From Deltaproteobacteria bacterium (GTDB lineage Bacteria > Myxococcota > Myxococcia > Myxococcales > SZAS-1), in contig JAFEBB010000010.1 in the NCBI GenBank assembly GCA_018266075.1, positions 62,001 to 126,000 of the forward strand: a DNA stretch of 64,000 nt, written 5' to 3'. Within the stretch, counting starts at the first letter, position 1; every line of letters begins with the position of its first letter. Below the pieces are notes generated by a model. The model was not told the DNA's origin and ran no database searches. It saw nothing but the letters and a program-made list of their open reading frames with translations. The position numbers and the translations under genes were made by a program. This document shows positions 1-64,000 of this stretch, in pieces.

Positions 1-69
1 CGGCCGTCGCGGCGGCGCTTGGCTACGTGGCCAGCATCGGTTGAGCCGGCGAGCCCGCCCGCTGCGCGC

Positions 70-75
70 TATCTT
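70..75 (+). promoter_or_regulatory. -10-like box TATCTT, 6 nt before ATG
   Basis: TATCTT is followed by six bases and then the ATG at 82. No Shine-Dalgarno sequence is present. The spacing would place the transcription start on or next to the ATG, so a leaderless mRNA is inferred. The same arrangement recurs at several genes in this window. Confidence 0.5.
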
Positions 76-81
76 GCGCGC

Positions 82-1050
82 ATGCTCGCGCCCGAAGCGC
101 TGCTCCTGCACCTCTCCGAGTTCAAGCCCTCGCGGCCGAAGGCGAGCGCCGCGTCGTGGGAGGCGCTGAGCCAGCTCGCGCCCATGCACGGGCTCGCGCC
201 GCTCATCGCCTACAACCTCGAGTACCGGCTCGGTGGCGCGGGCGCACCGCAGGTGGTCCGCGACGTGCTGCTCAGCCACTACCAGGGCTCGCTCGCGGAC
301 AACGTCTTCAAGTTCGTGAATCTGAAGAAGGCGCTCGCGGAGTGCGCCGACGCGCAGGTGATCCTCCTCGAGGCCGCGGCGTTTGCCGACTCGCTCTACC
401 CGCACGTCGCGTTCCGGCCGGCGTCGGAGCTGCGCCTGCTGGTGCGGCACGCGGAGCTCGAGAAGGTGAAGCACGGCTTGGGCGCGGCAGGCTACGGGCC
501 GACGCCGGATCCGGATCCGCTGGGCGGGGTCGCGGTGGTGACCGACGAGCGCACGCGCATCGTGATTCACACGCGGCTCTTCCCCGACGCGCGCGCGGCC
601 GAAGAGGCCGGGCTCTGGCAGCGTGCCCTGCCCTCGCGCGCGTTCGGGGTGAACGCGCGTCGACCGGCGGCCGAGGACGCGCTGCTCTCCGCGGTGCTCT
701 TGCAAGCGCGCCAGGCCTTCGACGTGCCGTTGATCCAGACGCTCGATCTTCGCGAGCTCGTGCGCGGCGCCCCGGATCTCGGCGGGCCTTACTCGCAGCC
801 GCTCGACGCCAAGCTCGTGCTCGAGCGGGCGGCGACGCTCAAGCTCGAGCGCGCGCTCTGGACGGCCATGGAGCTGCTCGGCGTGCTCTTCCCCGTCGAT
901 CGCGAGCGCGCGCAGGCGTGGCAGCCGCCGATCCGGAAGGCGAGCCAGGCGCTCTTGCGGAAGATCGTCGTCGCACCGCTGCAGGATCTCGCGCGCACGC
1001 GGGCGCCACGCGGACTGGATCGGCTCAGGGCGCTGCTGGCGGGCGGCTGA
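82..1050 (+). CDS. nucleotidyltransferase-like family protein (NTP_transf_5-like)
   Basis: A 322-residue cytoplasmic protein. The stretch around residues 100-135 (LLEAAAFADSLYP, then RPASELRLLV) resembles the core of PF14907 nucleotidyltransferases, where a Lys-Gly-x-x-Leu-Ala...Tyr-Pro segment is followed by R-x-x-x-D-x-D-L-L-V. Here the usual Asp pair is replaced (SELRLL), so catalysis is doubtful and the protein may be a degenerate or structural member. The ATG at 82 is preferred over a TTG at 19 because it sits behind a -10-like box and fits the family start. The last 26 bases overlap the 3' end of the convergent cysteine desulfurase gene. Substrate unknown; related genes often sit in polysaccharide loci, which this context does not show. 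Confidence 0.6.
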   Translation: MLAPEALLLHLSEFKPSRPKASAASWEALSQLAPMHGLAPLIAYNLEYRLGGAGAPQVVRDVLLSHYQGSLADNVFKFVNLKKALAECADAQVILLEAAAFADSLYPHVAFRPASELRLLVRHAELEKVKHGLGAAGYGPTPDPDPLGGVAVVTDERTRIVIHTRLFPDARAAEEAGLWQRALPSRAFGVNARRPAAEDALLSAVLLQARQAFDVPLIQTLDLRELVRGAPDLGGPYSQPLDAKLVLERAATLKLERALWTAMELLGVLFPVDRERAQAWQPPIRKASQALLRKIVVAPLQDLARTRAPRGLDRLRALLAGG

Positions 1051-2167
1051 GCCGAACCGCGTGACCGATGCGTCGAGCGGCCTCGTCGACTTCGGCCTCC
1101 GTCGTCAGGCGGCTCAGCGAGAGTCGAATCGCACCCAGGCCGACGTCGGGCTTCGCGCCCATGGCCTTGAGCGTCAGCGACATCTCCGGCGAGCCCGCGT
1201 GGCACGCTGCGCCCGTCGACGCGGCCACGCCCTCCAGCTTCTCCACCAGCTCGTAACCGAGCACGCCCGGGAACGAGACGTTCAGCGTGTTCGGCAGCCG
1301 CAGCGTCGGATGCCCGTTGAGCACGACGCTGGGAACTTCGCCACGCAGCTTCTCGAACAGCCGATCGCGAAGCAGGGTCATGCGCGCGGCGTCGTCGGCC
1401 TGGCGCTGCAGCGCGAGCTCGCAAGCGCGCCCCAGCCCCACAATCAGCGCCGCCGGATGCGTCCCCGAGCGCAACCCGTGCTCGTGACCTGCGCCGTGCA
1501 CCAGCGGCTCGAGCTCGAGCCCGCGCTTCACGTACAGCGCGCCAATTCCCTGCGGCCCACAGAACTTGTGCGCCGCGAGCGCGCAGAGATCCGCGCCGAG
1601 CTCGGATACGCGCACTGGCAGCTTGCCCACGCTCTGCGCCGCGTCGCAGTGCACGAGCGCGCCGCGGGTGTGCGCGCGCGCGGCGAGCGCGGCCACGTCC
1701 TGCACCGTTCCCACTTCGTTGTTCGCGTGCTGGATGCAGACGAGCAGCGTGTCGTCGCGCAGCGCGGCCGAGAACGCGGCGGCGTCGATGCGCGCCTGGC
1801 CATCCACGGGCACCGTCGTCGAGCTGAACCCGAGCCGCTGCAGGAATCTCACCGCGGCCGAGACCGCCAGGTGCTCCACCGCGCTCATCACCAGGTGCTT
1901 GCGCTGCGTGGCCCGGAAGGCGAGCCCCTTGATGGACAGGTTGTTCGCCTCGCTGCCGCCGCTGGTGAAGATCACCTCGCCCGGGTCGCAGCCCCAGAGC
2001 GCCGCCACCTGCGCCCGCGCGTGCTCGATCGCGGCCTTGATCCGCGTGCCGCGTGGGTGCGCGCTCCGGCTGTTGCCGAACACGTCGCCCAGGTATGGCA
2101 GCATCGCCTCCCGAACCTCGGGATCCAGCGGCGCCGAGGCGTTGTTGTCGAGATAGATCTCGCTCAT
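1025..2167 (-). CDS. cysteine desulfurase / selenocysteine lyase-like (NifS/IscS superfamily)
   Basis: A 380-residue class-V PLP aminotransferase-fold protein that removes sulfur (or selenium) from cysteine (or selenocysteine) as an enzyme-bound persulfide. Seen: N-terminal YLDNNASAPLDP, SGGSEANNL in the cofactor site, the catalytic ATxH-equivalent SAVEHLA, the PLP lysine in AAHKFCGPQG, and the active-site cysteine in STGAACHAGS near residue 325. The GAACH context and LRSGT segment resemble the selenocysteine-lyase branch more than the SSGSACTS loop of IscS; this is a judgement from memory. Length is normal. The ATG lies 4 bp after the stop of the upstream TPR-like gene, so the three genes 3971->1025 probably form one operon. 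No iscU or iscA lies next to it, which argues against a housekeeping ISC role. Confidence 0.85.
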   Translation of the reverse strand: MSEIYLDNNASAPLDPEVREAMLPYLGDVFGNSRSAHPRGTRIKAAIEHARAQVAALWGCDPGEVIFTSGGSEANNLSIKGLAFRATQRKHLVMSAVEHLAVSAAVRFLQRLGFSSTTVPVDGQARIDAAAFSAALRDDTLLVCIQHANNEVGTVQDVAALAARAHTRGALVHCDAAQSVGKLPVRVSELGADLCALAAHKFCGPQGIGALYVKRGLELEPLVHGAGHEHGLRSGTHPAALIVGLGRACELALQRQADDAARMTLLRDRLFEKLRGEVPSVVLNGHPTLRLPNTLNVSFPGVLGYELVEKLEGVAASTGAACHAGSPEMSLTLKAMGAKPDVGLGAIRLSLSRLTTEAEVDEAARRIGHAVRLSRPPAAP

Positions 2168-2170
2168 GGC

Positions 2171-3076
2171 TCAGCCCACGCGGCTCGCAACGAAGGTGCG
2201 CAGCTCCGGCCAGCGCACGCCCAGGTAGTCCAGCTGGCCTTCCACGGGCGGCCAGAGTCCAGCGAGGGCCTCTTCGACCTCGTCATCGCGGCCGGCCACC
2301 TGCGACAGCGCGAAGGCCTGGAGCGTGCGCAGCGCCCGCCGCTCGTGCGCGCCCAGCTCGCCCTCGGCGCCCATCCACTGCGCGGCGATGGCCTCGGCCG
2401 CGCGGCGCGGATGCCCGCTGCGCAAGAGGATCACCGCGTCGGCGAGGAGCAGCGTGCCCTTCCTCGTCGAGGGGATGAGCACGGTGGCCACCTCACGCCA
2501 GGCCGCGGCCGAGCGCATGTCGCCCTCGAGGGCGAAGTTGCGCGCCAGGAACGCCGCGAAGTAGCCGCCCGCCGCCGTCGACGTCTCGCCCGTGAACCAG
2601 CCGCTTCGCAGCGCCTCCCCGAGGAGAATCCGGCCCTGCTCGAGCTGCCCCTGGAGCGTGGCCACCACCCCGCGGTTGCCCACGAAGAGCGCGTGGTACG
2701 GCATCCGCCCGCGGCCGCGGAGGGCGAGGTCGTCGTAGAGCGCTGCGGCCTGCGCCGCGCGCCCGGAGGAGATGTAGAGGATGCCTTCCACGTTCCTCTG
2801 CACCAGCCGCCGCAGCGCCACCACGCGCAAGTAGAAGAGCGCGAAGATGAGGGCGAACACGGCCACCAGCGTTCCGGGCTGGAGCAGGAAGCCCAGCACC
2901 ACCTTGCTCGCGCCAGGCAGCCACGCCGCGTAGAGGATCCCCACCGACGCCAGCCACACCGCGGCGTACGGCGCGAGCCGCCGGGCAAGCACCCCGAGCC
3001 GGCGGTGTCGGCGCAGGCGAAGGTGCGGCGCCGTCGGCCGCGGAATGGGCGCGAGCAGCTCGGGCAGCTCAGCCAT
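2171..3076 (-). CDS. membrane protein with TPR-like C-terminal region (paralogue B)
   Basis: A 301-residue protein with two closely spaced hydrophobic segments (about residues 35-60 and 68-88), followed by an Ala/Leu-rich helical repeat region that reads as degenerate TPR. It ends in LDYLGVRWPELRTFV. It starts at the ATG at 3076, inside the last codons of the preceding gene (8-nt overlap), which indicates translational coupling. The preceding gene has the same architecture and the same type of ending (LDFLAATWPELSIYL), so the two look like diverged tandem duplicates. Function unknown; a scaffold or assembly role at the inner membrane is only a guess from the TPR-like region. Confidence 0.7.
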   Translation of the reverse strand: MAELPELLAPIPRPTAPHLRLRRHRRLGVLARRLAPYAAVWLASVGILYAAWLPGASKVVLGFLLQPGTLVAVFALIFALFYLRVVALRRLVQRNVEGILYISSGRAAQAAALYDDLALRGRGRMPYHALFVGNRGVVATLQGQLEQGRILLGEALRSGWFTGETSTAAGGYFAAFLARNFALEGDMRSAAAWREVATVLIPSTRKGTLLLADAVILLRSGHPRRAAEAIAAQWMGAEGELGAHERRALRTLQAFALSQVAGRDDEVEEALAGLWPPVEGQLDYLGVRWPELRTFVASRVG

Positions 3077-3971
3077 GCAGCGCCCCCGCCGACGGCGAGA
3101 AACCGTGATCCCGCAGATATATCGACAACTCCGGCCAGGTCGCGGCCAGGAAGTCGAGCTCACCCGGCCAGCCCGGTCGTGCGCCCGCCCGCCAGCGACG
3201 CGCATCCAGGCTCTGCGGATCCTCTTCAGCAAGGGCGGCCAGCACGCGCATGCCACGGAGCTCCGCCGGCGCCAGGGTGGCCTCGGCGAGCGCCCAGCCC
3301 GCCACCGCGAAGCGCCGGGCCGCCTCCCGATCGCCGCCGCGGAGGGCGATGTAGATCGCCGCGAGCGTGCGTGGACCGGCGGAGAGCTCTTCGTCGATGC
3401 GGGGCGCGTCGCGGAGCCAGCGGCGCGCGCGGTCCAGATCTCCTTCGGCCGCGGCGGCCAACGCGCACAAGCCCGGCAGCCCCGACAACGCGAAGCGCAG
3501 GCCGCGCTCCTTCCAGTGCCCGCTGCGAGCGACCTCGGCCCACAGATCCTGCGCGCGTCCGAGCTCGCCGCCACGCAGCGCCACCAGGCCGCTCCAGGCC
3601 AATCCCACGGCGCGGTACGCCGGGTGCACGCGCGCGTCGTGAAGCAGAACCTCGAGCTGGGCCGCGGCCGCGTGGCGATCGCCCGCGCGCAACAGCCCCA
3701 CCGCCTCCTCGAGCTCCGGCGGCCACCCACCCGAGCGCCGCGCGCGCATGGCCAGGACGCGCAATGCCATGAACGCCAGCAGTCCCAATCCCGCGCGGAG
3801 CTCCAGCGAGTGGTGCGTGGGCAGCGGCGCGAAGGCCGCGAGCAAGCCGAGCCCGACGGCTGCCAGGGTGGTGCCCAGGGCGATGGCGGTCTCCTGCCCG
3901 CGCGGGCGAATGCGCTCGTGCGGATCACGCGGCCGGGCGCGCGAGAGGAGATCGCGGGGAAAGGCGCTCAC
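3069..3971 (-). CDS. membrane protein with TPR-like C-terminal region (paralogue A)
   Basis: About 300 residues, with two N-terminal hydrophobic segments (ALGTTLAAVGLGLLAAFAP and a second around residues 50-65) and then a helical-repeat region with repeated A-x-x-x-L/G-x-x-A-x-x-x-W patterns. The start is uncertain: a GTG at 3971 (LVSAFP region) is the first plausible codon downstream of the MFS stop, and no strong Shine-Dalgarno sequence was found. It overlaps the next gene by 8 nt. Length, topology and the C-terminal W-P-E-L motif match the neighbour, so tandem duplication is inferred. A GATATATC octamer at 3116-3123 forces the rare Ile codon ATA near the C-terminus. No function can be assigned. 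Confidence 0.65.
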   Translation of the reverse strand: MSAFPRDLLSRARPRDPHERIRPRGQETAIALGTTLAAVGLGLLAAFAPLPTHHSLELRAGLGLLAFMALRVLAMRARRSGGWPPELEEAVGLLRAGDRHAAAAQLEVLLHDARVHPAYRAVGLAWSGLVALRGGELGRAQDLWAEVARSGHWKERGLRFALSGLPGLCALAAAAEGDLDRARRWLRDAPRIDEELSAGPRTLAAIYIALRGGDREAARRFAVAGWALAEATLAPAELRGMRVLAALAEEDPQSLDARRWRAGARPGWPGELDFLAATWPELSIYLRDHGFSPSAGALHG

Positions 3972-4003
3972 GAGGGGATTGGAGATGCGGCGGACGCCTC
4001 GCG

Positions 4004-5506
4004 TCAAGCGTGGCGGCTGTCGACGTCTCCCGGCTCGGGCGCTTCCGAAGCCGTCGGCTCGCCCGCGAGCGCCTCCAGCGACTTCCCCTCTGCCGCGACG
4101 CCCAGCACCAGCGCGCACAGCGCCGCGCCGATCATCAAGATTGCCCCGATGGCGTAGCCGAGGAACACGCGCTCCCGGCTGCCGCTCTGGATGAGCGCGC
4201 CGAAGAGCGTCGGCGCCGCGAGCCCGCCCGCGGCCGTGCCCACCGCGTAGAAGAGGGCGATCGCCATCCCGCGCATCTCCACCGGGAAGAGCTCGCTCAC
4301 GGTGAGGTACGCCGAGCTCGCCGCCGCCGAGGCCACGAAGAACACCGCGCTCCAGCACAGCGTCTGGGTGGCCGCGTTGAGGCTCCCGTGCACGAAGAGC
4401 AGGCCGGTGCCGAGCAGCAGCACGCCCGAGAGCGCGTAGGTCGCGGTGATCATCACCCGGCGACCCAGCGTGTCGAAGAAGTGCCCCAGAATCAGCGGCC
4501 CGAGCAGGTTCCCCACCGCGAACGGCAAGAGGTACGCCCCCGCGCGTCCAGCAGGCACGGCGTAGAAGCGGGTGAGCACCAGCGCGTAGGTGAAGAAGAT
4601 GGCGTTGTACGCAAATGCCTGCGCCACCATCAGCGACAGCCCCAACAGCGTGCGAGCGCGGTGGTGCGCGAGCAACGTCCGGGCGATCTGCCCGAAGCCG
4701 ATGCTCCCCTTCACCGTCAGGTGCACCTGTCCATACCGCATATGCGGGATGGCGCCCGCGCTCTTCTCCACCTCGCGCTCGATCTCGTCGACCACCTTCC
4801 CCGCCTCCTGCACCCGGCCGTGGAGCAGCAGCCAGCGCGGGCTCTCGGGCAGGTGCCGTCGGATGAGCAGGATCGCGCCGCCCAGCAGCACGCCGAGGCC
4901 GAACGTCAGCCGCCAGCCAATGGCATGCGGAATCCACGTGGTGTCGAGCATCGCCAGGCTGGCCAGGGCGCCGAGGATGGTGCCCGCCCAGTAGCTGCCG
5001 TTGATGGCCAGGTCCGCTCGGCCGCGCACGCGCGCGGGCAGGAGCTCGTCGATGGCCGAGTTGATGGCTGCGTATTCGCCGCCGATGGCCGCGCCCGTGA
5101 GCGCCCGGAAGATCGCGAACGAGGCAAAGTTCCACGCCAGCGCCGTGGCCAGCGCCGCGAGCAGGTAGAGCGTGAGCGTCACCAGGAAGAGGTGCTTTCT
5201 GCCGAGGCGGTCGGTGAGGCGTCCGAAGAGCAACGCCCCGGAGATCGCGCCGGCGAGGTACGCGCTTCCGGCGAGGCCAATCTGCTTCTCGGTGAGGCCG
5301 AGCGTCCCCGGCTCGATGAGCACCGCCGAGACCGCGCTCACCACCGTCACCTCGAGGCCATCGAGGATCCAGGTGATGCCCAACGCGATGACCACCTTCC
5401 AGTGCCAGAAGCTCCACGGCAGCTGGTCGAGCCGCACGGGCACGTCGGTGAGGAAGCGCTGGCCCACGGGCAGCGTCGACGGCTCCTGACCTTCCCCGGA
5501 TGCCAT
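4004..5506 (-). CDS. MFS transporter (sugar/metabolite:H+ symporter type)
   Basis: A 500-residue inner-membrane protein with about 12 hydrophobic helices. Seen: the loop 2-3 signature GRLTDRLGRKH, GGEYAA in TM5, RWLLLHGR after TM6 (the PESPRWL motif of the sugar-porter branch is intact as LPESPRWL), and a second G-x-x-x-D-x-x-G-R-R in FFDTLGRR. This places it among PF00083/PF07690 transporters of the SP/AAHS type. Substrate unknown. The ATG at 5506 is chosen because a longer in-frame start at 5578 would read through the recA terminator. The following TPR-like gene starts 32 bp after the stop and may be co-transcribed. Confidence 0.85.
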   Translation of the reverse strand: MASGEGQEPSTLPVGQRFLTDVPVRLDQLPWSFWHWKVVIALGITWILDGLEVTVVSAVSAVLIEPGTLGLTEKQIGLAGSAYLAGAISGALLFGRLTDRLGRKHLFLVTLTLYLLAALATALAWNFASFAIFRALTGAAIGGEYAAINSAIDELLPARVRGRADLAINGSYWAGTILGALASLAMLDTTWIPHAIGWRLTFGLGVLLGGAILLIRRHLPESPRWLLLHGRVQEAGKVVDEIEREVEKSAGAIPHMRYGQVHLTVKGSIGFGQIARTLLAHHRARTLLGLSLMVAQAFAYNAIFFTYALVLTRFYAVPAGRAGAYLLPFAVGNLLGPLILGHFFDTLGRRVMITATYALSGVLLLGTGLLFVHGSLNAATQTLCWSAVFFVASAAASSAYLTVSELFPVEMRGMAIALFYAVGTAAGGLAAPTLFGALIQSGSRERVFLGYAIGAILMIGAALCALVLGVAAEGKSLEALAGEPTASEAPEPGDVDSRHA

Positions 5507-5522
5507 CTCCGCAATCTGCGCA

Positions 5523-5564
5523 CCGAAAACGAAAGCGTCCTGCCCGCTCGCGCAGACAGGACGC
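5523..5564 (-). terminator. intrinsic terminator of recA
   Basis: On the minus strand, GCGTCCTG and CAGGACGC form a perfect 8-bp stem around a 14-nt loop, followed by the T-rich run TTTCGTTTTCGG. It lies 36 bp downstream of the recA stop and just upstream of the MFS ATG, so it separates the two transcripts. Confidence 0.85.
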
Positions 5565-5600
5565 CCGTTGTGCAGCAAACGCGGGGTTTTGAAACTCGCT

Positions 5601-6680
<1,080 letters not shown>

Positions 6681-6733
6681 GCTTCGCTCCTCGTTTGGGT
6701 CGCAGTGCTGCTATTGGGTTTCGAATCAGACGT

Positions 6734-6751
6734 ACTGAACAGGTGTCACTG
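6734..6751. promoter_or_regulatory. partial LexA/SOS-like box upstream of recA
   Basis: Read on the minus strand, ACACCTGTTCAG matches the right-hand part of the Myxococcus xanthus LexA consensus as I remember it (CTRHAMRYBYGTTCAGS), about 12 of 17 positions. The left-hand CTRH part is not conserved. It sits about 55-70 bp before the recA ATG. A second CTGAAC occurs at about 6823. A guess from position and partial match. Confidence 0.35.
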
Positions 6752-6857
6752 TCTACGGGCGCAATTCATATCAACCCCCTCTGACATCGCCCAGGGGACC
6801 CGCCCGCGCCCGCCCCTCAAACACTGAACATTAGATCAGACCGGAGCAATGGGCGCC

Positions 6858-6894
6858 ACAAAAAAACGCGCCCGACCTGGAGAGGCCGGGCGCG
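6858..6894 (-). terminator. strong intrinsic terminator of the LysM gene
   Basis: On the minus strand, a 12-bp stem with one mismatch (CGCGCCCGGCCT pairing with AGGTCGGGCGCG, 4-nt loop) is followed by seven consecutive T residues. It begins 22 bp after the LysM gene stop. It is the most canonical terminator in the window. Confidence 0.95.
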
Positions 6895-6915
6895 CGTCGA
6901 CGAAGGTCGTCCAGG

Positions 6916-8016
6916 TCAGACGTTGGTGGGCAGATCGCGGCTGAGGGTGTAGCCGATGGTGCCGTGCGCACCGTGGACGGTGTCCCAGAAGCGGGTCCAC
7001 TCGCTGGGCGAGAAGGTCTGGCAGCCGGCGCTGCCGGTGCCGGAGTAGCCGCCCTGGTGGAAGAGCATGGTGTCGCCGCCCCAGACCTCGAAGTGCTCCT
7101 TGAACGAGCCGTCGTGGTTGACGTCGCGCTCGCACTTGAAGTCCTTCTCCGAGCGCAGGCAGGGCGCGCCGTTCGAGCGCCGCGAGACCTCGTACTTGTA
7201 GAAGCCGGTGGGGATGCGGCCCGGGTCGGGCTTGCCGTCGTGGTTCGCGTCGTTGGAGTCCCAGGTCATGCTCTGGGCGGGCTCGGTGTTGTACGCGAAC
7301 TTGCTCACGTGCGGGTTGCCGGCGCTGTCCTTCCAAACTGCGTAGAGCACGTCGCTGTAGCTGCCCGCGCCGCTGCCCACGCGGTCGTTCTTGCGGAAGC
7401 CGATGAGGTTCATCTGCCCGGCGCCCGTGTAGAACGTGCCGTGCTGGCTCTTCACGAAGCTGGCGAAGAAGTCGTACGCCTTGTGGCGCCCAGCGGGGAT
7501 GGTGAGCTTGCCCGCGGACGTCGTCGGGTGGCTGGGGTGGTGCCCCGAGGTCGGCGGCGTCGACTTCCCGTGCGAAGCGAGCGCGCGGTTCATGGCCGTG
7601 CGCGTGGGCGCGTCGTACTTGCCGGAGACGTGCACCTTGGCGTGCCGCTGAAACGCCTCCAGCGCCGCCTGGGTGTGGGGCCCGAAGATCCCCGGACCGG
7701 TCGCTTCCTGGGCGCGGGTCATGTAGCCCAGCTTCACCAGATCGTCCTGGAGCTGCTTCACCTCGGGGCCGTGTGCGCCCTTGGCGAGCACTGGCGCGGG
7801 CTTGGCGTGCGAGGCCATCTTCGGCGTCGGCGTGAAGCTGTCGGGGATCTGCAGCACCTCGCCGACGTCGATCACGTTCGGGTTGGCGATGTGGTTCAGC
7901 TTGGCGAGCGCGGCCACGCTGGTGTGAAACGCCTGGGCCAGCTTCAGCAGCGAATCGCCGGGACGAACGGTGTACGTGTGCACGCGAACCTCACGAGAAG
8001 GCATCAGCCAGCCCAT
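6916..8016 (-). CDS. LysM and peptidoglycan-binding-domain protein with conserved C-terminal SAGCQTF motif
   Basis: A 366-residue protein. An N-terminal LysM domain (about residues 13-60: HTYTVRPGDSLLKLAQAF ... VIDVGEVLQIP) is followed by a PG_binding_1 domain (about 75-140: GPEVKQLQDDLVKLGY ... GPHTQAALEAFQRH), a His/Ser/Pro linker and a ~200-residue C-terminal domain. The C-terminal part contains MLFHQGG and GSAGCQTF, similar to the His...Ser-x-Gly-Cys arrangement of L,D-transpeptidase-like folds, but the rest does not clearly match, so enzymatic activity is unproven. No signal peptide is visible. The ATG at 8016 is chosen (a second lies at 8004). A cell-wall-associated or lysis-type role is inferred. 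A strong terminator follows. Confidence 0.75.
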   Translation of the reverse strand: MGWLMPSREVRVHTYTVRPGDSLLKLAQAFHTSVAALAKLNHIANPNVIDVGEVLQIPDSFTPTPKMASHAKPAPVLAKGAHGPEVKQLQDDLVKLGYMTRAQEATGPGIFGPHTQAALEAFQRHAKVHVSGKYDAPTRTAMNRALASHGKSTPPTSGHHPSHPTTSAGKLTIPAGRHKAYDFFASFVKSQHGTFYTGAGQMNLIGFRKNDRVGSGAGSYSDVLYAVWKDSAGNPHVSKFAYNTEPAQSMTWDSNDANHDGKPDPGRIPTGFYKYEVSRRSNGAPCLRSEKDFKCERDVNHDGSFKEHFEVWGGDTMLFHQGGYSGTGSAGCQTFSPSEWTRFWDTVHGAHGTIGYTLSRDLPTNV

Positions 8017-8097
8017 TGTCGTTTCCAGCGCGTCGAGGTTTCGTGGCTGCCCCATCCGGGCTGGCGCGCCTGCCCCGATCGGGACATGAAAGGGCTT

Positions 8098-9081
8098 ATG
8101 CCCGAACGTCCGCTGCCCTCGAACATGCGCGCGCTGCGCTTCAACGCCTTTGGTCCGCCGTCGAAGCTGTCCATGGTCGACGTGGTGCGTCCCGGGCCGC
8201 GCTTCGGCGAGGTGCTCGTGCAGGTTCAGGCAGCGGGCATCAATCCGAGCGACGTGAAGAACGTCGGCGGCCGCTTCAAGCAGACCAGCCTCCCGCGCAC
8301 GCCCGGGCGCGACTTCGCGGGCATCGTCGCGGACGGCCCTGGCAACATCGACGGCACCGAGGTCTGGGGCACCGGCGCCGAGCTCGGCTTCACCCGCGAC
8401 GGCACCCACGCCGAGTACGTGCGCGTGCCGCTCGAGGGCATCCGGCCGCGCCCGCAATCGCTCACGCCCGCCCAGGCCGCTGCCGCGGGCACGCCGTTCG
8501 TCACCGCGTACTTGATGGTCGAGCGCACCAATATCCGCGCGGGCGACACGGTCCTGGTCATCGGCGGCACCGGCGCCGTGGGCTCCGCCGCGATCCAGCT
8601 CGCGCGCTGGATGGGCGCGCGCGTCCTGGCCACCACGCGCAAGCCGGACGCCGCGCCGCACCTCGCGGGCCGCGTGGATACCTGGATCAAGCTGCCCACG
8701 GATCCGCTCCCGGCCGCGGTGCTGGCGGCGACCGGCGGACGCGGCGTGGACGTGGTCCTGAACACCGTCGGCGGCGAGACCTTCGAGCCCGGCATTCGCT
8801 GCGCCGCGCGCGGTGGCCGGGTGGCGGCCATCGCCTCCAACCCGCCCGCCGTGAGCTTCGACCTCGTGGACTTCTACCACCGCGAGCTCGCGCTCTTCGG
8901 CATCGACTCGCTCAAGCACGAGAGCCCGGCCTGCGGCGCCATCCTGGAGCGCCTCGCCGATGGCTTCGTGCGTGGCGCCCTGTCGGTGCCCATGCCCAAG
9001 ACGCTCCCGCTCGCCGAGGGCGTGGCCGCGTACGAGCGCGTGGAGGCTGGTGGCAGCGAGAAGATCGTCCTCGCGCCCTGA
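8098..9081 (+). CDS. zinc-independent MDR family NAD(P)H:quinone oxidoreductase
   Basis: A 327-residue medium-chain dehydrogenase/reductase. The N-terminal GroES-like domain (MRALRFNAFGPPSKL ... VLVQVQAAGINPSDVK) is followed by a Rossmann domain with VLVIGGTGAVGSAAIQLARWMG (the AxxGxxG NADP-binding turn) and the quinone-reductase signature region around VDVVLNTVGGETFE. No zinc-binding Cys cluster is present. The start at 8098 has AAAGGG five bases upstream; an in-frame ATG at 8086 is an alternative. It is divergent from the LysM gene. The substrate is probably a quinone or reactive alkene, but that rests on family knowledge only. Confidence 0.9.
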   Translation: MPERPLPSNMRALRFNAFGPPSKLSMVDVVRPGPRFGEVLVQVQAAGINPSDVKNVGGRFKQTSLPRTPGRDFAGIVADGPGNIDGTEVWGTGAELGFTRDGTHAEYVRVPLEGIRPRPQSLTPAQAAAAGTPFVTAYLMVERTNIRAGDTVLVIGGTGAVGSAAIQLARWMGARVLATTRKPDAAPHLAGRVDTWIKLPTDPLPAAVLAATGGRGVDVVLNTVGGETFEPGIRCAARGGRVAAIASNPPAVSFDLVDFYHRELALFGIDSLKHESPACGAILERLADGFVRGALSVPMPKTLPLAEGVAAYERVEAGGSEKIVLAP

Positions 9082-9246
9082 CCTCCGCGGACCTCCACCC
9101 GGACCTCGGCGCCATCCGAGCGAGCGCTCTCGCCAGGGGAGCGCCCGAATGGCCTTCCGGCTCGTCCGGTCCGCGGTCTCCCGGGGCCCCATCCGGGCTG
9201 GCAGCCGCCTGATCCGCCGGGCGAGCGTCGAAAAGGGAAGGATTGC

Positions 9247-9276
9247 TTGACCTGGAGGGCCAGGATCGACTACTAG
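9247..9276 (+). promoter_or_regulatory. sigma70-type promoter for rplM-rpsI
   Basis: TTGACC (9247-9252), an 18-bp spacer and TACTAG (9271-9276) form a recognisable housekeeping promoter in the 292-bp gap before rplM. The start would lie near 9283, giving a leader of about 90 nt, which is common for ribosomal-protein operons. Nothing else in this gap is clearly structured. Confidence 0.65.
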
Positions 9277-9373
9277 CCCGGGTTCCTTTCAGGAGATGTG
9301 GCCTCGCGCCGCGCTCCGAAGGGCAGACATTTCGTTTCGACGGCCGCCCAGCGCGGCCAAGTGAGAAGACGCC

Positions 9374-9829
9374 GTGGCCAGCCAGAGCACCCAGACCACC
9401 TACTCCGCCAAGCCGAAGGACATCGTCCGTGCGTGGCACCTCATCGACGCCCAGGACAAGGTCCTCGGCCGCATCTCGACGCAGATCGCGATGATCCTCA
9501 AGGGCAAGACGAAAGCGATGTACACGCCCTCCATGGACACCGGCGACTTCGTGGTGGTGATCAACGCCGACAAGGTGAAGCTCACCGGCACCAAGGAAGA
9601 GAACAAGGTCTTCTACTCGCACACCATGTTCCCGGGCGGCCTGCGCACCGTGAACATGGCCACCCTGCGCGCCAAGCACCCCGAGGACATCATCCTCAAC
9701 GCCGTGCGCCGCATGCTGCCCCGCAGCGCGCTCGGCCGGGCGATGTTCAAGAAGCTCAAGGTCTACGCCGGCCCCACGCACCCGCACGCGGCCCAGAAGC
9801 CGGTCGCGCTCGAGATCAAGGGCGCCTAA
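9374..9829 (+). CDS. rplM: 50S ribosomal protein L13
   Basis: A 151-residue ribosomal protein with the canonical [20 protein letters not shown] start and the [24 protein letters not shown] core. A short polar N-terminal extension ([14 protein letters not shown]) precedes the conserved domain. It starts with GTG. It is followed by rpsI after 37 bp, the classical L13-S9 operon. The second half carries the conserved MLPR...[19 protein letters not shown] segment. Confidence 0.98.
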
Positions 9830-9866
9830 CCCATTCGCATTCGCGGAAACACTGGAGACACGCAAC

Positions 9867-10262
9867 ATGGCACGTGAGCAGAAGTGGCTGGCGACGGGTC
9901 GTCGGAAGGAAGCGGTGGCCCGCGTTTGGATCAAGGGCGGCACCGGCGAGATCACCATCAACCACCGGCCCATCGATAACTACTTCGGCCGCCAGACGTC
10001 GAAGATGATCGTCCGGCAGCCGCTGGAGCTGGTGGAGCAGAAGGACAAGCTCGATGTGGTGGTGAACGTGGTCGGCGGCGGGCTCTCGGGCCAGGCCGGC
10101 GCCATTCGCCACGGCATCACCCGCGCCCTCATGGCGTACAACCCGGAGTTCCGCCCGGCGCTGAAGAAGGCGGGCTTCGTGACCCGCGACGCGCGCGCGG
10201 TGGAGCGCAAGAAGTACGGCCGCCCCGGCGCCCGCAAGCGCTTCCAGTTCAGCAAGCGCTAG
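9867..10262 (+). CDS. rpsI: 30S ribosomal protein S9
   Basis: A 131-residue ribosomal protein. Seen: the N-terminal [14 protein letters not shown], the central [20 protein letters not shown] and the basic C-terminal tail ending [17 protein letters not shown], whose last Lys/Arg residues contact P-site tRNA. A GGAGA Shine-Dalgarno sequence lies about 9 nt before the ATG. It is co-transcribed with rplM and followed by a good terminator at 10289. Confidence 0.98.
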
Positions 10263-10288
10263 TCGACGTCGCAGCACGCATTCACGGA

Positions 10289-10324
10289 GCGGCTCCTGGG
10301 CGACCAGGGGCCGCTTTCGCTTTT
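10289..10324 (+). terminator. intrinsic terminator of rplM-rpsI
   Basis: GCGGCTCCTGG and CCAGGGGCCGC pair (one G-U wobble) around a GCGA tetraloop and are followed by TTTCGCTTTT. It lies 27 bp after the rpsI stop. Confidence 0.9.
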
Positions 10325-10380
10325 GCACCACCGAGGAGGCCCGCAGAAACGGCGAGCGGTGGATGCTGCCAGCCGCCGCC

Positions 10381-10959
10381 CTACGGACGGGTGACCTGGT
10401 CCAGCCAGCGGGTCTCGTCGGCGTCGGGCTGGGGCACGACGGGGGGCTTGCCGGTCTGCCAGGACTCGCCCGACGAGAGCTTCTTCTCGCCCGTGGTGGC
10501 GGCGACCACGGACTGCCCGGCGCGGACCTCCACGCGATTTCCCTCGGCCGTCGCGGCCATCGCCACGCGCGTGCCCGAGGCGGCCGTGCCGACCGTCGCG
10601 CCTTCGACGCCCGCGTTGAGGTCGCGCGGCAGGAGGACGATCACCCGGCCGGAGGTCGCGGCAGCGAAGACGGTGCCGCTCGAGAGCGCGATCCGTCCGC
10701 CGCCCGCCGCTTCGAAGCGCGCGGGACCTTGGACCACGGCGCCACCGCCGGGCACCAGCGACACGGCCCAGGCATCGCCTGGAGGGACGTTCACCCAGCC
10801 GCGGGCGAGGTTCTGGCCTTTGACGCTGCAGGAGCGGCAGTCGCGGATCACGCCGAGCGGCGTCTGGGCGCTGCGATAGGCGAGCAATGCCACGGCCACC
10901 ATGGCCAGGGCGCCGGCCAGCGCCAGGGCAGGCCTGCGAGCGGACGGAGGAGCGGCCAT
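10381..10959 (-). CDS. FecR-like membrane-anchored protein
   Basis: A 192-residue protein with one N-terminal transmembrane segment (ALALAGALAMVAVALLAYR), then a periplasmic beta-rich region that fits the FecR fold (GPARFEAAGGGRIALSSGTVFAA ... TSGTRVAMAATAEGNRVEVRAG, with G-T-R-V...E-V-R-x-G-x-x-V). FecR domains usually sense or transmit envelope signals to an ECF sigma factor, or act as surface modules. No sigma factor gene is adjacent. Two cysteines (DCRSCS) follow the membrane segment. The ATG at 10959 is preferred. It is convergent with rpsI; its own downstream side has no clear terminator. Confidence 0.65.
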   Translation of the reverse strand: MAAPPSARRPALALAGALAMVAVALLAYRSAQTPLGVIRDCRSCSVKGQNLARGWVNVPPGDAWAVSLVPGGGAVVQGPARFEAAGGGRIALSSGTVFAAATSGRVIVLLPRDLNAGVEGATVGTAASGTRVAMAATAEGNRVEVRAGQSVVAATTGEKKLSSGESWQTGKPPVVPQPDADETRWLDQVTRP

Positions 10960-11037
10960 GCGGGCGCACCATGCCACAGCTCCTGGGTTGCCGCTCGCTC
11001 CACCGACGCTTCCCGCCAACCCCCGAGTCAAGGCAGC

Positions 11038-11613
11038 ATGGGCGCCGTGAGCATGCTCGACACCAGCGCCGCGGCGGCGCGGACCTTCGACGCCAAGCTG
11101 GTGGAGGCGCTCTTCGCGCGCGGCCTCGATGGCCAGCTGTCGAAGCGTGCGCGGCGCCGGCTCGAGGATGCGGGCCTGGATCTGCAGCGGCTGCCTGCTC
11201 GGGCCTCGCGCGAGCAGGTGCTGGCGTGGCTGGCGATCGCGGCGGAGGAGCTCGAGCCGGGGATCGATCCCGCGCTGGCGCACCGGCGGCTGGGCGAGCG
11301 GCTGGTGCGCGGCTTCACGGGCGGCTGGCGGACGCGGGCCATGCTCGCAGCGGCGCGGGCCGCGGGCGCCGAGCGGACGCTGGGAAGGCTCGTGGGCCGG
11401 CACAACGCGCCGTCGAACTTCCTGGCGCTCGAGTTCACCCGCGAGGGGCCCGGCGCCTATGCGCTGGAGCTCAATCTGGAAGCGCCGCACCCCGAGCTTT
11501 TGGTGGGCCTGGTCGAGGCCGCGCTGGCCGAGCTGGGCGCGGCGGGAGCCGAGGTGCATCTCGCGGCGCGCGGGCCGCAAGAGCGGCTCGAGATCCGGCT
11601 GCCGAAGCGGTAG
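11038..11613 (+). CDS. DUF2378 / TIGR02265-like protein, Myxococcales-restricted family
   Basis: A 191-residue soluble protein. The pattern fits the short DUF2378 family known from myxobacteria: a Leu/Arg-rich N-terminal half ([28 protein letters not shown]), the RRLGERLVRGF segment, the central NAPSNFLALEFTREGPGAYAL beta region and the C-terminal HPELLVGLVEAALAELGA. The function of the family is unknown. The ATG at 11038 is used; an ATG at 11053 is possible. It is divergent from the FecR-like gene and separated from the IS110 element by 328 bp. Confidence 0.6.
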   Translation: MGAVSMLDTSAAAARTFDAKLVEALFARGLDGQLSKRARRRLEDAGLDLQRLPARASREQVLAWLAIAAEELEPGIDPALAHRRLGERLVRGFTGGWRTRAMLAAARAAGAERTLGRLVGRHNAPSNFLALEFTREGPGAYALELNLEAPHPELLVGLVEAALAELGAAGAEVHLAARGPQERLEIRLPKR

Positions 11614-11941
11614 CGCGCGAGACGAGAGCGGTCGGCCCAATCGTGGCTCGTGGCTCGTGGCTTCCATGAGAAGGCCGCCCCGAGTCAATCGCGGTGGTGA
11701 GCCGGAGTGATGATCGTCCGTCGTCGAGCGTTCGCCCTGCTTCCATCCGCGATCACCATCACCGTGCCGATGGGTCGCATGTAGGGGTCCGGCCGTCGGT
11801 GAGCTGCCATCTCGTTCGCGGGCTCTCGGCCCATAGCCACGATCGCAGTCTCACGGACGGGGCGTTGGCTCCGACGACGGCCGGTCACACACCCCGGCGC
11901 TCCGTCGCGGTTTCCGTCCTTGCGGGTTCTCCCCGCCCGCG
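11614..11941. other. non-coding stretch between DUF2378 gene and IS110 transposase
   Basis: No convincing gene. It starts with a short direct repeat, CGTGGCT three times near 11643-11665. The rest probably includes the transposase-downstream end of the IS110 element, but no boundary, target duplication or terminator could be fixed. A possible 86-codon minus-strand frame has atypical composition and no ribosome-binding site. Confidence 0.5.
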
Positions 11942-13009
11942 TCACACCGCCGCGCTCAGCTCCTTCTTCTTTCCGAAGCCCACCGGCTCATAGGCCGTTC
12001 CGTTCTTCAAGATGCTGTGCATCAGCACCGCGAGCTTCCGCGCCACCGCCACCTTGGCCCGGGCCCGCGCGCGCTTGCTCTCGCCTTGCGCAGCGAGCTT
12101 CAGCCCCCAGGTCCGCAGGTCGCTCTCTCCGCCGAAGGGCCCGAGGATGTAGTTGGCGCAATTCACCAGAAGCCGTCGCAGCAGCGGGTCGCCGCACTTG
12201 CTGATGGAGAGCTCGGGATCTTTGTCGCCGCTCTGCCGTTTGCCAGAGCAGAGGCCGAGGTACGCGCCGACCGTGCGGCTGCGACGGAAGCGCGAGGCAT
12301 CGCCCACCACCAGCACGAAGGCAAGCGCGGTGAGGGTGCCGACGCCGCGGATGGGCGTGAGCAGCGCCACGTCTGGGCGCTTGGCCGCCTCGGCTTCGAT
12401 GCTCTCGTCCAGCGCGGCGATGCTCTGGGCAAGCGCCTGGAGCTGGTCGAAGAGCGGCCAGAGCGCGGGCTGAAGCGAGACCGGGATCTCGCCGCGGTGC
12501 CGGTGCATCGCCGCAGCGTCAATCTTGCTCGGCAGCCTGAACCCGAACGCCTTCATCGCCCCGCGTACGTGGTTGACCAGGCTGGTGCGCAGCTTCACCA
12601 GCTGGTCGCGGCTCCGGATGAGCGCCAGGGCCTCGCGGTCACCGAGCGCACGCGGGGTCACGGGCGAGAGGAGCGAGACATCGCTGCGCCCGAGGCGCGC
12701 CAGGAGCTCGGCGTCGTGACGGTCGGTCTTGCGCCGGCCCTCGCTGATGAGCTTCACCTGCCTGGGGTTGGCCACGATCACCTCGTGACCCGCCTTACGT
12801 AGCACCTCCACGACCCAGCCCGAGTGCGTGCCCACCTCGATCACCACGCGTGTGGCTTTGAGCCGACCGAACTCCGCCTCGAGCGCCGCGGGCTTCGTCG
12901 CCACCTTCGCTCGACGCACCACAGCTCCGCTGGTGTCCAGCATGCACAGCTCAGACTGCTTGTCGCCGAGGTCCACGCCAAGCGTCGTCCCAGTGATAGC
13001 TTCCGCCAT
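11942..13009 (-). CDS. IS110-family transposase (DEDD RuvC-like plus serine Transposase_20)
   Basis: A 355-residue recombinase. The N-terminal RuvC-like domain has all four acidic residues: D13 (GVDLGD), E58 (VVIEVG), D96 and D99 (KTDRHDAELLA). A helical linker is followed by the C-terminal Transposase_20 domain with IRGVGTLTA and the catalytic serine S260 in GKRQSGDK, then ISKCGDPLLRRLL. The intact frame and all key residues suggest an active or recently active enzyme that would be guided by a bridge RNA. A good AAGGAG Shine-Dalgarno sequence precedes the ATG. The non-coding regions on both sides are candidates for the guide RNA. Confidence 0.95.
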   Translation of the reverse strand: MAEAITGTTLGVDLGDKQSELCMLDTSGAVVRRAKVATKPAALEAEFGRLKATRVVIEVGTHSGWVVEVLRKAGHEVIVANPRQVKLISEGRRKTDRHDAELLARLGRSDVSLLSPVTPRALGDREALALIRSRDQLVKLRTSLVNHVRGAMKAFGFRLPSKIDAAAMHRHRGEIPVSLQPALWPLFDQLQALAQSIAALDESIEAEAAKRPDVALLTPIRGVGTLTALAFVLVVGDASRFRRSRTVGAYLGLCSGKRQSGDKDPELSISKCGDPLLRRLLVNCANYILGPFGGESDLRTWGLKLAAQGESKRARARAKVAVARKLAVLMHSILKNGTAYEPVGFGKKKELSAAV

Positions 13010-13044
13010 GGCCGTTCTCTCCTTGCACTTCGAGTGCGCACCAA

Positions 13045-13061
13045 CCTGAGCTTGGCTCAGG
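13045..13061. other. perfect hairpin upstream of IS110 transposase
   Basis: CCTGAGC-TTG-GCTCAGG is a perfect 7-bp stem with a 3-nt loop, 36 bp before the transposase ATG. It could be an internal stem of the element's RNA, a transcription attenuator or a protein site. No T-run follows on either strand. Confidence 0.6.
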
Positions 13062-13183
13062 CGGAGAGAGCGGCCTTCTCATCCCATCTCGTTCGGAGCC
13101 GCGACGACTTCGTTCACGAGAGCCGTTCGCAATCGCGGCCAGATCTGCACGTGCTCCATTTGAACGAGCCACGAATCGCGAGC

Positions 13184-13440
13184 CACGACCGCGTCAGGCC
13201 ATCGCGCGACAGCTGGCGCACCTCCGAGACGCGAGGTCACGAGCACGGGCCACGACCGCGTCAGGCCATCGCGCGACAGCTGGCGCACCTTCGAGACGCG
13301 AGGTCACGAGCACGAGCCACGACCGCGTCAGGCCATCGCGCGACAGCTGGCGCACCTCGGAGGCGCGAGGTCACGAGCACGGGCCACGACCGCATCAGGC
13401 CATCGCGCGACAGCTGGCGCACCTCCGAGACGCGAGGTCA
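13184..13440. repeat. tandem array, about 3.8 copies of a 67-bp unit
   Basis: Units begin at 13184, 13251, 13318 and 13385, exactly 67 bp apart, each starting CACGACCGCGTCAGGCCATC (third base change in unit 4). Copies differ by one to four substitutions only. Each unit holds a short stem, ACCTC...GAGGT, with an 8-nt loop; unit 2 keeps pairing by a G-U wobble. The array ends abruptly at the GGTCA of unit 4. The units are directly joined without spacers, so this is not CRISPR. It lies on the 5' side of the IS110 transposase and 98 bp from the pirin gene end. Confidence 0.95.
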
Positions 13441-13490
13441 CCCCGGACGGGTTTCGAGCGCGTGAGACATGCCGACGCCGAGCGCACCGA

Positions 13491-13510
13491 CCGGATCCAA
13501 TTGGATCCGG
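13491..13510. repeat. 20-bp perfect palindrome of the GGATCC family
   Basis: CCGGATCCAATTGGATCCGG is a perfect palindrome located 28 bp downstream of the pirin stop. It belongs to a set of GGATCC-based inverted repeats found at gene ends in this window. No T-tract follows, so it is not a canonical terminator. Confidence 0.8.
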
Positions 13511-13537
13511 CCCGTGCAGCTCGGCGACGATCCTCGA

Positions 13538-14251
13538 TCACCGCAGGTCGAAGACGAGCAGCTCAGCGCGAGCATCGCCGGTGGCCTTGAGCTCGAGCCG
13601 TGTCTCGTCGGAGATGGCCGCGCCGTCGCCGGCCTGGAGCGCCTGGCCGTTCACGGTGACGCTCCCCCGCGCGAGCTGCACCCAGGCGTGCCGGCCCGGC
13701 GCCAGGTCGAGCGCCACCGACTGACCAGGCTCGAGCAGCCCCGCGCGCACCACCACGTCCTGGTGGATCGCGAGCGAGCCGTCGCGGCCATCGGGCGAGG
13801 CCACCGGACGCAGCACGCCCAGCCGCTCCGCCTCGGGGAAGTTCTTCTGGTCGTACGACGGCGCGATGCCCTTCTTGCCCGGCAGCAGCCAGATCTGGAG
13901 GAAGTGCACCGGCTTCTCGCGCGAGCCGTTGAACTCGCTGTGCTGCACGCCCGAGCCTGCGCTCATGCGCTGCACGTCGCCGGGGCGCAGGGTGCCCCCG
14001 CCGCCGGTCGAATCCCGGTGGGCCAGCTCGCCCTCGAGCACGTAGGAGATGATCTCCATGTCCCGGTGGCCGTGGGTGCCGAAGCCCTGCCCGGCCTCCA
14101 CGCGGTCCTCGTTGATGACCCGCAGGTCACGAAAGCCCATGTGCGCGGGGTCGTAGTAGTCGGCGAAGGAGAAGGTGTGCCGCGTGTCGAGCCAGCCGTG
14201 GTCGAAGTGGGCGCGCGCGGCCGAAGGTCGCAGGGTGATCATGGTCGCCAT
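13538..14251 (-). CDS. pirin family protein (bicupin, YhhW-like)
   Basis: A 237-residue cupin-fold metalloprotein. The N-terminal cupin has the conserved metal site: FGTHGHRDMEIISYVLEG (two His and a Glu) and QHSEFN. The RVINEDRVEAGQGF segment is typical of bacterial pirins with quercetin 2,3-dioxygenase-like activity. Some bacterial pirins (Serratia) bind the pyruvate dehydrogenase E1 subunit and lower its activity; that link is from the literature, not visible here. It is transcribed divergently from an HxlR regulator across a 158-bp region with GTAAC-type inverted repeats, so control by that regulator is likely. The ATG at 14251 or the one 3 codons later may be used. Confidence 0.93.
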   Translation of the reverse strand: MATMITLRPSAARAHFDHGWLDTRHTFSFADYYDPAHMGFRDLRVINEDRVEAGQGFGTHGHRDMEIISYVLEGELAHRDSTGGGGTLRPGDVQRMSAGSGVQHSEFNGSREKPVHFLQIWLLPGKKGIAPSYDQKNFPEAERLGVLRPVASPDGRDGSLAIHQDVVVRAGLLEPGQSVALDLAPGRHAWVQLARGSVTVNGQALQAGDGAAISDETRLELKATGDARAELLVFDLR

Positions 14252-14283
14252 CCTTGGGAAGACGCCCCATCGGGCGTCAGTGA

Positions 14284-14361
14284 CTTACGATTGGTAACCT
14301 AGTAATCATCCGTACGTGACCCGTCAAGCTTACCTCGGGTAACCAGGTTACGATTCGTAAG
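14284..14361. promoter_or_regulatory. GTAAC-type inverted repeats between pirin and HxlR (putative operator)
   Basis: CTTACGATTGGTAACC (14284-14299) and GGTTACGATTCGTAAG (14346-14361) form a 16-bp inverted repeat with 14 matches; GGTAACCAGGTTAC lies at the right side as a smaller palindrome. The region is AT-rich against its surroundings and lies between two divergent genes. The same words recur at 18647-18715 and 28013-28087. Binding by the adjacent HxlR protein is inferred. Confidence 0.6.
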
Positions 14362-14409
14362 TGGCGCGCCAGCCGTGGCGTCTTGGACAGTGAACGAGAG
14401 GACCTCTCC

Positions 14410-14793
14410 ATGGCCGACCCCGTGAAGACCGCGTTCTGCCCTCGCTTCCACCGGGCCGCCGAGCTGGTGGGCAGGCGGTGGACGGGCGCCATCGTCCGCG
14501 CCCTCCTCAATGGCGTGACACGCTTCAACGACCTCGCCGACGCCGTGCCCGGCCTCTCCCCGCGGCTGCTCACCGCCCGCTTGCGCGAGCTGGAGGCCGA
14601 GGAGATCGTGGTGCGCGAGGTCTCCGGCGAATCACCCCTGCGCGTGACCTACAGCCTCACCTACAAGGGCCGCGCCCTGGCCAAGGTGGTCGACGCGCTC
14701 ACCGAGTGGGCCCACGACTGGACGGAAGCCTTGCCCGGCGACCCCGCCGACCTGGGCCATCCGACGCATCCGAAGAAGCCCGCGAGGCGCTAG
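14410..14793 (+). CDS. HxlR-family winged-helix transcriptional regulator
   Basis: A 127-residue regulator with the HxlR signature: CPRFHRAAELVGRRWTGAIVRALLNGVTRFNDLADAVPGLSPRLLTARLRELE, split by the recognition helix, and a wing ending VTYSLTYKGRALAKVVDAL. It has one cysteine near the N-terminus (FCPRF), which in redox-sensing HxlR members such as YodB/HypR is the sensor residue. The ATG at 14410 gives the standard family length; a TTG at 14383 is less likely. The divergent pirin gene is the obvious target, and the GTAAC repeats between them are the likely site. A role at the distant GTAAC arrays is a hypothesis. Confidence 0.92.
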   Translation: MADPVKTAFCPRFHRAAELVGRRWTGAIVRALLNGVTRFNDLADAVPGLSPRLLTARLRELEAEEIVVREVSGESPLRVTYSLTYKGRALAKVVDALTEWAHDWTEALPGDPADLGHPTHPKKPARR

Positions 14794-14796
14794 GTC

Positions 14797-14900
14797 CAGT
14801 TCCTGGTTCCTCGTTCCTGGTTCCTGGTTTTCGAGCGCCAGGACGCATGGCGAGAGGCCTGGAACTGGAAGGGAGAAGGGGCCGTCCGCCAGGAACCAGG
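14797..14900. repeat. intergenic GTTCCTG repeats with 12-bp inverted copy
   Basis: After the HxlR stop, GTTCCTGG/GTTCCTCG occurs four times in a row (about 14800-14829). About 65 bp later, CCAGGAACCAGG is the exact inverse of CCTGGTTCCTGG in the first block, so a long-range hairpin can form. It precedes polX and may act as a processing or termination structure for HxlR mRNA. No known family recognised. Confidence 0.6.
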
Positions 14901-14949
14901 AGCTCGAGGCCACTTGCGCCAGGCCCGAGCGCCTGCATATCTGGCGGCC

Positions 14950-16701
14950 ATGAGCGAACCCGACAAGGCCGAGCTCGTCCGCGTGCTGCGCGAGATTGGG
15001 CTCTTGCTGCAGCTCAAGGGCGAGAGCGTCTACAAGGTGCGCGCCTACGAGAAGGCCGCCGACGTGCTCGTCCAGTACCAGGGCGCGCTCCGGCCGCTCA
15101 TCGACGAGGGACGGCTCGAGGAGCTGGAGGGCTTTGGCAAGGCCATCGCCACCAAGATCTCGGAGCTGGTGCAGACGGGTAGGCTTCCCTACTACGACGA
15201 GCTCGTCGCCGAGTTCCCCATCACCCTGCTCGAGGTGGTGCAGATCAACGGCGTGGGCCCCAAGAAGGCCGCGACGCTGCACCGCGAGCTGGGCGTGGTG
15301 GACCTCGCCAGCCTGGAGAAGGCCTGCCGCGAGCAGCGCGTGCGCACGCTCAAGGGCTTCGGGGAGAAGAGCGAGCTCTCCATCCTCGAGGGCCTGGCCG
15401 CGCTCGCCAAGCGTTCGACGCGCACGCCGCTCTCGAAGGCGCGGCCCCTCGCCGAGCGCGCGCTCGAGCAGGTGAAGGCGCTGCCCGGCATCGTGCGCGC
15501 GGAGATTGCCGGGAGCACGCGGCGCTGGTCGGAGACGGTAGGCGACCTGGACATCGTCGCGTCGATCGCCGAGGGCGCCGACCCGCTGCCGGTGATGGAG
15601 GCCTTCTGCGCGCTGCCGGGCGTGATGAAGGTGCTGGGCACGGGGCCGACCAAGTCGTCGGTGATGATCGACGGCATGCAGCTCGACTTCCGCGTGGTGG
15701 GCGACGCCGACTTCGGCACCGCGCTCCACCACTTCACGGGCAGCAAGGCGCACCACGTGAAGCTCCGCGGGCTCGCGCGCGAGAAGCGGCTCACCATCAG
15801 CGAGTGGGGGCTCTACCGCCTCGACGAGAAGGGCAACGAGGGCGAGAAGCTCACCATCCCCGACGAGGCCGCGCTCTACCGCGCCCTGGACATGGACTTC
15901 ATTCCGCCCGAGCTGCGCGAGGACCGCGGTGAGATCGAGGCCGCGCGCGCCCACCGCATGCCAGACCTGGTGGAGCTCGAAGACCTGCAGGGCATCACCC
16001 ACGCGCACACCACCGACTCCGACGGCGCCAACTCGGTCGAGGAGATGGCCCAGGCCGCGGCTTCACGGGGAGTGAAGTACCTGAGCATCACCGATCACTC
16101 GCGCGCCGCCGGCTATGCGCACGGCATGGAGATCGATCGCCTCAAGCGCCAGTGGGACGAGATCGATCGCGTGAATTCGCTCGGGCTCGGCGTGCGCGTG
16201 CTCAAGGGCTCCGAGGTGGACATCCTCGAGGACGGCACGCTCGACTACCCCGACGAGATCCTCGAGAAGCTCGAGGTGGTGATCGCGTCGATCCACTCGC
16301 GCTTCAAGATGGACACGGACCAGATGACCGCGCGCATCTCTCGCGCGTTCGACAACCCGCACCTGCACATCTGGGGACACGCCACCGGTCGGCTCATCGG
16401 AACCCGCGACGGCTACGGGCTGCACATGGAGCAGCTCCTCGACAAGGCGGCGGCCCGCGGTGTGGCCATCGAGGTGAACGGCACGCCCGCGCGGCTGGAT
16501 CTCTCGGCGGATCACGCGCGGCTCGCGAAGGCGCGCGGCGTGAAGCTGGTGCTCTCCACCGACGCGCACGCCGTGGGCGAGCTCGATCACCTGCGCTGGG
16601 CCGTGGCCACCGCGCGCCGCGCCGGCGTCGAGAAGACCGACGTGCTCACCCGCCTGCCCGTGGAGAAGTTCGTGTCCACGCTGCGCGGGATGCGGCACTG
16701 A
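14950..16701 (+). CDS. polX: DNA polymerase/3'-5' exonuclease PolX
   Basis: A 583-residue repair polymerase. Order: N-terminal 8-kDa/HhH region (residues 1-150, with GFGKAIATKI and NGVGPKKAATL helix-hairpin-helix motifs), X-family nucleotidyl transferase core with GSTRRWSETVGDLDIV (catalytic D199 and D201) and a third Asp in MQLDF, then a C-terminal PHP domain beginning near residue 350 (HAHTTDSDG, TDHS, SIHSRF, GHATGRL, STDAH) giving the metal-dependent 3'-5' exonuclease. Length matches bacterial PolX. The start has an AT-rich CATATC box 8 nt upstream and no Shine-Dalgarno. It acts in gap-filling base-excision repair. It is convergent with the CXXCH lipoprotein gene. Confidence 0.95.
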   Translation: MSEPDKAELVRVLREIGLLLQLKGESVYKVRAYEKAADVLVQYQGALRPLIDEGRLEELEGFGKAIATKISELVQTGRLPYYDELVAEFPITLLEVVQINGVGPKKAATLHRELGVVDLASLEKACREQRVRTLKGFGEKSELSILEGLAALAKRSTRTPLSKARPLAERALEQVKALPGIVRAEIAGSTRRWSETVGDLDIVASIAEGADPLPVMEAFCALPGVMKVLGTGPTKSSVMIDGMQLDFRVVGDADFGTALHHFTGSKAHHVKLRGLAREKRLTISEWGLYRLDEKGNEGEKLTIPDEAALYRALDMDFIPPELREDRGEIEAARAHRMPDLVELEDLQGITHAHTTDSDGANSVEEMAQAAASRGVKYLSITDHSRAAGYAHGMEIDRLKRQWDEIDRVNSLGLGVRVLKGSEVDILEDGTLDYPDEILEKLEVVIASIHSRFKMDTDQMTARISRAFDNPHLHIWGHATGRLIGTRDGYGLHMEQLLDKAAARGVAIEVNGTPARLDLSADHARLAKARGVKLVLSTDAHAVGELDHLRWAVATARRAGVEKTDVLTRLPVEKFVSTLRGMRH

Positions 16702-16704
16702 TTT

Positions 16705-16732
16705 AACGCTTCAGCTACATCACCGAAGCGTT
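16705..16732. terminator. bidirectional hairpin between polX and lipoprotein gene
   Basis: AACGCTTC and GAAGCGTT form a perfect 8-bp stem with a 12-nt loop, directly after the polX stop and touching the stop of the convergent gene. T-tracts are weak on both sides, so it may be a Rho-assisted or transcript-stabilising hairpin. Confidence 0.5.
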
Positions 16733-17303
16733 ACTTCCCGCAGCTCCAGCGCGCCTCGCACGAGGCCCGCGCCGAGGCCACGAGCTGCCCCGCGGGCCGA
16801 TCCGGCGACCGCTTGGCCAGCTCCGCGGCACAGGCCTCGAGCTTCTGACAACCGTCGAGATCCGGGGCGCCGGAGAGGTTGAGCGGCGGCGCGTCGACGA
16901 GCTCGCTGCAGGGGACGTCGACGTTCGTCGCGGGCTCTGGGTGACAGTAGCCGCAGCTCTGCGCCCAGGTCTCGGCGAGCGTGGGCCCCAGCGGGGCCGT
17001 GGGCGGCGCGACCGTGATGCCCTTCATCGCGCGAGCGCTCAGCGTCAGCCGCGGCGCATCGAGCATCGCGGAGGCCAGGCCGTTCTCTCGCACGCACGGG
17101 TCGAGCGCCTCACACACGCTGCAGGCGTCGGTGGCCGGGCGCGCGCTGTGCGGCGGCTTGCCCTGAATCCCTTCGAACGCGGCGTCGAACTCCACGCAGG
17201 CCGCGACCAGCGCCTCGTTGCTCTCGGGTGTGGCGGTGGGCGTGGGCGCCGCGTGCGGACAGCCGACCAACGCCAGGGCCGCGAACATCGCCAGGCGGCG
17301 CAT
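16731..17303 (-). CDS. Cys-rich lipoprotein with a CXXCH motif, coupled to pdhC
   Basis: A 190-residue protein with a lipoprotein signal (MRRLAMFAALALVGC, lipobox LVGC). The mature part has about ten cysteines, including ACSVCEAL and CGYCH, the latter a single CXXCH that could bind c-type haem or simply form disulfides. No known domain recognised. The ATG overlaps the pdhC stop (TGATG), so it is translated with the pyruvate dehydrogenase operon; whether the two functions are related is unknown. It ends at the hairpin shared with polX. Confidence 0.65.
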   Translation of the reverse strand: MRRLAMFAALALVGCPHAAPTPTATPESNEALVAACVEFDAAFEGIQGKPPHSARPATDACSVCEALDPCVRENGLASAMLDAPRLTLSARAMKGITVAPPTAPLGPTLAETWAQSCGYCHPEPATNVDVPCSELVDAPPLNLSGAPDLDGCQKLEACAAELAKRSPDRPAGQLVASARASCEARWSCGK

Positions 17304-18628
17304 CAGAAGCCCAGCGCCAGCGGCTTCTCGAGCAGCGCCTTGATCTCCGCGAGCAGCTTGGCGCCCGTCGCTCCGTCGATGGCGCGGTGATCGCACGAGA
17401 GCGTGGCGCTCATGCGCTTGCGCACCTCGAGCTTGCCCGCCACGGCTGCCGGCCGCTCCGCCACCGCGCCCACCGCGAGGATGCACGACTGCGGCGGGTT
17501 GATGACGGCGATGAACTCGTCCACGCCATACATGCCCAGGTTGGACACCGCCATCGAGCCGCCCGTGTACTCCTCGGGCAGGAGCTTGCGGTTGCGCGCG
17601 CGCTCCGCGAGCGTCTTCACCTCGGCGGAGATCTGCGAGACCGTCTTCTGCTCGGCGCTGCGCACCACCGGCGTGATCAAGCCGTCCTCGAGCGCCACGG
17701 CCACGCCCACGTCGCTGGCGTGGTGCTGGAGCATCCCGTCTTCGGTGAAGGAGCGGTTCGCCTGGGGCACGCGCACCAGCGCGAGCGCGCACGCGCGGAC
17801 GATGAGGTCGTTCACGGTGATGCCCGAGCCGCCCTCCTTGAGCTCGGTGCGGAGCGCCATGGCGCGCTCCATGTCGATCTCCACCGTGAGGTAGAAGTGC
17901 GGCACGTTCCGCTTGGCTTCGACGAGGCGCTGGGCGATCACCCGGCGCATGTTGGACAGCGGGATGAGCTCGTCGCCCATCGCCGGCGCCACGCCCGGCG
18001 CCGCAGGACCGCCGCGCGCGAGCAGCTCCTCCACGTCGCGCTTCACCACCCGGCCGCCGGGACCCGAGCCCGAAATGCCCCGTAGCTCGAGGCCGCTGTC
18101 GCGCGCCATGCGCCGCGCGAGCGGGCTGGAGCGCACCCGGGCCGCAGGCTCGGAGAAGCCGTTGGTCGCAGGTCGAGCCGGTGCCGCGGCCTGGATCATC
18201 CGCGTGGGCGCGGTGAGCGGCTTCACGGGCTGCGGCGGCACCTGACGCGTGGCCGGGGAAGCGGCAGCAGGCGTTTGCACGGTCTGACCGCGCGCAGCAG
18301 CCGGGGCGGGAGCGGGAGCAGCCGGAGCGGGCGCAGGAGCAGGAGCGGGCGCGGTGGGAGCTGCCGTGAGCAGCGCAGCAAAGTCCTCACCGGGCTTACC
18401 CACGATCGCGATCGGCGCGCCGACGGCCACCTTGCCGCCCGCCGGAACCACGATCTTCAACAGCGTGCCTTCGTCGTACGCCTCCACGTCGAGGGTGGCC
18501 TTGTCGGTCTCCACCTCGGCGAGGGCGTCGCCGCTCTTCACCGCGTCGCCTTCCTTCTTGTTCCACCTGGCGATGGTGCCCTCGGTCATCGTGGGCGAGA
18601 GCAGCGGCATCGCGATCGACACGGCCAT
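17303..18628 (-). CDS. pdhC: dihydrolipoamide acetyltransferase, E2 of pyruvate dehydrogenase
   Basis: A 441-residue E2 subunit that transfers the acetyl group from lipoyl-lysine to CoA. Order: one lipoyl domain (residues 3-78, lipoylated Lys in ETDKATLDVEAY), Ala/Pro-rich flexible linker (about 85-165), peripheral-subunit-binding domain (SSPLARRMARDSGLELRGISGSGPGGRVVKRDVE) and the catalytic domain with SCDHRAIDGA near the C-terminus. A single lipoyl domain is normal for this branch. The 84-bp gap from pdhB is filled by the GTAAC repeat array. E3 (lpd) is not in the window. Confidence 0.95.
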   Translation of the reverse strand: MAVSIAMPLLSPTMTEGTIARWNKKEGDAVKSGDALAEVETDKATLDVEAYDEGTLLKIVVPAGGKVAVGAPIAIVGKPGEDFAALLTAAPTAPAPAPAPAPAAPAPAPAAARGQTVQTPAAASPATRQVPPQPVKPLTAPTRMIQAAAPARPATNGFSEPAARVRSSPLARRMARDSGLELRGISGSGPGGRVVKRDVEELLARGGPAAPGVAPAMGDELIPLSNMRRVIAQRLVEAKRNVPHFYLTVEIDMERAMALRTELKEGGSGITVNDLIVRACALALVRVPQANRSFTEDGMLQHHASDVGVAVALEDGLITPVVRSAEQKTVSQISAEVKTLAERARNRKLLPEEYTGGSMAVSNLGMYGVDEFIAVINPPQSCILAVGAVAERPAAVAGKLEVRKRMSATLSCDHRAIDGATGAKLLAEIKALLEKPLALGF

Positions 18629-18646
18629 GGGCGCCTCAGAGTTCGC

Positions 18647-18715
18647 TTTCGTAACCTGGTTATCTTTCGTAACTCAGTTACCTTTCGTAACCCGTTACGA
18701 TTCGTAACCTGCTTA
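18647..18715. repeat. tandem array of ~18-bp GTAAC units in the pdhB-pdhC gap
   Basis: Four units start at 18647, 18665, 18683 and 18700 with the form TTTCGTAAC-(2-3)-GTTA(C/T)C. Each contains a small palindrome (GTAAC...GTTAC). The array spans the whole intergenic space and reaches the pdhB stop codon. An 18-mer CTGGTTATCTTTCGTAAC here is identical to one at 28056-28080. Could be an operator, an mRNA-processing element or a dispersed minisatellite. Confidence 0.9.
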
Positions 18716-19693
18716 CCCGATGTACAGGACCTTCTTCACCGCCGCGGCCACGTCGTCGGCCGTGGGCGCGTACATGCCCTCGAGCTTCTTGTTGTAGGGC
18801 ATGGGCACGTCCTTGGCGTTCAGTCGGATCACAGGCGCGTCGAGGTCGTCGAAGGCCTCGCGCTGGACCGCGTCGACGATGCTCGAGCCCACGCTGGCGA
18901 TCGGCCAGGCCTCTTCCACCACCACGCAGCGGTTGGTCTTGCGCACGCTCGCGAGCACCGTCGGCAGGTCCAGCGGGCGCACGGTGCGCATGTCCACCAC
19001 CTCCACCTCGATGCCTTCCTGCGCGAGCTTCGTGGCCGCCTCGAGCGCCGGGTAGATCATGCGGTGCCAGCACACCACCGTGACGTGCTCGCCGGGCCGC
19101 TTCACCTCGGCCTGGCCAATGGGGATGACCAGCTCGCCCGTCTCCACCTCGCCCTTCACGGAGTAGAGGAGCTCGCTCTCCATGAAGACCACCGGGTCCT
19201 GCTCGCGGAGGGCGGCCTTGAGCAGGCCCTTGGCGTCGCGGGGCGTGCCCGGGGTGACCACCTTCAGCCCCGGGAAGTACGCGTACTGCGCCTCGAGCAT
19301 CTGCGAGTGCTGGCTGGAGAGCTGGGTGCCGGCGCCCGTGGGCCCGCGGAAGACGATGGGGCAGTGCAGCTGCCCGCCGCTCATGTAGCGGACCTTGGCC
19401 GCGTTGTTGACGATCTGGTCCATGGCCAGGATGGCGAAGTTCCAGGTCATCACCTCGATGACCGGGCGCAGGCCCACCATCGACGCGCCAATGCCCAGGC
19501 CCACGAAGCCCAGCTCGGAGATGGGCGAGTCCACCACCCGCTCCTTGCCGAACTCCTTCATCAGGCCCTGGGTGACCTTGAAGGCCCCGTCGTAGGCGCC
19601 AACTTCTTCGCCCATGATGAAGATGTTCGGATCGCGCGACATCTCCTCGCGCAGCGCCTGGTTCAGCGCCTCTCGGTACTGGATGACCGGCAT
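18713..19693 (-). CDS. pdhB: pyruvate dehydrogenase E1 component, beta subunit
   Basis: A 326-residue transketolase-fold subunit. Seen: REALNQALREEMSRDPNIFIMGEEVGAYDGAFKVTQGL split across the N-terminal domain, the active-site region SPISELGFVGLGIGASMVGLRPV, and the C-terminal transketolase domain with VVDMRTVRPLDLPTV and VVVEEAWPIASVGSSI. With PdhA it decarboxylates pyruvate using thiamine diphosphate and acetylates E2. AGGAG lies 7-8 nt before the ATG. The spacer to pdhA carries a GATATATC octamer. Confidence 0.97.
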   Translation of the reverse strand: MPVIQYREALNQALREEMSRDPNIFIMGEEVGAYDGAFKVTQGLMKEFGKERVVDSPISELGFVGLGIGASMVGLRPVIEVMTWNFAILAMDQIVNNAAKVRYMSGGQLHCPIVFRGPTGAGTQLSSQHSQMLEAQYAYFPGLKVVTPGTPRDAKGLLKAALREQDPVVFMESELLYSVKGEVETGELVIPIGQAEVKRPGEHVTVVCWHRMIYPALEAATKLAQEGIEVEVVDMRTVRPLDLPTVLASVRKTNRCVVVEEAWPIASVGSSIVDAVQREAFDDLDAPVIRLNAKDVPMPYNKKLEGMYAPTADDVAAAVKKVLYIG

Positions 19694-19741
19694 CGGTCGG
19701 CTCCTGGAATTCGATATATCGAGATACGTCGAGATATGGCT
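19694..19741. other. AT-rich pdhA-pdhB spacer with GATATATC octamer
   Basis: The 48-bp spacer contains TCGATATATCGAG (octamer at 19713-19720) and two further related words (CGAGATAC, CGAGATATGG). It is one of six copies of GATATATC in the window, far above chance in such GC-rich DNA. The Shine-Dalgarno sequence of pdhB lies at its downstream end. Confidence 0.7.
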
Positions 19742-20830
19742 TTAGTGGCCGAGCACGTCTTCGTAGAGGTCTTGCCCCTCGGGCTCGGCGGCCTGGTCGC
19801 TGAACTTGAGCGCCTCGTCGACCTCGGCGTTCACCTCGGACTGGATCTTCTCCAGCTCCGCGTCGCCCACGCCCAGCTTGGCCAGGTGCCCCTTCATGAT
19901 GTTCAAGGGGTCCTTGTGGGTGCGGTAGTCCTCGACCTCTTCCTTGGTGCGGTAGGTCTGCGGATCCGCCATGGAGTGCCCGCGGAAGCGGTAGCAGCGG
20001 GCCTCGAGCAGCGTGGGGCCCTCGCCGCGCTTGGCGCGGGCCAGCGCGCGCTGGGTGGCGTCGTACATGGCCAGCGCGTCCATGCCGTCCACGGCCTCGC
20101 CGGGGATGCCGTAGTCGCCGCTGCGCTTGGAGAAGTCGGTGATCGCGTTCGACACCGCGATGGGCGTGCCCATGCCGTAGAGGTTGTTCTCCACCACGTA
20201 GACCACCGGCAGCTTCCACAGCGAAGCCATGTTCAGGCTCTCGTGGTACGCGCCCTGGTTGATGGCCGCGTCGCCGAAGAAGCACACGGTGGCCGTGCCG
20301 TCGCGCTTGTAGCGGCTGGCCCAGCCGAAGCCGGTGGCGAGCGGGATCTGCCCGCCCACGATGCCGTAGCCGCCCATGAAGCGGTGCTCGACATCGAAGA
20401 TGTGCATCGAGCCGCCCTTGCCCTTGGCGTAGCCGGGCTTGCGGCCGTAGAGCTCGGCCATCACGCGCTTGGGATCCGCGCCGCGCGCGAGGGCATGGCC
20501 GTGCTCGCGGTAGCCGTCGATGGTGTAGTCGGTGGCCGCGCACGCGAGCGCCGCGCCCACGCCCACCGCCTCCTGGCCGATGTACAGGTGGCAGAATCCA
20601 GCGATCTTGCCCTGGCCGTAGCTCTGGCCGGCGCGCTCTTCGAAGCGGCGGATGAGGGCCATGCGCCGGTACATGAGGAGCTGCACGTCCTTGGAGGGCG
20701 CAGCGGCCTCTTTGGACGTCACGGCACCGTTGGCGCCGCTCTTCGGGGAGACGGCGGACGAGGTCTTGGACACGGCCACGGGTCGCTCTCTAGGACGGGT
20801 TTGCGCCGCTTTTCTCACGCGGGCTGCCAT
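19742..20830 (-). CDS. pdhA: pyruvate dehydrogenase E1 component, alpha subunit
   Basis: About 362 residues. Seen: YRRMALIRRFEERAGQSYGQGKIAGF split over the N-terminal helix, the ThDP-binding motif GDAAINQGAYHESLNMASLWKLPVVYVVENN (G-D-x(n)-N-N) in two parts, GGSMHIFD, and the phosphorylation-loop equivalent RFRGHSMADPQTYR. It has a basic, low-complexity N-terminal extension. The start is uncertain: ATG 20830 gives a 362-residue protein; a GTG at 20779 (VAVSKTSS) would give a more usual length. First gene of pdhA-pdhB-pdhC-lipoprotein. Its upstream region holds a GGATCC repeat element. Confidence 0.93.
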   Translation of the reverse strand: MAARVRKAAQTRPRERPVAVSKTSSAVSPKSGANGAVTSKEAAAPSKDVQLLMYRRMALIRRFEERAGQSYGQGKIAGFCHLYIGQEAVGVGAALACAATDYTIDGYREHGHALARGADPKRVMAELYGRKPGYAKGKGGSMHIFDVEHRFMGGYGIVGGQIPLATGFGWASRYKRDGTATVCFFGDAAINQGAYHESLNMASLWKLPVVYVVENNLYGMGTPIAVSNAITDFSKRSGDYGIPGEAVDGMDALAMYDATQRALARAKRGEGPTLLEARCYRFRGHSMADPQTYRTKEEVEDYRTHKDPLNIMKGHLAKLGVGDAELEKIQSEVNAEVDEALKFSDQAAEPEGQDLYEDVLGH

Positions 20831-20883
20831 CCAAGTCAAAGGAAAAGGCACCCACAAGTGCCCGAAATCCGACGCACTGCGTA

Positions 20884-20910
20884 GATCCGCCCGGATCCGC
20901 TCGGATCAGG
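20884..20910. repeat. GGATCC-family repeat upstream of pdhA
   Basis: Contains GGATCCGCTCGGATCAGG (20893-20910), an 18-mer found identically at 54671-54688, preceded by another GATCCG. It sits in the 286-bp gap between pdhA and the divergent tetR gene. The rest of that gap shows no clear promoter. Confidence 0.8.
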
Positions 20911-21116
20911 CCCTTCCCTCATGGCTCGTGGATCGCTCGGCCGGCGCGGGCGCCGACCCCTCGGCTGCCTGGTTGATTCAGGATTTGGAGACCGCCTTCG
21001 TCATCGCAACCGAGCGACAGGACAGGGGCAAGCCCGTCTCCAGCTTGTGAAGAAATGCGCGGGCGTCCAGAAAGCATTGCGGTGGACAGGTGGTGCTCGT
21101 ATACCTCCCTCACAAA

Positions 21117-21767
21117 ATGAATCACCGTTCACCACATAGAGCCCCGGCTCAGAAACTGCGCGAGCGGTTCCGGGAGGCCACCAACGAGGCCATCCTGGCC
21201 GCGGCGGAGAAGGTGTTCGCCGCGCAGGGCCTGAGCGCCGCCAAGATGGAGGCCATCGCCGGCGAGGCCGGGGTGGCCGTGGGCACCCTCTACAACCACT
21301 TCCAGGATCGCGAGAGCCTGCTGGTGGAGCTGGTGGCCCACCGCAGGCAGCAGATGGTGGACCGGATGGACAAGGCGCTGGCCACCACCGAGCGCCAGCC
21401 GTTCCAGGAGCAGCTCCGGGCGCTGCTCACCGCGCTCTGCGAGCACCTCGAGGCGCACCAGGCGTTCCTGGCGATCTGGATGGAGTGCGAGGCGAGCCGC
21501 AGTCAGAACCTTCGCCAGCTGCTGGGCAACCCCAACCGCGAGCTCCGCCACGCCGACGAGATCTTCCGCCGCGTGGAGACGCTGGTGCGCCGCGGCCTGC
21601 GCGAGAAGGCGCTGCGCGCGGAAGGCGCGGAGATCTACCCCGCGATGCTCATGGGCATGTTCAAGGGCTTCATGGTTCGCCGCCTGGCCAACCCCGAGCT
21701 GCACAAGCCGCTCGATCTACGTGTGGATCAGATGACCCAGTTCTTCTTGCACGGGGCGGGAGCCTAA
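21117..21767 (+). CDS. TetR/AcrR-family transcriptional regulator
   Basis: A 216-residue repressor. The N-terminal HTH (about residues 17-63) reads REATNEAILAAAEKVFAAQG, MEAIAGEAGVAVGTLYNHFQDRESLL, a textbook TetR DNA-binding domain. The C-terminal ligand domain is unassigned. The ATG at 21117 is chosen; an upstream in-frame GTG at 21090 is less likely. A GTATAC box lies 13 nt before the ATG. It is directly followed by the efflux genes, whose expression it most likely represses until a drug or toxic compound binds. Confidence 0.9.
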   Translation: MNHRSPHRAPAQKLRERFREATNEAILAAAEKVFAAQGLSAAKMEAIAGEAGVAVGTLYNHFQDRESLLVELVAHRRQQMVDRMDKALATTERQPFQEQLRALLTALCEHLEAHQAFLAIWMECEASRSQNLRQLLGNPNRELRHADEIFRRVETLVRRGLREKALRAEGAEIYPAMLMGMFKGFMVRRLANPELHKPLDLRVDQMTQFFLHGAGA

Positions 21768-21769
21768 GC

Positions 21770-23425
21770 ATGGCCGCAGCCGTCGCCTCTCAGCCGTTGC
21801 CCACCGTCGTTGCCGCGCCCGCACCGGCCGCCAAGGCTGCGCGCCCGCCGGTCAACAAGTGGCTGGTCACGGTCTCCATCACCTTCGGCACGCTGATGGG
21901 CGCCATCGACGCGTCCATCGTGAACGTGGCGCTGGAGCACATCCGCGGCACCGTCGGCGCGACCATCGACGAGATCACCTGGATCTCGACGGGCTTCGCC
22001 ATCGCCACGGTGCTGGTGATGCCGCTCACCGCGTTCCTGGGCCGGCTCTTCGGTCAGAAGCGCGTGTACATGATCTCGCTGGTGATCTTCCTGGTGGGCT
22101 CGGCGCTCTGCGGGCTGGCGCGCAGCCTCACCACGCTGGTCATCTTCCGCGCCATCCAGGGCTTCGGCGCCGGCGCGCTGCAGCCCACCGAGCAGGCCAT
22201 CCTGCGCCAGACCTTCCCGCCTAAGGAGCAGGGCATGGCCATGGCGCTCTTCGCCCTGGCGATCATGGTGGGCCCGGCCGTGGGTCCCACGCTCGGCGGC
22301 TACATCGTCGACAACTACGCCTGGCCGTGGATCTTCTACATCAACCTCCCGGTGGGCGCGCTCGGCCTGTTCATGGTCTCGAGCTTCGTGCACGAGCCCG
22401 ACGACGTCCGCGAGGCCAACAAGGCCGCGGCCGCGCAGCAGCGCAAGCACATGGACTGGTGGGGCATCGCGCTCCTCTCCATGGGCCTGGCCGGCCTGCA
22501 GTACGTGCTCGAGGAGGGCAACCGCAACGACTGGTTCCAGTCGCCCATGATCCTGATGCTCACCATCGGCTCGGTGGTGCTCCTGGTGGCCTTCGTGATC
22601 CGCGAGCTCACCGCGCCGGTGCCGGCGGTGAACCTCACGCTCTTCAAAGATCGGGTCTACACCGCGGGCACGCTCATCGGCGCGCTGATGTTCGCGATGC
22701 TGATGTCGGTGACCTTCCTGCTGCCGGTGTTCATGCAGGAGCTGCTCGGCTTCAACGCCACGCAGTCGGGCCTGGCGCTCATGCCGCGCACGCTGGTGAT
22801 GATGGTGTGCATCCCCATCGTGGGGCGGCTCTACAACAAGATCGATCCGCGCATTTCGGTGTTCGCCGGCCTGAGCTTCCTGGCGTTGGCCGTCTACATG
22901 ATGAGCCACTACACGCTGGCGACCACGGCGGGCGGCGTCATCAGCTCGCTGCTGGTGCAGGGCCTGGGCTTCAGCTTCATGATGGTCCCGCTGAACACGG
23001 TGGCTCTGGCGACGATCCCCCGTCACAAGATGACCGACGCCACCGGGCTCAACTCGCTCTTGCGCCAGATCGGCGGTTCGTTCGGCCTGGCCATCTTCGC
23101 CACCCAACTCAGCCGCTTCCAGGTGGTGGCCCGCGCCTCGCTGGCGAGCCACGTCACCGCCACCAACCCCATCGCCCAGCAGCGCCTCTCCATGATTCAG
23201 GGCGGGCTGATGGCCCGCGGCCTCGACGCGGCCACCTCCCAGGTGACGGCGGTGGGCGCGCTCGCGGGCTCGGTGGCGCAGCAGGCCGCGGTGCTCGCGT
23301 TCTCGAAACTCTTCATGGTGGGCGTGGCCTGCTTCGTGGCCGTGATGCCCCTGGTCTTCTTCCTCAAGCAACCGAAGGACGCTGCGCCGCCTTCCCCTGG
23401 CGAGCACGCCCACGTGGAGGTCTAG
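21770..23425 (+). CDS. DHA2-family MFS drug exporter, EmrB/QacA type
   Basis: A 551-residue inner-membrane protein with 14 predicted helices. Seen: LMGAIDASIVNVALEHI (motif D1), GRLFGQKRVYMISLVIF (motif A-like), the TM4 RAIQGFGAGALQPTEQAIL and motif C GPAVGPTLGGYIVDNYAWPWIFYINLPVG in two parts. This is the proton-driven pump of an EmrAB-TolC tripartite system. It starts 2 nt after the tetR stop, and emrA follows after 4 nt, so the genes are tightly coupled. Substrate unknown, probably hydrophobic toxins. Confidence 0.95.
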   Translation: MAAAVASQPLPTVVAAPAPAAKAARPPVNKWLVTVSITFGTLMGAIDASIVNVALEHIRGTVGATIDEITWISTGFAIATVLVMPLTAFLGRLFGQKRVYMISLVIFLVGSALCGLARSLTTLVIFRAIQGFGAGALQPTEQAILRQTFPPKEQGMAMALFALAIMVGPAVGPTLGGYIVDNYAWPWIFYINLPVGALGLFMVSSFVHEPDDVREANKAAAAQQRKHMDWWGIALLSMGLAGLQYVLEEGNRNDWFQSPMILMLTIGSVVLLVAFVIRELTAPVPAVNLTLFKDRVYTAGTLIGALMFAMLMSVTFLLPVFMQELLGFNATQSGLALMPRTLVMMVCIPIVGRLYNKIDPRISVFAGLSFLALAVYMMSHYTLATTAGGVISSLLVQGLGFSFMMVPLNTVALATIPRHKMTDATGLNSLLRQIGGSFGLAIFATQLSRFQVVARASLASHVTATNPIAQQRLSMIQGGLMARGLDAATSQVTAVGALAGSVAQQAAVLAFSKLFMVGVACFVAVMPLVFFLKQPKDAAPPSPGEHAHVEV

Positions 23426-23429
23426 CAAC

Positions 23430-24689
23430 ATGCAAACCGACAACGCGAAGAACGAACGCCCCCTGCCGAACGGAGCACCCGTGGTCGCCGCCAACACCGC
23501 CCCCGCCGCCGACGCCGAGCCGCCCAAGAAGAGCCCCCGCAAGCCGCTGATGGTGCTGGGCACGCTCGTGGCGTTGCTGGTGGTGGGCCTGGGCGGCTAC
23601 GCGCTCATGACCGCCAACCAGGAGCAGACCGACGACGCCCAGGTGGAGGCCGACGTGGTGCCCATGGCGGCGCGCGTGGGCGGCCAGGTGATCAAGGTCG
23701 CCGTGCAGGAGAACCAGGCCGTGAAGAAGGGCGCGGTGCTCTTCCAGATCGACGACGTGGACTACAAGGCCAGGGAGAAGCAGGCCGAGGCCGAGCTGGC
23801 CACGGCGCAGGCCCAGGCCGCCGCCGCCGACGCGCAGTACCAGGTGGTGCAGGCCAACGCCCAGGGCGGCTTCAACAGCGCCAAGGCGAGCGTGTCCGGC
23901 TCGAGCGCCGCGGTGGCCACCGCGAGCGCGCAGATCGCGGCCGCGCAGGCCCAGCTCGCGCGGGCCCAGGCGGATCAGCGCCGCACCGCGCTCGACCTCC
24001 AGCGCGCCAAGGAGCTCTTCGCCGACAAGGCCGTGCCCCAGCAGACCCTGGACAACGCCCAAGCAGCCGCCGACGCCGCCGAGGCGAGCCTCGCCGCGGC
24101 CAAGGCGCAGATCACCGCCGCGCAGGAGCAGAAGCACGCCGCGGAGACCAACGTCGACGTGGCCAAGGGCCGGATGGAACAGAGCTCGCAGGTGGACGCG
24201 CAGCTCGCGGCGTCGAAGTCGAACGCCGATCTCGCCCACGCCCGCGTGACCAGCGCCGAGGCGCAGCTCGTGCTCGCCAAGAACCAGGTGGCCTACACCC
24301 AGGTGACGGCGCCGACGGATGGCGTGGTGAGCAAGCTCGGCGTGCACGAGGGCCAGCTCATCCAGCCGGGCCAGCCGCTCGCGGAGCTGGTGCCGGATGA
24401 GACCTACGTGGTCGCCAACTTCAAGGAGACGCAGATTGGCCTCATCAAGCCCAACGACAAGGTCGAGGTGAAGATCGACACCTTCGGGGGCAAGACCTTC
24501 GAGGGCAAGGTGCAGAGCCTCTCCGGCGGCACGGGCTCGCGCTTCTCGCTCCTGCCTCCCGACAACGCCTCGGGCAACTTCGTGAAGGTGGTGCAGCGCG
24601 TGCCGGTGCGCATCGTCTGGACCAACCCGCCCAAGGACGTGAACCTGCGCGCGGGCCTGTCCGCGGATGTGACCGTCTTCGTGAAGTAG
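23430..24689 (+). CDS. EmrA-like membrane-fusion (periplasmic adaptor) protein
   Basis: A 419-residue HlyD-family adaptor with one N-terminal membrane anchor (PLMVLGTLVALLVVGLGGYAL). A lipoyl/barrel-sandwich half (DDAQVEADVVPMAARVGGQVIKVAVQENQAVKKGAVLFQID, split) is followed by a long Ala/Gln-rich alpha hairpin (about residues 110-270), the second barrel half (VTAPTDGVVSKLGVHEGQLIQPG) and the beta-barrel domain. The long hairpin suits contact with a TolC trimer. Second gene of the efflux unit. Confidence 0.95.
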   Translation: MQTDNAKNERPLPNGAPVVAANTAPAADAEPPKKSPRKPLMVLGTLVALLVVGLGGYALMTANQEQTDDAQVEADVVPMAARVGGQVIKVAVQENQAVKKGAVLFQIDDVDYKAREKQAEAELATAQAQAAAADAQYQVVQANAQGGFNSAKASVSGSSAAVATASAQIAAAQAQLARAQADQRRTALDLQRAKELFADKAVPQQTLDNAQAAADAAEASLAAAKAQITAAQEQKHAAETNVDVAKGRMEQSSQVDAQLAASKSNADLAHARVTSAEAQLVLAKNQVAYTQVTAPTDGVVSKLGVHEGQLIQPGQPLAELVPDETYVVANFKETQIGLIKPNDKVEVKIDTFGGKTFEGKVQSLSGGTGSRFSLLPPDNASGNFVKVVQRVPVRIVWTNPPKDVNLRAGLSADVTVFVK

Positions 24690-24772
24690 CTCTCGTCCTC
24701 CTCTCTCCAACTCGCTTCGAAACTCTGAATCCCCGGCCCGGGTTCACCAGGGCCGATTGGGAGGGACATTCC

Positions 24773-26071
24773 ATGGAACGCCTGTTCCGAAACGCCGCGT
24801 TCGCTGCGGTAGCCCTGGCTGGCTCGCTCGCCCAGGCCCAGACCGCGCCCGAGAAGATCGACATCGAGGCCGCGGTGCAGAAAGCCCTGGCCCAGACGCC
24901 CGGCCTGGCTGCCGTGCGGGCGCGCCAGGATGCCGCCGAGGCCACCGCGGACTCGGTGCGCGGCCGCATGCTGCCCACCATCTACGTGCAGGACGAGCAG
25001 TTGCACTACAAGGACCCCTTCGTCCCCGGCTTCTTCGGCGGCAGCTTCGTCATCTATAACAATAACGTTAATACCTTCGTGGCCTCTGCCAGCCAGCCGC
25101 TGCTGGGCTTGCTGCACCTCACCCAGGACCATGCCTCCGCCACCAACAACGCCGATGCGGCCGGCGAGCAATCGAAGTCGGTGGAGTCGACGGTGCGTGA
25201 GCAGGTACAGACCGCGTACCTGCGTTACTTCGAGGCGGTATCGGCGGTGGGCGTGGCGCAGACCAGCGAGGCCCAGCTCGCGGAGCAGCACAACCTCGCG
25301 GAGGCACGGCTCAAGGCGGGGGTGATCACCAACGCCGATGTGTTGCGCATCGAAACCGCGCAGGCCAACGCCAAGCTGCAGGAAGTCCAGGCCCAGTCTC
25401 AGGCCGACGCCACCAAGGACGCGCTGCTGGTCACACTGGGCTACCCGCCGGGCGCGGCGGTGGAGCTGGTGGATCCGGTGTCGATGGTGGAGGCCACGCC
25501 CGCGCAGCCCGAGGACACGGCGGCGCAGACGCAGGCGGAGCAGAACCGACACGAGGTGGCCGCGGCCCGGCTACAGTCCACGGGCGCCGCGCACCAGAAG
25601 AACTCGGCGTTCTTCAAGCTGCTGCCCGAGGCCAACCTCGAGGCCGCGTACACGCACATCCACGGCGAGGCGCTGGCCCCTCCAGACGCCTCGTACATCG
25701 GCCTCAAGGCCAGCTGGCCCATCTTCACCTGGGGCGCCGACTGGTTCGCGTACAAGGCGGCCCAGGCCAACGCCGCCGCCGCCGCGCTCAGCGCCGACGA
25801 CCAGGCGCGCCAGGTGCGCATCGACGCGTCGACCAAGCTCGCGCAGCTCAAGGCCGCCGCCAGCGCCGTGGATCTCGCGAAGACCGCCATCGCCAGCGCC
25901 GAGGAGGCGTACCGCGTGACCAACGCGCAGGTGAAGGCCGGCGTGGCCACCTCGACGAGCGACCTGCTCGACGCCCAGAGCGCGCTCACCCAGGCCAAGC
26001 TCTCGCTGGCGCGCGCCAAGTACGAGCGCGCCATCGCCGGCGTGGCCCTGCAGCGCGCCACGGGCGGCTGA
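24773..26071 (+). CDS. TolC-family outer-membrane efflux protein
   Basis: A 432-residue OEP protein. It has a signal peptide (AAFAAVALAGSLAQAQ), then two OEP repeats: EKIDIEAAVQKALAQTPGLAAVRARQDAAEA starts the first, and the second has NRHEVAAARLQ and repeated A-x-x-x-Y-x-x-x-x-x-x-V-x-x-G patterns. It is typical in length. GGGAGGGA lies before the ATG. An 83-bp gap from emrA contains a CCCGGCCCGGG-like palindrome and no terminator, so co-transcription is likely. It completes a TetR-EmrB-EmrA-TolC operon. Confidence 0.95.
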   Translation: MERLFRNAAFAAVALAGSLAQAQTAPEKIDIEAAVQKALAQTPGLAAVRARQDAAEATADSVRGRMLPTIYVQDEQLHYKDPFVPGFFGGSFVIYNNNVNTFVASASQPLLGLLHLTQDHASATNNADAAGEQSKSVESTVREQVQTAYLRYFEAVSAVGVAQTSEAQLAEQHNLAEARLKAGVITNADVLRIETAQANAKLQEVQAQSQADATKDALLVTLGYPPGAAVELVDPVSMVEATPAQPEDTAAQTQAEQNRHEVAAARLQSTGAAHQKNSAFFKLLPEANLEAAYTHIHGEALAPPDASYIGLKASWPIFTWGADWFAYKAAQANAAAAALSADDQARQVRIDASTKLAQLKAAASAVDLAKTAIASAEEAYRVTNAQVKAGVATSTSDLLDAQSALTQAKLSLARAKYERAIAGVALQRATGG

Positions 26072-26107
26072 TCGACGGCGCGCACAGTCAATCGGCGCGG
26101 GGCTGGT

Positions 26108-26113
26108 TATGCT
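26108..26113 (+). promoter_or_regulatory. -10-like box TATGCT, 7 nt before ATG
   Basis: TATGCT followed by seven bases and the ATG at 26121, with no Shine-Dalgarno sequence. Consistent with a leaderless transcript. Confidence 0.5.
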
Positions 26114-26120
26114 CTGCGCC

Positions 26121-26798
26121 ATGCGCATCCAGAGCATCGAGATCGTCGAGGACCGCACGGCCAGCGCGCGCTGCGATGAGGGCTTCTTACGCCTCAAGCG
26201 CTACCGCGCGCGCAACCGCCGCGAGGACGGGAGCGCGTCGAGGGAGTACCCCATCGACGTCATCGACCGTCCGACGCTGGACGCGGTGGCCGTCTGCGCC
26301 TGGGCGCGCACGCCGACGGGCGTCCAGGTGCTCACCCGCGCCGGCCTGCGGCCCGCGGCGGCGTTCCGGCCCAAGGAGATCGCCGCCCTGCCCGAGCCGA
26401 AGTACCTGCTCATCGAGGAGCTGGTGGCGGGCGTGCTGGAGCCGGGCGAGCGCGGGTTCGCGGCGCTGCAGAAGCGCGCGGCCGCGGAGCTCGAGGAGGA
26501 GGCCGGGATGCGCGTGCCGCCCGAGCGCTTCACGGTGATGGGCGCGCCGTTCTTCATGCTGCCGGGGATCGTCTCCGAGAAGATCCACATCCTCGCGGTG
26601 GAGGTGGAGCGCGGAACGGGCCCCGCGGAGTGGGCCGCGCCCGACGAGGGCGACGGCTCGCCGCTCGAGGAGGGCGCGGTGCTCCGCTGGCGCGAGCTGG
26701 GCCTGGCCCTGCACGCGTGTGAGGAAGGCGAGATCGAGGACGCCAAGACCGAGCTCGCCCTGCGACGCCTGGCGCGGCACCTGGGGATCCGCCTGTGA
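26121..26798 (+). CDS. Nudix hydrolase family protein with divergent Nudix box
   Basis: A 225-residue protein resembling ADP-sugar/ADP-ribose pyrophosphatases: YPIDVIDRPTLDAVAV, LIEELVAGVLEPGE and a helix AAAELEEEAG-M that carries the LEEEAG part of the Nudix box. The consensus G-x5-E-x7-R-E-U-x-E-E-x-G-U is not matched exactly: the Arg is Ala and the helix spacing is longer by about four residues. Two metal-binding Glu residues remain. It may act on a nucleoside diphosphate derivative or have lost activity. The ATG at 26121 follows a -10-like box. Confidence 0.75.
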   Translation: MRIQSIEIVEDRTASARCDEGFLRLKRYRARNRREDGSASREYPIDVIDRPTLDAVAVCAWARTPTGVQVLTRAGLRPAAAFRPKEIAALPEPKYLLIEELVAGVLEPGERGFAALQKRAAAELEEEAGMRVPPERFTVMGAPFFMLPGIVSEKIHILAVEVERGTGPAEWAAPDEGDGSPLEEGAVLRWRELGLALHACEEGEIEDAKTELALRRLARHLGIRL

Positions 26799-26895
26799 CA
26801 GGCGCGTGCAGATCCCGTAGAAGGCGTGGCCCCTCCGCCGGTGGCAGCTCGGGCAACGGGCGATTGACACATTTTGGTTAAACAAGCCGACGCGA

Positions 26896-27906
26896 ATGAC
26901 CACCCTGCTCTTCACCGACGACGCGTGCCTCGAGCACGATCCCGGCCCGGGACATCCCGAGTCGCCGTCGCGGTTGCGGGCGGTGCTGGCGGCGCTGAAC
27001 AAGCTTCCGGCAGGAGTGAGCTGGGCGCCGGTGCGGCCGGCCACCGAGACCGAGCTGACCCGGGTGCACGCGCCGGTGCACGTGGCCGCGCTGGCCCGAC
27101 TCGCGGGGCACCGGGTGCAGCTCGACGGCGACACCGCCACCTCGCCCGGCTCGCACCAGGCCGCGCTCCGGGCCGCGGGCGCCGCGGTGGGGCTGGTGGA
27201 CGCGCTGCTCTCCGGAGAGGCCGACAGCGGCTTCGCCCTGGTGCGCCCGCCGGGTCACCACGCCGAGGCCGGCCTGGCGATGGGCTTCTGCCTCTTCAAC
27301 AACATCGCCGTGGCCGCCGAGCACGCGCGCGCGCGCGGTGCGGAGCGGGTGGCCATCGTCGATTGGGACGTGCACCACGGCAACGGCACCCAGCACATCT
27401 TCCAGGCCCGCCGCGACGTGCTCTTCTTCTCGTCGCACCAGTACCCGTTCTACCCGGGCACGGGCGCGGTGAAGGAGGTCGGCGAGGGCGAGGGTGAGGG
27501 CTTCACCGCGAACCTCCCGCTCCCGACGGGAATGGGCGACGGCGACTACGGCGCGGCCTTCCGCGATCTGGTGACGCCGCTGCTCGAGCAGTTCCGGCCG
27601 AACCTGGTGCTCGTCTCGGCCGGCTTCGACGCGCACGCGCGCGATCCGCTCGGTGGGATGCGGCTGTCGGAGGAGGGCTTCGGCGGGCTGTGCTCGGCCG
27701 TCCGCGATGCTGCGCGCGCCGCGGGCGCCCCGGTCGGCCTGGTCCTCGAGGGTGGCTACGACCTGGAGGCCCTGGGCGGCTCGGTGCGCCGGTGCGTGGA
27801 GGTGCTCGCCGGAGAGCGCGTGGCGCCCAAGACCGACGCCGGCCCCTCGGGCGCCCGCGCGATCATGGAAGCCAAGGCCGTGCTCGGCGCGTACTGGAAG
27901 CTCTAG
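26896..27906 (+). CDS. histone deacetylase-like (class II, acetylpolyamine/acetoin-type) amidohydrolase
   Basis: A 336-residue zinc amidohydrolase of the arginase/deacetylase fold. Seen: GHPESPSRL at the N-terminus, ALVRPPGHHAEAGLAMGFCLFNN (catalytic His pair, in two parts), VAIVDWDVHHGNGTQHIF (zinc ligands Asp and His), SAGFDAHARDPLGG (zinc Asp) and LEGGYDLEAL (catalytic Tyr). It removes acetyl groups from polyamines, acetylated proteins or small amides; the substrate here is unknown. Length is typical. An AT-rich segment with GTTAAAC lies 14 nt before the ATG, with no certain promoter. Confidence 0.93.
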   Translation: MTTLLFTDDACLEHDPGPGHPESPSRLRAVLAALNKLPAGVSWAPVRPATETELTRVHAPVHVAALARLAGHRVQLDGDTATSPGSHQAALRAAGAAVGLVDALLSGEADSGFALVRPPGHHAEAGLAMGFCLFNNIAVAAEHARARGAERVAIVDWDVHHGNGTQHIFQARRDVLFFSSHQYPFYPGTGAVKEVGEGEGEGFTANLPLPTGMGDGDYGAAFRDLVTPLLEQFRPNLVLVSAGFDAHARDPLGGMRLSEEGFGGLCSAVRDAARAAGAPVGLVLEGGYDLEALGGSVRRCVEVLAGERVAPKTDAGPSGARAIMEAKAVLGAYWKL

Positions 27907-28012
27907 AGCGCCGCTCGAGTTCGATTCCGGACCCGGGCGCCCATTCGTGGCTCGGGGCTCGTGATTCGTGGCTCTTTCGGAGTCGCGAGGGTGGGCTGCC
28001 AAGCTGCCGCTA

Positions 28013-28087
28013 CTTACCATTCGTAACCAAGTACGCTTTCGTAACCATCCTCGTAACGATTCGTAACTGGTTATCTTTCGTAACCTT
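28013..28087. repeat. GTAAC repeat array upstream of the O-methyltransferase
   Basis: ATTCGTAACCAAGTACGC, TTTCGTAACC, CTCGTAACG, ATTCGTAACTGGTTATC and TTTCGTAACC follow each other at 17-22 bp intervals. The stretch CTGGTTATCTTTCGTAAC is identical to one in the pdhB-pdhC gap. The array is 85 bp upstream of the O-methyltransferase ATG and 107 bp after the deacetylase stop. Between them lies a short CGTGGCTC-type repeat (27953-27980). Confidence 0.9.
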
Positions 28088-28170
28088 CCGGCGGACCGAC
28101 GCCCTCGCGCGTTCGTCCAGCGCCGCCCCAGACCTCCGGGTTAGCCTTCCCGCCCCAACTGGAGGACGTC

Positions 28171-28812
28171 ATGGCCGAGCTCCTGAGCGACGCGCTGGAG
28201 TCGTACATCGAGAACCACACGCGCGACGTGGCGCCGCTGTTCCACGAGCTGCGCACCGAGACCTACGCCACGATGCGCTCTCCGGGCATGCAGGTGGGCC
28301 GCGTGGAAGGGCGCGTCCTGCAGCTCCTGGTGCGGCTGGTGGGCGCTCGGCGCGTCCTCGAGCTGGGGATGTTCACCGGCTACTCCGCGCTCATGATGGC
28401 CGAGGCCCTGCCCGCCGACGGCGAGCTCATCACCTGCGACATCGACCCCAAGGCCGAGGAGATGGCGCGCCGCTACTTCGACAAGAGCCCGCACGGAAAG
28501 AAGATCCACATCCGCATGGGCCCCGCGCTGGACACGATCCGCAGCCTGAGCGGCTCGCTCGACTTCGTCTTCATCGACGCCGACAAGGAGAACTACCCCG
28601 CGTACTGGGAAGCCCTCGTGCCCAAGGTGCGGCAGGGCGGCCTCCTCGTGGCCGACAACGTTCTCTGGAGCGGCAGCATCATCGACAGCGCGGACCAGAA
28701 GCCGAGCACGGTGGCGCTCCGAAGGTTCAACGAGATCGTCCAGGCCGACGCGCGGGTGGAGAACGTGCTCATGTCCGTGCGCGACGGGATGATGGTCTCG
28801 CGCAAGCTTTGA
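28171..28812 (+). CDS. SAM-dependent O-methyltransferase (caffeoyl-CoA OMT family)
   Basis: A 213-residue class I methyltransferase. Seen: RRVLELGMFTGYSALMMAEALP-type motif I, the acidic ITCDIDPKA (ribose binding), FDFVFIDADKENYPAYWEALV-type motif IV (metal ligand Asp) and LLVADNVLWSGSI (Asp-Asn metal ligands). This is the cation-dependent catechol/caffeoyl-CoA OMT family. The natural substrate is unknown. GGAGG lies 4 nt before the ATG. The GTAAC array upstream suggests shared control with pirin and pdhC. Confidence 0.92.
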   Translation: MAELLSDALESYIENHTRDVAPLFHELRTETYATMRSPGMQVGRVEGRVLQLLVRLVGARRVLELGMFTGYSALMMAEALPADGELITCDIDPKAEEMARRYFDKSPHGKKIHIRMGPALDTIRSLSGSLDFVFIDADKENYPAYWEALVPKVRQGGLLVADNVLWSGSIIDSADQKPSTVALRRFNEIVQADARVENVLMSVRDGMMVSRKL

Positions 28813-28817
28813 CCCGG

Positions 28818-28906
28818 CGTTCCCTGACCGATCGTTCACTGACCCATCGTTCACTGACCCATCGTTCACTGACCCATCGTTCACTGACCCGCGGGTCGCT
28901 GACCCG
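28818..28906. repeat. 15-bp tandem repeat, five copies plus a degenerate sixth
   Basis: CGTTCACTGACCCAT is repeated at exactly 15-bp steps from 28818 (28818, 28833, 28848, 28863, 28878), the first copy diverged and a sixth (GGGTCGCTGACCC) degenerate. It begins 6 bp after the O-methyltransferase stop. The outer right end has GACCCGCGGGTC, a 12-bp palindrome. It is a minisatellite, not CRISPR. Confidence 0.93.
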
Positions 28907-29020
28907 CCGGCTTGCGGATTCTCCGTCGCGCTCGCTGAAGCATCTCCACCGCTCCCCGCCCTCGAGGCTCGTCGCGCATCGCCTTGGCCGCGGTCCGTCC
29001 TCATGGGATCGTCGGCCGCG

Positions 29021-29803
29021 ATGAGCGAGCCGGCGCCACCTCCCGCAGACGCAAAGCCCGGCGCCGCCGTCCTTCTCACCCTCGAATACGACGGCACCAA
29101 CTACGTGGGCTGGCAGGTGCAGCCCAACGGTCCCTCCATCCAGGCCGCGCTCGAGCGCGCGCTCGCGGAGCTCCAGGGCGCGCCGGTGAAGGCGGTGGCC
29201 GCGGGCCGCACCGACGCCGGCGTCCACGCGCTCGGCCAGCGCGCGAGCTTCACCCCGACGCGCGTCCTGCCGATGCGCGCCTACACCCACGGCCTCAACG
29301 GGCTTCTCCCACAGGACATCGCCGTCCGCGCCGCCGAGCTCCGTCCGCCCGGCTTCGACGCCCGCCGCGCCGCGCGGGGCAAGCTCTACCGCTACCGCAT
29401 CGTCCTTTCGGGCCAACGCGCGCCGCTCACCGCCCGCTTCTCCTGGCAGCTCTTTCGCGCGCTGGACGTGCCCGCAATGCGCGAGGCCGCTGGCGCGCTG
29501 ATCGGCACCCACGACTTCTCCGCCTTCCGCGCCGCCGACTGCGAGGCAAAGACCACCACCCGCGAGATGCGCCGACTCGACCTTCTGGAGACACTGGGCG
29601 AGCTGGCCATCGAGGTCGAGGCCACGGCGTTCCTCAAGCACATGGTGCGCAACATCGTGGGCACGCTGGTGGAGGTCGGGCTCGGCAAACGCAAGCCCGC
29701 GGAAGTGTCCGAAGTCCTGGCCTCGCGCGACCGCAACCGCGCCGGCCGCACCGCGCCGCCCCAGGGGCTGACCCTGGTCCGCGTGGACTACGACCCCAGT
29801 TGA
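29021..29803 (+). CDS. truA: tRNA pseudouridine(38-40) synthase
   Basis: A 260-residue enzyme that isomerises U38-U40 in the tRNA anticodon stem. Seen: LTLEYDGTNYVGWQVQPNG near the N-terminus, the catalytic Asp in AAGRTDAGVHALGQ, RLYRYRI-equivalent KLYRYRIVLSG, and HMVRNIVGTLVEVGLGK. Length is normal. The start at 29021 (MSEPAPPP) is chosen; an in-frame ATG at 29003 is possible. Neither has a Shine-Dalgarno sequence. It follows the 15-bp repeat and is probably transcribed independently. Confidence 0.95.
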   Translation: MSEPAPPPADAKPGAAVLLTLEYDGTNYVGWQVQPNGPSIQAALERALAELQGAPVKAVAAGRTDAGVHALGQRASFTPTRVLPMRAYTHGLNGLLPQDIAVRAAELRPPGFDARRAARGKLYRYRIVLSGQRAPLTARFSWQLFRALDVPAMREAAGALIGTHDFSAFRAADCEAKTTTREMRRLDLLETLGELAIEVEATAFLKHMVRNIVGTLVEVGLGKRKPAEVSEVLASRDRNRAGRTAPPQGLTLVRVDYDPS

Positions 29804-29849
29804 TCCCGCACGGCTTGACGCCGCGACCCAGCGCAGGCAGATTGTGTAG

Positions 29850-29878
29850 ACGATTTTGAAATTGATTCTCAAAATCGT
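29850..29878. promoter_or_regulatory. Fur box upstream of the FMN-binding cassette
   Basis: TGAAATTGATTCTCA (29857-29871) matches 12 of 14 informative positions of the 7-1-7 Fur consensus TGATAATNATTATCA. It is nested in a perfect inverted repeat ACGATTTTGA...TCAAAATCGT. It lies 9-37 bp before the ATG at 29887, so bound Fur would block transcription. Regulation by iron is inferred. Confidence 0.75.
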
Positions 29879-29886
29879 TATCGCCA

Positions 29887-30411
29887 ATGCGTCAGTTCGC
29901 CGCCAAGGGCTTCCGACTCGCTTCGTCCAACACGGACTTGAAGCTCACCTATGCCCTGTTCCTGACGTTCACCTTCTTCGGCCTGGTGACGCTCGCGGCG
30001 CTCTCGCTGGGCCGGGTGGGCTTCTCGCCCGAGGCCATCGCCACCTACTACCGGGGCTCCGACTCGGAGCTGAAGCTGCCCAAGGAGTTCTGGCAGCTGA
30101 TGGAGGTGTCGCACTTCCATCTCTTCAGCGAGCCCACGGTGATCCTCATCCTCACCCACCTGGCGTTCGCGGCCGGGCTGGTGCGGCGGGGGCGCATCGC
30201 CCTCACCCTGGGCGCGTACGGCGGCAGCCTCCTGGAGATCGGCGGGCCCTGGCTGGTGCGCTACGTGGGCGCCTGGTGCGCGTACCTCCTGCTCTCTGGC
30301 TGGCTGCTCCTGCTCGCGAGCGCCGGCGCCCTCTTCGTGATCAGCCTGCTCGCCATCCTCGGAAAGTCTGGCGACGCCGGCGCCATGCCCGCTCCGGAGG
30401 CCGCGCCATGA
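29887..30411 (+). CDS. four-helix membrane protein, partner of FMN-binding protein
   Basis: A 174-residue integral membrane protein with four predicted helices (about 22-44, 78-98, 100-120 and 128-158). Between helices 1 and 2 lies a periplasmic loop with Tyr/Arg/Lys, and HFHLFSEPTVILILTH contributes several histidines (VSHFHLF, LTH) at the membrane edge that could ligate haem. No family recognised with confidence. The TGA overlaps the ATG of the FMN-binding protein gene (ATGA), so the two are translated together. A Fur box directly upstream suggests a role in iron uptake or reduction. Its likely job is to pass electrons across the membrane to the FMN protein, but this is inference. Confidence 0.65.
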   Translation: MRQFAAKGFRLASSNTDLKLTYALFLTFTFFGLVTLAALSLGRVGFSPEAIATYYRGSDSELKLPKEFWQLMEVSHFHLFSEPTVILILTHLAFAAGLVRRGRIALTLGAYGGSLLEIGGPWLVRYVGAWCAYLLLSGWLLLLASAGALFVISLLAILGKSGDAGAMPAPEAAP

Positions 30412-30971
30412 AACATTTTGGTTTCATCGCGCTGATGCTCCTCGCGCTCGCGCCCCGCGCGCACGCCGAGGGCATCTACCTCACCGAAGCCCAGCTGGCG
30501 CAGAAGCTCTTCCCCGAGGCGCCCCAGACCCACGCCGGCAGCCTCACCCTCACCGACGCCGAGCTGGCGCAGGTCTCGCAGCGCTTCGGCTACCGGGTGG
30601 AGCAGCGCACCTACCGCGCGCTCACCGTGTCGAACGACACCGAGATCCGCGGCACGCTCTTCATCCTCGAGGTGATGGGCCAGAACTCGCCGATCACCTT
30701 CGGCGTGGGCGTCACGAAGGAAGGCATCATCCGCGGCGTGGAGGTCATGGCCTACCGCGAGCCGCGCGGCGAGGAGATCCGCAGCCCGCGCTTCCTGCGG
30801 CAGCTCACGGGCAAGAGCCTGCATGACAGGGTGGCCCTGGGCGTCGACGTGGACGCGGTGAGCGGCGCCACCATCAGCTCGCGCTCCGCCACCTTCGCCG
30901 CGCGCAAGGCGCTCGCGCTGGCCTCGGTGCTCCTCGCCCGGCCCGCGCCGCAGACGCTGGCCAAGCGCTAG
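30408..30971 (+). CDS. periplasmic FMN-binding domain protein (RnfG/NqrC-type)
   Basis: A 187-residue exported protein. It has a signal peptide (MKHFGFIALMLLALAPRAHA), then an FMN_bind domain (PF04205) with the phosphodiester-linkage motif DAVSGATISSRSAT near residues 143-156, where the Thr after SGA takes FMN covalently through ApbE. GVDVDAVSG and GVTKEGIIRGVEVM fit the fold. Family members carry electrons in Rnf, Nqr and extracellular-reduction systems. It is coupled to the four-helix membrane protein and placed under a Fur box. No ApbE gene is seen in the window. Confidence 0.85.
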   Translation: MKHFGFIALMLLALAPRAHAEGIYLTEAQLAQKLFPEAPQTHAGSLTLTDAELAQVSQRFGYRVEQRTYRALTVSNDTEIRGTLFILEVMGQNSPITFGVGVTKEGIIRGVEVMAYREPRGEEIRSPRFLRQLTGKSLHDRVALGVDVDAVSGATISSRSATFAARKALALASVLLARPAPQTLAKR

Positions 30972-30997
30972 CCGCCGTTCGCAGCCCCGATTGCGAT

Positions 30998-31003
30998 TAG
31001 GCT
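30998..31003 (+). promoter_or_regulatory. -10-like box TAGGCT, 6 nt before ATG
   Basis: TAGGCT, six bases and the ATG at 31010 without a Shine-Dalgarno sequence. Leaderless transcription inferred. Confidence 0.5.
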
Positions 31004-31009
31004 GCGGGG

Positions 31010-31522
31010 ATGCAGAGCCAGAGCCCATCACCGCTCGCGCCACCTCCACCGCAGCCCACCGCGGCCGACGTCGAGGTGGAGCTGCAACGGCGCCTGGTCA
31101 TGCTGCGGCTGCTGCAAGAGCAGCGCGTTCGGCGCAGCGCCAGTTGGTTCTATTGGCTGGCCGGGTTTTCCGCGCTGAACTCCGTCCTCGCGCACGCGGG
31201 TTCCACGTTCCAGTTCTTTGGACTCGGGCTCACCGAGCTCATCGACTTCTTCGCGCTCGGGCTTCGCGACAAGCTCGGTGGCGGCGTGCACGTGGTGGCC
31301 GCCGGGCTTGACCTGGCCATCGTCGGCACGTGGATCGGCATCGGCATGTGGGCCCGCCAGCGCAGCACCGCCGCGTTCGGTGTAGGCATGGCTCTCTTCG
31401 CCGTCGACGCGCTCATCCTGCTGCCGCTCGGCGACTGGCTGGGCATCGCCTTCCACGCCTACGCGCTCTTCGCCATCTACGGCGGCTTCCAGGCCTCGCA
31501 GGCGTTGAAACAGAATCGTTAA
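31010..31522 (+). CDS. small multi-pass membrane protein, unknown function
   Basis: A 170-residue protein. A Pro-rich cytoplasmic N-terminus and a charged helix (VEVELQRRLVMLRLLQEQRVRRS) are followed by about four hydrophobic helices from residue 43 (WFYWLAGFSALNSVLAHAG, FFGLGLTELIDFFALG, VVAAGLDLAIVGTWIGIGMW, AVDALILLPLGDWLGIAF). Similar proteins are annotated only as hypothetical. It follows the FMN cassette but has its own -10 box. Convergent with the next gene; the gap is 3 bp. Confidence 0.6.
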   Translation: MQSQSPSPLAPPPPQPTAADVEVELQRRLVMLRLLQEQRVRRSASWFYWLAGFSALNSVLAHAGSTFQFFGLGLTELIDFFALGLRDKLGGGVHVVAAGLDLAIVGTWIGIGMWARQRSTAAFGVGMALFAVDALILLPLGDWLGIAFHAYALFAIYGGFQASQALKQNR

Positions 31523-31525
31523 GCT

Positions 31526-32152
31526 TTAGAACGCCACCGAACCCGAGAGCCGCAGCTCGGGCGCGATCGCGCCAAGCGGCGTCGGGGCCTCGCCCGCGTC
31601 GTAGCCGAAGACCAGGTGCCGGCCCGGGAAGGCCGAGAAGCCCGCTTGCGCACGCAGCCCGAAGCCCAGGTGCGGCGCCACCCAGAACAGGCTCTCCACC
31701 GCGGCCAGCGCGCGAACGCCCGTCGCGGCCTTCACCTCCGCCCGACCCGGCAGCTGCGCGGTCGCCGGTTGGACGACGTCGGACATCTGCGCCGACGGCG
31801 ACTGGGGCGGCGTGCTCGCCGCGTGCTGCCCAAGGGAGATGACGCCGCCCGCGAGCTGCGCGTCCACCGTCTCGCCGCGGCCGCGCGCGTTGCGATGATC
31901 GACCACCAGCGTGCGCCAGCCCGCCAGCGCCGAGCCGCCCCAGGTCTCGAGGTGCATGGCATCGAGCTCCACGAAGAGCGGGCGCGCGATGTCGATGGAG
32001 AGATCGACGTCGGCCCAGCTCGGCGTGCCGGTCATGAACGAGCCGCGCACGGTGAAGAGCCGGGGCGGATCCGGATCCAGCTTGGCGCGGACTTCGTCGG
32101 CGTGGGCCAGCCCGGCGAAGGTCAGACACGCGACGAAAGCGAGGAATCGCAT
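31526..32152 (-). CDS. secreted protein, probable outer-membrane beta-barrel type, unknown
   Basis: A 208-residue protein with a signal peptide (MRFLAFVACLTFAGLAHA). The mature part alternates hydrophobic and polar residues and ends RLSGSVAF with a C-terminal Phe, the usual last residue of BAM-assembled barrels. No family recognised. TATCGT sits 6 nt before the ATG (leaderless pattern). It abuts the convergent small membrane protein gene. Confidence 0.6.
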   Translation of the reverse strand: MRFLAFVACLTFAGLAHADEVRAKLDPDPPRLFTVRGSFMTGTPSWADVDLSIDIARPLFVELDAMHLETWGGSALAGWRTLVVDHRNARGRGETVDAQLAGGVISLGQHAASTPPQSPSAQMSDVVQPATAQLPGRAEVKAATGVRALAAVESLFWVAPHLGFGLRAQAGFSAFPGRHLVFGYDAGEAPTPLGAIAPELRLSGSVAF

Positions 32153-32158
32153 GATTGG

Positions 32159-32164
32159 ACGATA
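32159..32164 (-). promoter_or_regulatory. -10-like box TATCGT, 6 nt before ATG
   Basis: On the minus strand TATCGT, six bases, then the ATG at 32152. No Shine-Dalgarno sequence. Leaderless start inferred. Confidence 0.5.
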
Positions 32165-32252
32165 GCTGAGCGAGAGCCTTCTTGCCTGCGGCCACGAGGA
32201 TTGACCCACCGCCCCCGCGTCGCTAGGTTCCGCGCCCCGCTTCGGAGCCGCC

Positions 32253-33209
32253 ATGCGCATGAAGGTGCTCTTCCACGACTCGTGCTTCGACGGCGCGGCC
32301 AGCGCTGCGGTCTTCACCCGCTTCTACCGCGAGCGGATCCAGCCGAAGGCCGAGTTCAGCTACCAGGGGCTCTCCCACAAGGGCGGCGGCGAAGAGATCG
32401 ACCGCTCCCTCTTCGACGGCGACGAGAACGCCATCGTTGACTTCCGCTACTCGCAGTCGCCCAAGCTCACCTGGTGGTTCGACCACCACCAGAGCGCCTT
32501 CCAGATGCCCGGCGACGAGCAGAGCTTCCGCGCCGACACCTCGGGCAAGAAGTTCCACGACCCCAAGCGCAAGAGCTGCACCAAGTTCCTCGCCGACGTC
32601 GCCAAGGACAAGTTCAAGTTCGACCCCGAGCCGCTGCGCGATCTCATCGACTGGGCCGAGCTCATCGACGGCGCGCAGTTCACCTCGCCGCGCCAGGCCG
32701 TGCGCCTCGAGGAGCCCGCGCTCAAGCTGATGACCGTCTTCGAGACCAACAAGGATCCGACGCTGATCCCCAAGGTCATCGGCGAGATGCAGCATGAGTC
32801 GCTGAAGAACATCATCGAGCTGCCGTACGTGAAGGAGAAGCTCGAGCCGCTCATGGCGCGGCACCAGAAGAACATCGAGCTGGTCACCTCGCGCGCCAAG
32901 CTCGAGGGCGGCGTGGTCTTCTACGACGTCGCCGACCAGCCGCTCGACGCCATCAACAAGTTCATCCCCTACGAGGTCTTCCCGAACGCGCGCTACTCGC
33001 TGAACGTCTCGCGCGGCACGCAGCGGGTGAAGATCTCGCTGGGCTCCAACCCCTGGAAGCCCGAGCTGCGCACCCACGATCTCTCCAAGATCGCCGAGAA
33101 GTACGGCGGCGGCGGCCACCCCGTCGTCGCCGCCATCTCCCTCAAGGCCGATGATCTCGCCCGCGCCCGCCAGGTCGCACAGGAGATCCTCGCTGTCCTG
33201 AACGGATGA
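32253..33209 (+). CDS. DHH/DHHA1 phosphoesterase-family protein
   Basis: A 318-residue protein. The N-terminal DHH domain has FHDSCFDGAASAAVF (first metal Asp), IVDFRYS and the signature FDHHQSAF; the C-terminal DHHA1 domain has YGGGGHPVVAA. The layout matches nanoRNase/pAp phosphatase and related phosphoesterases, but a long insert between the domains (about residues 85-215, Lys/Glu-rich) sets it apart, so the substrate (nanoRNA, cyclic dinucleotide linear product or other) is open. The start at 32253 is used; ATG 32259 is possible. GGAG lies 7-10 nt upstream. The next gene begins 12 bp after its stop. Confidence 0.85.
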   Translation: MRMKVLFHDSCFDGAASAAVFTRFYRERIQPKAEFSYQGLSHKGGGEEIDRSLFDGDENAIVDFRYSQSPKLTWWFDHHQSAFQMPGDEQSFRADTSGKKFHDPKRKSCTKFLADVAKDKFKFDPEPLRDLIDWAELIDGAQFTSPRQAVRLEEPALKLMTVFETNKDPTLIPKVIGEMQHESLKNIIELPYVKEKLEPLMARHQKNIELVTSRAKLEGGVVFYDVADQPLDAINKFIPYEVFPNARYSLNVSRGTQRVKISLGSNPWKPELRTHDLSKIAEKYGGGGHPVVAAISLKADDLARARQVAQEILAVLNG

Positions 33210-33220
33210 GGAACCGAACG

Positions 33221-34129
33221 ATGCGCGCCTCTTCCCTCATCGCTGCGCTGGTCACCCTGCTGCTCGCTGCGCCTGCGCAGGCCGCCAAGTCGTTCTCCAA
33301 GGACATCGAGACGGCCAAGCGCATCGCCGAGACGGTGCAGGCCAGCATCGCCGCGGCGAACACGCTGATGAAGAAGCCGCACGATCCGCCCAAGGCGAAC
33401 ACCTTCTTCGCGCTTCTGCACAAGGACACCTGGTTCGTCTACTTCGGCTGGCTGGAGCCCGACGGCTCCAAGTTCACGCCCGCGCTGGTGATGGCCGCGC
33501 CGCGCCACCACTTCGAGCAGATGAAGCAGGTGGAGCTCAAGGACGCGCCCGCTGACGTGCTGCCGTTCGCGCGCGCGGTGACGTCGTCGCGCGCCACGGC
33601 GATGAAGGCCACCGGCAATCCGCACGTGGACCCGGTGCTCGTGCCCGAGAAGGACGGCATCAGCGTGTACGTGATGCAGGGCGGCACCCGCGAAGGCGCG
33701 CTGCTCCTCGGCGGCGACTTCCTCGACCGCTACGATCGCGCGGGCACCAGGCTCTTGAGCCGGCTGCAGTACCACAAGGCGGTCATCGCCGTGCCCCAGT
33801 CGGATCCCAAGCACCCCGAGGGCAAGCCGGCGGGCTCGTACCACACCCACGTCATCGACGAAGGCCCGACGCCCACCGACATCGCCGCCGTGCTCCTGCA
33901 CCCCACGCTCGCGCCCATGCTCATCACCGGGCGAAACGGCGGCGGGTACCGCGTCGACGAGCAGGGCAACGTGCACGAGGAGAAGGACCTGAACATGGCC
34001 TCGCTGCAGACGCTGCCCGCGCAGCCCGAGCAGCCCGCGATCGTGGCGGCTCCGGGCGCGCCGGACGTGCCCGCGGCCGATCCCAAGGCCGCCCCGGCGA
34101 ACGCGCCGGCGCCAGCTCCGTCGAAGTAG
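33221..34129 (+). CDS. secreted protein of unknown function
   Basis: A 302-residue exported protein with signal peptide (LIAALVTLLLAAPAQAA). The mature domain (about 25-255) has conserved-looking stretches NTFFALLHKDTWFVYFGWLEPDG, GSYHTHVIDEGPTPTDIAAVLLHP (in two parts) and a Pro/Ala-rich C-terminal tail of ~45 residues. The SYHTHVI...PTPTD pattern recalls MPN/JAB metalloprotease motifs (E-x(n)-H-x-H-x(7-10)-S-x-x-D), with H-T-H and a Thr/Pro-Asp ending, so a JAB-like fold is possible. AGGA lies upstream. It probably forms an operon with the DHH gene. Confidence 0.6.
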   Translation: MRASSLIAALVTLLLAAPAQAAKSFSKDIETAKRIAETVQASIAAANTLMKKPHDPPKANTFFALLHKDTWFVYFGWLEPDGSKFTPALVMAAPRHHFEQMKQVELKDAPADVLPFARAVTSSRATAMKATGNPHVDPVLVPEKDGISVYVMQGGTREGALLLGGDFLDRYDRAGTRLLSRLQYHKAVIAVPQSDPKHPEGKPAGSYHTHVIDEGPTPTDIAAVLLHPTLAPMLITGRNGGGYRVDEQGNVHEEKDLNMASLQTLPAQPEQPAIVAAPGAPDVPAADPKAAPANAPAPAPSK

Positions 34130-34138
34130 CGAAGCCGC

Positions 34139-34168
34139 GATCGGATCCGAGCGGATCCGGCCGGATCA
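34139..34168. repeat. GGATCC-family repeat between convergent genes
   Basis: GATCGGATCCGAGCGGATCC is followed by GGCCGGATCAG. The TCA of GGATCAG (34166-34168) is the stop codon TGA of the minus-strand gene. The element fills the space between the two convergent stops. Confidence 0.85.
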
Positions 34169-35047
34169 GAAGTCCAGGCCGACCTTCGCGCTGTAGGTGG
34201 CGATGGTGTAGCTGGTGACGTCGGTGTTCACCTGGGCCCAGCTGCCCTCCAGGCCGAACTCCAGCACGTAGCCGATGAAGCGCACGCCGCCGTAGAAGCG
34301 GTTGTGCCGGTTGCTGCTGATGTCCACCGAGGTGAAGACGTCCTGGCTGGCGGTGCCCGAGGCGTTGTTCGGGGCGTGGAACTGGTCGTTCTCGCTCTGG
34401 CCCGGGTTGAAGTCGATCACGTTCGACGACGCCGCCACCCACACGCTCGACCAGCCCACGTACGGGGTGATCGTGCACATGCCGTTGACGGGGATCTGCT
34501 TGCCCAGGCCGAGGTCGAAGCCGGCCACGGTGAGCGTGAACTCCCGCGCGCCGATGAGCTGCGTGCCCCAGCCGCGCGCGCCCAGGTCGGGGAAGTAGAG
34601 GAAGCCCTCGTTCAGGGCCCACTTGGCCTCGACGGTGGTGGCCACCATGTTCGAGCCTTCGATGTAGTTCACCTTCACGCCCACCTCGAGCGAGAAGGGC
34701 AGGCCCTTGCGCACGTGCACGCCGGGCATCTGCAGCGCGCCGGTGCCGGTGTACGCCGGATCAAGCGGCCAGTAGCGGATGCCGTTGATGGTGCCCGAGT
34801 CGTTCACCAGCGAGACCGGGTACTCGAACGCGAAGTCGAAGCCCGCGTAGCCCGTGGTCTCGGGCGGCTCGAGGTTCCAGTTGGTGATGGCCACGCCCAG
34901 CTCCTGCATGAACGCGCTGAAGCGCTTGTTGGCCGCCCCATCCACCGAGGGCGCGCCGAGCTGGTACAGGCGGAAGTCGTAGCGATCGGCGCGGGCCGTG
35001 GCCGGAACCAGAAGCGCGAGCGAGCAAAGAAGTGCGAGCCTTCGCAT
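34166..35047 (-). CDS. outer-membrane beta-barrel protein, unknown
   Basis: A 293-residue protein with a signal peptide (MRRLALLCSLALLVPATARA). The mature sequence has many amphipathic strands, Tyr/Trp/Phe girdle residues, and ends TYSAKVGLDF with a C-terminal Phe, all typical of an outer-membrane barrel of about 12-14 strands. No known family recognised. GGAGGGTGA precedes the ATG. The stop codon lies in a GGATCC-family repeat. Confidence 0.75.
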   Translation of the reverse strand: MRRLALLCSLALLVPATARADRYDFRLYQLGAPSVDGAANKRFSAFMQELGVAITNWNLEPPETTGYAGFDFAFEYPVSLVNDSGTINGIRYWPLDPAYTGTGALQMPGVHVRKGLPFSLEVGVKVNYIEGSNMVATTVEAKWALNEGFLYFPDLGARGWGTQLIGAREFTLTVAGFDLGLGKQIPVNGMCTITPYVGWSSVWVAASSNVIDFNPGQSENDQFHAPNNASGTASQDVFTSVDISSNRHNRFYGGVRFIGYVLEFGLEGSWAQVNTDVTSYTIATYSAKVGLDF

Positions 35048-35219
35048 TCACCCTCCGGGCCGCAGGGCGCATGCGCCCCGACCTGGCACCTGTCGAACGA
35101 TAGCCGAGGCATCCGGAACCGGGCAATAAAACGGACCCTTGGCAGAAAACTCCACCCCGAACTCCGGGCGGTCCCGGCCCAGCTGGAATAGATTGCCGCA
35201 TCCGCAGGGGGACCCCCAC

Positions 35220-36212
35220 GTGAGCGAGCCCGTCATCCTGGCCGGCGACATCGGCGGCACCAACACCCGGCTCTGCCTCTACCAGGTGAACGGTGCGGAG
35301 GTCGTGGAGCTGCGCGGGCAGTCGTACTCCAGCAAGGGCGTGAAGAGCCTGGATGAGCTGGTGCGCCGGTTCATGTCGGAGGGCCCGCCGGTGCGCTTGG
35401 GCGCGGCAGCGCTGGCGGTGGCCGGCCCGGTCGTCGACGGGCGCTGCGTGGCCACCAACCTCCCCTGGGTGCTCGAGGAGGCCCACCTCGCCGAGGCCGC
35501 CAAGGTGGCGCACCTCAAGCTGCTCAACGATCTGCAGGCGCTGGCCTTCGGCGTGCTGTTCCTGCCGCGGCACCAGCTGATCTCGCTCAACGGCTTGGGC
35601 CCGCCGGGGCGCGGCGCGGCGGCGGTGATCGCGGTGGGCACGGGGCTCGGGCAGGCCTACCTGCACTGGGACGGCGCGCGCTACCACCCCTCGCCCAGCG
35701 AGGGCAGCCACGGCGAGTTCGGCCCGCAGAACGAGATCCAGCTCGAGCTCTCGCGCTACCTCATCCAGCGCTTCGGTCACCCCAGCACGGAGCGGGTGAT
35801 CAGCGGGCCGGGCTTCTCGGTGATCTACGACTTCCTGGTGCAGACCGGCCGCGAGAAGGCGCCTGCGGAGCTGGAGCAGGAGCTCACCACTGGCGATCGC
35901 AACGCCATCATCAGCATGCACGGCGTGAAGGGCCGCTACGACATCTGCGCGCGGGTGATGGAGATCTTCATCGACTGCTTCGGCGCCGAGACGGGCAACG
36001 TGGCCCTGCGCGGCTTCGCCACCGGCGGCATCTACATCGGCGGCGGCATCACCCCGAAGATCCTTCCGCGGTTGCAAGATGGCCGCTTCGTGCGCGCGTT
36101 CGAGAACAAGGGCCGCTTCCGCGACTTCCTCTCGCGCATCGCGCTGAGCGTGGTCACGCAAGAAGGCACGGGCCTGCTCGGCTCGGCGCACTACGCTCGC
36201 TTGATGCTCTAG
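35220..36212 (+). CDS. glk: glucokinase
   Basis: A 330-residue ROK-independent glucokinase of the Glk (PF02685) family, phosphorylating glucose with ATP to glucose-6-phosphate. Seen: ATP-binding AGDIGGTNTRLCLY, NDLQALAFGV, AVGTGLGQAYL, SEGSHGEFGP (sugar-binding His-Gly-Glu) and a C-terminal GIYIGGGITPKIL. Start GTG at 35220 with GGGGGA upstream. The product feeds zwf-opcA-pgl-gnd about 2-6 kb away on the other strand. Confidence 0.95.
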   Translation: MSEPVILAGDIGGTNTRLCLYQVNGAEVVELRGQSYSSKGVKSLDELVRRFMSEGPPVRLGAAALAVAGPVVDGRCVATNLPWVLEEAHLAEAAKVAHLKLLNDLQALAFGVLFLPRHQLISLNGLGPPGRGAAAVIAVGTGLGQAYLHWDGARYHPSPSEGSHGEFGPQNEIQLELSRYLIQRFGHPSTERVISGPGFSVIYDFLVQTGREKAPAELEQELTTGDRNAIISMHGVKGRYDICARVMEIFIDCFGAETGNVALRGFATGGIYIGGGITPKILPRLQDGRFVRAFENKGRFRDFLSRIALSVVTQEGTGLLGSAHYARLML

Positions 36213-36220
36213 CGTCTCCG

Positions 36221-36258
36221 AACGACCCACGGCCCACGACCCACGACCCGCGATCGGG
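36221..36258. repeat. short CCCACGAC direct repeats after glk
   Basis: CGACCCACGGCCCACGACCC with a further CACGACCC follows the glk stop, an 8-bp unit repeated about four times. It belongs to the same kind of short intergenic phrase repeat seen at 11643, 13165, 14800 and 27953. Confidence 0.6.
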
Positions 36259-36320
36259 CCGCTCGGTCAGGCCCCGAACGGACCGGCGTCAGCCAGGCCT
36301 CCCTCTCAGGCAGGCCCGCC

Positions 36321-37106
36321 ATGTTCAAGTACCCGCGCACGCCCCACCTGAAGGGCTCGCGCAAGCAGCCCGGCGACGAAGACCTCGAAGGCGTGCCGCA
36401 CGCGCGCCTCGCGGGTCGGAACGTCGTGGTCGAAGAGAAGGTCGACGGCGCGAACGCCGGCATCTCCTTCGGCCCCGACGGCGCGCTCCGCTTGCAGAGC
36501 CGCGGCCACTACCTCACTGGCGGCCCGCGCGAACGCCACTTCGCCCTCTTCAAGGCCTGGGCGACCGCCCACCAGGTGGCGCTCCATCGGGCCTTGCAGT
36601 CGAGATATATCTTGTACGGCGAGTGGCTCTACGCCAAGCACACCGTCTTCTACGACGCGCTGCCGCACCTCTTCCTCGAGTTCGACGTCCTCGACACGGA
36701 GACCCACGAGTTCCTCGACACGCCCCGCCGCCGCAAGCTGCTCGCGGGCTGCCCGCTGGTGAGCGTGCCGGTGCTGCACCAGGGGCCGCTGCCCTCGCAG
36801 CGGCAGCTGGAAGGGATGATCCGGCCGTCGCTGTACAAGAGCAGCGCCTGGCGCTCCAACCTGCGCACGGTGTGCCTGGATCACGGGCTGGATCCGGATC
36901 GCACCGCGCGCGAGACCGACAACGCCGACCTCGCCGAGGGCTTGTATCTGAAGGTCGAGGAGCAGGGCCGCGTGGTGGAGCGCTACAAGTTCATCCGCGC
37001 CAGCTTCCTCACCAGCATCCTCGACGCGGGCACGCACTGGCTGAACCGACCCATCGTCCCCAACCAGCTCGCACCCGGTGTGAACCTCTACGAGCCGTCG
37101 CCATGA
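36321..37106 (+). CDS. ATP-dependent RNA ligase
   Basis: A 261-residue member of the RNA_ligase (PF09414) covalent nucleotidyltransferases. Seen: motif I with the adenylated lysine K40 (EEKVDGAN), motif III-like FLEFDVLD (residues 118-125), motif IIIa GEWLYAKH, motif IV EGLYLKVE and motif V RYKFIR near the C-terminus. It seals 3'-OH/5'-PO4 RNA ends. Its stop overlaps the ATG of the HD-Pnk gene (ATGA), so ligase and end-healing enzyme are made together. No tRNA-cleaving toxin is adjacent. A GATATATC octamer at 36603 uses a rare AGA codon. Confidence 0.93.
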   Translation: MFKYPRTPHLKGSRKQPGDEDLEGVPHARLAGRNVVVEEKVDGANAGISFGPDGALRLQSRGHYLTGGPRERHFALFKAWATAHQVALHRALQSRYILYGEWLYAKHTVFYDALPHLFLEFDVLDTETHEFLDTPRRRKLLAGCPLVSVPVLHQGPLPSQRQLEGMIRPSLYKSSAWRSNLRTVCLDHGLDPDRTARETDNADLAEGLYLKVEEQGRVVERYKFIRASFLTSILDAGTHWLNRPIVPNQLAPGVNLYEPSP

Positions 37107-38218
37107 ATTCGCCGTGGCCCATTCCCCAGCCGCCCGAGTTTCGCGTGGACTGGGCCGCGCTCGAGGCGGCGTGTCCGTGGATCCCGTCGCTCCGGGGCTG
37201 CGAGCAGGACGCGATTCACCACGCCGAGGGCGACGTGTGGATCCACACGCGCATGGTGGCCGAGGCCATGGCCGCCCTGCCCGCCTGGCGCGCGCTGCCG
37301 GCCGACGAGCGCGCGCTGGTGTTTTCGGCGGCGCTGCTGCACGACATCGCCAAGCCGTCGTGCACGCGCCGCGAGGACGATGGCCGGGTCACCGCGCGCG
37401 GCCACTCGCGCAAGGGGGAGCTGCAGGCGCGCGTGCTGCTCTGGGAGCTCGGCGTGGCGCCCGCGGATCGCGAGGCGCTCTGCAACCTGATCCGCTTTCA
37501 CCAGCTGCCGTTCTTTCTCGTGGAGCGTGAGGATCCGGCGCGCACCGCGATCAGCGTGGCGGAAACCACGCGCTGCGATCACCTGACACTCGTGACCGAA
37601 GCCGACGCGCGCGGTCGGATCTGCGCGGATCTCGAGAAGCTGCTCGTCAACATCGCCTGCTTCCGCGAGCTCTGTGCCGACGCGGGCGTGCTCTCGGGTC
37701 CGCGCGAATTTGCGAACGACGTGAGCCGCGTGGAGTTCCTGCGCACGCCCGGCCGCGATCCCGCGTACGCCGCGCATGACGACCTCGCCTTCGAGGTGAC
37801 GATGCTCTCGGGCTTACCCGGCGCTGGCAAGGACACCTGGGTCGCCGAGAACGCGAACGGCCGGCCGGTGCTCACGCTCGATGGCATTCGCCGCGAGCTC
37901 GACATCGACGCCGGCGAGCCGCAGGGCAAGGTGATCGCCGCGGCCGAGGAGCGCGCGCGTGAGCACCTGCGCGCCAGGCGGCCTTTCGTGTTCAACGCGA
38001 CCAACCTCTCGCGCGAGCTGCGAGGCCAGTGGCTGAACCTGTTCCACGCGTATCGCGCGCGGGTGCGCATGGTGTACCTGGAGGTGTCGCGCGCGGAGCT
38101 CTTGCGTCGCAACCGCGAGCGCGACGCGCGCGTGCCCGATCACGCCCTCGCGCGGATGCTCGAGCGCTGGGAGGTGCCGGATCGCACCGAGGCGCACGTC
38201 GTCGAATATCGCTGGTGA
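37103..38218 (+). CDS. HD-Pnk: HD phosphohydrolase fused to 5'-OH polynucleotide kinase
   Basis: A 371-residue bifunctional RNA/DNA end-healing enzyme. The N-terminal HD domain (about 25-200) has H40, HxxxxxxD HD dyad H80-D81 (LLHDIAK) and further His/Asp (RFHQ, DHL); it resembles the 2',3'-phosphoesterase of Runella slithyformis HD-Pnk. The C-terminal P-loop kinase (about 228-371) has Walker A GLPGAGKD (237-244), TLDGIRREL and the lid RNRERDARV. It would convert cleaved RNA ends to ligatable ones for the adjacent ligase. It ends 0 bp from the convergent pgl stop. Confidence 0.92.
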   Translation: MNSPWPIPQPPEFRVDWAALEAACPWIPSLRGCEQDAIHHAEGDVWIHTRMVAEAMAALPAWRALPADERALVFSAALLHDIAKPSCTRREDDGRVTARGHSRKGELQARVLLWELGVAPADREALCNLIRFHQLPFFLVEREDPARTAISVAETTRCDHLTLVTEADARGRICADLEKLLVNIACFRELCADAGVLSGPREFANDVSRVEFLRTPGRDPAYAAHDDLAFEVTMLSGLPGAGKDTWVAENANGRPVLTLDGIRRELDIDAGEPQGKVIAAAEERAREHLRARRPFVFNATNLSRELRGQWLNLFHAYRARVRMVYLEVSRAELLRRNRERDARVPDHALARMLERWEVPDRTEAHVVEYRW

Positions 38219-38965
38219 CTACTTCGGCAGCTTCGCCGCCGCCGCTTGATCCACCAGCCAACGCACCTTGCCGCGCGCCTGGCGAACCATGCCCAGGGGC
38301 CGCACGTCGAGCTCGATGGGCCCGTGCATCACCTGCTCGAGCATCTCGGCCTTGTCCGCGCCTTCCATCAGCACGTGGATCGCGCGCGCAAGCTGGATCA
38401 CCGGCGTGGTGACGCTGATCCGATCCACCAGCGGTTTCACGTACGCCGGCGGCACCACGTGGACCATCACGCGATCGCGCACCAGCGCCTTGCCCGTGGT
38501 CGGAAACAGCGACGCCGTGTGCCCGTCGGTGCCCATCCCCTGCAGCATCACGTCGAAGATCGGCATGCCCTGCTCCACCGGCATCCGATGCAGGAGCTCG
38601 TCGGCGTAGCGCGCAGCCTCGGCCGGCCGATCCGTCGCCTCGCCGCGGATCCGATGCACCTGGCCATCGGGCAGCGCGAGCGCGTCGAGCATGGCCAGCT
38701 TCGCCATGCGGAAATTGGAGTCCGCGTGATCCGGCGGAACGCAGCGCTCGTCGCCGAACCAGAGGTGCACGCGCGTCCAGTCGAGCTCGCCTCGCGCAGG
38801 CCCTGCGAGCTTCTCGAACACGGGCTTGGGCGTGCGGCCGCCCGAGAGCGCCAGGTGAAACGCACCGCGCGCCGAGATCGCCGAACGGGCCGCATCGGCG
38901 ATGTGCCGCACCGCCGCGTCCACGAGCTGCGGCTGCGACGCGAAGATCTCCAGCGCCGTGCTCAT
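38219..38965 (-). CDS. pgl: 6-phosphogluconolactonase
   Basis: A 248-residue enzyme of the NagB/Pgl (PF01182) fold. Seen: ALSGGRTPKPVFEKL, FGDERCVPPDHADSNF and the catalytic GMGTDGHTASLFP. It hydrolyses 6-phosphogluconolactone, the second step of the oxidative pentose-phosphate path. Its start overlaps opcA by 4 bp (ATGA), and its stop touches the stop of the convergent HD-Pnk gene. Last gene of gnd-zwf-opcA-pgl. Confidence 0.95.
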   Translation of the reverse strand: MSTALEIFASQPQLVDAAVRHIADAARSAISARGAFHLALSGGRTPKPVFEKLAGPARGELDWTRVHLWFGDERCVPPDHADSNFRMAKLAMLDALALPDGQVHRIRGEATDRPAEAARYADELLHRMPVEQGMPIFDVMLQGMGTDGHTASLFPTTGKALVRDRVMVHVVPPAYVKPLVDRISVTTPVIQLARAIHVLMEGADKAEMLEQVMHGPIELDVRPLGMVRQARGKVRWLVDQAAAAKLPK

Positions 38966-40074
38966 TGCCGCGCCTCGCGCAGAAGCTCGATGGCGCCCAG
39001 GTAAGCGGCCTCGAAGAGCGGGTCGCGGCTGGTGATCTGCAGCTCCTGCGCGAGCAGCCAGCTCCGGCTCGCGGTCTGCAGCCGCTGGCGCTGGCTCTGC
39101 AAGCTCACGACGCCCTGGCGCGGCTCGGCCACCACCATGCCCGCGTCCTCCTGGCGAACGACGGCCAGCTCGATGGGCTTGGCGCCGTCGCCGTGCAGCA
39201 CCAGCTCCGACACCTCGCCTGGCCCGAGATCCGACCGCGGTGCGCGCACCAGCTCCACCCGCGGCGACACCTTCACGTGCGCGAGCTTGGCCGTCTTGTG
39301 CAGCCGGTCGCGCACCCACGCGCCGAGCATGGCGGGACCAATCGCCGTCCCGCTGCCCTGCGGCGGCGTGTGGCGGACCACGATGCGATCGATCGCGGCG
39401 AAGCGCTCGCGCACCTCGGGCGAGTCGAAGAAGCGCGCGGTGAGCGCGGTGAACGGCTTGATGCGCGCCCAGTTGAGATCGCCGAGCGCGGCGTGGTCGT
39501 CGGCGCGCGACTCTTCGGTGTCGCTCTTCACGTACTCCACCAGGCGCATCAGGTCCCAGGGATCGAGCTGCGCGGTGTCCACGACCATCCGGTCGCACAC
39601 GCGCGCCATCTTGTGCCAGTTGGGCCCGAACGTCGGCGGCGTGGCCCACCAGGCGCACGCGGGCTGATCGCTCTCGAGGAGCGAGGTGAGCAGCGCGGGC
39701 AGGTATTCCACGTCGGCCCCGGTCGCCTTGAGGTCGATGAGCTCGGAGTACGTGGGCGCGATGCCGGCGCCCATGGGCGTGCCGTCGACGGCGACGCGCG
39801 CCTCGAGCGCCGCCTTGGGCGCCTCGCGGTGCGCGTGCACCAGGAACAGCCGGCCCGGGTGCTCCACCACCATCGCGGTGAGCACCTCGTGCGTGTGCAC
39901 GCAGCGATCCTCGTCGTGACAGAACGCGACGAGGTTCATGGTGCAGACCCGCATCGCGTTCGGGTCGTTGCAGCCGCGCGCCAGCTCCTCGCGACGCGCG
40001 CGCAGCGCCGCCGTGATCCCCTCGACGGGAATCGTCGGGCCCAGCTCCAGCGGATGCCGTGCAATGGGCGCCAT
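38962..40074 (-). CDS. opcA: glucose-6-phosphate dehydrogenase assembly protein OpcA
   Basis: A 370-residue OpcA-family protein, known from cyanobacteria and actinobacteria as an allosteric activator/assembly factor of Zwf. Seen: NLVAFCHDEDRC..., GTPMGAGIAPTYSELIDL and WWATPPTFGPNWHKMARVCDRMVVDT, the latter typical. It sits between zwf (3 bp gap) and pgl (4 bp overlap), the usual order. In some bacteria OpcA renders Zwf redox-responsive; whether that applies here is unknown. Confidence 0.93.
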   Translation of the reverse strand: MAPIARHPLELGPTIPVEGITAALRARREELARGCNDPNAMRVCTMNLVAFCHDEDRCVHTHEVLTAMVVEHPGRLFLVHAHREAPKAALEARVAVDGTPMGAGIAPTYSELIDLKATGADVEYLPALLTSLLESDQPACAWWATPPTFGPNWHKMARVCDRMVVDTAQLDPWDLMRLVEYVKSDTEESRADDHAALGDLNWARIKPFTALTARFFDSPEVRERFAAIDRIVVRHTPPQGSGTAIGPAMLGAWVRDRLHKTAKLAHVKVSPRVELVRAPRSDLGPGEVSELVLHGDGAKPIELAVVRQEDAGMVVAEPRQGVVSLQSQRQRLQTASRSWLLAQELQITSRDPLFEAAYLGAIELLREARQ

Positions 40075-40077
40075 GGC

Positions 40078-41616
40078 CTAGAGCCTCCGCCAGTGGCGTC
40101 CGTCGGCGGCGATGAGCTCCTCGGCGGCCTGCGGGCCCCAGCTGCCGGCCTCGTAGCTCGACGGCTCCGCGTTCCACTCCTTCCAGCCCTCGAGGATCTC
40201 CGTGACCAGCTTCCACGCGGTGTCCACTTCGTCGGCGCGGGTGAAGAGCGTGGCGTCGCCGATCATCGCGTCGAGCAGCAGGCGCTCGTAGGCCTCGGGC
40301 GGCTCGGCGCCAAACGCCTGCCCGTAGCGGAAGTCCATGTTCACGGTGCGCACGCGCATGCCCTCGCCGGGAACCTTGGAGTTGAAGCGCATGCTGATGC
40401 CTTCATCCGGCTGGATGCGGATGGCGAGCACGTTGCGCGCGGTGTCGGTCTGCAGGGCGCCGAAGAGCGAGTGCGGCAGCCGCGCAAAGTGGACGCTGAT
40501 CTCCGTCACGCGCTTGGGCAGCCGCTTGCCGGTGCGCAGGTAGAAGGGCACGCCGTCCCAGCGCCAGTTGTCGATGAAGAGCTTGAGCGCGGTGAACGTG
40601 GCGGTGCGCGAGTCTTTTGCCACGCGCTCCTCCTCGCGGTACGCGGGCACCGGCTTGCCGTGGTACGCGCCGCGCGCGTACTGGCCGCGCACGGTGTACT
40701 GCTGCACCTCCTCGCGCAGCACCGGGCGGATCGAGCGCAGGACTTTGACCTTCTCGTCGCGCACGGCGTCCGCGTCGAACGCGACGGGCGCCTCCATCGC
40801 GGTCAGCGACAACAGCTGCATGAGGTGGTTCTGCACCATGTCGCGCAGGATGCCGGCCTCTTCGTAGTAGCCGCCGCGGCGCTCCACGCCGATGTCTTCG
40901 GCCGCGGTGATCTGCACGTGATCCACGTACTGCCGGTTCCAGATGGGCTCGAAGATGGAGTTTCCGAAGCGGAAGACCATCAGGTTCTGCACCGTCTCTT
41001 TTCCGAGGTAGTGGTCGATGCGGTAGACCTGCGACTCGGCGAAGACGTCGTGCACGTTGCCGTTGAGCTCGCGCGCGCTGTCGGTGTCGTGGCCGAAGGG
41101 CTTCTCGAGGATGATCCGGCTCCACGGATTGCCGCGTCCGCCGTTCTGCAGCAGGCCGGCGTCGTGGAGCTGCTTCAAGATCATGGGCATCACGCTCGGC
41201 GGGACGGCGCAGTAGTAGAGCCGGTTGCCGCGCGTGCCGCGCTCCTTGTCGGCGCGCTCGAGCGCGGCCTTGAGGCGCTGGAACGCGGCCGGGTCGTCGA
41301 AGTTGCCGCTCACGTAGTCGAGGCCCGCGGCGAAGTCGCTCCAGATCTCCTCGTCGAGCGGCTTGCGGCGCGAGAACTCGCCCACCGCCTTCTTCATCTC
41401 ACTGCGGTAGCTGTCGCGCGAGAAGTCGTCCTTGGCGAAGCCGACGACGGCAAAGTTCGCGGGCAGTACGCCCGTCAAGCCCAGGTTGTAGAGCGCGGGC
41501 AGGAGCTTGCGGTGCGAGAGGTCGCCGCTGGCGCCGAAGATGACCATGGCGCACGGCTCGCCCACGCGCTCGGTGCGCAGGCCAGCTCGAAACGGGTTTT
41601 CTGGGGTGGCGATCAT
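40078..41616 (-). CDS. zwf: glucose-6-phosphate 1-dehydrogenase
   Basis: A 512-residue NADP-dependent enzyme. Seen: N-terminal Rossmann VIFGASGDLSHRKLLPALY, the substrate-binding active site RIDHYLGKETVQN, EKPFG, and C-terminal KVPGEGMRV, YERLLLDAMIGD. First committed step of the oxidative pentose-phosphate path. Its ATG is separated by 87 bp from gnd, a gap with the GGATCC-family inverted repeat. The reaction yields NADPH and 6-phosphogluconolactone. Confidence 0.97.
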   Translation of the reverse strand: MIATPENPFRAGLRTERVGEPCAMVIFGASGDLSHRKLLPALYNLGLTGVLPANFAVVGFAKDDFSRDSYRSEMKKAVGEFSRRKPLDEEIWSDFAAGLDYVSGNFDDPAAFQRLKAALERADKERGTRGNRLYYCAVPPSVMPMILKQLHDAGLLQNGGRGNPWSRIILEKPFGHDTDSARELNGNVHDVFAESQVYRIDHYLGKETVQNLMVFRFGNSIFEPIWNRQYVDHVQITAAEDIGVERRGGYYEEAGILRDMVQNHLMQLLSLTAMEAPVAFDADAVRDEKVKVLRSIRPVLREEVQQYTVRGQYARGAYHGKPVPAYREEERVAKDSRTATFTALKLFIDNWRWDGVPFYLRTGKRLPKRVTEISVHFARLPHSLFGALQTDTARNVLAIRIQPDEGISMRFNSKVPGEGMRVRTVNMDFRYGQAFGAEPPEAYERLLLDAMIGDATLFTRADEVDTAWKLVTEILEGWKEWNAEPSSYEAGSWGPQAAEELIAADGRHWRRL

Positions 41617-41649
41617 GGAGGTCCCGCCGCGCGCGCGGCCGTTCGGCCA

Positions 41650-41671
41650 GCGGATCCGAATCGGGATCCGC
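41650..41671. repeat. GGATCC-family inverted repeat in the gnd-zwf gap
   Basis: GCGGATCC-GAATCG-GGATCCGC is a perfect 8-bp inverted repeat with 6-nt loop in the 87-bp gap between gnd and zwf. It has no T-tract and may modulate read-through or mRNA stability. Confidence 0.8.
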
Positions 41672-41703
41672 CGGCCAGGTTCACAACGGGTGAAACGGCG
41701 TGG

Positions 41704-42600
41704 CTACTTCTTCACCGCGTGGCCGCCGAACTCGTTGCGCAGCGCCGCGATGATCTTGCTGCCGAACGCGGTGTCCACGTCCTGGCGCGAGCGGAAGCGC
41801 GCGAAGAGCGCCTCAGTGATGACCGGCATGGGCACGGCCTTCTCGATGGCCTGCTCCACCGTCCAGCGGCCCTCGCCGGTGTCGTCGGCCCAGCCCTTGA
41901 TGCCCGCGAGCTTGGGGTCCTTCTTGAGCGCGGCGGCCAGAAGCTCGAGCAGCCAGCTGCGCACCACGCTGCCCTGGCCCCAGAGGTCGGCGACCTTGGG
42001 CAGGTCGAGGTTGAAGCCGCTCTTCTCCAGCAACTCGAAGCCCTCGGCATAGGCCTGCATCATTCCGTACTCGATGCCGTTGTGGACCATCTTGGTGAAG
42101 TGGCCCGAGCCGCTCGCGCCGCAGTAGAGGTAGCCGTTCTCGGGCGCGAGCGTCTTGATGGCGGGCTCGGCGACCTTGAAGGCGTTCGCGTCGCCGCCGA
42201 CCATCAGGCAGTAGCCGAACTTGAGGCCCCAGAGGCCGCCCGAGGTGCCCGCGTCGAGGTAGGAGATGCCGGCCTCGGCGAGCTTCTTGGAGCGCGCCTG
42301 GGCCTCGGTGAACTTGGAGTTGCCGCCGTCGATGAGCACGTCGCCCTTGGCGAGCAGCGGCGTCACCGCGTCGATGGTGGGCTGCACGAACTGCCCGGGC
42401 AGCATCATCCACACCACCTTGGGAGACGGCAGCTTGGCCACCGCGTCTTTCAGGTCGGTGGCGGCCACGGCGCCTTGGGCGGCCAGGTCCTTCACCGCCT
42501 GGGCGTTCACGTCGTAGACCACCACGCGGTGCTTCCCCTGCAGCAGCCGCAGCGACATGTTGAAGCCCATCTTTCCCAGGCCGATCATCGCGATGTCCAT
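41704..42600 (-). CDS. gnd: 6-phosphogluconate dehydrogenase, short NAD(P)-dependent form
   Basis: A 298-residue decarboxylating dehydrogenase of the short YqeC/GntZ-like group (about 300 residues rather than 470). Seen: Rossmann IAMIGLGKMGFNMSLRLL, VWMMLPG, IDGGNSKFTEAQAR, the substrate loop TSGGLWGLKFGYCLMVGG in two parts, and the catalytic HFTKMVHNGIEYGMMQAYAEGF region (Lys, His-Asn). First gene of gnd-zwf-opcA-pgl. A GGAGGAG Shine-Dalgarno sequence and the palindrome GTTTGA-GT-TCAAAC are upstream. Confidence 0.95.
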   Translation of the reverse strand: MDIAMIGLGKMGFNMSLRLLQGKHRVVVYDVNAQAVKDLAAQGAVAATDLKDAVAKLPSPKVVWMMLPGQFVQPTIDAVTPLLAKGDVLIDGGNSKFTEAQARSKKLAEAGISYLDAGTSGGLWGLKFGYCLMVGGDANAFKVAEPAIKTLAPENGYLYCGASGSGHFTKMVHNGIEYGMMQAYAEGFELLEKSGFNLDLPKVADLWGQGSVVRSWLLELLAAALKKDPKLAGIKGWADDTGEGRWTVEQAIEKAVPMPVITEALFARFRSRQDVDTAFGSKIIAALRNEFGGHAVKK

Positions 42601-42614
42601 GCGCTCCTCCGATA

Positions 42615-42628
42615 GTTTGAGTTCAAAC
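42615..42628. promoter_or_regulatory. 14-bp palindrome upstream of gnd (possible operator)
   Basis: GTTTGAGTTCAAAC is a palindrome of two 6-bp arms, GTTTGA and TCAAAC, with 2 bp between, 15 bp before the gnd ATG. Position fits a repressor site for the pentose-phosphate operon. The regulator is unknown. Confidence 0.5.
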
Positions 42629-42689
42629 GAACCGAGCGAGTGCCCGGCTGCCCGGGCGGAACCCTATCGCAGGAGCCGCTGATCCGGAT

Positions 42690-42733
42690 CCAGAAAGCAC
42701 GAATCCCGCGGCGGCCTCTCGGCCAGCGCGGGA
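42690..42733 (-). terminator. strong hairpin after the 100-residue protein gene
   Basis: On the minus strand TCCCGCG...CGCGGGA frames an inner GGCC-GAGA-GGCC stem, a two-part hairpin, followed by TTCGTGCTTTCT. It lies 28 bp after the stop of the gene at 42761. T content is modest but the stem is very stable. Confidence 0.75.
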
Positions 42734-42760
42734 CTCGGGACCTCGGTGAAGCGCGAGGTT

Positions 42761-43063
42761 TTAGAACATCGGCATCGGGCCGATCTTGGTCCAGGTCGGC
42801 TTGGCGTTGGGGGCCACCACCGTGCTCTTCAGATAGAGCTCGCCCTTGTACGTGTAGACCTTCTGGTCCACGCCCATCTCGCCCTTGGGGGTCACGTCGA
42901 TGGAGCTGTACTTCTCGATGCCGGCCGGGGCGTGCTTGAGGGGCTTCACGCCGTCCTTGAGGGCCTTCTGGGCCATCGAGCCGTAGATCTGCTTCAGCTC
43001 GTCCTGGGTGGGCATCATGATCTTCGCGTTGACGTTGCCGGAACCGCCGACCTTGCGCACCAT
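42761..43063 (-). CDS. small conserved-looking protein of unknown function (100 aa)
   Basis: A 100-residue soluble protein: MVRKVGGSGNVNAKIMMPTQ at the N-terminus, a basic helical part (LKQIYGSMAQKALKDGVKPLKH) and a C-terminal region with YTYKGELYLKSTVV and KIGPMPMF. It has no signal peptide, membrane segment or cysteine. A very strong AAAAAGGAG Shine-Dalgarno sequence and its own terminator indicate high, independent expression. I do not recognise the family. Confidence 0.75.
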   Translation of the reverse strand: MVRKVGGSGNVNAKIMMPTQDELKQIYGSMAQKALKDGVKPLKHAPAGIEKYSSIDVTPKGEMGVDQKVYTYKGELYLKSTVVAPNAKPTWTKIGPMPMF

Positions 43064-43333
43064 GACCTGCTCCTTTTTGTTGTGCCCGGCAGTGCCAGGC
43101 GGGATGCGAACATTGTCGTGGGCACCGCGGAGAAGTTGCCTACATCCACCCCGATTACCCGACGTCGGCGCCAAACGACGAGAAAGTCTAGGCGGATCCG
43201 CGAGCGATCTGCCAGCCGAGCGCTGGGACCTCCACGGGGCGTGAAGTGCGGTCGGACAGCCTCGGTGCGGCTCGCCAAGTGGGCCAAACTCCGAAATGGC
43301 CAAGCGGGACTGCCTGTTGCATCCTCCCTCGCC

Positions 43334-44971
43334 GTGTCCCAGCCCGCACTCGCAACGCCGCCCGAACCGAAGCCGCCCGCGCCGAAGCCGTCGCGCTCGC
43401 GCGGTGGTGCGATCGCGGTCGCGGCGGGGATCCTGCTCTCGCGGCTGGCGGGCTTCGTGCGCGAGCGCGCGCTGGCGCACTACCTGGGCAACTCGCCGGC
43501 GTCGGGCGCGTTCCGGGCGGCGCTGCGCATTCCGAACCTCTTGCAGAACCTGCTCGGCGAGGGCGTGCTCTCGGCGTCGTTCATCCCCGTCTACGCCAAG
43601 CTGCTCGCCGAAGGGAAAGAGGACGAAGCGAATCGAGTCGCGCGCACGGTGGCCACGCTGCTCTTCTTCGCGGCGGCGGTGATCACCCTGCTCGGCGTGG
43701 TCTTCACGCGCGCGGCCATCGAGCTGCTCGCGCCCGGTTTCCACGGCGAGGTGCGCGAGCTGACCATTCACCTGGTGCAGATCCTCTTCCCGGGGACGGC
43801 GCTGCTCGTGCTGAGCGCGTGGTGCCTGGGCGTGCTGAACTCGCACCGCAAGTTCTTCCTCTCCTACGTCTCGCCGGTGGTTTGGAACGGCGCGCTCATC
43901 GCCGTGGCCATCGTGGGCGGGCGGCGGCTGCTCACGCCGGCGGGCGGCCAGTTCGAGCTCGCGGTCTGGCTCGCGTGGGGCGCGGTGGCGGGCTCGGGGC
44001 TGCAGCTCCTGGTGCAGGTGCCGACGGTCTTCGCGCTCACGCGCTCGCTGCTCCCTTCACTGCGAGTGAAGTCGGAAGGTGTGCAGGCCACGCTGCGCGC
44101 GTTCGGGCCGGTGCTCGTCGGACGCGGCTCGGTGCAGCTCTCGAGCTACCTGGATCAGCTGCTCGCGAGCTACCTCGGGCCGGCGATGGTCTCGGCCATG
44201 GCCTACGCGCAGACGCTGTACCTCTTGCCCGTCTCCCTCTTCGGGATGTCCATCAGCGCGGCGGAGCTGCCGGAGATGTCGCGCGCGCAGGGCTCGAGCG
44301 CGGACATCGCGGCCAAGCTGCAAGAGCGGCTCAAGGGCGGGCTGCGCAACGTCGTGTTCCTGGTGGTGCCGTCGATGGTGGCGTTCCTGGCCATCGGCCC
44401 GACGTTGGTGGGCGCCATCTTCCAGAGCGGCCGTTTCCAGGCGCAGGACACGTGGGAGGTCTGGGTCATCCTCTGCGGCTCGGCGGTGGGACTGACCGCG
44501 GGTACGCAGGGGCGGCTGCTGGCGAGCGCGTTCTACGCCCTCGGCGACACCAAGACGCCGCTGCACGCCGCGCTGGTGCGGGTGGCGCTGACGTTCGTCT
44601 CCGGCTGGGCGGCGGCGCTTCCGCTTCGTGCGCACTACGGCTACGCGCCGGTCTATGGCGCGCTGGGGCTCACCGCGAGCGCCGGCGTGGCCGCGTGGAT
44701 GGAGTTCTCGCTGCTGCGGCTCTGGCTGGGAAAGCGCATCGGACGCGTGCCGTTGCCCATGGGCCTGCTGGCGATGGCCACGTTTGCTGCGGCGGTGGCA
44801 GGAGTCGGCGGCTTCTTGTTGCAGCGGACGCTCGCTGGCTTCGGCCCGTGGATCCGCGCGGGCGCGGTGGTGCCCACGTTCTGCGCGATATATCTCGTTC
44901 TCGGGCTGGCGCTGAAGATCCCCGAGGCGACCCAGCTCGTGAACCGCGTGCGCCGCAAGCTCGGGCGTTGA
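43334..44971 (+). CDS. murJ: lipid II flippase MurJ
   Basis: A 545-residue MVF/MOP-family protein with about 14 helices. Seen: AGILLSRLAGFVRERALAHYLG, GEGVLSASFIPVYA, the LSSYLDQLLASYLGPAMVSAM and YALGDTKTPL segments; conserved Arg and Asp residues of the central cavity are present. It flips lipid II for peptidoglycan synthesis. The start is a GTG at 43334 (SQPALATPP); no earlier in-frame start is convincing. A GATATATC octamer at 44887 uses a rare ATA codon near the C-terminus. dtd follows after 12 bp. Confidence 0.93.
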   Translation: MSQPALATPPEPKPPAPKPSRSRGGAIAVAAGILLSRLAGFVRERALAHYLGNSPASGAFRAALRIPNLLQNLLGEGVLSASFIPVYAKLLAEGKEDEANRVARTVATLLFFAAAVITLLGVVFTRAAIELLAPGFHGEVRELTIHLVQILFPGTALLVLSAWCLGVLNSHRKFFLSYVSPVVWNGALIAVAIVGGRRLLTPAGGQFELAVWLAWGAVAGSGLQLLVQVPTVFALTRSLLPSLRVKSEGVQATLRAFGPVLVGRGSVQLSSYLDQLLASYLGPAMVSAMAYAQTLYLLPVSLFGMSISAAELPEMSRAQGSSADIAAKLQERLKGGLRNVVFLVVPSMVAFLAIGPTLVGAIFQSGRFQAQDTWEVWVILCGSAVGLTAGTQGRLLASAFYALGDTKTPLHAALVRVALTFVSGWAAALPLRAHYGYAPVYGALGLTASAGVAAWMEFSLLRLWLGKRIGRVPLPMGLLAMATFAAAVAGVGGFLLQRTLAGFGPWIRAGAVVPTFCAIYLVLGLALKIPEATQLVNRVRRKLGR

Positions 44972-44977
44972 TAGGGT
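44972..44977 (+). promoter_or_regulatory. -10-like box TAGGGT, 6 nt before dtd ATG
   Basis: TAGGGT followed by GCGCGC and the ATG at 44984, with no Shine-Dalgarno sequence. The murJ stop (TGA at 44969-44971) directly precedes the box. Leaderless start inferred. Confidence 0.5.
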
Positions 44978-44983
44978 GCGCGC

Positions 44984-45433
44984 ATGCGCGCCGTGGTGCA
45001 GCGGGTGAGCCGGGCCAGCGTGACCGTCGAGGGCCGGGTGGTGGGCCAGATCGATCGCGGGCTGTTGGTGCTGCTCGGCGTGGCCTCCGCGGATGTCGAC
45101 GCAGATCTCGAGTGGCTGGTGGCCAAGGTGCTCGCGCTCCGCGTCTTCCCCGATGACGCCGGCAAGATGAACCTCGACCTCGCGGCGATCCAGGGCGGGC
45201 TCCTGGTGGTGAGCCAGTTCACGCTCCTGGGCGACACGCGGAAGGGAAACCGCCCCGCGTTCACGGGCGCGAAGGAGCCGGTGGAGGCGGAGCGGATGTA
45301 CGAGCGCTTCTGCGCGCGGGCCGCGGAGCTGGGCGCGCGGGTGCAGAAGGGCGTGTTCCGCGCGGACATGCAGGTGGAGCTGGTGAACGACGGCCCGGTC
45401 ACGCTGCTCCTGGATTCGACCAAGCTCTTCTGA
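44984..45433 (+). CDS. dtd: D-aminoacyl-tRNA deacylase
   Basis: A 149-residue DTD that hydrolyses D-aminoacyl-tRNA and glycyl-tRNA(Ala). Seen: VVQRVSRASVTVEGRVVG, the catalytic SQFTLLGDTRKGNRPAF (SQxxL motif) and the NDGPVTLLLDS loop with cross-subunit GP motif. Length is canonical. It lies 12 bp after murJ and 16 bp before the HIT gene, forming a possible three-gene unit, though its own -10-like box suggests separate transcription too. Confidence 0.97.
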   Translation: MRAVVQRVSRASVTVEGRVVGQIDRGLLVLLGVASADVDADLEWLVAKVLALRVFPDDAGKMNLDLAAIQGGLLVVSQFTLLGDTRKGNRPAFTGAKEPVEAERMYERFCARAAELGARVQKGVFRADMQVELVNDGPVTLLLDSTKLF

Positions 45434-45449
45434 AGCCAACGGGGGACGC

Positions 45450-45794
45450 ATGGAAAGCTGCGTGTTCTGCGACATCGCCGCGCGCAAGATCCCCGCGCGC
45501 ATCCTGCTCGAGGACGAGGCGCTGCTCGCCTTCGAGGACGTGCGTCCCCAAGCGCCGCTGCACGCATTGGTGATCCCCAAGCGGCACGTGGCTCACGCGA
45601 ACGAGCTCCGTTCAGACGACGCCGACCTCCTGGGCAAGCTGGTGCTCGCGGCACAGCAGGTGGCGCGGCTGCGTGGCGCGGCCGAGAGCGGCTGGCGGCT
45701 GGTGATGAACACCCTCGACGACGCCGGCCAGACCGTCTTCCACCTGCACCTGCACGTGCTCGGTGGGCGCGAGCTGGGCTGGCCGCCCGGATAG
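45450..45794 (+). CDS. HIT-family (Hint-like) nucleotide hydrolase
   Basis: A 114-residue histidine-triad protein. Seen: CVFCDIAARKIPARILLEDE (zinc-type CxxC), AFEDVRPQAPLHALVIPKRHV, and the H-x-H-x-H active site FHLHLHVLGG. It hydrolyses AMP-amidate or phosphoramidate bonds; physiological substrate uncertain. Good GGGG(A) is upstream of the ATG. The gene ends exactly where the convergent metallophosphoesterase gene begins (zero gap). Confidence 0.95.
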   Translation: MESCVFCDIAARKIPARILLEDEALLAFEDVRPQAPLHALVIPKRHVAHANELRSDDADLLGKLVLAAQQVARLRGAAESGWRLVMNTLDDAGQTVFHLHLHVLGGRELGWPPG

Positions 45795-47447
45795 CTACTT
45801 CGGGATCAGCACCGAGCGCACGGACGAGTTGGAGTTGTAGTCCATGTTGTCGACCTGGATGTTGCCGTCGGCGAGCATCTGGATCACCGCGTAGCCGTAG
45901 TTGTCGCTGGGGTTGCCGAGCGGAGCGCCGCCATTGCCCACGATGACCTCGCGCGCGCCGCTCTGGTGGTAGAACTCGTGCGTGTGCCCCACGATCTTGA
46001 GCGTGTAGGGCGCGGCGTTGATCACCGTCTCGCTGTCGGGGATGCCCGGCGCCGTGGTCGCGTCCGAGGGCTCGTGCCGGATGATGAAGGTGTACGTGGT
46101 GCTCTGCGCGAGCTGGGTCTGCAGCCAGCTCTTCTGCGTGCTGTCCCAGGCGTTCATGGCGAGCACGATGAACTTGGCCGTCCACGCGCCGTTGGTGTCG
46201 TTCACGTCGAACCGGTAGTACGGCTTCGACTGCCCCAGCGGCGACATCATCTGGCTCATGAAGGCCTGGAAGTTGTTGCTGTTGTTCCCCGCCGAGCCGG
46301 TGCAGTTGCTCGAGGTGTAGCCGGTGCACTCGTGGTTGCCCATGCTCGGGAAGACCGGGCCCGCGGTGTAGTTCGCCTGCGCGTTCAGGTAGTAGCCCAT
46401 CTGCGTGGCGCCCGCGTTGCCGCTGGGGTTGGCGTACATGTAGTCGCCCGTGGCCACCACGAACTGCGGCTTCACCGAGAGCCCCTGCATGTCCTGGTAG
46501 ATCTTGGTGATGATCGCCGTGGGGTAGTTGCTGGTGTCGTCCTCGTTGGGCGGGCGCGAGTCACCCACCGCAGCGAAGTAGAGCCGGTCGACGCTGCCGC
46601 CGTTCTTGTTCACGCTGCCCGACCACGGCGCGCCCGCGCTGGTGCCGCTGGTGCCGGTGGTGGTCGTTCCCGTGGTGCTGCTCGTGCCCGTGCTGCCGGT
46701 GGTCGAGGTGCTGGTGGTCCCCGTGGTGCCCGTGGTCGTGCTGGTGTTGTTGCTGCCGCACGCGTTCGTCGGCGACACGCAGGCGCCGCTCTGGGTGTTG
46801 CAGTAGTAGCCGCCGTAGCAGTTGTTGGGCTGGCAGTCCGCGGGATTGCTGGCGCTGCAGTGGCAGATCGTCTCCGGCGTGTTGGGGCCCGCGAAGATGC
46901 CGCAGTCGCCCGTCGAGCCCGTGCTGCCCGTGGTGCCGCTGGTCGAGGTGGTCGCGGTGGTCGACGAGTTGCCGGTGGTGCCGTTGGTGTTGGTGCCCGT
47001 GGTCGCGCCCACGCACGCCCCCACGGTGGGATCGCAGTAGCTGCCCGCGCAGTCACTGCCGCAGGCGCCGCTGGCGGGATCCGTGCAGCTGCCCACGTCG
47101 GGGGTGCAGACGTTCTGCGGCGTGCCCGAGACGTCATTGAGCTGGAAGCAGTGCGCGCCGGTGGCACAGCCCACGCTGCAATCGTCGAGGCAGAAGCTGT
47201 CGGCGTGGCCCAGCTGCACGCAGTAGCCGCTCTGGCAGTTGCTGTTGTCGAAGCAGCTCCCACAGCCGGGCACCGTGCCGCCGTTCGAGCCGCTGCTCCC
47301 GCCGTTGGTGCCCGACGTCGAGGTGTGGCCTGTGCTGCCGCTGCCGGCGATGGTGGTGCCGGTGGTGGTGCTGCCGGTCGAGTCGTTGCATCCGACGAGC
47401 GCGAGCGTGAAAACCGCCAGCGCGGCGAGGTGACGAAGGTGGATCAT
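45795..47447 (-). CDS. secreted lipoprotein: Cys-rich modules plus metallophosphoesterase
   Basis: A 550-residue surface protein. It has a lipoprotein signal (LAALAVFTLALVGC). The N-terminal part alternates Thr/Gly/Ser low-complexity linkers (about residues 20-65, 165-200, 255-300) with two or three Cys-rich modules with paired cysteines (CGSCFDNSNCQSGYC, GYYCNTQSGAC). The C-terminal calcineurin-like phosphoesterase (about 310-550) has GDSRP, ATGDYM, MGNHEC and VGHTHEFY metal motifs. It is probably anchored in the outer membrane and acts on external phosphate esters or similar; similar proteins are common in Myxococcota. It is zero-gap convergent with the HIT gene. Confidence 0.85.
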   Translation of the reverse strand: MIHLRHLAALAVFTLALVGCNDSTGSTTTGTTIAGSGSTGHTSTSGTNGGSSGSNGGTVPGCGSCFDNSNCQSGYCVQLGHADSFCLDDCSVGCATGAHCFQLNDVSGTPQNVCTPDVGSCTDPASGACGSDCAGSYCDPTVGACVGATTGTNTNGTTGNSSTTATTSTSGTTGSTGSTGDCGIFAGPNTPETICHCSASNPADCQPNNCYGGYYCNTQSGACVSPTNACGSNNTSTTTGTTGTTSTSTTGSTGTSSTTGTTTTGTSGTSAGAPWSGSVNKNGGSVDRLYFAAVGDSRPPNEDDTSNYPTAIITKIYQDMQGLSVKPQFVVATGDYMYANPSGNAGATQMGYYLNAQANYTAGPVFPSMGNHECTGYTSSNCTGSAGNNSNNFQAFMSQMMSPLGQSKPYYRFDVNDTNGAWTAKFIVLAMNAWDSTQKSWLQTQLAQSTTYTFIIRHEPSDATTAPGIPDSETVINAAPYTLKIVGHTHEFYHQSGAREVIVGNGGAPLGNPSDNYGYAVIQMLADGNIQVDNMDYNSNSSVRSVLIPK

Positions 47448-47653
47448 GGTGCGGCTCCGCAACTTTCGAACGGCCCAACGGCCAGCCAAGGGCGCGGATG
47501 CTCGTCTCGATCGTGACTGGGCTGCAACGCCTACCCTTCCGCACATTGGAAGCTTGTCAAACTGTCACGACCTGCGGGCCGAAAGGGTCAAGCAGGCAGG
47601 CCGTAGGCCTATCGGAAACTTTTCGCCGGCCGGGGACACAGAACCTTCGCTGC

Positions 47654-47669
47654 TGGCCCGGCGTTTGCT
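47654..47669 (+). promoter_or_regulatory. sigma54 (-24/-12) promoter
   Basis: TGGCCCG-GCGT-TTGCT fits the sigma54 consensus TGGCACG-N4-TTGCW with one change (A to C), GG and GC separated by 10 bp. Predicted start near 47680, 30 bp before the ATG at 47710. Upstream, paired words CCTGC...GCAGG and AGGCC-GTA-GGCCT at 47573-47625 are possible enhancer sites. Confidence 0.75.
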
Positions 47670-47709
47670 CATTAGACAAGGGCGGTCTGGCCTTTGGAGG
47701 ACGCAACTC

Positions 47710-48171
47710 ATGCGGTGGTTGAGGGTGACGCTCATTGGGCTCCTGCTCGGGCTGGCTTGCGCTGCTGCCGCGGCTGAGCTCTTCCCCGGCCCGCCGGCCG
47801 AGGAGGGTGTGCCGCTCTACTTCTCGCTCGAGGTGCGCCAGAAGGGCCACGTGGTCGCCCGGCCGCAGCTCCTGGGCGCCTCCGGCCACGACGTGCGCGC
47901 CGTGCTCCGCAGCCGCGATGGCGCCCCGCGCATGGAGCTCCTCCTGCAGCCCACGCTGCGCGGAACGAAGGTCGGCCTGGACATGCACGTCGCCCTGCCC
48001 GACGAGCCCGGCCTGGGAAAGAGCTTCTCGCTGCGCCACGCCGAGGAGGCCCAGCTCAAGCTGGGGCAAGACGTGGACGTGCGCGTCTTGGCCATGCGCG
48101 TGCAGTCGCCGGAGTTCGAGGCGTACATGCGCAACGCGCCGCCGCCGGACGAGGGCCCGAACCGCGACTGA
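47710..48171 (+). CDS. secreted protein of unknown function, sigma54-driven
   Basis: A 153-residue exported protein: signal peptide (LRVTLIGLLLGLACAAAAA) and a mature part with alternating hydrophobic strands (LYFSLEVRQKGHVVARPQLLG, MELLLQPTLRG, VGLDMHVAL). It looks beta-rich and small. No family recognised. GGAGG lies 10 nt before the ATG. The upstream sigma54 promoter implies activation by an NtrC-type regulator under specific conditions; the sigma54 activator at 54684-56120 is one candidate. Confidence 0.7.
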   Translation: MRWLRVTLIGLLLGLACAAAAAELFPGPPAEEGVPLYFSLEVRQKGHVVARPQLLGASGHDVRAVLRSRDGAPRMELLLQPTLRGTKVGLDMHVALPDEPGLGKSFSLRHAEEAQLKLGQDVDVRVLAMRVQSPEFEAYMRNAPPPDEGPNRD

Positions 48172-48216
48172 CGGCCGCGTTCGGGGTATCTCTCCGCCAT
48201 CTCCCTGGAGCCGGCC

Positions 48217-48531
48217 ATGACCGCCGAGCGCGAGCAGCGCTACCTCGCGATGATCACCCAGTTCCCCGACTCGCCGCTGGGCTACTTCAGCCTGGGCCGG
48301 TACTACCTCGAGGAGGCGCGCTTCGCGGAGGCGGCCAAGCACCTGGCGCGCTGCACGGAGCTCGACCCGACGTACGCCGCGGCCCTGCTCTCCCTGGGCG
48401 ACGCGCACGCCGGCGCCGGTGATCGCGACCAGGCGAAGGCCGCGTACGCGCGCGGGCGCGAGGCGGCGCTGGCGCAGAACCACCCCACGCTGGCCGAGGA
48501 GATCGACGAGCGCGTGGCCGACCTCGACTGA
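48217..48531 (+). CDS. small TPR protein
   Basis: A 104-residue protein made of about three TPR units (LGYFSLGRYYLEEARFAEAAKHL, AALLSLGDAHAGAGDRDQAKAAY). Soluble; likely a protein-interaction adapter. GGAG lies before the ATG, and TATCTC lies about 25 nt upstream as a -10 candidate. It is followed by the queuosine-precursor transporter gene after 69 bp. Confidence 0.85.
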   Translation: MTAEREQRYLAMITQFPDSPLGYFSLGRYYLEEARFAEAAKHLARCTELDPTYAAALLSLGDAHAGAGDRDQAKAAYARGREAALAQNHPTLAEEIDERVADLD

Positions 48532-48600
48532 GGGCGGCCCAGTGGCTGGCATATGAAACCGGATCCGTCCAGAATCATCGATCGTCGGAGCGGAGGTGCC

Positions 48601-49326
48601 GTGAGCGCCGAGCGTCCCCAGGCCGTGAGCCCGAGCGCTCCGCGCACCTACCGCTACTACGACCTGGTGATGGCCGCGTTCGTCTGCGTGCTGCTCTGCT
48701 CCAACGTGATCGGCCCGGCGAAGGTCTGCCAGGTGCAGGTCTTCGGGCACCCGTTCACCTTCGGCGCGGGGATCCTCTTCTTCCCCATCAGCTACCTCTT
48801 CGACGACATCCTCACCGAGGTCTACGGCTACGCGCGCTCACGCCGCATGGTGTGGGCCGGCTTCGGGGCGCTGCTCTTTGCGAGCTTCATGAGCTGGGCC
48901 GTGGTGGGCCTGCCGCCCGCGCCCGACTTCCACGATCAGGAGGCCTACGCGCGCATCTTCGGCGGCACGCCGCGCATCGTGGCCGGCTCGCTCACCGCGT
49001 TCTGGTTCGGCGAGTTCATGAACGCGTACGTCCTCGCGAAGCTCAAAGTCTTCACCGAGGGACGCTTCCTCTGGCTGCGCTTCGTCGCATCGACGATCGC
49101 CGGCGAGGGCATCGACACCCTCATCTTCTATCCGGTGGCCTTCTACGGGCTCTGGAGCAACGAGCAGCTCTTCGCGGTGATGGCTGGCAACTACACCATC
49201 AAGGTGCTCTGGGAGGTGCTGGCCACCCCGCTCACGTACGCGGTCTGCGGCTACCTCAAGCGCGTCGAGCACGAGGACTACTACGACCGCGAGACCAACT
49301 TCACGCCGTTCTCCTTGCAGGCGTGA
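48601..49326 (+). CDS. yhhQ: queuosine precursor transporter (YhhQ/DUF165, VUT family)
   Basis: A 241-residue integral membrane protein with about six helices. Seen: YDLVMAAFVCVLLCSNVI, FPISYLFDDILTEVYGY and the conserved GEGIDTLIFYPVAFYG. YhhQ imports preQ0/preQ1. GTG at 48601 is chosen because GGAGG lies 5 nt before it; an ATG at 48553 is possible. queC, for preQ0 synthesis, lies at 58937. The stop overlaps the start of the esterase gene (GTGA). Confidence 0.9.
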   Translation: MSAERPQAVSPSAPRTYRYYDLVMAAFVCVLLCSNVIGPAKVCQVQVFGHPFTFGAGILFFPISYLFDDILTEVYGYARSRRMVWAGFGALLFASFMSWAVVGLPPAPDFHDQEAYARIFGGTPRIVAGSLTAFWFGEFMNAYVLAKLKVFTEGRFLWLRFVASTIAGEGIDTLIFYPVAFYGLWSNEQLFAVMAGNYTIKVLWEVLATPLTYAVCGYLKRVEHEDYYDRETNFTPFSLQA

Positions 49327-50084
49327 GCGCCGCGAACAGGCCGCGCCGCGGCAGCTTTCACGAGCTGGGGCCGCTCCAGCCGCCGGGGTTCTCGCCGCGA
49401 CGGATCCGGATCTACCTGCCCGATGACGGCGCTGCCGAGCACCCCGCGCTCGTTCTCTTCGACGGCCAGAATGTCTTCGCGGATCCGAATGCGCCGCGCG
49501 GCGGCTGGGGCGTGGACACCGCCGTCGACGGATTGGATCTGCGTCGCTCGATCGCGCCGATGATCGTGGCCGTGCCGCACGATCCGAATGCACGCCAGGA
49601 CGAGCTCACGCCCTGGCCCATCGACGGCCATGGCGGCGGCGCCTGGCGGATGATCGACTGGGTTGCCGACGCGGTCCTTCCTGCGGTGCGCGCGCGCTTC
49701 GCCATGCCGTCCGGGGCGCTGGGTGCGGTGCTCGGCGGCGCGTCGTGGGGCGGGCTCTGCGCGCTCGTGGGTCACCACGCCCGGCCCGACGCTTTCGGTG
49801 GCGCGCTCTGCCTCTCGCCCGCGGCCTGGGTGGGCGAGTTTGCGGTGTTCGATTGGCTCGCCCGGCATCACAAGCCGACGTTCTCGCGCATCTACCTGGA
49901 CTGCGGCGCGCACGAGGCCGAGGGCCGAATGCTGCCGCCCGCGGCCGAGTTGGCGAAGCGGCTGGCGGCGCGCGGCTACGAACGAAAGCAGCTGCGCTGG
50001 GTGGCGGATCCACACGGCGAGCACACCGAGGCCGATTGGCGACGGCGGCTGCCGCGCGCGCTGCGCTTCATGTTCCGACGCTGA
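49323..50084 (+). CDS. esterase of the enterochelin-esterase/EsteraseD (PF00756) type
   Basis: A 253-residue alpha/beta hydrolase. Seen: YLPDDGAAEHPALVLFDGQN, VDTAVDGL, the nucleophile elbow GGASWGGL (Ser near residue 142), the acid region YLDCGAHE and the catalytic His in PHGEHTEADW. No signal peptide. Substrate unknown; similar proteins hydrolyse simple esters or siderophore-type bonds. The start GTG overlaps the transporter stop. The stop codon lies inside the 20-bp palindrome at 50081. Confidence 0.8.
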   Translation: MSAANRPRRGSFHELGPLQPPGFSPRRIRIYLPDDGAAEHPALVLFDGQNVFADPNAPRGGWGVDTAVDGLDLRRSIAPMIVAVPHDPNARQDELTPWPIDGHGGGAWRMIDWVADAVLPAVRARFAMPSGALGAVLGGASWGGLCALVGHHARPDAFGGALCLSPAAWVGEFAVFDWLARHHKPTFSRIYLDCGAHEAEGRMLPPAAELAKRLAARGYERKQLRWVADPHGEHTEADWRRRLPRALRFMFRR

Positions 50085-50100
50085 TCCGGATCCGGATCAG
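50081..50100. repeat. 20-bp perfect palindrome holding two stop codons
   Basis: CTGATCCGGATCCGGATCAG is a perfect palindrome. Its TGA at 50082-50084 is the esterase stop, and the TCA at 50097-50099 is the stop (TGA) of the convergent HTTM gene. One palindrome therefore ends both genes. Confidence 0.95.
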
Positions 50101-52103
50101 TGCGGCGCCGGCGAGATCAGCGGCGGACGCGGCGGAGGCGCGTTGTTGCCCTCGGCCTGCGGCAGCGAGGACGGACGCTGTCCCTTGTCGTCGGGCTTGT
50201 CGAAGCAACGCCAGTTCACGATCTCCGCGGTCTGCACGGGCGGCCAGGGCTGGCCGATGGGCGGGATGATCTGGTTGTCGCGCAGCAGGCGGAATCGATA
50301 GAGCGTCTTGCCGCCGTGCTCGCGGGGGCCGTCGCCCCAGTTGTGCTGCTTGCACTGCCAGCGCGCCCACTCCTCCTGGATCACCTTGGCGCCCTGGGTC
50401 ACGTTCTCCAGGTACTTCCACCAGCGGGTGAACCAGAAGCCGCGAACCTCGCCCGGGCCGTCCACGGGGCCGCCGAAGAGATCTTCGGTGGAGCCGTCGC
50501 TGTACTCGGCGGGCGCGCGCAGGTGGTAGTCGGTGCGCAGCGGCTCGGGCGAGAACATGTCCCAGATGTTCCAGATGCTGGTCCACTGCACGGCGCGCTC
50601 GGCGGCCATGGGGAGGTAGCGCCGGCCCGGCTGCGGCGACGCGTACCAGGCCGCGGAGATGAACAGCACCAGCGCCGCGAGCTGCAACAGATCGCGCGAG
50701 GTCCTGTACACGCGCTCGGGCACGGGCAGCACCGGCGCGCGGAGCGCGGGCAGCTCCGGCGTCCAGGCCTCGACCTTGGCGCGCGCGTGCCGATTCTGAC
50801 TCGCCCAGCTGTAGATGACGCCGCCAAGCTGGGCGAAGAACGGGAGCCCGCCGAGCTGGCCGACGACGAAGCCGCCCGGCGTCCGACGCAGCGCCGCGCG
50901 CAGTGCCGGCCAACCCGCCACGAGCGTTCCATCGGAGAGCACCGCGTGCAGCGAGCCCTCGAGCTCGTTGCGCTTGATGGCCTCGGCCGCCTTGGGCAGC
51001 TGGCCCGAGCGCACGTCCACGAGCTCCAGCTTCCCGAAGCGATCCATGCTCCGCAGCGTCTCCACGCCGCGCGCGCAGGCCGCGCACTTGCCGTCGTAGA
51101 TCACGGCCGTGGGCGCGCCCTTGCCGCAGAGCCGCGCCAGCTGGTCGATCACCCACTCCGTCCAAGCGGGCTCGAAGAAGATGAAGTAGGTGACGGGCAT
51201 CAGGTAGCTGAACAGGCCCACGTTCACCGTGAGCGCGATGCCGCCGTGCAGCGCCACGCCCATGAGCAGGCCCAGGGCCTTGGTCCACTTGTTCAGGATG
51301 GGCGAGAAGACCAGGAAGATGAACCCGCCCTCGAAGATCATCGTGAACACCGTCCCGAACGCCATGGGGATCGGGTAGTCGGCGAGCACCGAGGCCCAGG
51401 GCCGCGCGAAGACGTGGTTCAGGTGCAGCACGTAGTGCAGCGCCGAGTTGGAGAGGTCGAGGTGGTTGCCCGTCTGGTCGAGAAGGTGCCAGGTGTTGCC
51501 GCCGGTCTTGTGAAGCGCCGAGCAGATGTACACCCACGCGATCTGCGCCTGGAGGATGCGGCTGGTGATGGCGCTCGCCGTCTTCGGGAGCTCGATGCCC
51601 TTCTGCTGCGCGCGCAAGGCGTCGAGCGAGTAGCGGTTCCCCGAGGGCGCGAAGCAGAGCCAGAACAGCGAGAGCCGGATGACCGAGTCCGAGCCGTCGA
51701 AGAGCTCGGGGAGCCGCTCGTTGAAGCCCGCGACGAACAGGTAGAGCAGCACGGTGGTGAGCCGCGTGCGGTAGCCGAGGGCCACCATGATGCTCAGCGC
51801 GAACGCGATGGCCCAGTACACGTAGACCACTTCCACCGGGCCGAGCACGTCCGAGAGCGCGAAGCGGTTGGCGCGCGCCATGCTGGTGAGCAGCGAGACG
51901 CGGGGCATCACCCCCGAGTCGCTGAAGAACTGGGTGGCGATGAAGAGCAGGTCCAGCAGGTCGTAGGCGATGAAGAGCGCGAAGACGATGCGGAAGAGCG
52001 CCAGCGGGCGCAGATCCATCTGTCCGAACCAGAAGGTCCAGCTCAGCGAGCTGCTCTTGTGGGCGGGCGAGTCGACGGTCTCGGCGGCGGGCGCAGCGGG
52101 CAC
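50097..52103 (-). CDS. HTTM-domain membrane protein fused to DCC thiol-oxidoreductase domain
   Basis: A 668-residue protein. The N-terminal HTTM (vitamin-K gamma-carboxylase-like) domain has about seven to nine membrane helices (residues 30-320; LALFRIVFALFIAYDLLDLLF, GYRTRLTTVLLYLF, SALHKTGGNTWHL). A DUF393/DCC domain (about 325-460) follows with IYDGKCAACARGVETL, a CxxC disulfide oxidoreductase motif. The C-terminal part has one more helix, then a ~150-residue soluble tail with WRCFDKP. It starts with GTG 52103 behind GGAG; a TATACT -10 box lies 25 nt upstream. Function unknown; a membrane redox or modification enzyme is inferred. A long fusion. Confidence 0.85.
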   Translation of the reverse strand: MPAAPAAETVDSPAHKSSSLSWTFWFGQMDLRPLALFRIVFALFIAYDLLDLLFIATQFFSDSGVMPRVSLLTSMARANRFALSDVLGPVEVVYVYWAIAFALSIMVALGYRTRLTTVLLYLFVAGFNERLPELFDGSDSVIRLSLFWLCFAPSGNRYSLDALRAQQKGIELPKTASAITSRILQAQIAWVYICSALHKTGGNTWHLLDQTGNHLDLSNSALHYVLHLNHVFARPWASVLADYPIPMAFGTVFTMIFEGGFIFLVFSPILNKWTKALGLLMGVALHGGIALTVNVGLFSYLMPVTYFIFFEPAWTEWVIDQLARLCGKGAPTAVIYDGKCAACARGVETLRSMDRFGKLELVDVRSGQLPKAAEAIKRNELEGSLHAVLSDGTLVAGWPALRAALRRTPGGFVVGQLGGLPFFAQLGGVIYSWASQNRHARAKVEAWTPELPALRAPVLPVPERVYRTSRDLLQLAALVLFISAAWYASPQPGRRYLPMAAERAVQWTSIWNIWDMFSPEPLRTDYHLRAPAEYSDGSTEDLFGGPVDGPGEVRGFWFTRWWKYLENVTQGAKVIQEEWARWQCKQHNWGDGPREHGGKTLYRFRLLRDNQIIPPIGQPWPPVQTAEIVNWRCFDKPDDKGQRPSSLPQAEGNNAPPPRPPLISPAPH

Positions 52104-52127
52104 GGGTGAGCTCCGTTTGAGGCGCGC

Positions 52128-52133
52128 AGTATA
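52128..52133 (-). promoter_or_regulatory. -10 box TATACT of the HTTM gene
   Basis: TATACT on the minus strand, with GGAGC about 8 nt before the GTG start. The start would lie about 18 nt upstream of the coding region. No clear -35 was found. Confidence 0.5.
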
Positions 52134-52268
52134 GCGTCCGTCGCCTTTCGCGCATGGACGGCCGCGCGCAGCCCGGCCTGCCAATCGCGACCCCCAAAGT
52201 CGCCCTTGATCCCCATCAAACCACCCGACCGCTCCGCCGTTCGGCAAATACAGACATGTCTCGATATA

Positions 52269-53336
52269 TCAATACTGCCAGCCCAGCCGCAGCTCCACGG
52301 TGGCCCGGTGGTAGTGCAGGCCATTGGTCGCATAGTCGGCCTGGTAGCCGGCGGCCTGGAGCTCGACGAGCAGGCCGGCCGGCAGCTCGCGGGAGAGGCT
52401 CACGCTCAAGGAGTTGGTGCTCTCGTCGTCGGTGGCGAGCAGGAGCTCGGGCGAGAGCGCGACGCCGTCCGGAAACCGGGTGCGCTGCAGGGCGCCCTGG
52501 GCGGCGAGCGCAATCTGGAACGGCAGGAAGAGCGCCACCGACCCCGACAATCGATGTCGCTGGTAGCTGCGCCCGAACTGGTTGGAGCCGTCGGCCAGGA
52601 AGTCGTAGCCCAGCTCGCCGAGCACCTTGCCGCGGTAGCGCCAGGTGAGCCCGGCGCCGCCGGTGCGATCCGCGCGGACCTGGCCCGAGCCGTCGCGGCT
52701 GGCCGGGTCGTAGCCGCGCAGGCTGCCGCTCAGCGCCAGCACCAGCCGCTGCTTGGCGAAGAGCGGCACCGTGACCGAGAAGGCCAGCGTGGGCCCGGTG
52801 AAGTCGTACTCCGGGTCCGGGTGGTAGATGAAGCGCTCCACGCCGAGGTCGAGCCGCAGCGGCACCTTGCCCGCGCGCCCGGCCCCGAGCGCGCCCGCGG
52901 CGAGGTCGGTGTAGTCGCGGTCGTCGCCGCGCGAGCGCTTGTCCTTGGCCCGGCCGTCGACGCCGAGCGTGAGCGGCCCGACCTGTCCCGAGGCTTCGAC
53001 ATCGGCGCCCTGGGCCACCAGGTCGTCTTCACTCAGGGTGAAGAAGCGCTTGGCCCCGAGATCGTAGTGGCCGGAGAGGCTCGCGCTGCCCTCCGCCGGC
53101 GTGAGCGCGCCCTCGAGCTGCAGCGTGCCCACCAGGAGCCCATCGCCTTGCGCGAGGCCGTCGAGGTCGCGGCCGGGGTTGCTGTCGTAGCCGCCGCCCA
53201 CGGCCGCGTGCGCCGTGCCCGAGGTCTCGACGGCGTGCGCGGGGTGCGCCATCGCCATCGCCGCGAGCACGAACGCGGTCCACCGCGTCCGCGAAGACCG
53301 CGCCCGCGTGCTTCTCTGTTCGCGACGGTGCTCCAC
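52269..53336 (-). CDS. outer-membrane beta-barrel protein, unknown
   Basis: A 355-residue protein. A basic N-terminus (RREQRSTRARSSRTR) and signal peptide (TAFVLAAMAMAHPAHA) precede about 14-16 amphipathic strands. It ends VELRLGWQY with an aromatic C-terminus. No known family; the AAVGGGYDSNP pattern near the start resembles capsule/biofilm-associated barrels of myxobacteria. Start GTG at 53336 with TAACAT 9 nt before it. It is 53 bp downstream of the coiled-coil gene and may be in the same unit. Confidence 0.7.
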   Translation of the reverse strand: MEHRREQRSTRARSSRTRWTAFVLAAMAMAHPAHAVETSGTAHAAVGGGYDSNPGRDLDGLAQGDGLLVGTLQLEGALTPAEGSASLSGHYDLGAKRFFTLSEDDLVAQGADVEASGQVGPLTLGVDGRAKDKRSRGDDRDYTDLAAGALGAGRAGKVPLRLDLGVERFIYHPDPEYDFTGPTLAFSVTVPLFAKQRLVLALSGSLRGYDPASRDGSGQVRADRTGGAGLTWRYRGKVLGELGYDFLADGSNQFGRSYQRHRLSGSVALFLPFQIALAAQGALQRTRFPDGVALSPELLLATDDESTNSLSVSLSRELPAGLLVELQAAGYQADYATNGLHYHRATVELRLGWQY

Positions 53337-53345
53337 CGCGCGCGC

Positions 53346-53351
53346 ATGTTA
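53346..53351 (-). promoter_or_regulatory. -10-like box TAACAT, 9 nt before GTG
   Basis: On the minus strand TAACAT, nine bases, then the GTG at 53336, without a Shine-Dalgarno sequence. Leaderless or near-leaderless start inferred. Confidence 0.4.
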
Positions 53352-53389
53352 GCTGGGGCACAGCGGGATTCGGCGAGCGATTTGGCGGG

Positions 53390-54508
53390 CTACCGCTGGG
53401 CCGCCTGGGCCTCGAGCGCCTTGGCCTGGCTCTCCAGCGCAGACCGCTGCTTCTGCAGACCCTCGCGGGCCTTGAGCAGCGCGGGCAGGCTCTCCTCGTC
53501 GGCGTCGCCGGTGGCCGCGCCGTGCGAGAGCTCCTCGGCCCGCACCAGCTCGCCGCTGTGAACCGACGGAACCTCTTGCGCGGACGGCGAGGCCGAGACC
53601 GAGGGCGAGCCCGCGCTGGCGGTGGGCGTGGGGCCGACGAGATCCTGCGCGCTGCCGCCCATCTGCCCCGTGCCCGGGCCGTTGTTGGAGAGCGAATCGG
53701 ACGCAGACGCCGTGTTGGTGCGCGAGGCCGCGGGCGTGCTGGTGGCCGAGGCCGTCACTGCGGGCGGGCTCGCCGTCTTGCTGGTGGCGGGCGCGGTGGC
53801 CGTAGCCCCGCCCGAGGCGACGCTCAGGCTGGCGGGCGCGTCGGTGTGGGTCACGCGGACCCGGCGATCGGACTCGTCGAAGAGGGCGTCATCGCCGCTG
53901 AGCCGACGCAGGTGCCGCTCGAGCTGCTGCTGGTCGCGCGCGGCCTGGATGCGGTCGTCGAGGGCCTGCTGCTGCTTGGCGAGCTTGTCGGCCTGGTCGC
54001 GGAGGGCGTCGGCGCGCTCACGGAGCTCGCGGGGATCGTCGCTCGGGGTGGTGAACTTGGGCGCGGCCACGGCCTGCGCGGCCTTGGGCGCCACCTGGGC
54101 GCGCTCGGACTCGAGCTTCTGCAGCGCGGCCACGTTGGACGCCTCGCCGTTGCCCTGGCGCGCGGCGATCTCCGAAGAGAGCGCCTGGTAGAGCTTCTCG
54201 CGCGCGGCCTCGAGCTCCTGGGCGCGCGCGGCCTCGGCGGCGCGGCTCTGCGCAAGCTGGTCGGACAGCGCCTGGCTCTGCGCGAGCTTGTGCTCCAGCT
54301 CGCCCGAGCCGAAGAGCGCGGGCTGGCCGGCGGCCTTGGCCTTGGCGATCTCCGCGGAGAGCGCGTCGAGCTGCGCCTGCTGGTCGGCGACCTGGGCGTG
54401 GGCCTTCTGCACCGAGCCCTGGGCCTGGACGTAGCCGTCCCGCGCCGCAGGAAGCGGCGTCGGCGAAGCGGTGGCGACCCAGAGCGCCAGGAGCAGACCG
54501 GTGTGCAT
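53390..54508 (-). CDS. exported coiled-coil protein with Ser/Thr/Ala linker, sigma54-controlled
   Basis: A 372-residue protein. It has a short signal peptide (LLLALWVATASP), a long Ala/Gln-rich coiled coil (about residues 25-210: QAQGSVQKAHAQVADQQAQL and similar heptads), a low-complexity Ser/Thr/Ala/Pro linker (about 225-320) and a second short coiled coil at the C-terminus. It looks like an elongated periplasmic spacer. No family recognised. A close sigma54 promoter match precedes it, and an NtrC-type activator gene lies directly upstream. Confidence 0.7.
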   Translation of the reverse strand: MHTGLLLALWVATASPTPLPAARDGYVQAQGSVQKAHAQVADQQAQLDALSAEIAKAKAAGQPALFGSGELEHKLAQSQALSDQLAQSRAAEAARAQELEAAREKLYQALSSEIAARQGNGEASNVAALQKLESERAQVAPKAAQAVAAPKFTTPSDDPRELRERADALRDQADKLAKQQQALDDRIQAARDQQQLERHLRRLSGDDALFDESDRRVRVTHTDAPASLSVASGGATATAPATSKTASPPAVTASATSTPAASRTNTASASDSLSNNGPGTGQMGGSAQDLVGPTPTASAGSPSVSASPSAQEVPSVHSGELVRAEELSHGAATGDADEESLPALLKAREGLQKQRSALESQAKALEAQAAQR

Positions 54509-54521
54509 CGAAGGGAGATTT

Positions 54522-54537
54522 AGCAATCCACGTGCCG
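54522..54537 (-). promoter_or_regulatory. sigma54 (-24/-12) promoter of the coiled-coil gene
   Basis: On the minus strand CGGCACG-TGGA-TTGCT fits TGGCACG-N4-TTGCW with a single change; GG and GC are 10 bp apart. The start would fall within about 4 nt of the ATG at 54508, so the transcript is nearly leaderless. Confidence 0.8.
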
Positions 54538-54670
54538 CCCTTGCCAGGATGATCTGGCCCGGCCGACTTGGCAAACACCCGGAATCACGAGCCTTGGCTT
54601 CAGCCCAGGACGGAAAGATCCCAGAAAAGCGAGGCAGATCCCTCAGAAAGCTGGGCGCCCTCAGGAATTC

Positions 54671-54683
54671 GGATCCGCTCGGA

Positions 54684-54688
<5 letters not shown>
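54671..54688. repeat. GGATCC-family repeat at the NtrC gene end
   Basis: GGATCCGCTCGGATCAGG; identical to the 18-mer at 20893. The TCA at 54684-54686 is the stop codon of the regulator gene. Confidence 0.9.
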
Positions 54689-56120
<1,432 letters not shown>

Positions 56121-56126
56121 GCGGAC

Positions 56127-56132
56127 AAGCTA
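56127..56132 (-). promoter_or_regulatory. -10-like box TAGCTT, 6 nt before GTG
   Basis: On the minus strand TAGCTT, six bases, then the GTG at 56120. Same leaderless arrangement as at other genes in this window. Confidence 0.5.
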
Positions 56133-56202
56133 GCACCAACTGGCCTTGCGCCAGAGCCCTCGCGCTGTCAGGGTGGCCGCTCACCCCTCCTCGGAGCGTC
56201 GA

Positions 56203-56688
56203 TTGAAGGTCGCCAAGCACACCATCGTGGGCCTCGAGTACAGCCTGCACACCGGCGACGGCGTCATCGTCGACGCGTCGGAGCCGGGCAAGCCGCTCAA
56301 GTACCTGCACGGCATGGGGCAGATCGTGCCTGGGCTGGAGAAGGCGCTCGAGGGCCAGGAGGTGGGCGCCGAATCGAAGGTCGTGGTCACGCCCGAGGAC
56401 GGCTACGGTCCGCGCGACGAGCAGGCCGTCCGCGTGGTGCCGCGCGAGGCATTTCCGCCGGACGCGCCCATCCAGGCCGGCGCGGAGTTCGTGGTCGTCG
56501 ACGAGAACCAGAACCAGGTGCCGCTGCGCATCGAGAAGGTCGACAACGGCACCGTGACCGTGGACTTCAACCACCCGCTCGCCGGCAAGACGCTGCACTT
56601 CTCGGTGAAGGTGACCGAGGTGCGCGCCGCGACCGAGGAAGAGCTCCAGCACGGCCACGCGCACGGCGACGACGGGCACCACCATTAA
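56203..56688 (+). CDS. slyD: FKBP-type peptidyl-prolyl isomerase, SlyD-like
   Basis: A 161-residue SlyD-family isomerase/chaperone. Seen: KHTIVGLEYSLHTGDG, PLKYLHGMGQIVPGLEKALEG, the IF-domain insert (VTPEDGYGPRDEQAV ... FPPDAPIQAG), VDFNHPLAGKTLHFSVKV and a C-terminal His-rich metal-binding tail (HGHAHGDDGHHH). Start TTG at 56203 with CGGAG upstream; a longer in-frame start at 56146 adds poorly conserved residues. It assists folding and may supply nickel or similar metals. Confidence 0.93.
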   Translation: MKVAKHTIVGLEYSLHTGDGVIVDASEPGKPLKYLHGMGQIVPGLEKALEGQEVGAESKVVVTPEDGYGPRDEQAVRVVPREAFPPDAPIQAGAEFVVVDENQNQVPLRIEKVDNGTVTVDFNHPLAGKTLHFSVKVTEVRAATEEELQHGHAHGDDGHHH

Positions 56689-56698
56689 CCGATCGGTT
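56687..56698. repeat. 12-bp palindrome at the slyD-GH1 convergent ends
   Basis: AACCGATCGGTT is a perfect palindrome starting inside the slyD TAA stop and ending 2 bp before the GH1 gene stop. It is the only sequence between the two convergent genes. Confidence 0.6.
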
Positions 56699-56700
56699 GA

Positions 56701-58311
56701 CTAGCCCGTCTGACGCGACCCGGGATCCACGCTCGGCAGCTCGGTGCTCGCGAGCGCCACGGCGAGCAGGCTCGGATCTCCAGACCGGAGCGCCCGCGCG
56801 ATGGCGCCGTACGCGGCCATCGTGGGCACACCCGCGGCGTCGTAGCCGGTGCGCTCCACCTGGCCGCCCGCGCAGTCCACGCCGAGGAGCCCGAAGCGCG
56901 GCTGGTAGCTGCCCCACTCGTAGTTGTCCCAGAGGCTCCAGTGCAGGTAGCCCTCGACGGGAACGCCGTCGGCGCGCGCACGCAAGAGCTCGTAGAGGTG
57001 CGCCTTGATGAACAGGTCGCGGCGCGCGCCGTCGTTGCGCGGGAAGGCGTGCTTGCCCACCGCGCGCGTGGCCAGGCCGTTCTCGGCGATCCAAACGGGA
57101 AGACCCGGCGCGCTTTCGGAGTAGAGCTCGAGCGCCACCGAGAGCCCGCGCGCGTGCGGCTTCCACTCCCACTCGTCGACCACCGGCCCGAAGCCGCGAT
57201 CGTTGCCGGGCGTCGAGCGACCGACGACGTTCCAGGGGAACGGGTCGTAGTAGTCGAACGCGAGGTAGTCGACCGCGCGTCCCTCGAGGCGATACGCGGC
57301 ATCCACGAGCGCGCTCAGCCGCTGCAGCGTCACGCCTTGGCGCAACAAGCCCTCGAGCCCGCGCACGCCCCAGCGCAGAAGCTGCCGCGCCACGGGGATC
57401 TCGCCCTCGCTCGCCAGGAACTCGCGCGTGAAGCGCGCCTCGCGCGAGCGCAAATATTCCTCGAGCTCCGGCCGCGCGACGCCCTTCGCCGGCGCGAGCA
57501 GCAGGTCCACGAAGAAGAGATCCGCGCGGTAGAACGCCGAGAAGTTGTTGTTGAAGGTCAGCTTGGGCGCCGCGAGCCCGCGGGCGCGGTAGACCTCGCG
57601 CACCGCATCGGCCGCCGCCAGGTGCGCCAGGAGCTGGTTCTCCACGCTGCTCCGCGCGGCGCGCCCGCCCTGCTTGCCCGCGCCATGCGGAAACCGCGCC
57701 GCGACATAGGTCGCCAGCGCGAACATGTTGGGCTCGTTCAACGTGATATATCTCGATGGCGGCGGCGTGCCACGCTTCTCCAGCGCGTCGAGGAGCGCGG
57801 GCAGCATCAGCTTCACGTAGCTGGCGAAGCGCGCGGGCGAGCCCGGATCCAGCCAGAGATCCGGCCCGAGGTGCGCGGGGTGCGTCCAGTGGTACAGCGT
57901 GACCAGCGGCTCGATCTGGCGCTGGTGCAGCGCCGCGAGGATGTCGGCGTAGCGGGCGATGGCGGCTGGATCCAGCGGCGGATCCGCGCGCACGGCCGCG
58001 TCTCGGACCGGCGTCACGCGCGCCCACTCGATGGAGAACCGGAACGTGCGCAGCCCGTGCCGCGCGAGCAGCTCGACGTCTTCTTCGAAGCGGTCCCAGA
58101 AGCGCGCCGCGCCGCCGCTGGGCGCCACACCCGGACGGCCCTCCCAGTCGCCCCAGTTGTTGTGCGGCTCTCCCGGACCGTTGTAGCCGCCCTCGCACTG
58201 GTAGCCCGCGCACGCCGCGCCGAGCTGAAGCTGCGCGAGCGCGTCGGTCGGGAGGCGAGCGGTGAGCGCGCGCGCGTCGGACTCATTGAAGTGCAGATCG
58301 AAGGTGCGCAT
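56701..58311 (-). CDS. glycoside hydrolase family 1 (beta-glycosidase)
   Basis: A 536-residue (beta/alpha)8 enzyme. Seen: GAACAGYQCEGGYN near the N-terminus, FRFSIEWARVTP, the acid/base Glu E193 in TLNEPN, the nucleophile Glu in WIAENG, and GYLHWSLWDNYEW (conserved Trp). No signal peptide, so cytoplasmic. Substrates are probably beta-glucosides or galactosides. Upstream, GTTAACGGATTGGTTAA-like words (58333-58352) may be a LacI-type operator, but no regulator gene is adjacent. A GATATATC octamer at 57745 uses a rare AGA codon. Confidence 0.95.
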   Translation of the reverse strand: MRTFDLHFNESDARALTARLPTDALAQLQLGAACAGYQCEGGYNGPGEPHNNWGDWEGRPGVAPSGGAARFWDRFEEDVELLARHGLRTFRFSIEWARVTPVRDAAVRADPPLDPAAIARYADILAALHQRQIEPLVTLYHWTHPAHLGPDLWLDPGSPARFASYVKLMLPALLDALEKRGTPPPSRYITLNEPNMFALATYVAARFPHGAGKQGGRAARSSVENQLLAHLAAADAVREVYRARGLAAPKLTFNNNFSAFYRADLFFVDLLLAPAKGVARPELEEYLRSREARFTREFLASEGEIPVARQLLRWGVRGLEGLLRQGVTLQRLSALVDAAYRLEGRAVDYLAFDYYDPFPWNVVGRSTPGNDRGFGPVVDEWEWKPHARGLSVALELYSESAPGLPVWIAENGLATRAVGKHAFPRNDGARRDLFIKAHLYELLRARADGVPVEGYLHWSLWDNYEWGSYQPRFGLLGVDCAGGQVERTGYDAAGVPTMAAYGAIARALRSGDPSLLAVALASTELPSVDPGSRQTG

Positions 58312-58355
58312 GAAACCGGTGGCTGGGGGCTGGTTGGGTTAACGGATTGGTTAAT

Positions 58356-58940
58356 CTAGAGCGGCTCATCCAGCAACGGCGCGTGATCGGCACCTTGGGC
58401 GTCGAAGTGCCACCACTCGGTGCGAATCGTCGTGAAGCCTTCGGCCTCCATCGCGGCGCGGAGCTTGGCCTTGTGCTCGCAGGCCTTCGGATCCGCACAC
58501 GCGGCGTCGCGGCGGCCGGCCTTGGTGAAGTCGTCGTGCTTGGTGGGCATGGCGATGTCCTTGCCATCCAGATCCACCAGCGACGCGTCGATCGCCGTGC
58601 CGCGGTTGTGGTGCGAGCCGCCGTGCTCCGGATCCGCCACGAGGCCCTTCACCGGCACCAGCTTCCACATCGCGCGCTGCACCGAGAGCGGCCGGTAGCA
58701 GTCCCAAAGCTTGAGCCGGAAGCCGTCCTTCTCCAGGCGCGCCTCGACCCTGTTCAGCGCTTCAGCGACATCGGCGCGCAGGAGGCAGCGGGCGTGCGCG
58801 TAGACCGCCTTGTGCAGGAAGTTGTCGGGCGTGGCGTAGTGCATCTCCAGCACCGCGCGCGGCACCGCGTCGTGCACGTCGACCAATCCGGATCCAACCG
58901 GATCCGCGGCCAGCGCGAGCGCGAGCACGAGCGCGTTCAT
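58356..58940 (-). CDS. VanX-like D-Ala-D-Ala dipeptidase (peptidase M15D)
   Basis: A 194-residue exported zinc peptidase. It has a short signal peptide ([14 protein letters not shown]), then the zinc motif [15 protein letters not shown] (S-x-H-x(2)-G-x-A-x-D) and EWWHF with the catalytic Glu and third ligand His, plus Arg in RPLSVQ. Other Cys pairs suggest disulfides. It cleaves D-Ala-D-Ala or related muropeptides. Its ATG overlaps the queC stop (ATGA), so it is co-translated with queC and the upstream lipoprotein. Confidence 0.9.
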
Positions 58941-59626
58941 GGCGCGTACACCGTGGGATCGGCGACCTTGGCCGCCTCGAAGCCGCGCTTGCGCAACAGG
59001 CACGAGTCGCAGTGTCCGCAGGCGCGGCCGCGCTTGTCCGGGTCGTAGCAGCTGTGGGTGAGGCCGTAGTCCACGCCGAGCGCGATGCCCTTGCGGATGA
59101 TCTGCGACTTCGACAATCGCAACAGCGGCGCGTGCACCCGGAAGCGCGCGCCCGCGACGCCCGCCGCCGTCGCCAGGTTCGCCAGCTTCTCGAACTCGCG
59201 GATGAACGCGGGCCGGCAGTCGGGGTAGCCCGAGTAGTCGACGTCGTTCGCGCCGATGAAGAGATCGCGCGAGCCCAGCACCTCGGCGAGCCCGAGCGCG
59301 AGCGCGAGGAACACCGTGTTCCGCGCGGGCACGTAGGTGATGGGGATGCCGCTCTCGCCGAGCTTGTCCTTGGGCACGGCGATGTCCGCCGTGAGCGCCG
59401 AGCCGCCGATGGCGCGCAGATCCAGCTTCACCACCCGGTGGGTCTTGGCGCCCATCGCCTTGGCCACGCGCGCGGCCTGGGCGAGCTCCGCGCGGTGACG
59501 CTGTCCGTAGTCGATGGTGAGCGCATGCGCGTCGAAGCGCTGGGCGTGGGCGATGGCCAGGCACGTGGCGGAGTCGAGCCCGCCCGAGAGCAGCACCACC
59601 GCCGGCTTCTTCTTTCGCGCGCTCAC
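58937..59626 (-). CDS. queC: 7-cyano-7-deazaguanine synthase (preQ0 synthase)
   Basis: A 229-residue QueC that converts CDG to preQ0 with ATP and ammonia. Seen: PP-loop [56 protein letters not shown] and the zinc site [14 protein letters not shown]. Start GTG at 59626 overlaps the stop of the preceding lipoprotein gene. Other queuosine genes (queD, queE, folE) are not in this window; the YhhQ transporter is 10 kb away. Confidence 0.97.
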
Positions 59627-60195
59627 GGTGAGCCTCCGCTGGTCTGGAGCGTGGCCGTGAGCTGGTACGAGAGCGTGCACCCGCCACAGAGGACGCCACC
59701 GTCCGTCGCGTCCGCCGAGACGTCGATCACGGTGCCGCACGCCACGCTCGCGCTGAGGTCCTTCACGCCGCCGTCGAAGGGCTCCACGCCGCCGCCATCG
59801 GGGAGCCCGCCGTCTGGCAGGAGCGACGCGCAGCCACCGGGGACATCGAGCAGATCGCCCTGGAGCGTCTCCACGACATTAACCGGATAGTTACAATGGG
59901 TCTCGCGCTGGGCGGAGTTGGTGAGCACGAAGTGCCGACCGCTGAGCGAGCCCACGTGGTCGTCCTTGGGATCGCCGTCGGTGTCGAGGAAGAGCTCCTG
60001 CTTGGCGCTGTCGTAGGAGAGCACGCCCACGAACGCGAAGCCGCCCGCCGCGAAGCCGCCGTCGAGGAGGTTGCAGGTGTCCTGGAGCACGGTGCCGTTG
60101 AAGGAGAACGCGCCGAGCACCACGTCGCCCTGGTACTGCGGGGTGGTGGAGCAGCCCGCGGCGACGAGCGCCATCGCGAGCGTGAGCGTGCGCAT
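59623..60195 (-). CDS. lipoprotein of unknown function
   Basis: A 190-residue lipoprotein: signal and lipobox [15 protein letters not shown]. The mature part has a beta-rich segment ([19 protein letters not shown]), a DGG/PDGG-rich linker of the type common in myxobacterial lipoproteins, and several cysteines (TCNLL, HCNYP, GCASL, CGTV, CGGC). No known family. TTACCT lies 7 nt before the ATG. First gene of the lipoprotein-queC-VanX-like overlapping unit; why these three are linked is not clear. Confidence 0.7.
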
Positions 60196-60202
60196 GCGCG
60201 GA

Positions 60203-60208
60203 AGGTAA
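60203..60208 (-). promoter_or_regulatory. -10-like box TTACCT, 7 nt before ATG
   Basis: On the minus strand TTACCT, seven bases and the ATG at 60195, no Shine-Dalgarno sequence. Leaderless start inferred for the lipoprotein-queC operon. Confidence 0.4.
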
Positions 60209-60226
60209 CCGACAACCTTCATCGAA

Positions 60227-63200
60227 TCACGCGCGCAGGCGAGCGAGGGCCGCCGCCAGGATCGCCGCGGCGCCGCGCTGGCCCGGACCCGCAAGGGCCG
60301 CCGCGCGATCCCACGCGCGCGGATCCGCGCTGGCGAACGCCGGATCCAGGAGCGTGCGGCCCACCAGCGCGCCCAGCCCGTCGTCGACGACCGCCGCAGC
60401 CAGCGCATCCGCCGCATCCTCCAGCGTCACCACCAGCGGCGCCACGCCCAGGCCGCGGGTGCGCGCGAGCTCGGTGAGGAGCTTGTCGGGCTCGTCGGCG
60501 AAGGGCAGCGCCAGGCCCGCGCGCGCGAGGGCCCGCGCGAGCACGAAGTCCTGCACGCGCGCCGGCAGCGAGAAGAGCCCGATGCCCACCTGCAGCGCGT
60601 TCGGGCCCGCGTAGGCGACGGTCGAGGAGCCCGGATCCATCTTCACCGCGGGCTTGGGCACGCCCAGCGCGTCGGCGAGCGCGCCCACGCGGTTGAGCAG
60701 CACCGGGCCGCCGTTGCGCAGCGTGCTCGGCGCAGCGGGCAGCGCGGCCCAGCGGGCAGCGGCGGTCTCGGCGAGCGCGCTCTGCCAACCCGCGCCGATG
60801 GCTCCGAGGAGGTCCGCGCGCACGGTCGGCTCGAGCGAGATCTCCGACGGCTTCTCCGGGAGCTGCCCGCCGAGGAAGGCGTCCAGCGACTCGGCGGCGC
60901 GCAGCAGCGGCTCCAGGCGCGCATCGCGGGCGGCGCCGGCCATCTCGGTCCAGCGCTCGCGATTGCCCGGGTTCCGCCGCGCCAGCTCCGCACGCGCCAG
61001 CGCCGCCTCACGGCCGCGGTGCAGCTTGGCCAGGCGCGTGGCCTGCGCCGAGAGCTCCGCGTCGTTCGCGGGCGCGAGCCCGAAGGCCTCATCGGCGAGC
61101 TCGGCGGCGAGCGCGAGATCCTCCAGCTCCTTCTCGGCGCGCGCGGCCAGGCTGCGCAGCGTCTTCGCGGCCTCGGCGTCGTCGGACTCGAGCGCCAGCT
61201 CGCGCGCCAGCGACAGGTGATCCTCGAGCCGGCCCAGCTTGTCGGAGAGCGACACCAGCTGCACCAACAGCTCGTGATCGTCGGGCGCCTTCTCGCGGGC
61301 CTGGGTGAGCAGCGGGTAGGCCTTCTTGAGCTCGCCGCGATCCACGAGCGCCTGGGCCACGCGCCGCAGGTGCGGCCGAACGGCGTCGGCGCCCGCGAGC
61401 TCGTACAACGCCAACGCCGCCTGCTCGCGCGGAGCGTCCAGGTTGCCGGCGTCGGCGTGGCGCAGGGCCTCGCGCAGCGCGAGCTCGTCGCCCGGCGTGA
61501 GCGCGTGCGCCGCCAGGGCCGCCTCGGCCGCGCCCGCGTGATCCCCGCGCGCGCCCAACAGCTCCGCGCGCGCCAGGTGCATCATCGCCTGCTCGTGCGG
61601 CTCGGGCTCGAGCGCGGCCAGCCGCGACAACGCCTCCAGCTCGCGCGCCGGATCCGCCTCGGCCTTGGCCAGCTCGCGCAGGTCGCGCCAGGCGGCCACG
61701 TCGTCGGGCACCCGCTCCACGAGCAGCACCTGGTGCTCCAGGGCCACGCCGCGCAGCCCGGCCTCGCGCTCCAGCGCGGCCAGCTCGCGGAGCGCCTGGG
61801 TGCGCTCGGCGTCGGCGAGCTCGGTGTCTTCGTAGAGGCCGGCCAGCGCGCGCAGCTCGGCCGCCCGGTCGCGCGACGCGCGCGCCTGCTCGAGCAGCGA
61901 CTTCCGCAGCGCCACGGTGGCGCCGAGCTTGAGCCGGGCCTCGAGGTGGCGCACGGCATCCGCCGGGCGCTTGCCACGCGTGGCCAGCTCCGCGAGCCGC
62001 TCCAGGAAGTGCGGCTGCAGCGCGTGCGGCCCGCCTTGCAAGAGCTGCTCGAAGAGCTCGACCGCGCGCGGATCGCGGCCGAGCTCGAAGGCGAGCTCCG
62101 CCAGATCGCGCTGCACGCCCACGTTGCCCGGGTGCGCGCGCAGGCTGCGCTCGTAGGCCTCGAAGGCCTCGGGTAGCGCCTCGAGCGTGCCCTCGTAGAG
62201 CTCGCCCAGCTCCTGCAGCACGAGCCCGCGCTCCTGCGGATCGGTGAGCGCCTCGGCGCGCTTCTCGTAGAGCGCGGCGAGCTCGCGGTCATGGTCGCCG
62301 TCGACGAGCATCTCGCGCAGGGCCGCGAAGGGCTCCTTGGCAGCAGGCGCGGCGTTGAACGCCTTCTCGAGCGCGGCGCGGCGCGCATCGCCCTCGAGGA
62401 GCTCGGCTTGCTCGAGGAAGAGCGCCACCTTTTCGACGCGCGGCGCGGCCTGCGCCCAGCGACCGAGCACGTCGGCGCGCGCGGCTTCATCGAGCTCCGG
62501 GAGCAGCGCGCGCAGCTCGGACGCGGCCTTCTCGTCGGTCTCGAGCGCCTCGAGGAGAACCTCGGCGGCCTGCGCGGGCTGCTTGGCGCGGGCGAGGAGC
62601 TGGGCGCGGCGACGCAGCAGCGCGGCGCCAGACTGCGGGAGCTTCGCGAGCTGGGCAGCGGCCTCGGCGGCCTCGCCCGCAGCCTCGAGGGCCTCGGCGA
62701 GCTTCTCGATGCGATCCGCGCTCGGATCCGCGTCGGTCGCCGCGCGCAGCGCCTGCAAGGCGCCGCTCGCATCTCCGCGGCTCCGACGGAGCGCTGCGAG
62801 TCGACCGAGGGCATCGGCGCGCGCGGCAGGCTTGGCCTCGCGCTTGCCCTGCACCTCGAGGGCGAGCTCCTGCGCGGCGACGTCGCCCGCCTTCTCGGCC
62901 GCGCGTCCGAGGGCGCGCGCGAGCAAGAGATCGTCGGGGCTCTGCGCGAGCGCCGCGCGGTGGGCGCGGACCGCCGCGGCGTTGTCGTGCGCGGCCTCCC
63001 AGGCCTGCGCTGCCTCGGCCCACGAGGTCGCGCTCGGCGATGCCTCGGCGCGCGCCTGGTGAAGCTGCGCGAGCTCGGTGGTGTTGCCTTGCTCGGCGAG
63101 GAGAGCGGCGAGGTGCGCGAACGCCTCGGCGTCGGCGTGGTCGCGCTCCCAGATCGCGCGCCAGCTGCCGATCTCTGCGGCCGTGTCGCCACGGCTGGCG

Positions 63201-64000
63201 GCGAGCTCGGCCACGCGGCGGTAGAGCTCTGCCTGCTCCGACGCCGGTGCTTCCTTCGCGGCACGCAGCAGCGCTTCCTGCGCGAGATCGTTCTGCTGCA
63301 GCGCGAGCGCGGCGTCGGCGAGCTGCCGCTGCCAGGCTCCGTTCGAGGGCGCGCGCTCCACCGCGCTGCGCAACGCGAGCAGCGCCGCATCGGGTCGCGC
63401 GGCCGCGGTCCACGCTTGCGAGGCGCGATAGAGCGCCTCGGCCTGCTCGGCATGCGGGAGTCGCGCGGCCAGGCTCTCCTCCGCGCGCGCCAGCTCTTCC
63501 GCGTCGTTCGTGCTCCGCGCGAGATCCACCAGCGCGCGAAGCGCGGTGGCGTCCTTCGTATCCAGCGAGGCCGCGCGAAGCAGCGCCGCACGCGCGCGCG
63601 CCAGCTCGCTGCCGCTGCGCCAGGCCTGCGCGGCCTCCATGAGGAGCGACGCCGCGCCCTTGGGCTCCAGCGACGCGCGCTGCTCCAGCGCCTCCGCCAA
63701 CTGCAGCGGCGCGTTCTGCTTGCGCGCGAGGGCCTCGGTGCGCTGCCACGCGAGGAGCTGCTCCGGTCCCTCCGCCAAGCGGGCCCAGGCGAGAAGCGCG
63801 GCGTGGGCGGCCCCGGGATCCTTCTCGGTGAGCAGCTCCGCCAGCTCGCGACGCAGCGTGGTGCGCGCCTTCAGCTCGGGCTCGAGCTCGACGAGCGCGG
63901 CGAGCACGTCGCGCCGCTCGGTCCACTCGCCGTCCTGGCGCAGGTCCACCGTGGCCGCACGCAAGGCCTCGAGGTGGTTCGGATCGGCGCGACGCGCTTC
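60227..64000 (-). CDS. giant TPR-repeat protein, N-terminus beyond window
   Basis: At least 1257 residues, running off the right edge; the frame stays open to base 64000 (reading ...EARRADPNHLEALR). Nearly all of it is degenerate TPR helical pairs, rich in Ala, Leu, Glu and Arg, with L-x-x-L/A-x-x-x-x-A spacing over about 1100 residues. The last ~190 residues are different: a globular region with LPAAPSTLRNGG, YAGPNALQVGIGLFSLPARVQDF and LLDPAFASADPRAW. Very large TPR proteins are typical of myxobacteria and probably serve as scaffolds. The function is unknown. Confidence 0.85.
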   Translation of the reverse strand, partial: EARRADPNHLEALRAATVDLRQDGEWTERRDVLAALVELEPELKARTTLRRELAELLTEKDPGAAHAALLAWARLAEGPEQLLAWQRTEALARKQNAPLQLAEALEQRASLEPKGAASLLMEAAQAWRSGSELARARAALLRAASLDTKDATALRALVDLARSTNDAEELARAEESLAARLPHAEQAEALYRASQAWTAAARPDAALLALRSAVERAPSNGAWQRQLADAALALQQNDLAQEALLRAAKEAPASEQAELYRRVAELAASRGDTAAEIGSWRAIWERDHADAEAFAHLAALLAEQGNTTELAQLHQARAEASPSATSWAEAAQAWEAAHDNAAAVRAHRAALAQSPDDLLLARALGRAAEKAGDVAAQELALEVQGKREAKPAARADALGRLAALRRSRGDASGALQALRAATDADPSADRIEKLAEALEAAGEAAEAAAQLAKLPQSGAALLRRRAQLLARAKQPAQAAEVLLEALETDEKAASELRALLPELDEAARADVLGRWAQAAPRVEKVALFLEQAELLEGDARRAALEKAFNAAPAAKEPFAALREMLVDGDHDRELAALYEKRAEALTDPQERGLVLQELGELYEGTLEALPEAFEAYERSLRAHPGNVGVQRDLAELAFELGRDPRAVELFEQLLQGGPHALQPHFLERLAELATRGKRPADAVRHLEARLKLGATVALRKSLLEQARASRDRAAELRALAGLYEDTELADAERTQALRELAALEREAGLRGVALEHQVLLVERVPDDVAAWRDLRELAKAEADPARELEALSRLAALEPEPHEQAMMHLARAELLGARGDHAGAAEAALAAHALTPGDELALREALRHADAGNLDAPREQAALALYELAGADAVRPHLRRVAQALVDRGELKKAYPLLTQAREKAPDDHELLVQLVSLSDKLGRLEDHLSLARELALESDDAEAAKTLRSLAARAEKELEDLALAAELADEAFGLAPANDAELSAQATRLAKLHRGREAALARAELARRNPGNRERWTEMAGAARDARLEPLLRAAESLDAFLGGQLPEKPSEISLEPTVRADLLGAIGAGWQSALAETAAARWAALPAAPSTLRNGGPVLLNRVGALADALGVPKPAVKMDPGSSTVAYAGPNALQVGIGLFSLPARVQDFVLARALARAGLALPFADEPDKLLTELARTRGLGVAPLVVTLEDAADALAAAVVDDGLGALVGRTLLDPAFASADPRAWDRAAALAGPGQRGAAAILAAALARLRA

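What the first reader, a model, noticed from the sequence alone, without database searches (positions are those of the whole stretch)
11942..13440. IS110 element with a four-unit 67-bp tandem array on its 5' side
The transposase has intact D13, E58, D96, D99 and S260. IS110 enzymes use a bridge RNA from a non-coding end. Here the transposase-upstream side holds a perfect 7-bp hairpin (13045-13061) and a nearly perfect 4 x 67-bp direct array whose units each keep an ACCTC/GAGGT stem. The array might be multiple guide-RNA modules, an expanded IS end, or a genomic minisatellite used as the target site.
Basis: partly seen in the sequence, partly recalled or inferred. Interest (0 to 1): 0.55.

Follow-up and report, generated by a model that had tools for sequence, protein, structure and literature searches.

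The report
RNA-guided IS1111 element beside unrelated minisatellite
This is a single jumping gene of the RNA-guided IS1111 type, whose guide RNA sits downstream of its transposase and matches a short repeat of its own host genome; the conspicuous 67-base repeats next to it lie outside it and are not its guides.

Summary
The transposase, the 7-bp hairpin and the 4 x 67-bp array are present, but the anatomy differs from the proposal. Comparison with two relatives and an own-genome remnant puts the element at 11663-13089 (minus strand, 1427 bp); the array (13182-13441) starts 92 bp outside. The element has 13-bp subterminal inverted repeats with 7- and 3-bp extensions, and its long non-coding region is downstream of the transposase. 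A conserved structured RNA lies at 11734-11863, with compensatory base pairs and two short guides that match the element's own flanks in the IS1111 order. A covariance model from three copies found six more loci. Across seven distinct guides, T guide and right flank track each other: the true pairing is the best of 5040 permutations. The RNA is programmed for CGAACG-AG-CCACGA; this 14-mer has 5 unoccupied exact sites in this genome and at most one in each of 144 other genomes of the order. It is the head of a dispersed heptamer repeat, comparable to the REP repeats that some relatives target. A well-supported new member of a known kind; whether it still moves is not shown.

The parts
11663..13089 (-). 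complete IS1111-type insertion sequence, 1427 bp
   Evidence: both ends shared with L009 and L010, left end also with own-genome remnant L002
13083..13089 (-). 7-bp left terminal extension AGATGGG (contains the AG core dinucleotide)
13070..13082 (-). left subterminal inverted repeat ATGAGAAGGCCGC
11666..11678 (-). right subterminal inverted repeat, exact 13-bp complement of the left one
11663..11665 (-). 3-bp right terminal extension GGA
11942..13009 (-). DEDD transposase, 355 aa
   Evidence: Pfam PF01548 + PF02371; NCBIfam NF033542 'IS110 family RNA-guided transposase' 224.7 bits against a cut-off of 140
11734..11863 (-). conserved structured RNA (seekRNA / bridge RNA) in the 3' non-coding region
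   Evidence: alignment A2, compensatory pairs, model R1 matches
11835..11842 (-). T guide UCGUGGCU, complement of the right flank AGCCACGA (8 of 8)
11811..11818 (-). B guide CGAACG + core AG, same as the left flank CGAACG + AG
11684..11688 (-). TTGAC, -35-like, 26 nt from the right end; would form a promoter with the left end in a circular junction
   Evidence: same distance in 7 of 8 right ends examined
13045..13061 (-). leader hairpin 1 between left end and transposase start
   Evidence: 8-9 pairs with a 3-nt loop in 4 of 4 copies, different letters
13025..13037 (-). leader hairpin 2 GCACT CGA AGTGC, directly before the ribosome-binding-site-like AAGGAGAG
   Evidence: 5 pairs in 4 of 4 copies
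11641..11662 (.). target, one half: heptamer repeat tract
13090..13095 (.). target, other half: CGTTCG (CGAACG on the minus strand)
13162..13188 (+). second, unoccupied copy of the dispersed repeat GAACGAGCCACGA..., inverted to the target copy, running into the first bases of the array
13182..13441 (.). 67-bp minisatellite, 3.9 units, outside the element
13473..13529 (.). palindrome between the array and the 3' end of the pirin gene (13538-14251, minus), terminator-like
   Evidence: self-match 86% over 57 bp; pirin by Pfam

Best explanation
A complete IS1111-type insertion sequence. It leaves its donor site as a circle; the abutted ends form a promoter that transcribes the transposase and the downstream non-coding region. 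A roughly 130-nt seekRNA (bridge RNA) from that region binds the DEDD transposase. Its T guide pairs with the top strand of the target and its B guide with the bottom strand, overlapping at the AG core, and the circle is inserted there. This copy is programmed for CGAACG-AG-CCACGA, the head of a dispersed heptamer repeat of its own host genome, and sits in such a repeat between two genes that end towards each other. The 67-bp array is an independent minisatellite 92 bp away in the same intergenic region. Shown by sequence: ends, inverted repeats, RNA conservation and covariation, match of guides to flanks, target repeat. Inferred from experimentally studied relatives: circle, transcription, RNA binding, insertion. 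The confidence below is for identity and guide assignment; that this copy is still active I put at about 0.75.
For: Ends: AGATGGGATGAGAAGGCCG at the left end in the window, L009 and L010 (one change in the own-genome remnant L002), and GGCCTTCTCATGGA at the right end in the window, L009 and L010; beyond them blastn finds no significant similarity. RNA: on A2, 17 of 17 named pairs form in 3 of 3 sequences, 5 with changes on both sides; on A3, 9 sequences, 91.4% of cells pair, 6 pairs have changes on both sides, 0 of 500 shuffles reach this (A3 was fitted to the model). Guides: the B guide matches its own left flank by 6, 4 and 5 letters against at most 2 for another element's flank (3 elements). 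In the set register the T guide matches its own right flank 8/8, 7/8, 5/5, 6/8, 6/8, 8/8, 6/8 over 7 distinct guides; the true assignment is the best of 5040, also without the AG core; for the window plus the four guides found by the model it is the best of 120. Leader: own-flank matches there are only 3 (T) and 3-4 (B with core) against 5-8 and 6-8 in the 3' region (3 elements). Model hits: 9 places in 8 of 195 genomes, six of them not used to build it. Target: CGAACGAGCCACGA at 5 sites in this genome, 1 in each of 4 others, none in 140 (145 searched; reversed control 6 sites in all). TTGAC 26 nt from the right end in 7 of 8 examined. Flanking genes converge: DUF2378 (10363-11613, plus) and pirin (13538-14251, minus) by Pfam.
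Against: Only one PF01548 match in this genome, so recent movement is not shown. The target of L010 is not enriched in its genome: 12 hits with up to 1 mismatch against 17 for the reversed control. L010's contig ends 5 nt past the element, and when the T guide is sought without fixed register its RNA matches the window's flank (5) as well as its own (5). T guides of L142, L143, L144 and L147 match 6 of 8 only. The array's minus strand also holds an 8-letter T-like match, with only 4 letters for B. The transposase reads GL-S----SG where the IS1111 motif is GL-P----S(T)G. Donor guides were only half identified (ATGGAAG). The RNA's ends are set by conservation, not measured. No Rfam match in 11000-15000 up to E 1.
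Confidence: 0.93

Rival explanations
1. The 67-bp array is part of the element: several guide-RNA modules or an expanded left end.
For: It lies on the transposase-upstream side, where IS110-group elements carry their RNA (PMC11187229, PMC11208160). Units carry a (G/A)GCCACGAC stretch like the target repeat, and its minus strand holds an 8-letter complement of the right flank.
Against: The left end shared by the window, L009, L010 and L002 is at 13089, 92 bp before the array; blastn pieces end at 13089-13103 and no significant one lies in the array (one 27-bp L010 piece there has E 0.30). Of 69 listed matches of the RNA model in 11000-14500 none lies in 13182-13441. The first unit does not fold better than shuffles.
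Confidence: 0.02
2. IS110-group element with its guide RNA in the 5' leader, where the conserved hairpin lies.
For: Two conserved hairpins in the 80-bp leader.
Against: The leader is 80 bp, the 3' region 279 bp. Own-flank matches in the leader are 3 (T) and 3-4 (B with core) against 5-8 and 6-8 in the 3' region. Long exact subterminal repeats mark IS1111 (PMC11187229 introduction, read).
Confidence: 0.02
3. The element is right as described but dead: an old insertion that no longer moves.
For: Single copy; a left-end remnant elsewhere in the genome, L002.
Against: Open 355-aa frame, all five catalytic letters, both ends intact, guides still matching the flanks.
Confidence: 0.2
4. Guide-flank matches are chance or come from the way the guides were picked.
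For: Guides are short, and their register was chosen on the first three copies.
Against: The 8-letter T register was set before the six further loci were found. For the window, chance of 6 contiguous B matches is 3e-4 and of 8 T matches 2e-4 in a simulation with random flanks; best of 5040 permutations.
Confidence: 0.02

Closest known systems
IS1111 family elements with seekRNA (ISEc11, ISKpn4, ISPst6, ISPa11; PMC11187229: abstract, introduction, start of Results, sections 6, 9 and 13 and passages read)
   Same: 11-13-bp subterminal repeats with 7- and 3-bp extensions, downstream non-coding region, T match before B match, overlapping at the insertion point; ISPa11 also targets a dispersed genomic repeat (REP)
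   Different: transposase has S for P in the GL-P----SG motif; target is a heptamer-repeat head; conserved RNA block about 130 nt against seekRNAs of 70-100 nt (a longer form is also described there)
IS621 and the IS110 group with bridge RNA (PMC11208160 section 12 and passages; PMC11208158 passages)
   Same: DEDD + serine transposase (phmmer to 8wt6, 5.2e-9), CT core (AG on the other strand), dispersed repeats as target
   Different: the IS110 group has its RNA in the left end and a 2-3-bp repeat pattern; here the RNA is in the right end and the repeats are 13 bp
   Same: same ends, same RNA, 48-52% transposase identity
   Different: other guides and flanks; L010's element is 1668 bp, about 240 bp longer

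Membership tests
IS1111 family | subterminal inverted repeats of 11-13 bp | tested here: met
   13 of 13 bp, ATGAGAAGGCCGC
IS1111 family | terminal extensions of 7 bp left and 3 bp right | tested here: met
   AGATGGG and GGA, same in L009 and L010
IS1111 family | long non-coding region downstream of tnp | tested here: met
   279 bp downstream (11663-11941), 80 bp upstream (13010-13089)
IS1111 family | RNA with top-strand complement before bottom-strand match | tested here: met
   T guide 11835-11842 precedes B guide 11811-11818 on the minus strand
IS1111 family | no target duplication | tested here: met
   joined flanks read as one uninterrupted repeat like other copies in the genome; no empty allele was seen
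IS1111 family | GL-P----S(T)G motif | tested here: not met
   GLCSGKRQSG: spacing kept, P replaced by S; a consensus pattern in the paper, not used there to define the family
IS1111 family | transposase in the IS1111 branch of the tree | not tested
   no tree was made; tblastn to IS4321 (an IS1111 family member) 26.8%, IS621 only a distant match
IS1111 family | RNA co-purifies with the transposase, circular intermediate | not testable with these tools
   experiment; TTGAC at the right end fits a junction promoter
IS110 group (IS110, IS621) | long left end with the RNA, repeats absent or 2-3 bp | tested here: not met
   left end 80 bp, right end 279 bp with the RNA, 13-bp repeats

The most novel reading that the evidence does not exclude
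In this family the guide RNA with its right end outlives the transposase. Of six further loci found by the RNA model, five (L142, L143, L145, L146, L147) show no transposase match within about 1.5 kb on either side and one (L144) only a C-terminal scrap. All six keep the first stem with a T guide that matches the flank at 6-8 of 8 letters, although L145 and L146 have lost most of the second domain. They could be non-autonomous units moved in trans, or guide RNAs kept by the host, rather than plain 5' truncations.
Probability: 0.07. Interest if true: 0.6.

Novelty: new member of a known kind. Interest (0 to 1): 0.3.

Why it matters
It corrects where to look in such elements: the guide RNA can be downstream, and a striking array next to an element may have nothing to do with it. 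It also gives a set of related elements with one RNA scaffold and seven guides that track their flanks, which is natural reprogramming of a programmable recombinase that can be read from sequence. The window's copy is aimed at a repeat that is multi-copy in its own genome and nearly absent from 144 others of the order.

Tried and rejected
Array as guide modules: rejected, although its minus strand holds one 8-letter T-like match, as expected of a unit that contains a piece of the target repeat.

Array elsewhere: in the own genome no second copy was found; the best other match to array letters is 75% over 80 bp, E 0.0086, at C10:129476-129555 (40 of 84 candidates scored). In the order, the query 13090-13545 gave 59 of 145 genomes, own included, with E up to 0.01, outside the own genome only pieces of 20-67 bp at E 5.1e-5 or worse; only 4 candidates per genome were scored.

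Other searches: Rfam, nothing up to E 1. Close relatives: genome contigs gave one partial locus, L007, without recognisable ends; viral contigs none; plasmids only distant ones, 38% at best of the rows listed. Relatives at E 1e-45: 3 of 145 genomes of the order and 3 of 195 of the phylum, both counts including the own genome. The RNA model on 18 held sources gave, besides the three building copies, 9 weak rows with E 0.0095 to 0.67 (best L023, 23.1 bits, and L015, 22.2 bits), not followed. Repeat status of the L010 target: not enriched; the L009 target was not searched. A first RNA alignment (A1) was cut at the wrong place and replaced by A2. Donor guide: ATGGAAG in the conserved GGATGGAAGC fits the right end plus core; a conserved complement of AGATGGG was not seen by eye. 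In the permutation test L144 and L146 were left out because they carry the same guide as L143; L146 matches 8 of 8 (12 of 12 when read further in A3). Search for the heptamer repeat in print: GAGCCACGAGCCACGA, 0 papers, one string only. No structure prediction and no transposase tree were made.

Full report
What is there. The window lies in a draft genome of 7.84 Mb in 166 contigs (contig C10); its relatives in the order include genomes up to 13.8 Mb, and one record with a relative of the transposase is titled Myxococcales (L007). A 355-aa transposase is encoded at 11942-13009 on the minus strand, with both Pfam domains of the IS110 superfamily and the NCBIfam model 'IS110 family RNA-guided transposase'. 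It is the only PF01548 match in the genome. D13, E58, D96, D99 and S260 are present; IS621 uses D11, E60, D102, D105 and S241 (PMC11208158, passages), and the query's SG aligns with that of IS621.

The ends. Three other copies fix the ends: L009 and L010 from other families of the order (48% and 52% aa identity), and L002, a left-end remnant in the same genome (75% over 130 bp). The window, L009 and L010 begin AGATGGGATGAGAAGGCCG; L002 has one change. Blastn pieces on this side end at 13089 (L002), 13091 (L009) and 13103 (L010), and no significant similarity lies further out. The window, L009 and L010 end GGCCTTCTCATGGA, followed by AG and different letters. This gives 11663-13089, 1427 bp. 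The inverted repeat ATGAGAAGGCCGC is exact over 13 bp, with 7 bp outside it on the left and 3 bp on the right. [quoted passage not shown]

The array. The 67-bp array begins at 13182, 92 bp beyond the left end. It is real. No second copy was found in the genome (best other match 75% over 80 bp, E 0.0086), and the 145 genomes of the order gave only short pieces (four candidates scored per genome). No match of the RNA model lies in it, and its first unit folds no better than shuffles. Its unit length is not a multiple of three. It lies between the element and the 3' end of a pirin gene on the minus strand (13538-14251, Pfam 7.8e-36); the gene on the other side of the element is a plus-strand DUF2378 gene (within 10363-11613), so the two genes end towards each other. 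The reading is an ordinary minisatellite; what it does, if anything, was not resolved.

The RNA. The 3' non-coding regions of the window, L009 and L010 share a block of 130-147 nt. A stem encloses an internal loop whose two strands hold the guides, capped by a hairpin, and a second hairpin follows. On A2 all 17 named pairs form in 3 of 3 sequences, 5 with changes on both sides; 2 of 500 shuffles reach the covariation score, and slid versions pair at 20-45%. A covariance model from these three found 9 places in 8 of 195 genomes of the phylum, six of them new. With all nine (alignment fitted to the model) 91.4% of cells pair, 6 pairs have changes on both sides and no shuffle of 500 reaches this; pair 7-85 is broken in 5 of 9. 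The window's RNA folds at z -2.07.

The guides. Directly before the conserved AGATGGCAGC stands a copy of the end of the left flank: 6, 4 and 5 letters for the window, L009 and L010, against at most 2 for another element's flank. Some nucleotides earlier stands the complement of the right flank. In the register set, the T guide matches its own flank in 46 of 53 letters over seven distinct guides, and no other assignment out of 5040 does as well, with or without the AG core. L142 and L147 each miss one core letter. Sought without fixed register, L010's RNA matches the window's flank by 5 letters, as many as its own. L144 and L146 share the guide of L143 and were left out of the permutation. In the leader, own-flank matches are only 3 (T) and 3-4 (B with core), in the 3' region 5-8 and 6-8 (3 elements). 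The order T before B is that of IS1111, the reverse of IS110.

The target. Joining the flanks gives CCGAACG-AGCCACGAGCCACGAGCCACGATTGG, one uninterrupted copy of a dispersed repeat. The 17-mer CGAGCCACGAGCCACGA has 31 places with up to one mismatch in the genome, some overlapping in one tract and one being the element's own flank, and none for the reversed control. GAACGAGCCACGA has 7 exact places, one of them in the window at 13162-13174; with up to one mismatch 70 against 15 for the reversed control, but 24 of the 70 read GAACGACCCACGA, probably another sequence. Of the 7 exact places 5 overlap no ORF with GC3 above 0.85. The full programmed 14-mer CGAACGAGCCACGA has 5 places in this genome, one in each of 4 others and none in 140 (reversed control 6 places in all). 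A second copy of the repeat lies inverted 72 bp beyond the left end (13162-13188) and runs into the first bases of the array. Elements of this kind that target dispersed repeats are known: ISPa11 in Pseudomonas REP (PMC11187229) and IS621 in E. coli REP (PMC11208160, passages).

Expression. TTGAC lies 26 nt from the right end in 7 of 8 right ends examined (L145, a deletion derivative, lacks it, and L146 was not among the eight). In a circle it would stand before the AGAT of the left end, fitting the junction promoter described for the family; the scan of the linear form found no promoter-like site in 11500-14300. The second lies just before the ribosome-binding-site-like AAGGAGAG. A role in keeping read-through transcripts from being translated is a guess.

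Verdict. An IS1111-type element by five layout features tested and met, with one consensus motif letter off and the transposase tree not made. The finding's array is a bystander. New member of a known kind; the host-tuned guide and the nine RNA loci are worth recording.

Noticed in passing
L142, L143, L144, L145, L146, L147 (RNA from about 1501): RNA with right end but without a transposase (L144 with a C-terminal scrap), similarity ending at different points on the 5' side; L145 and L146 are also shortened after the first stem, and L146 keeps only the last letters of the right end.
   Followed up: partly
own genome, e.g. C12:17282-17378 (L005, L089): Dispersed heptamer repeat (CGAGCCA)n with a head GAACGAGCC; at C12 and in the window two copies face each other in inverted orientation, reminiscent of REP pairs.
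   Followed up: partly
own genome, many contigs: GAACGACCCACGA occurs 24 times among the one-mismatch hits of the target motif, more often than the exact motif (7); not looked into.
   Followed up: no
window 28810-28905: Tandem array TGACCCATCGTTCAC, 15-bp unit, 5.4 copies.
   Followed up: no
window 13473-13529: 57-bp palindrome around GGATCCAATTGGATCC between the array and the pirin gene, terminator-like.
   Followed up: no
L010:2760-3032: This copy is about 240 bp longer, most of it between RNA and right end; origin not examined.
   Followed up: no
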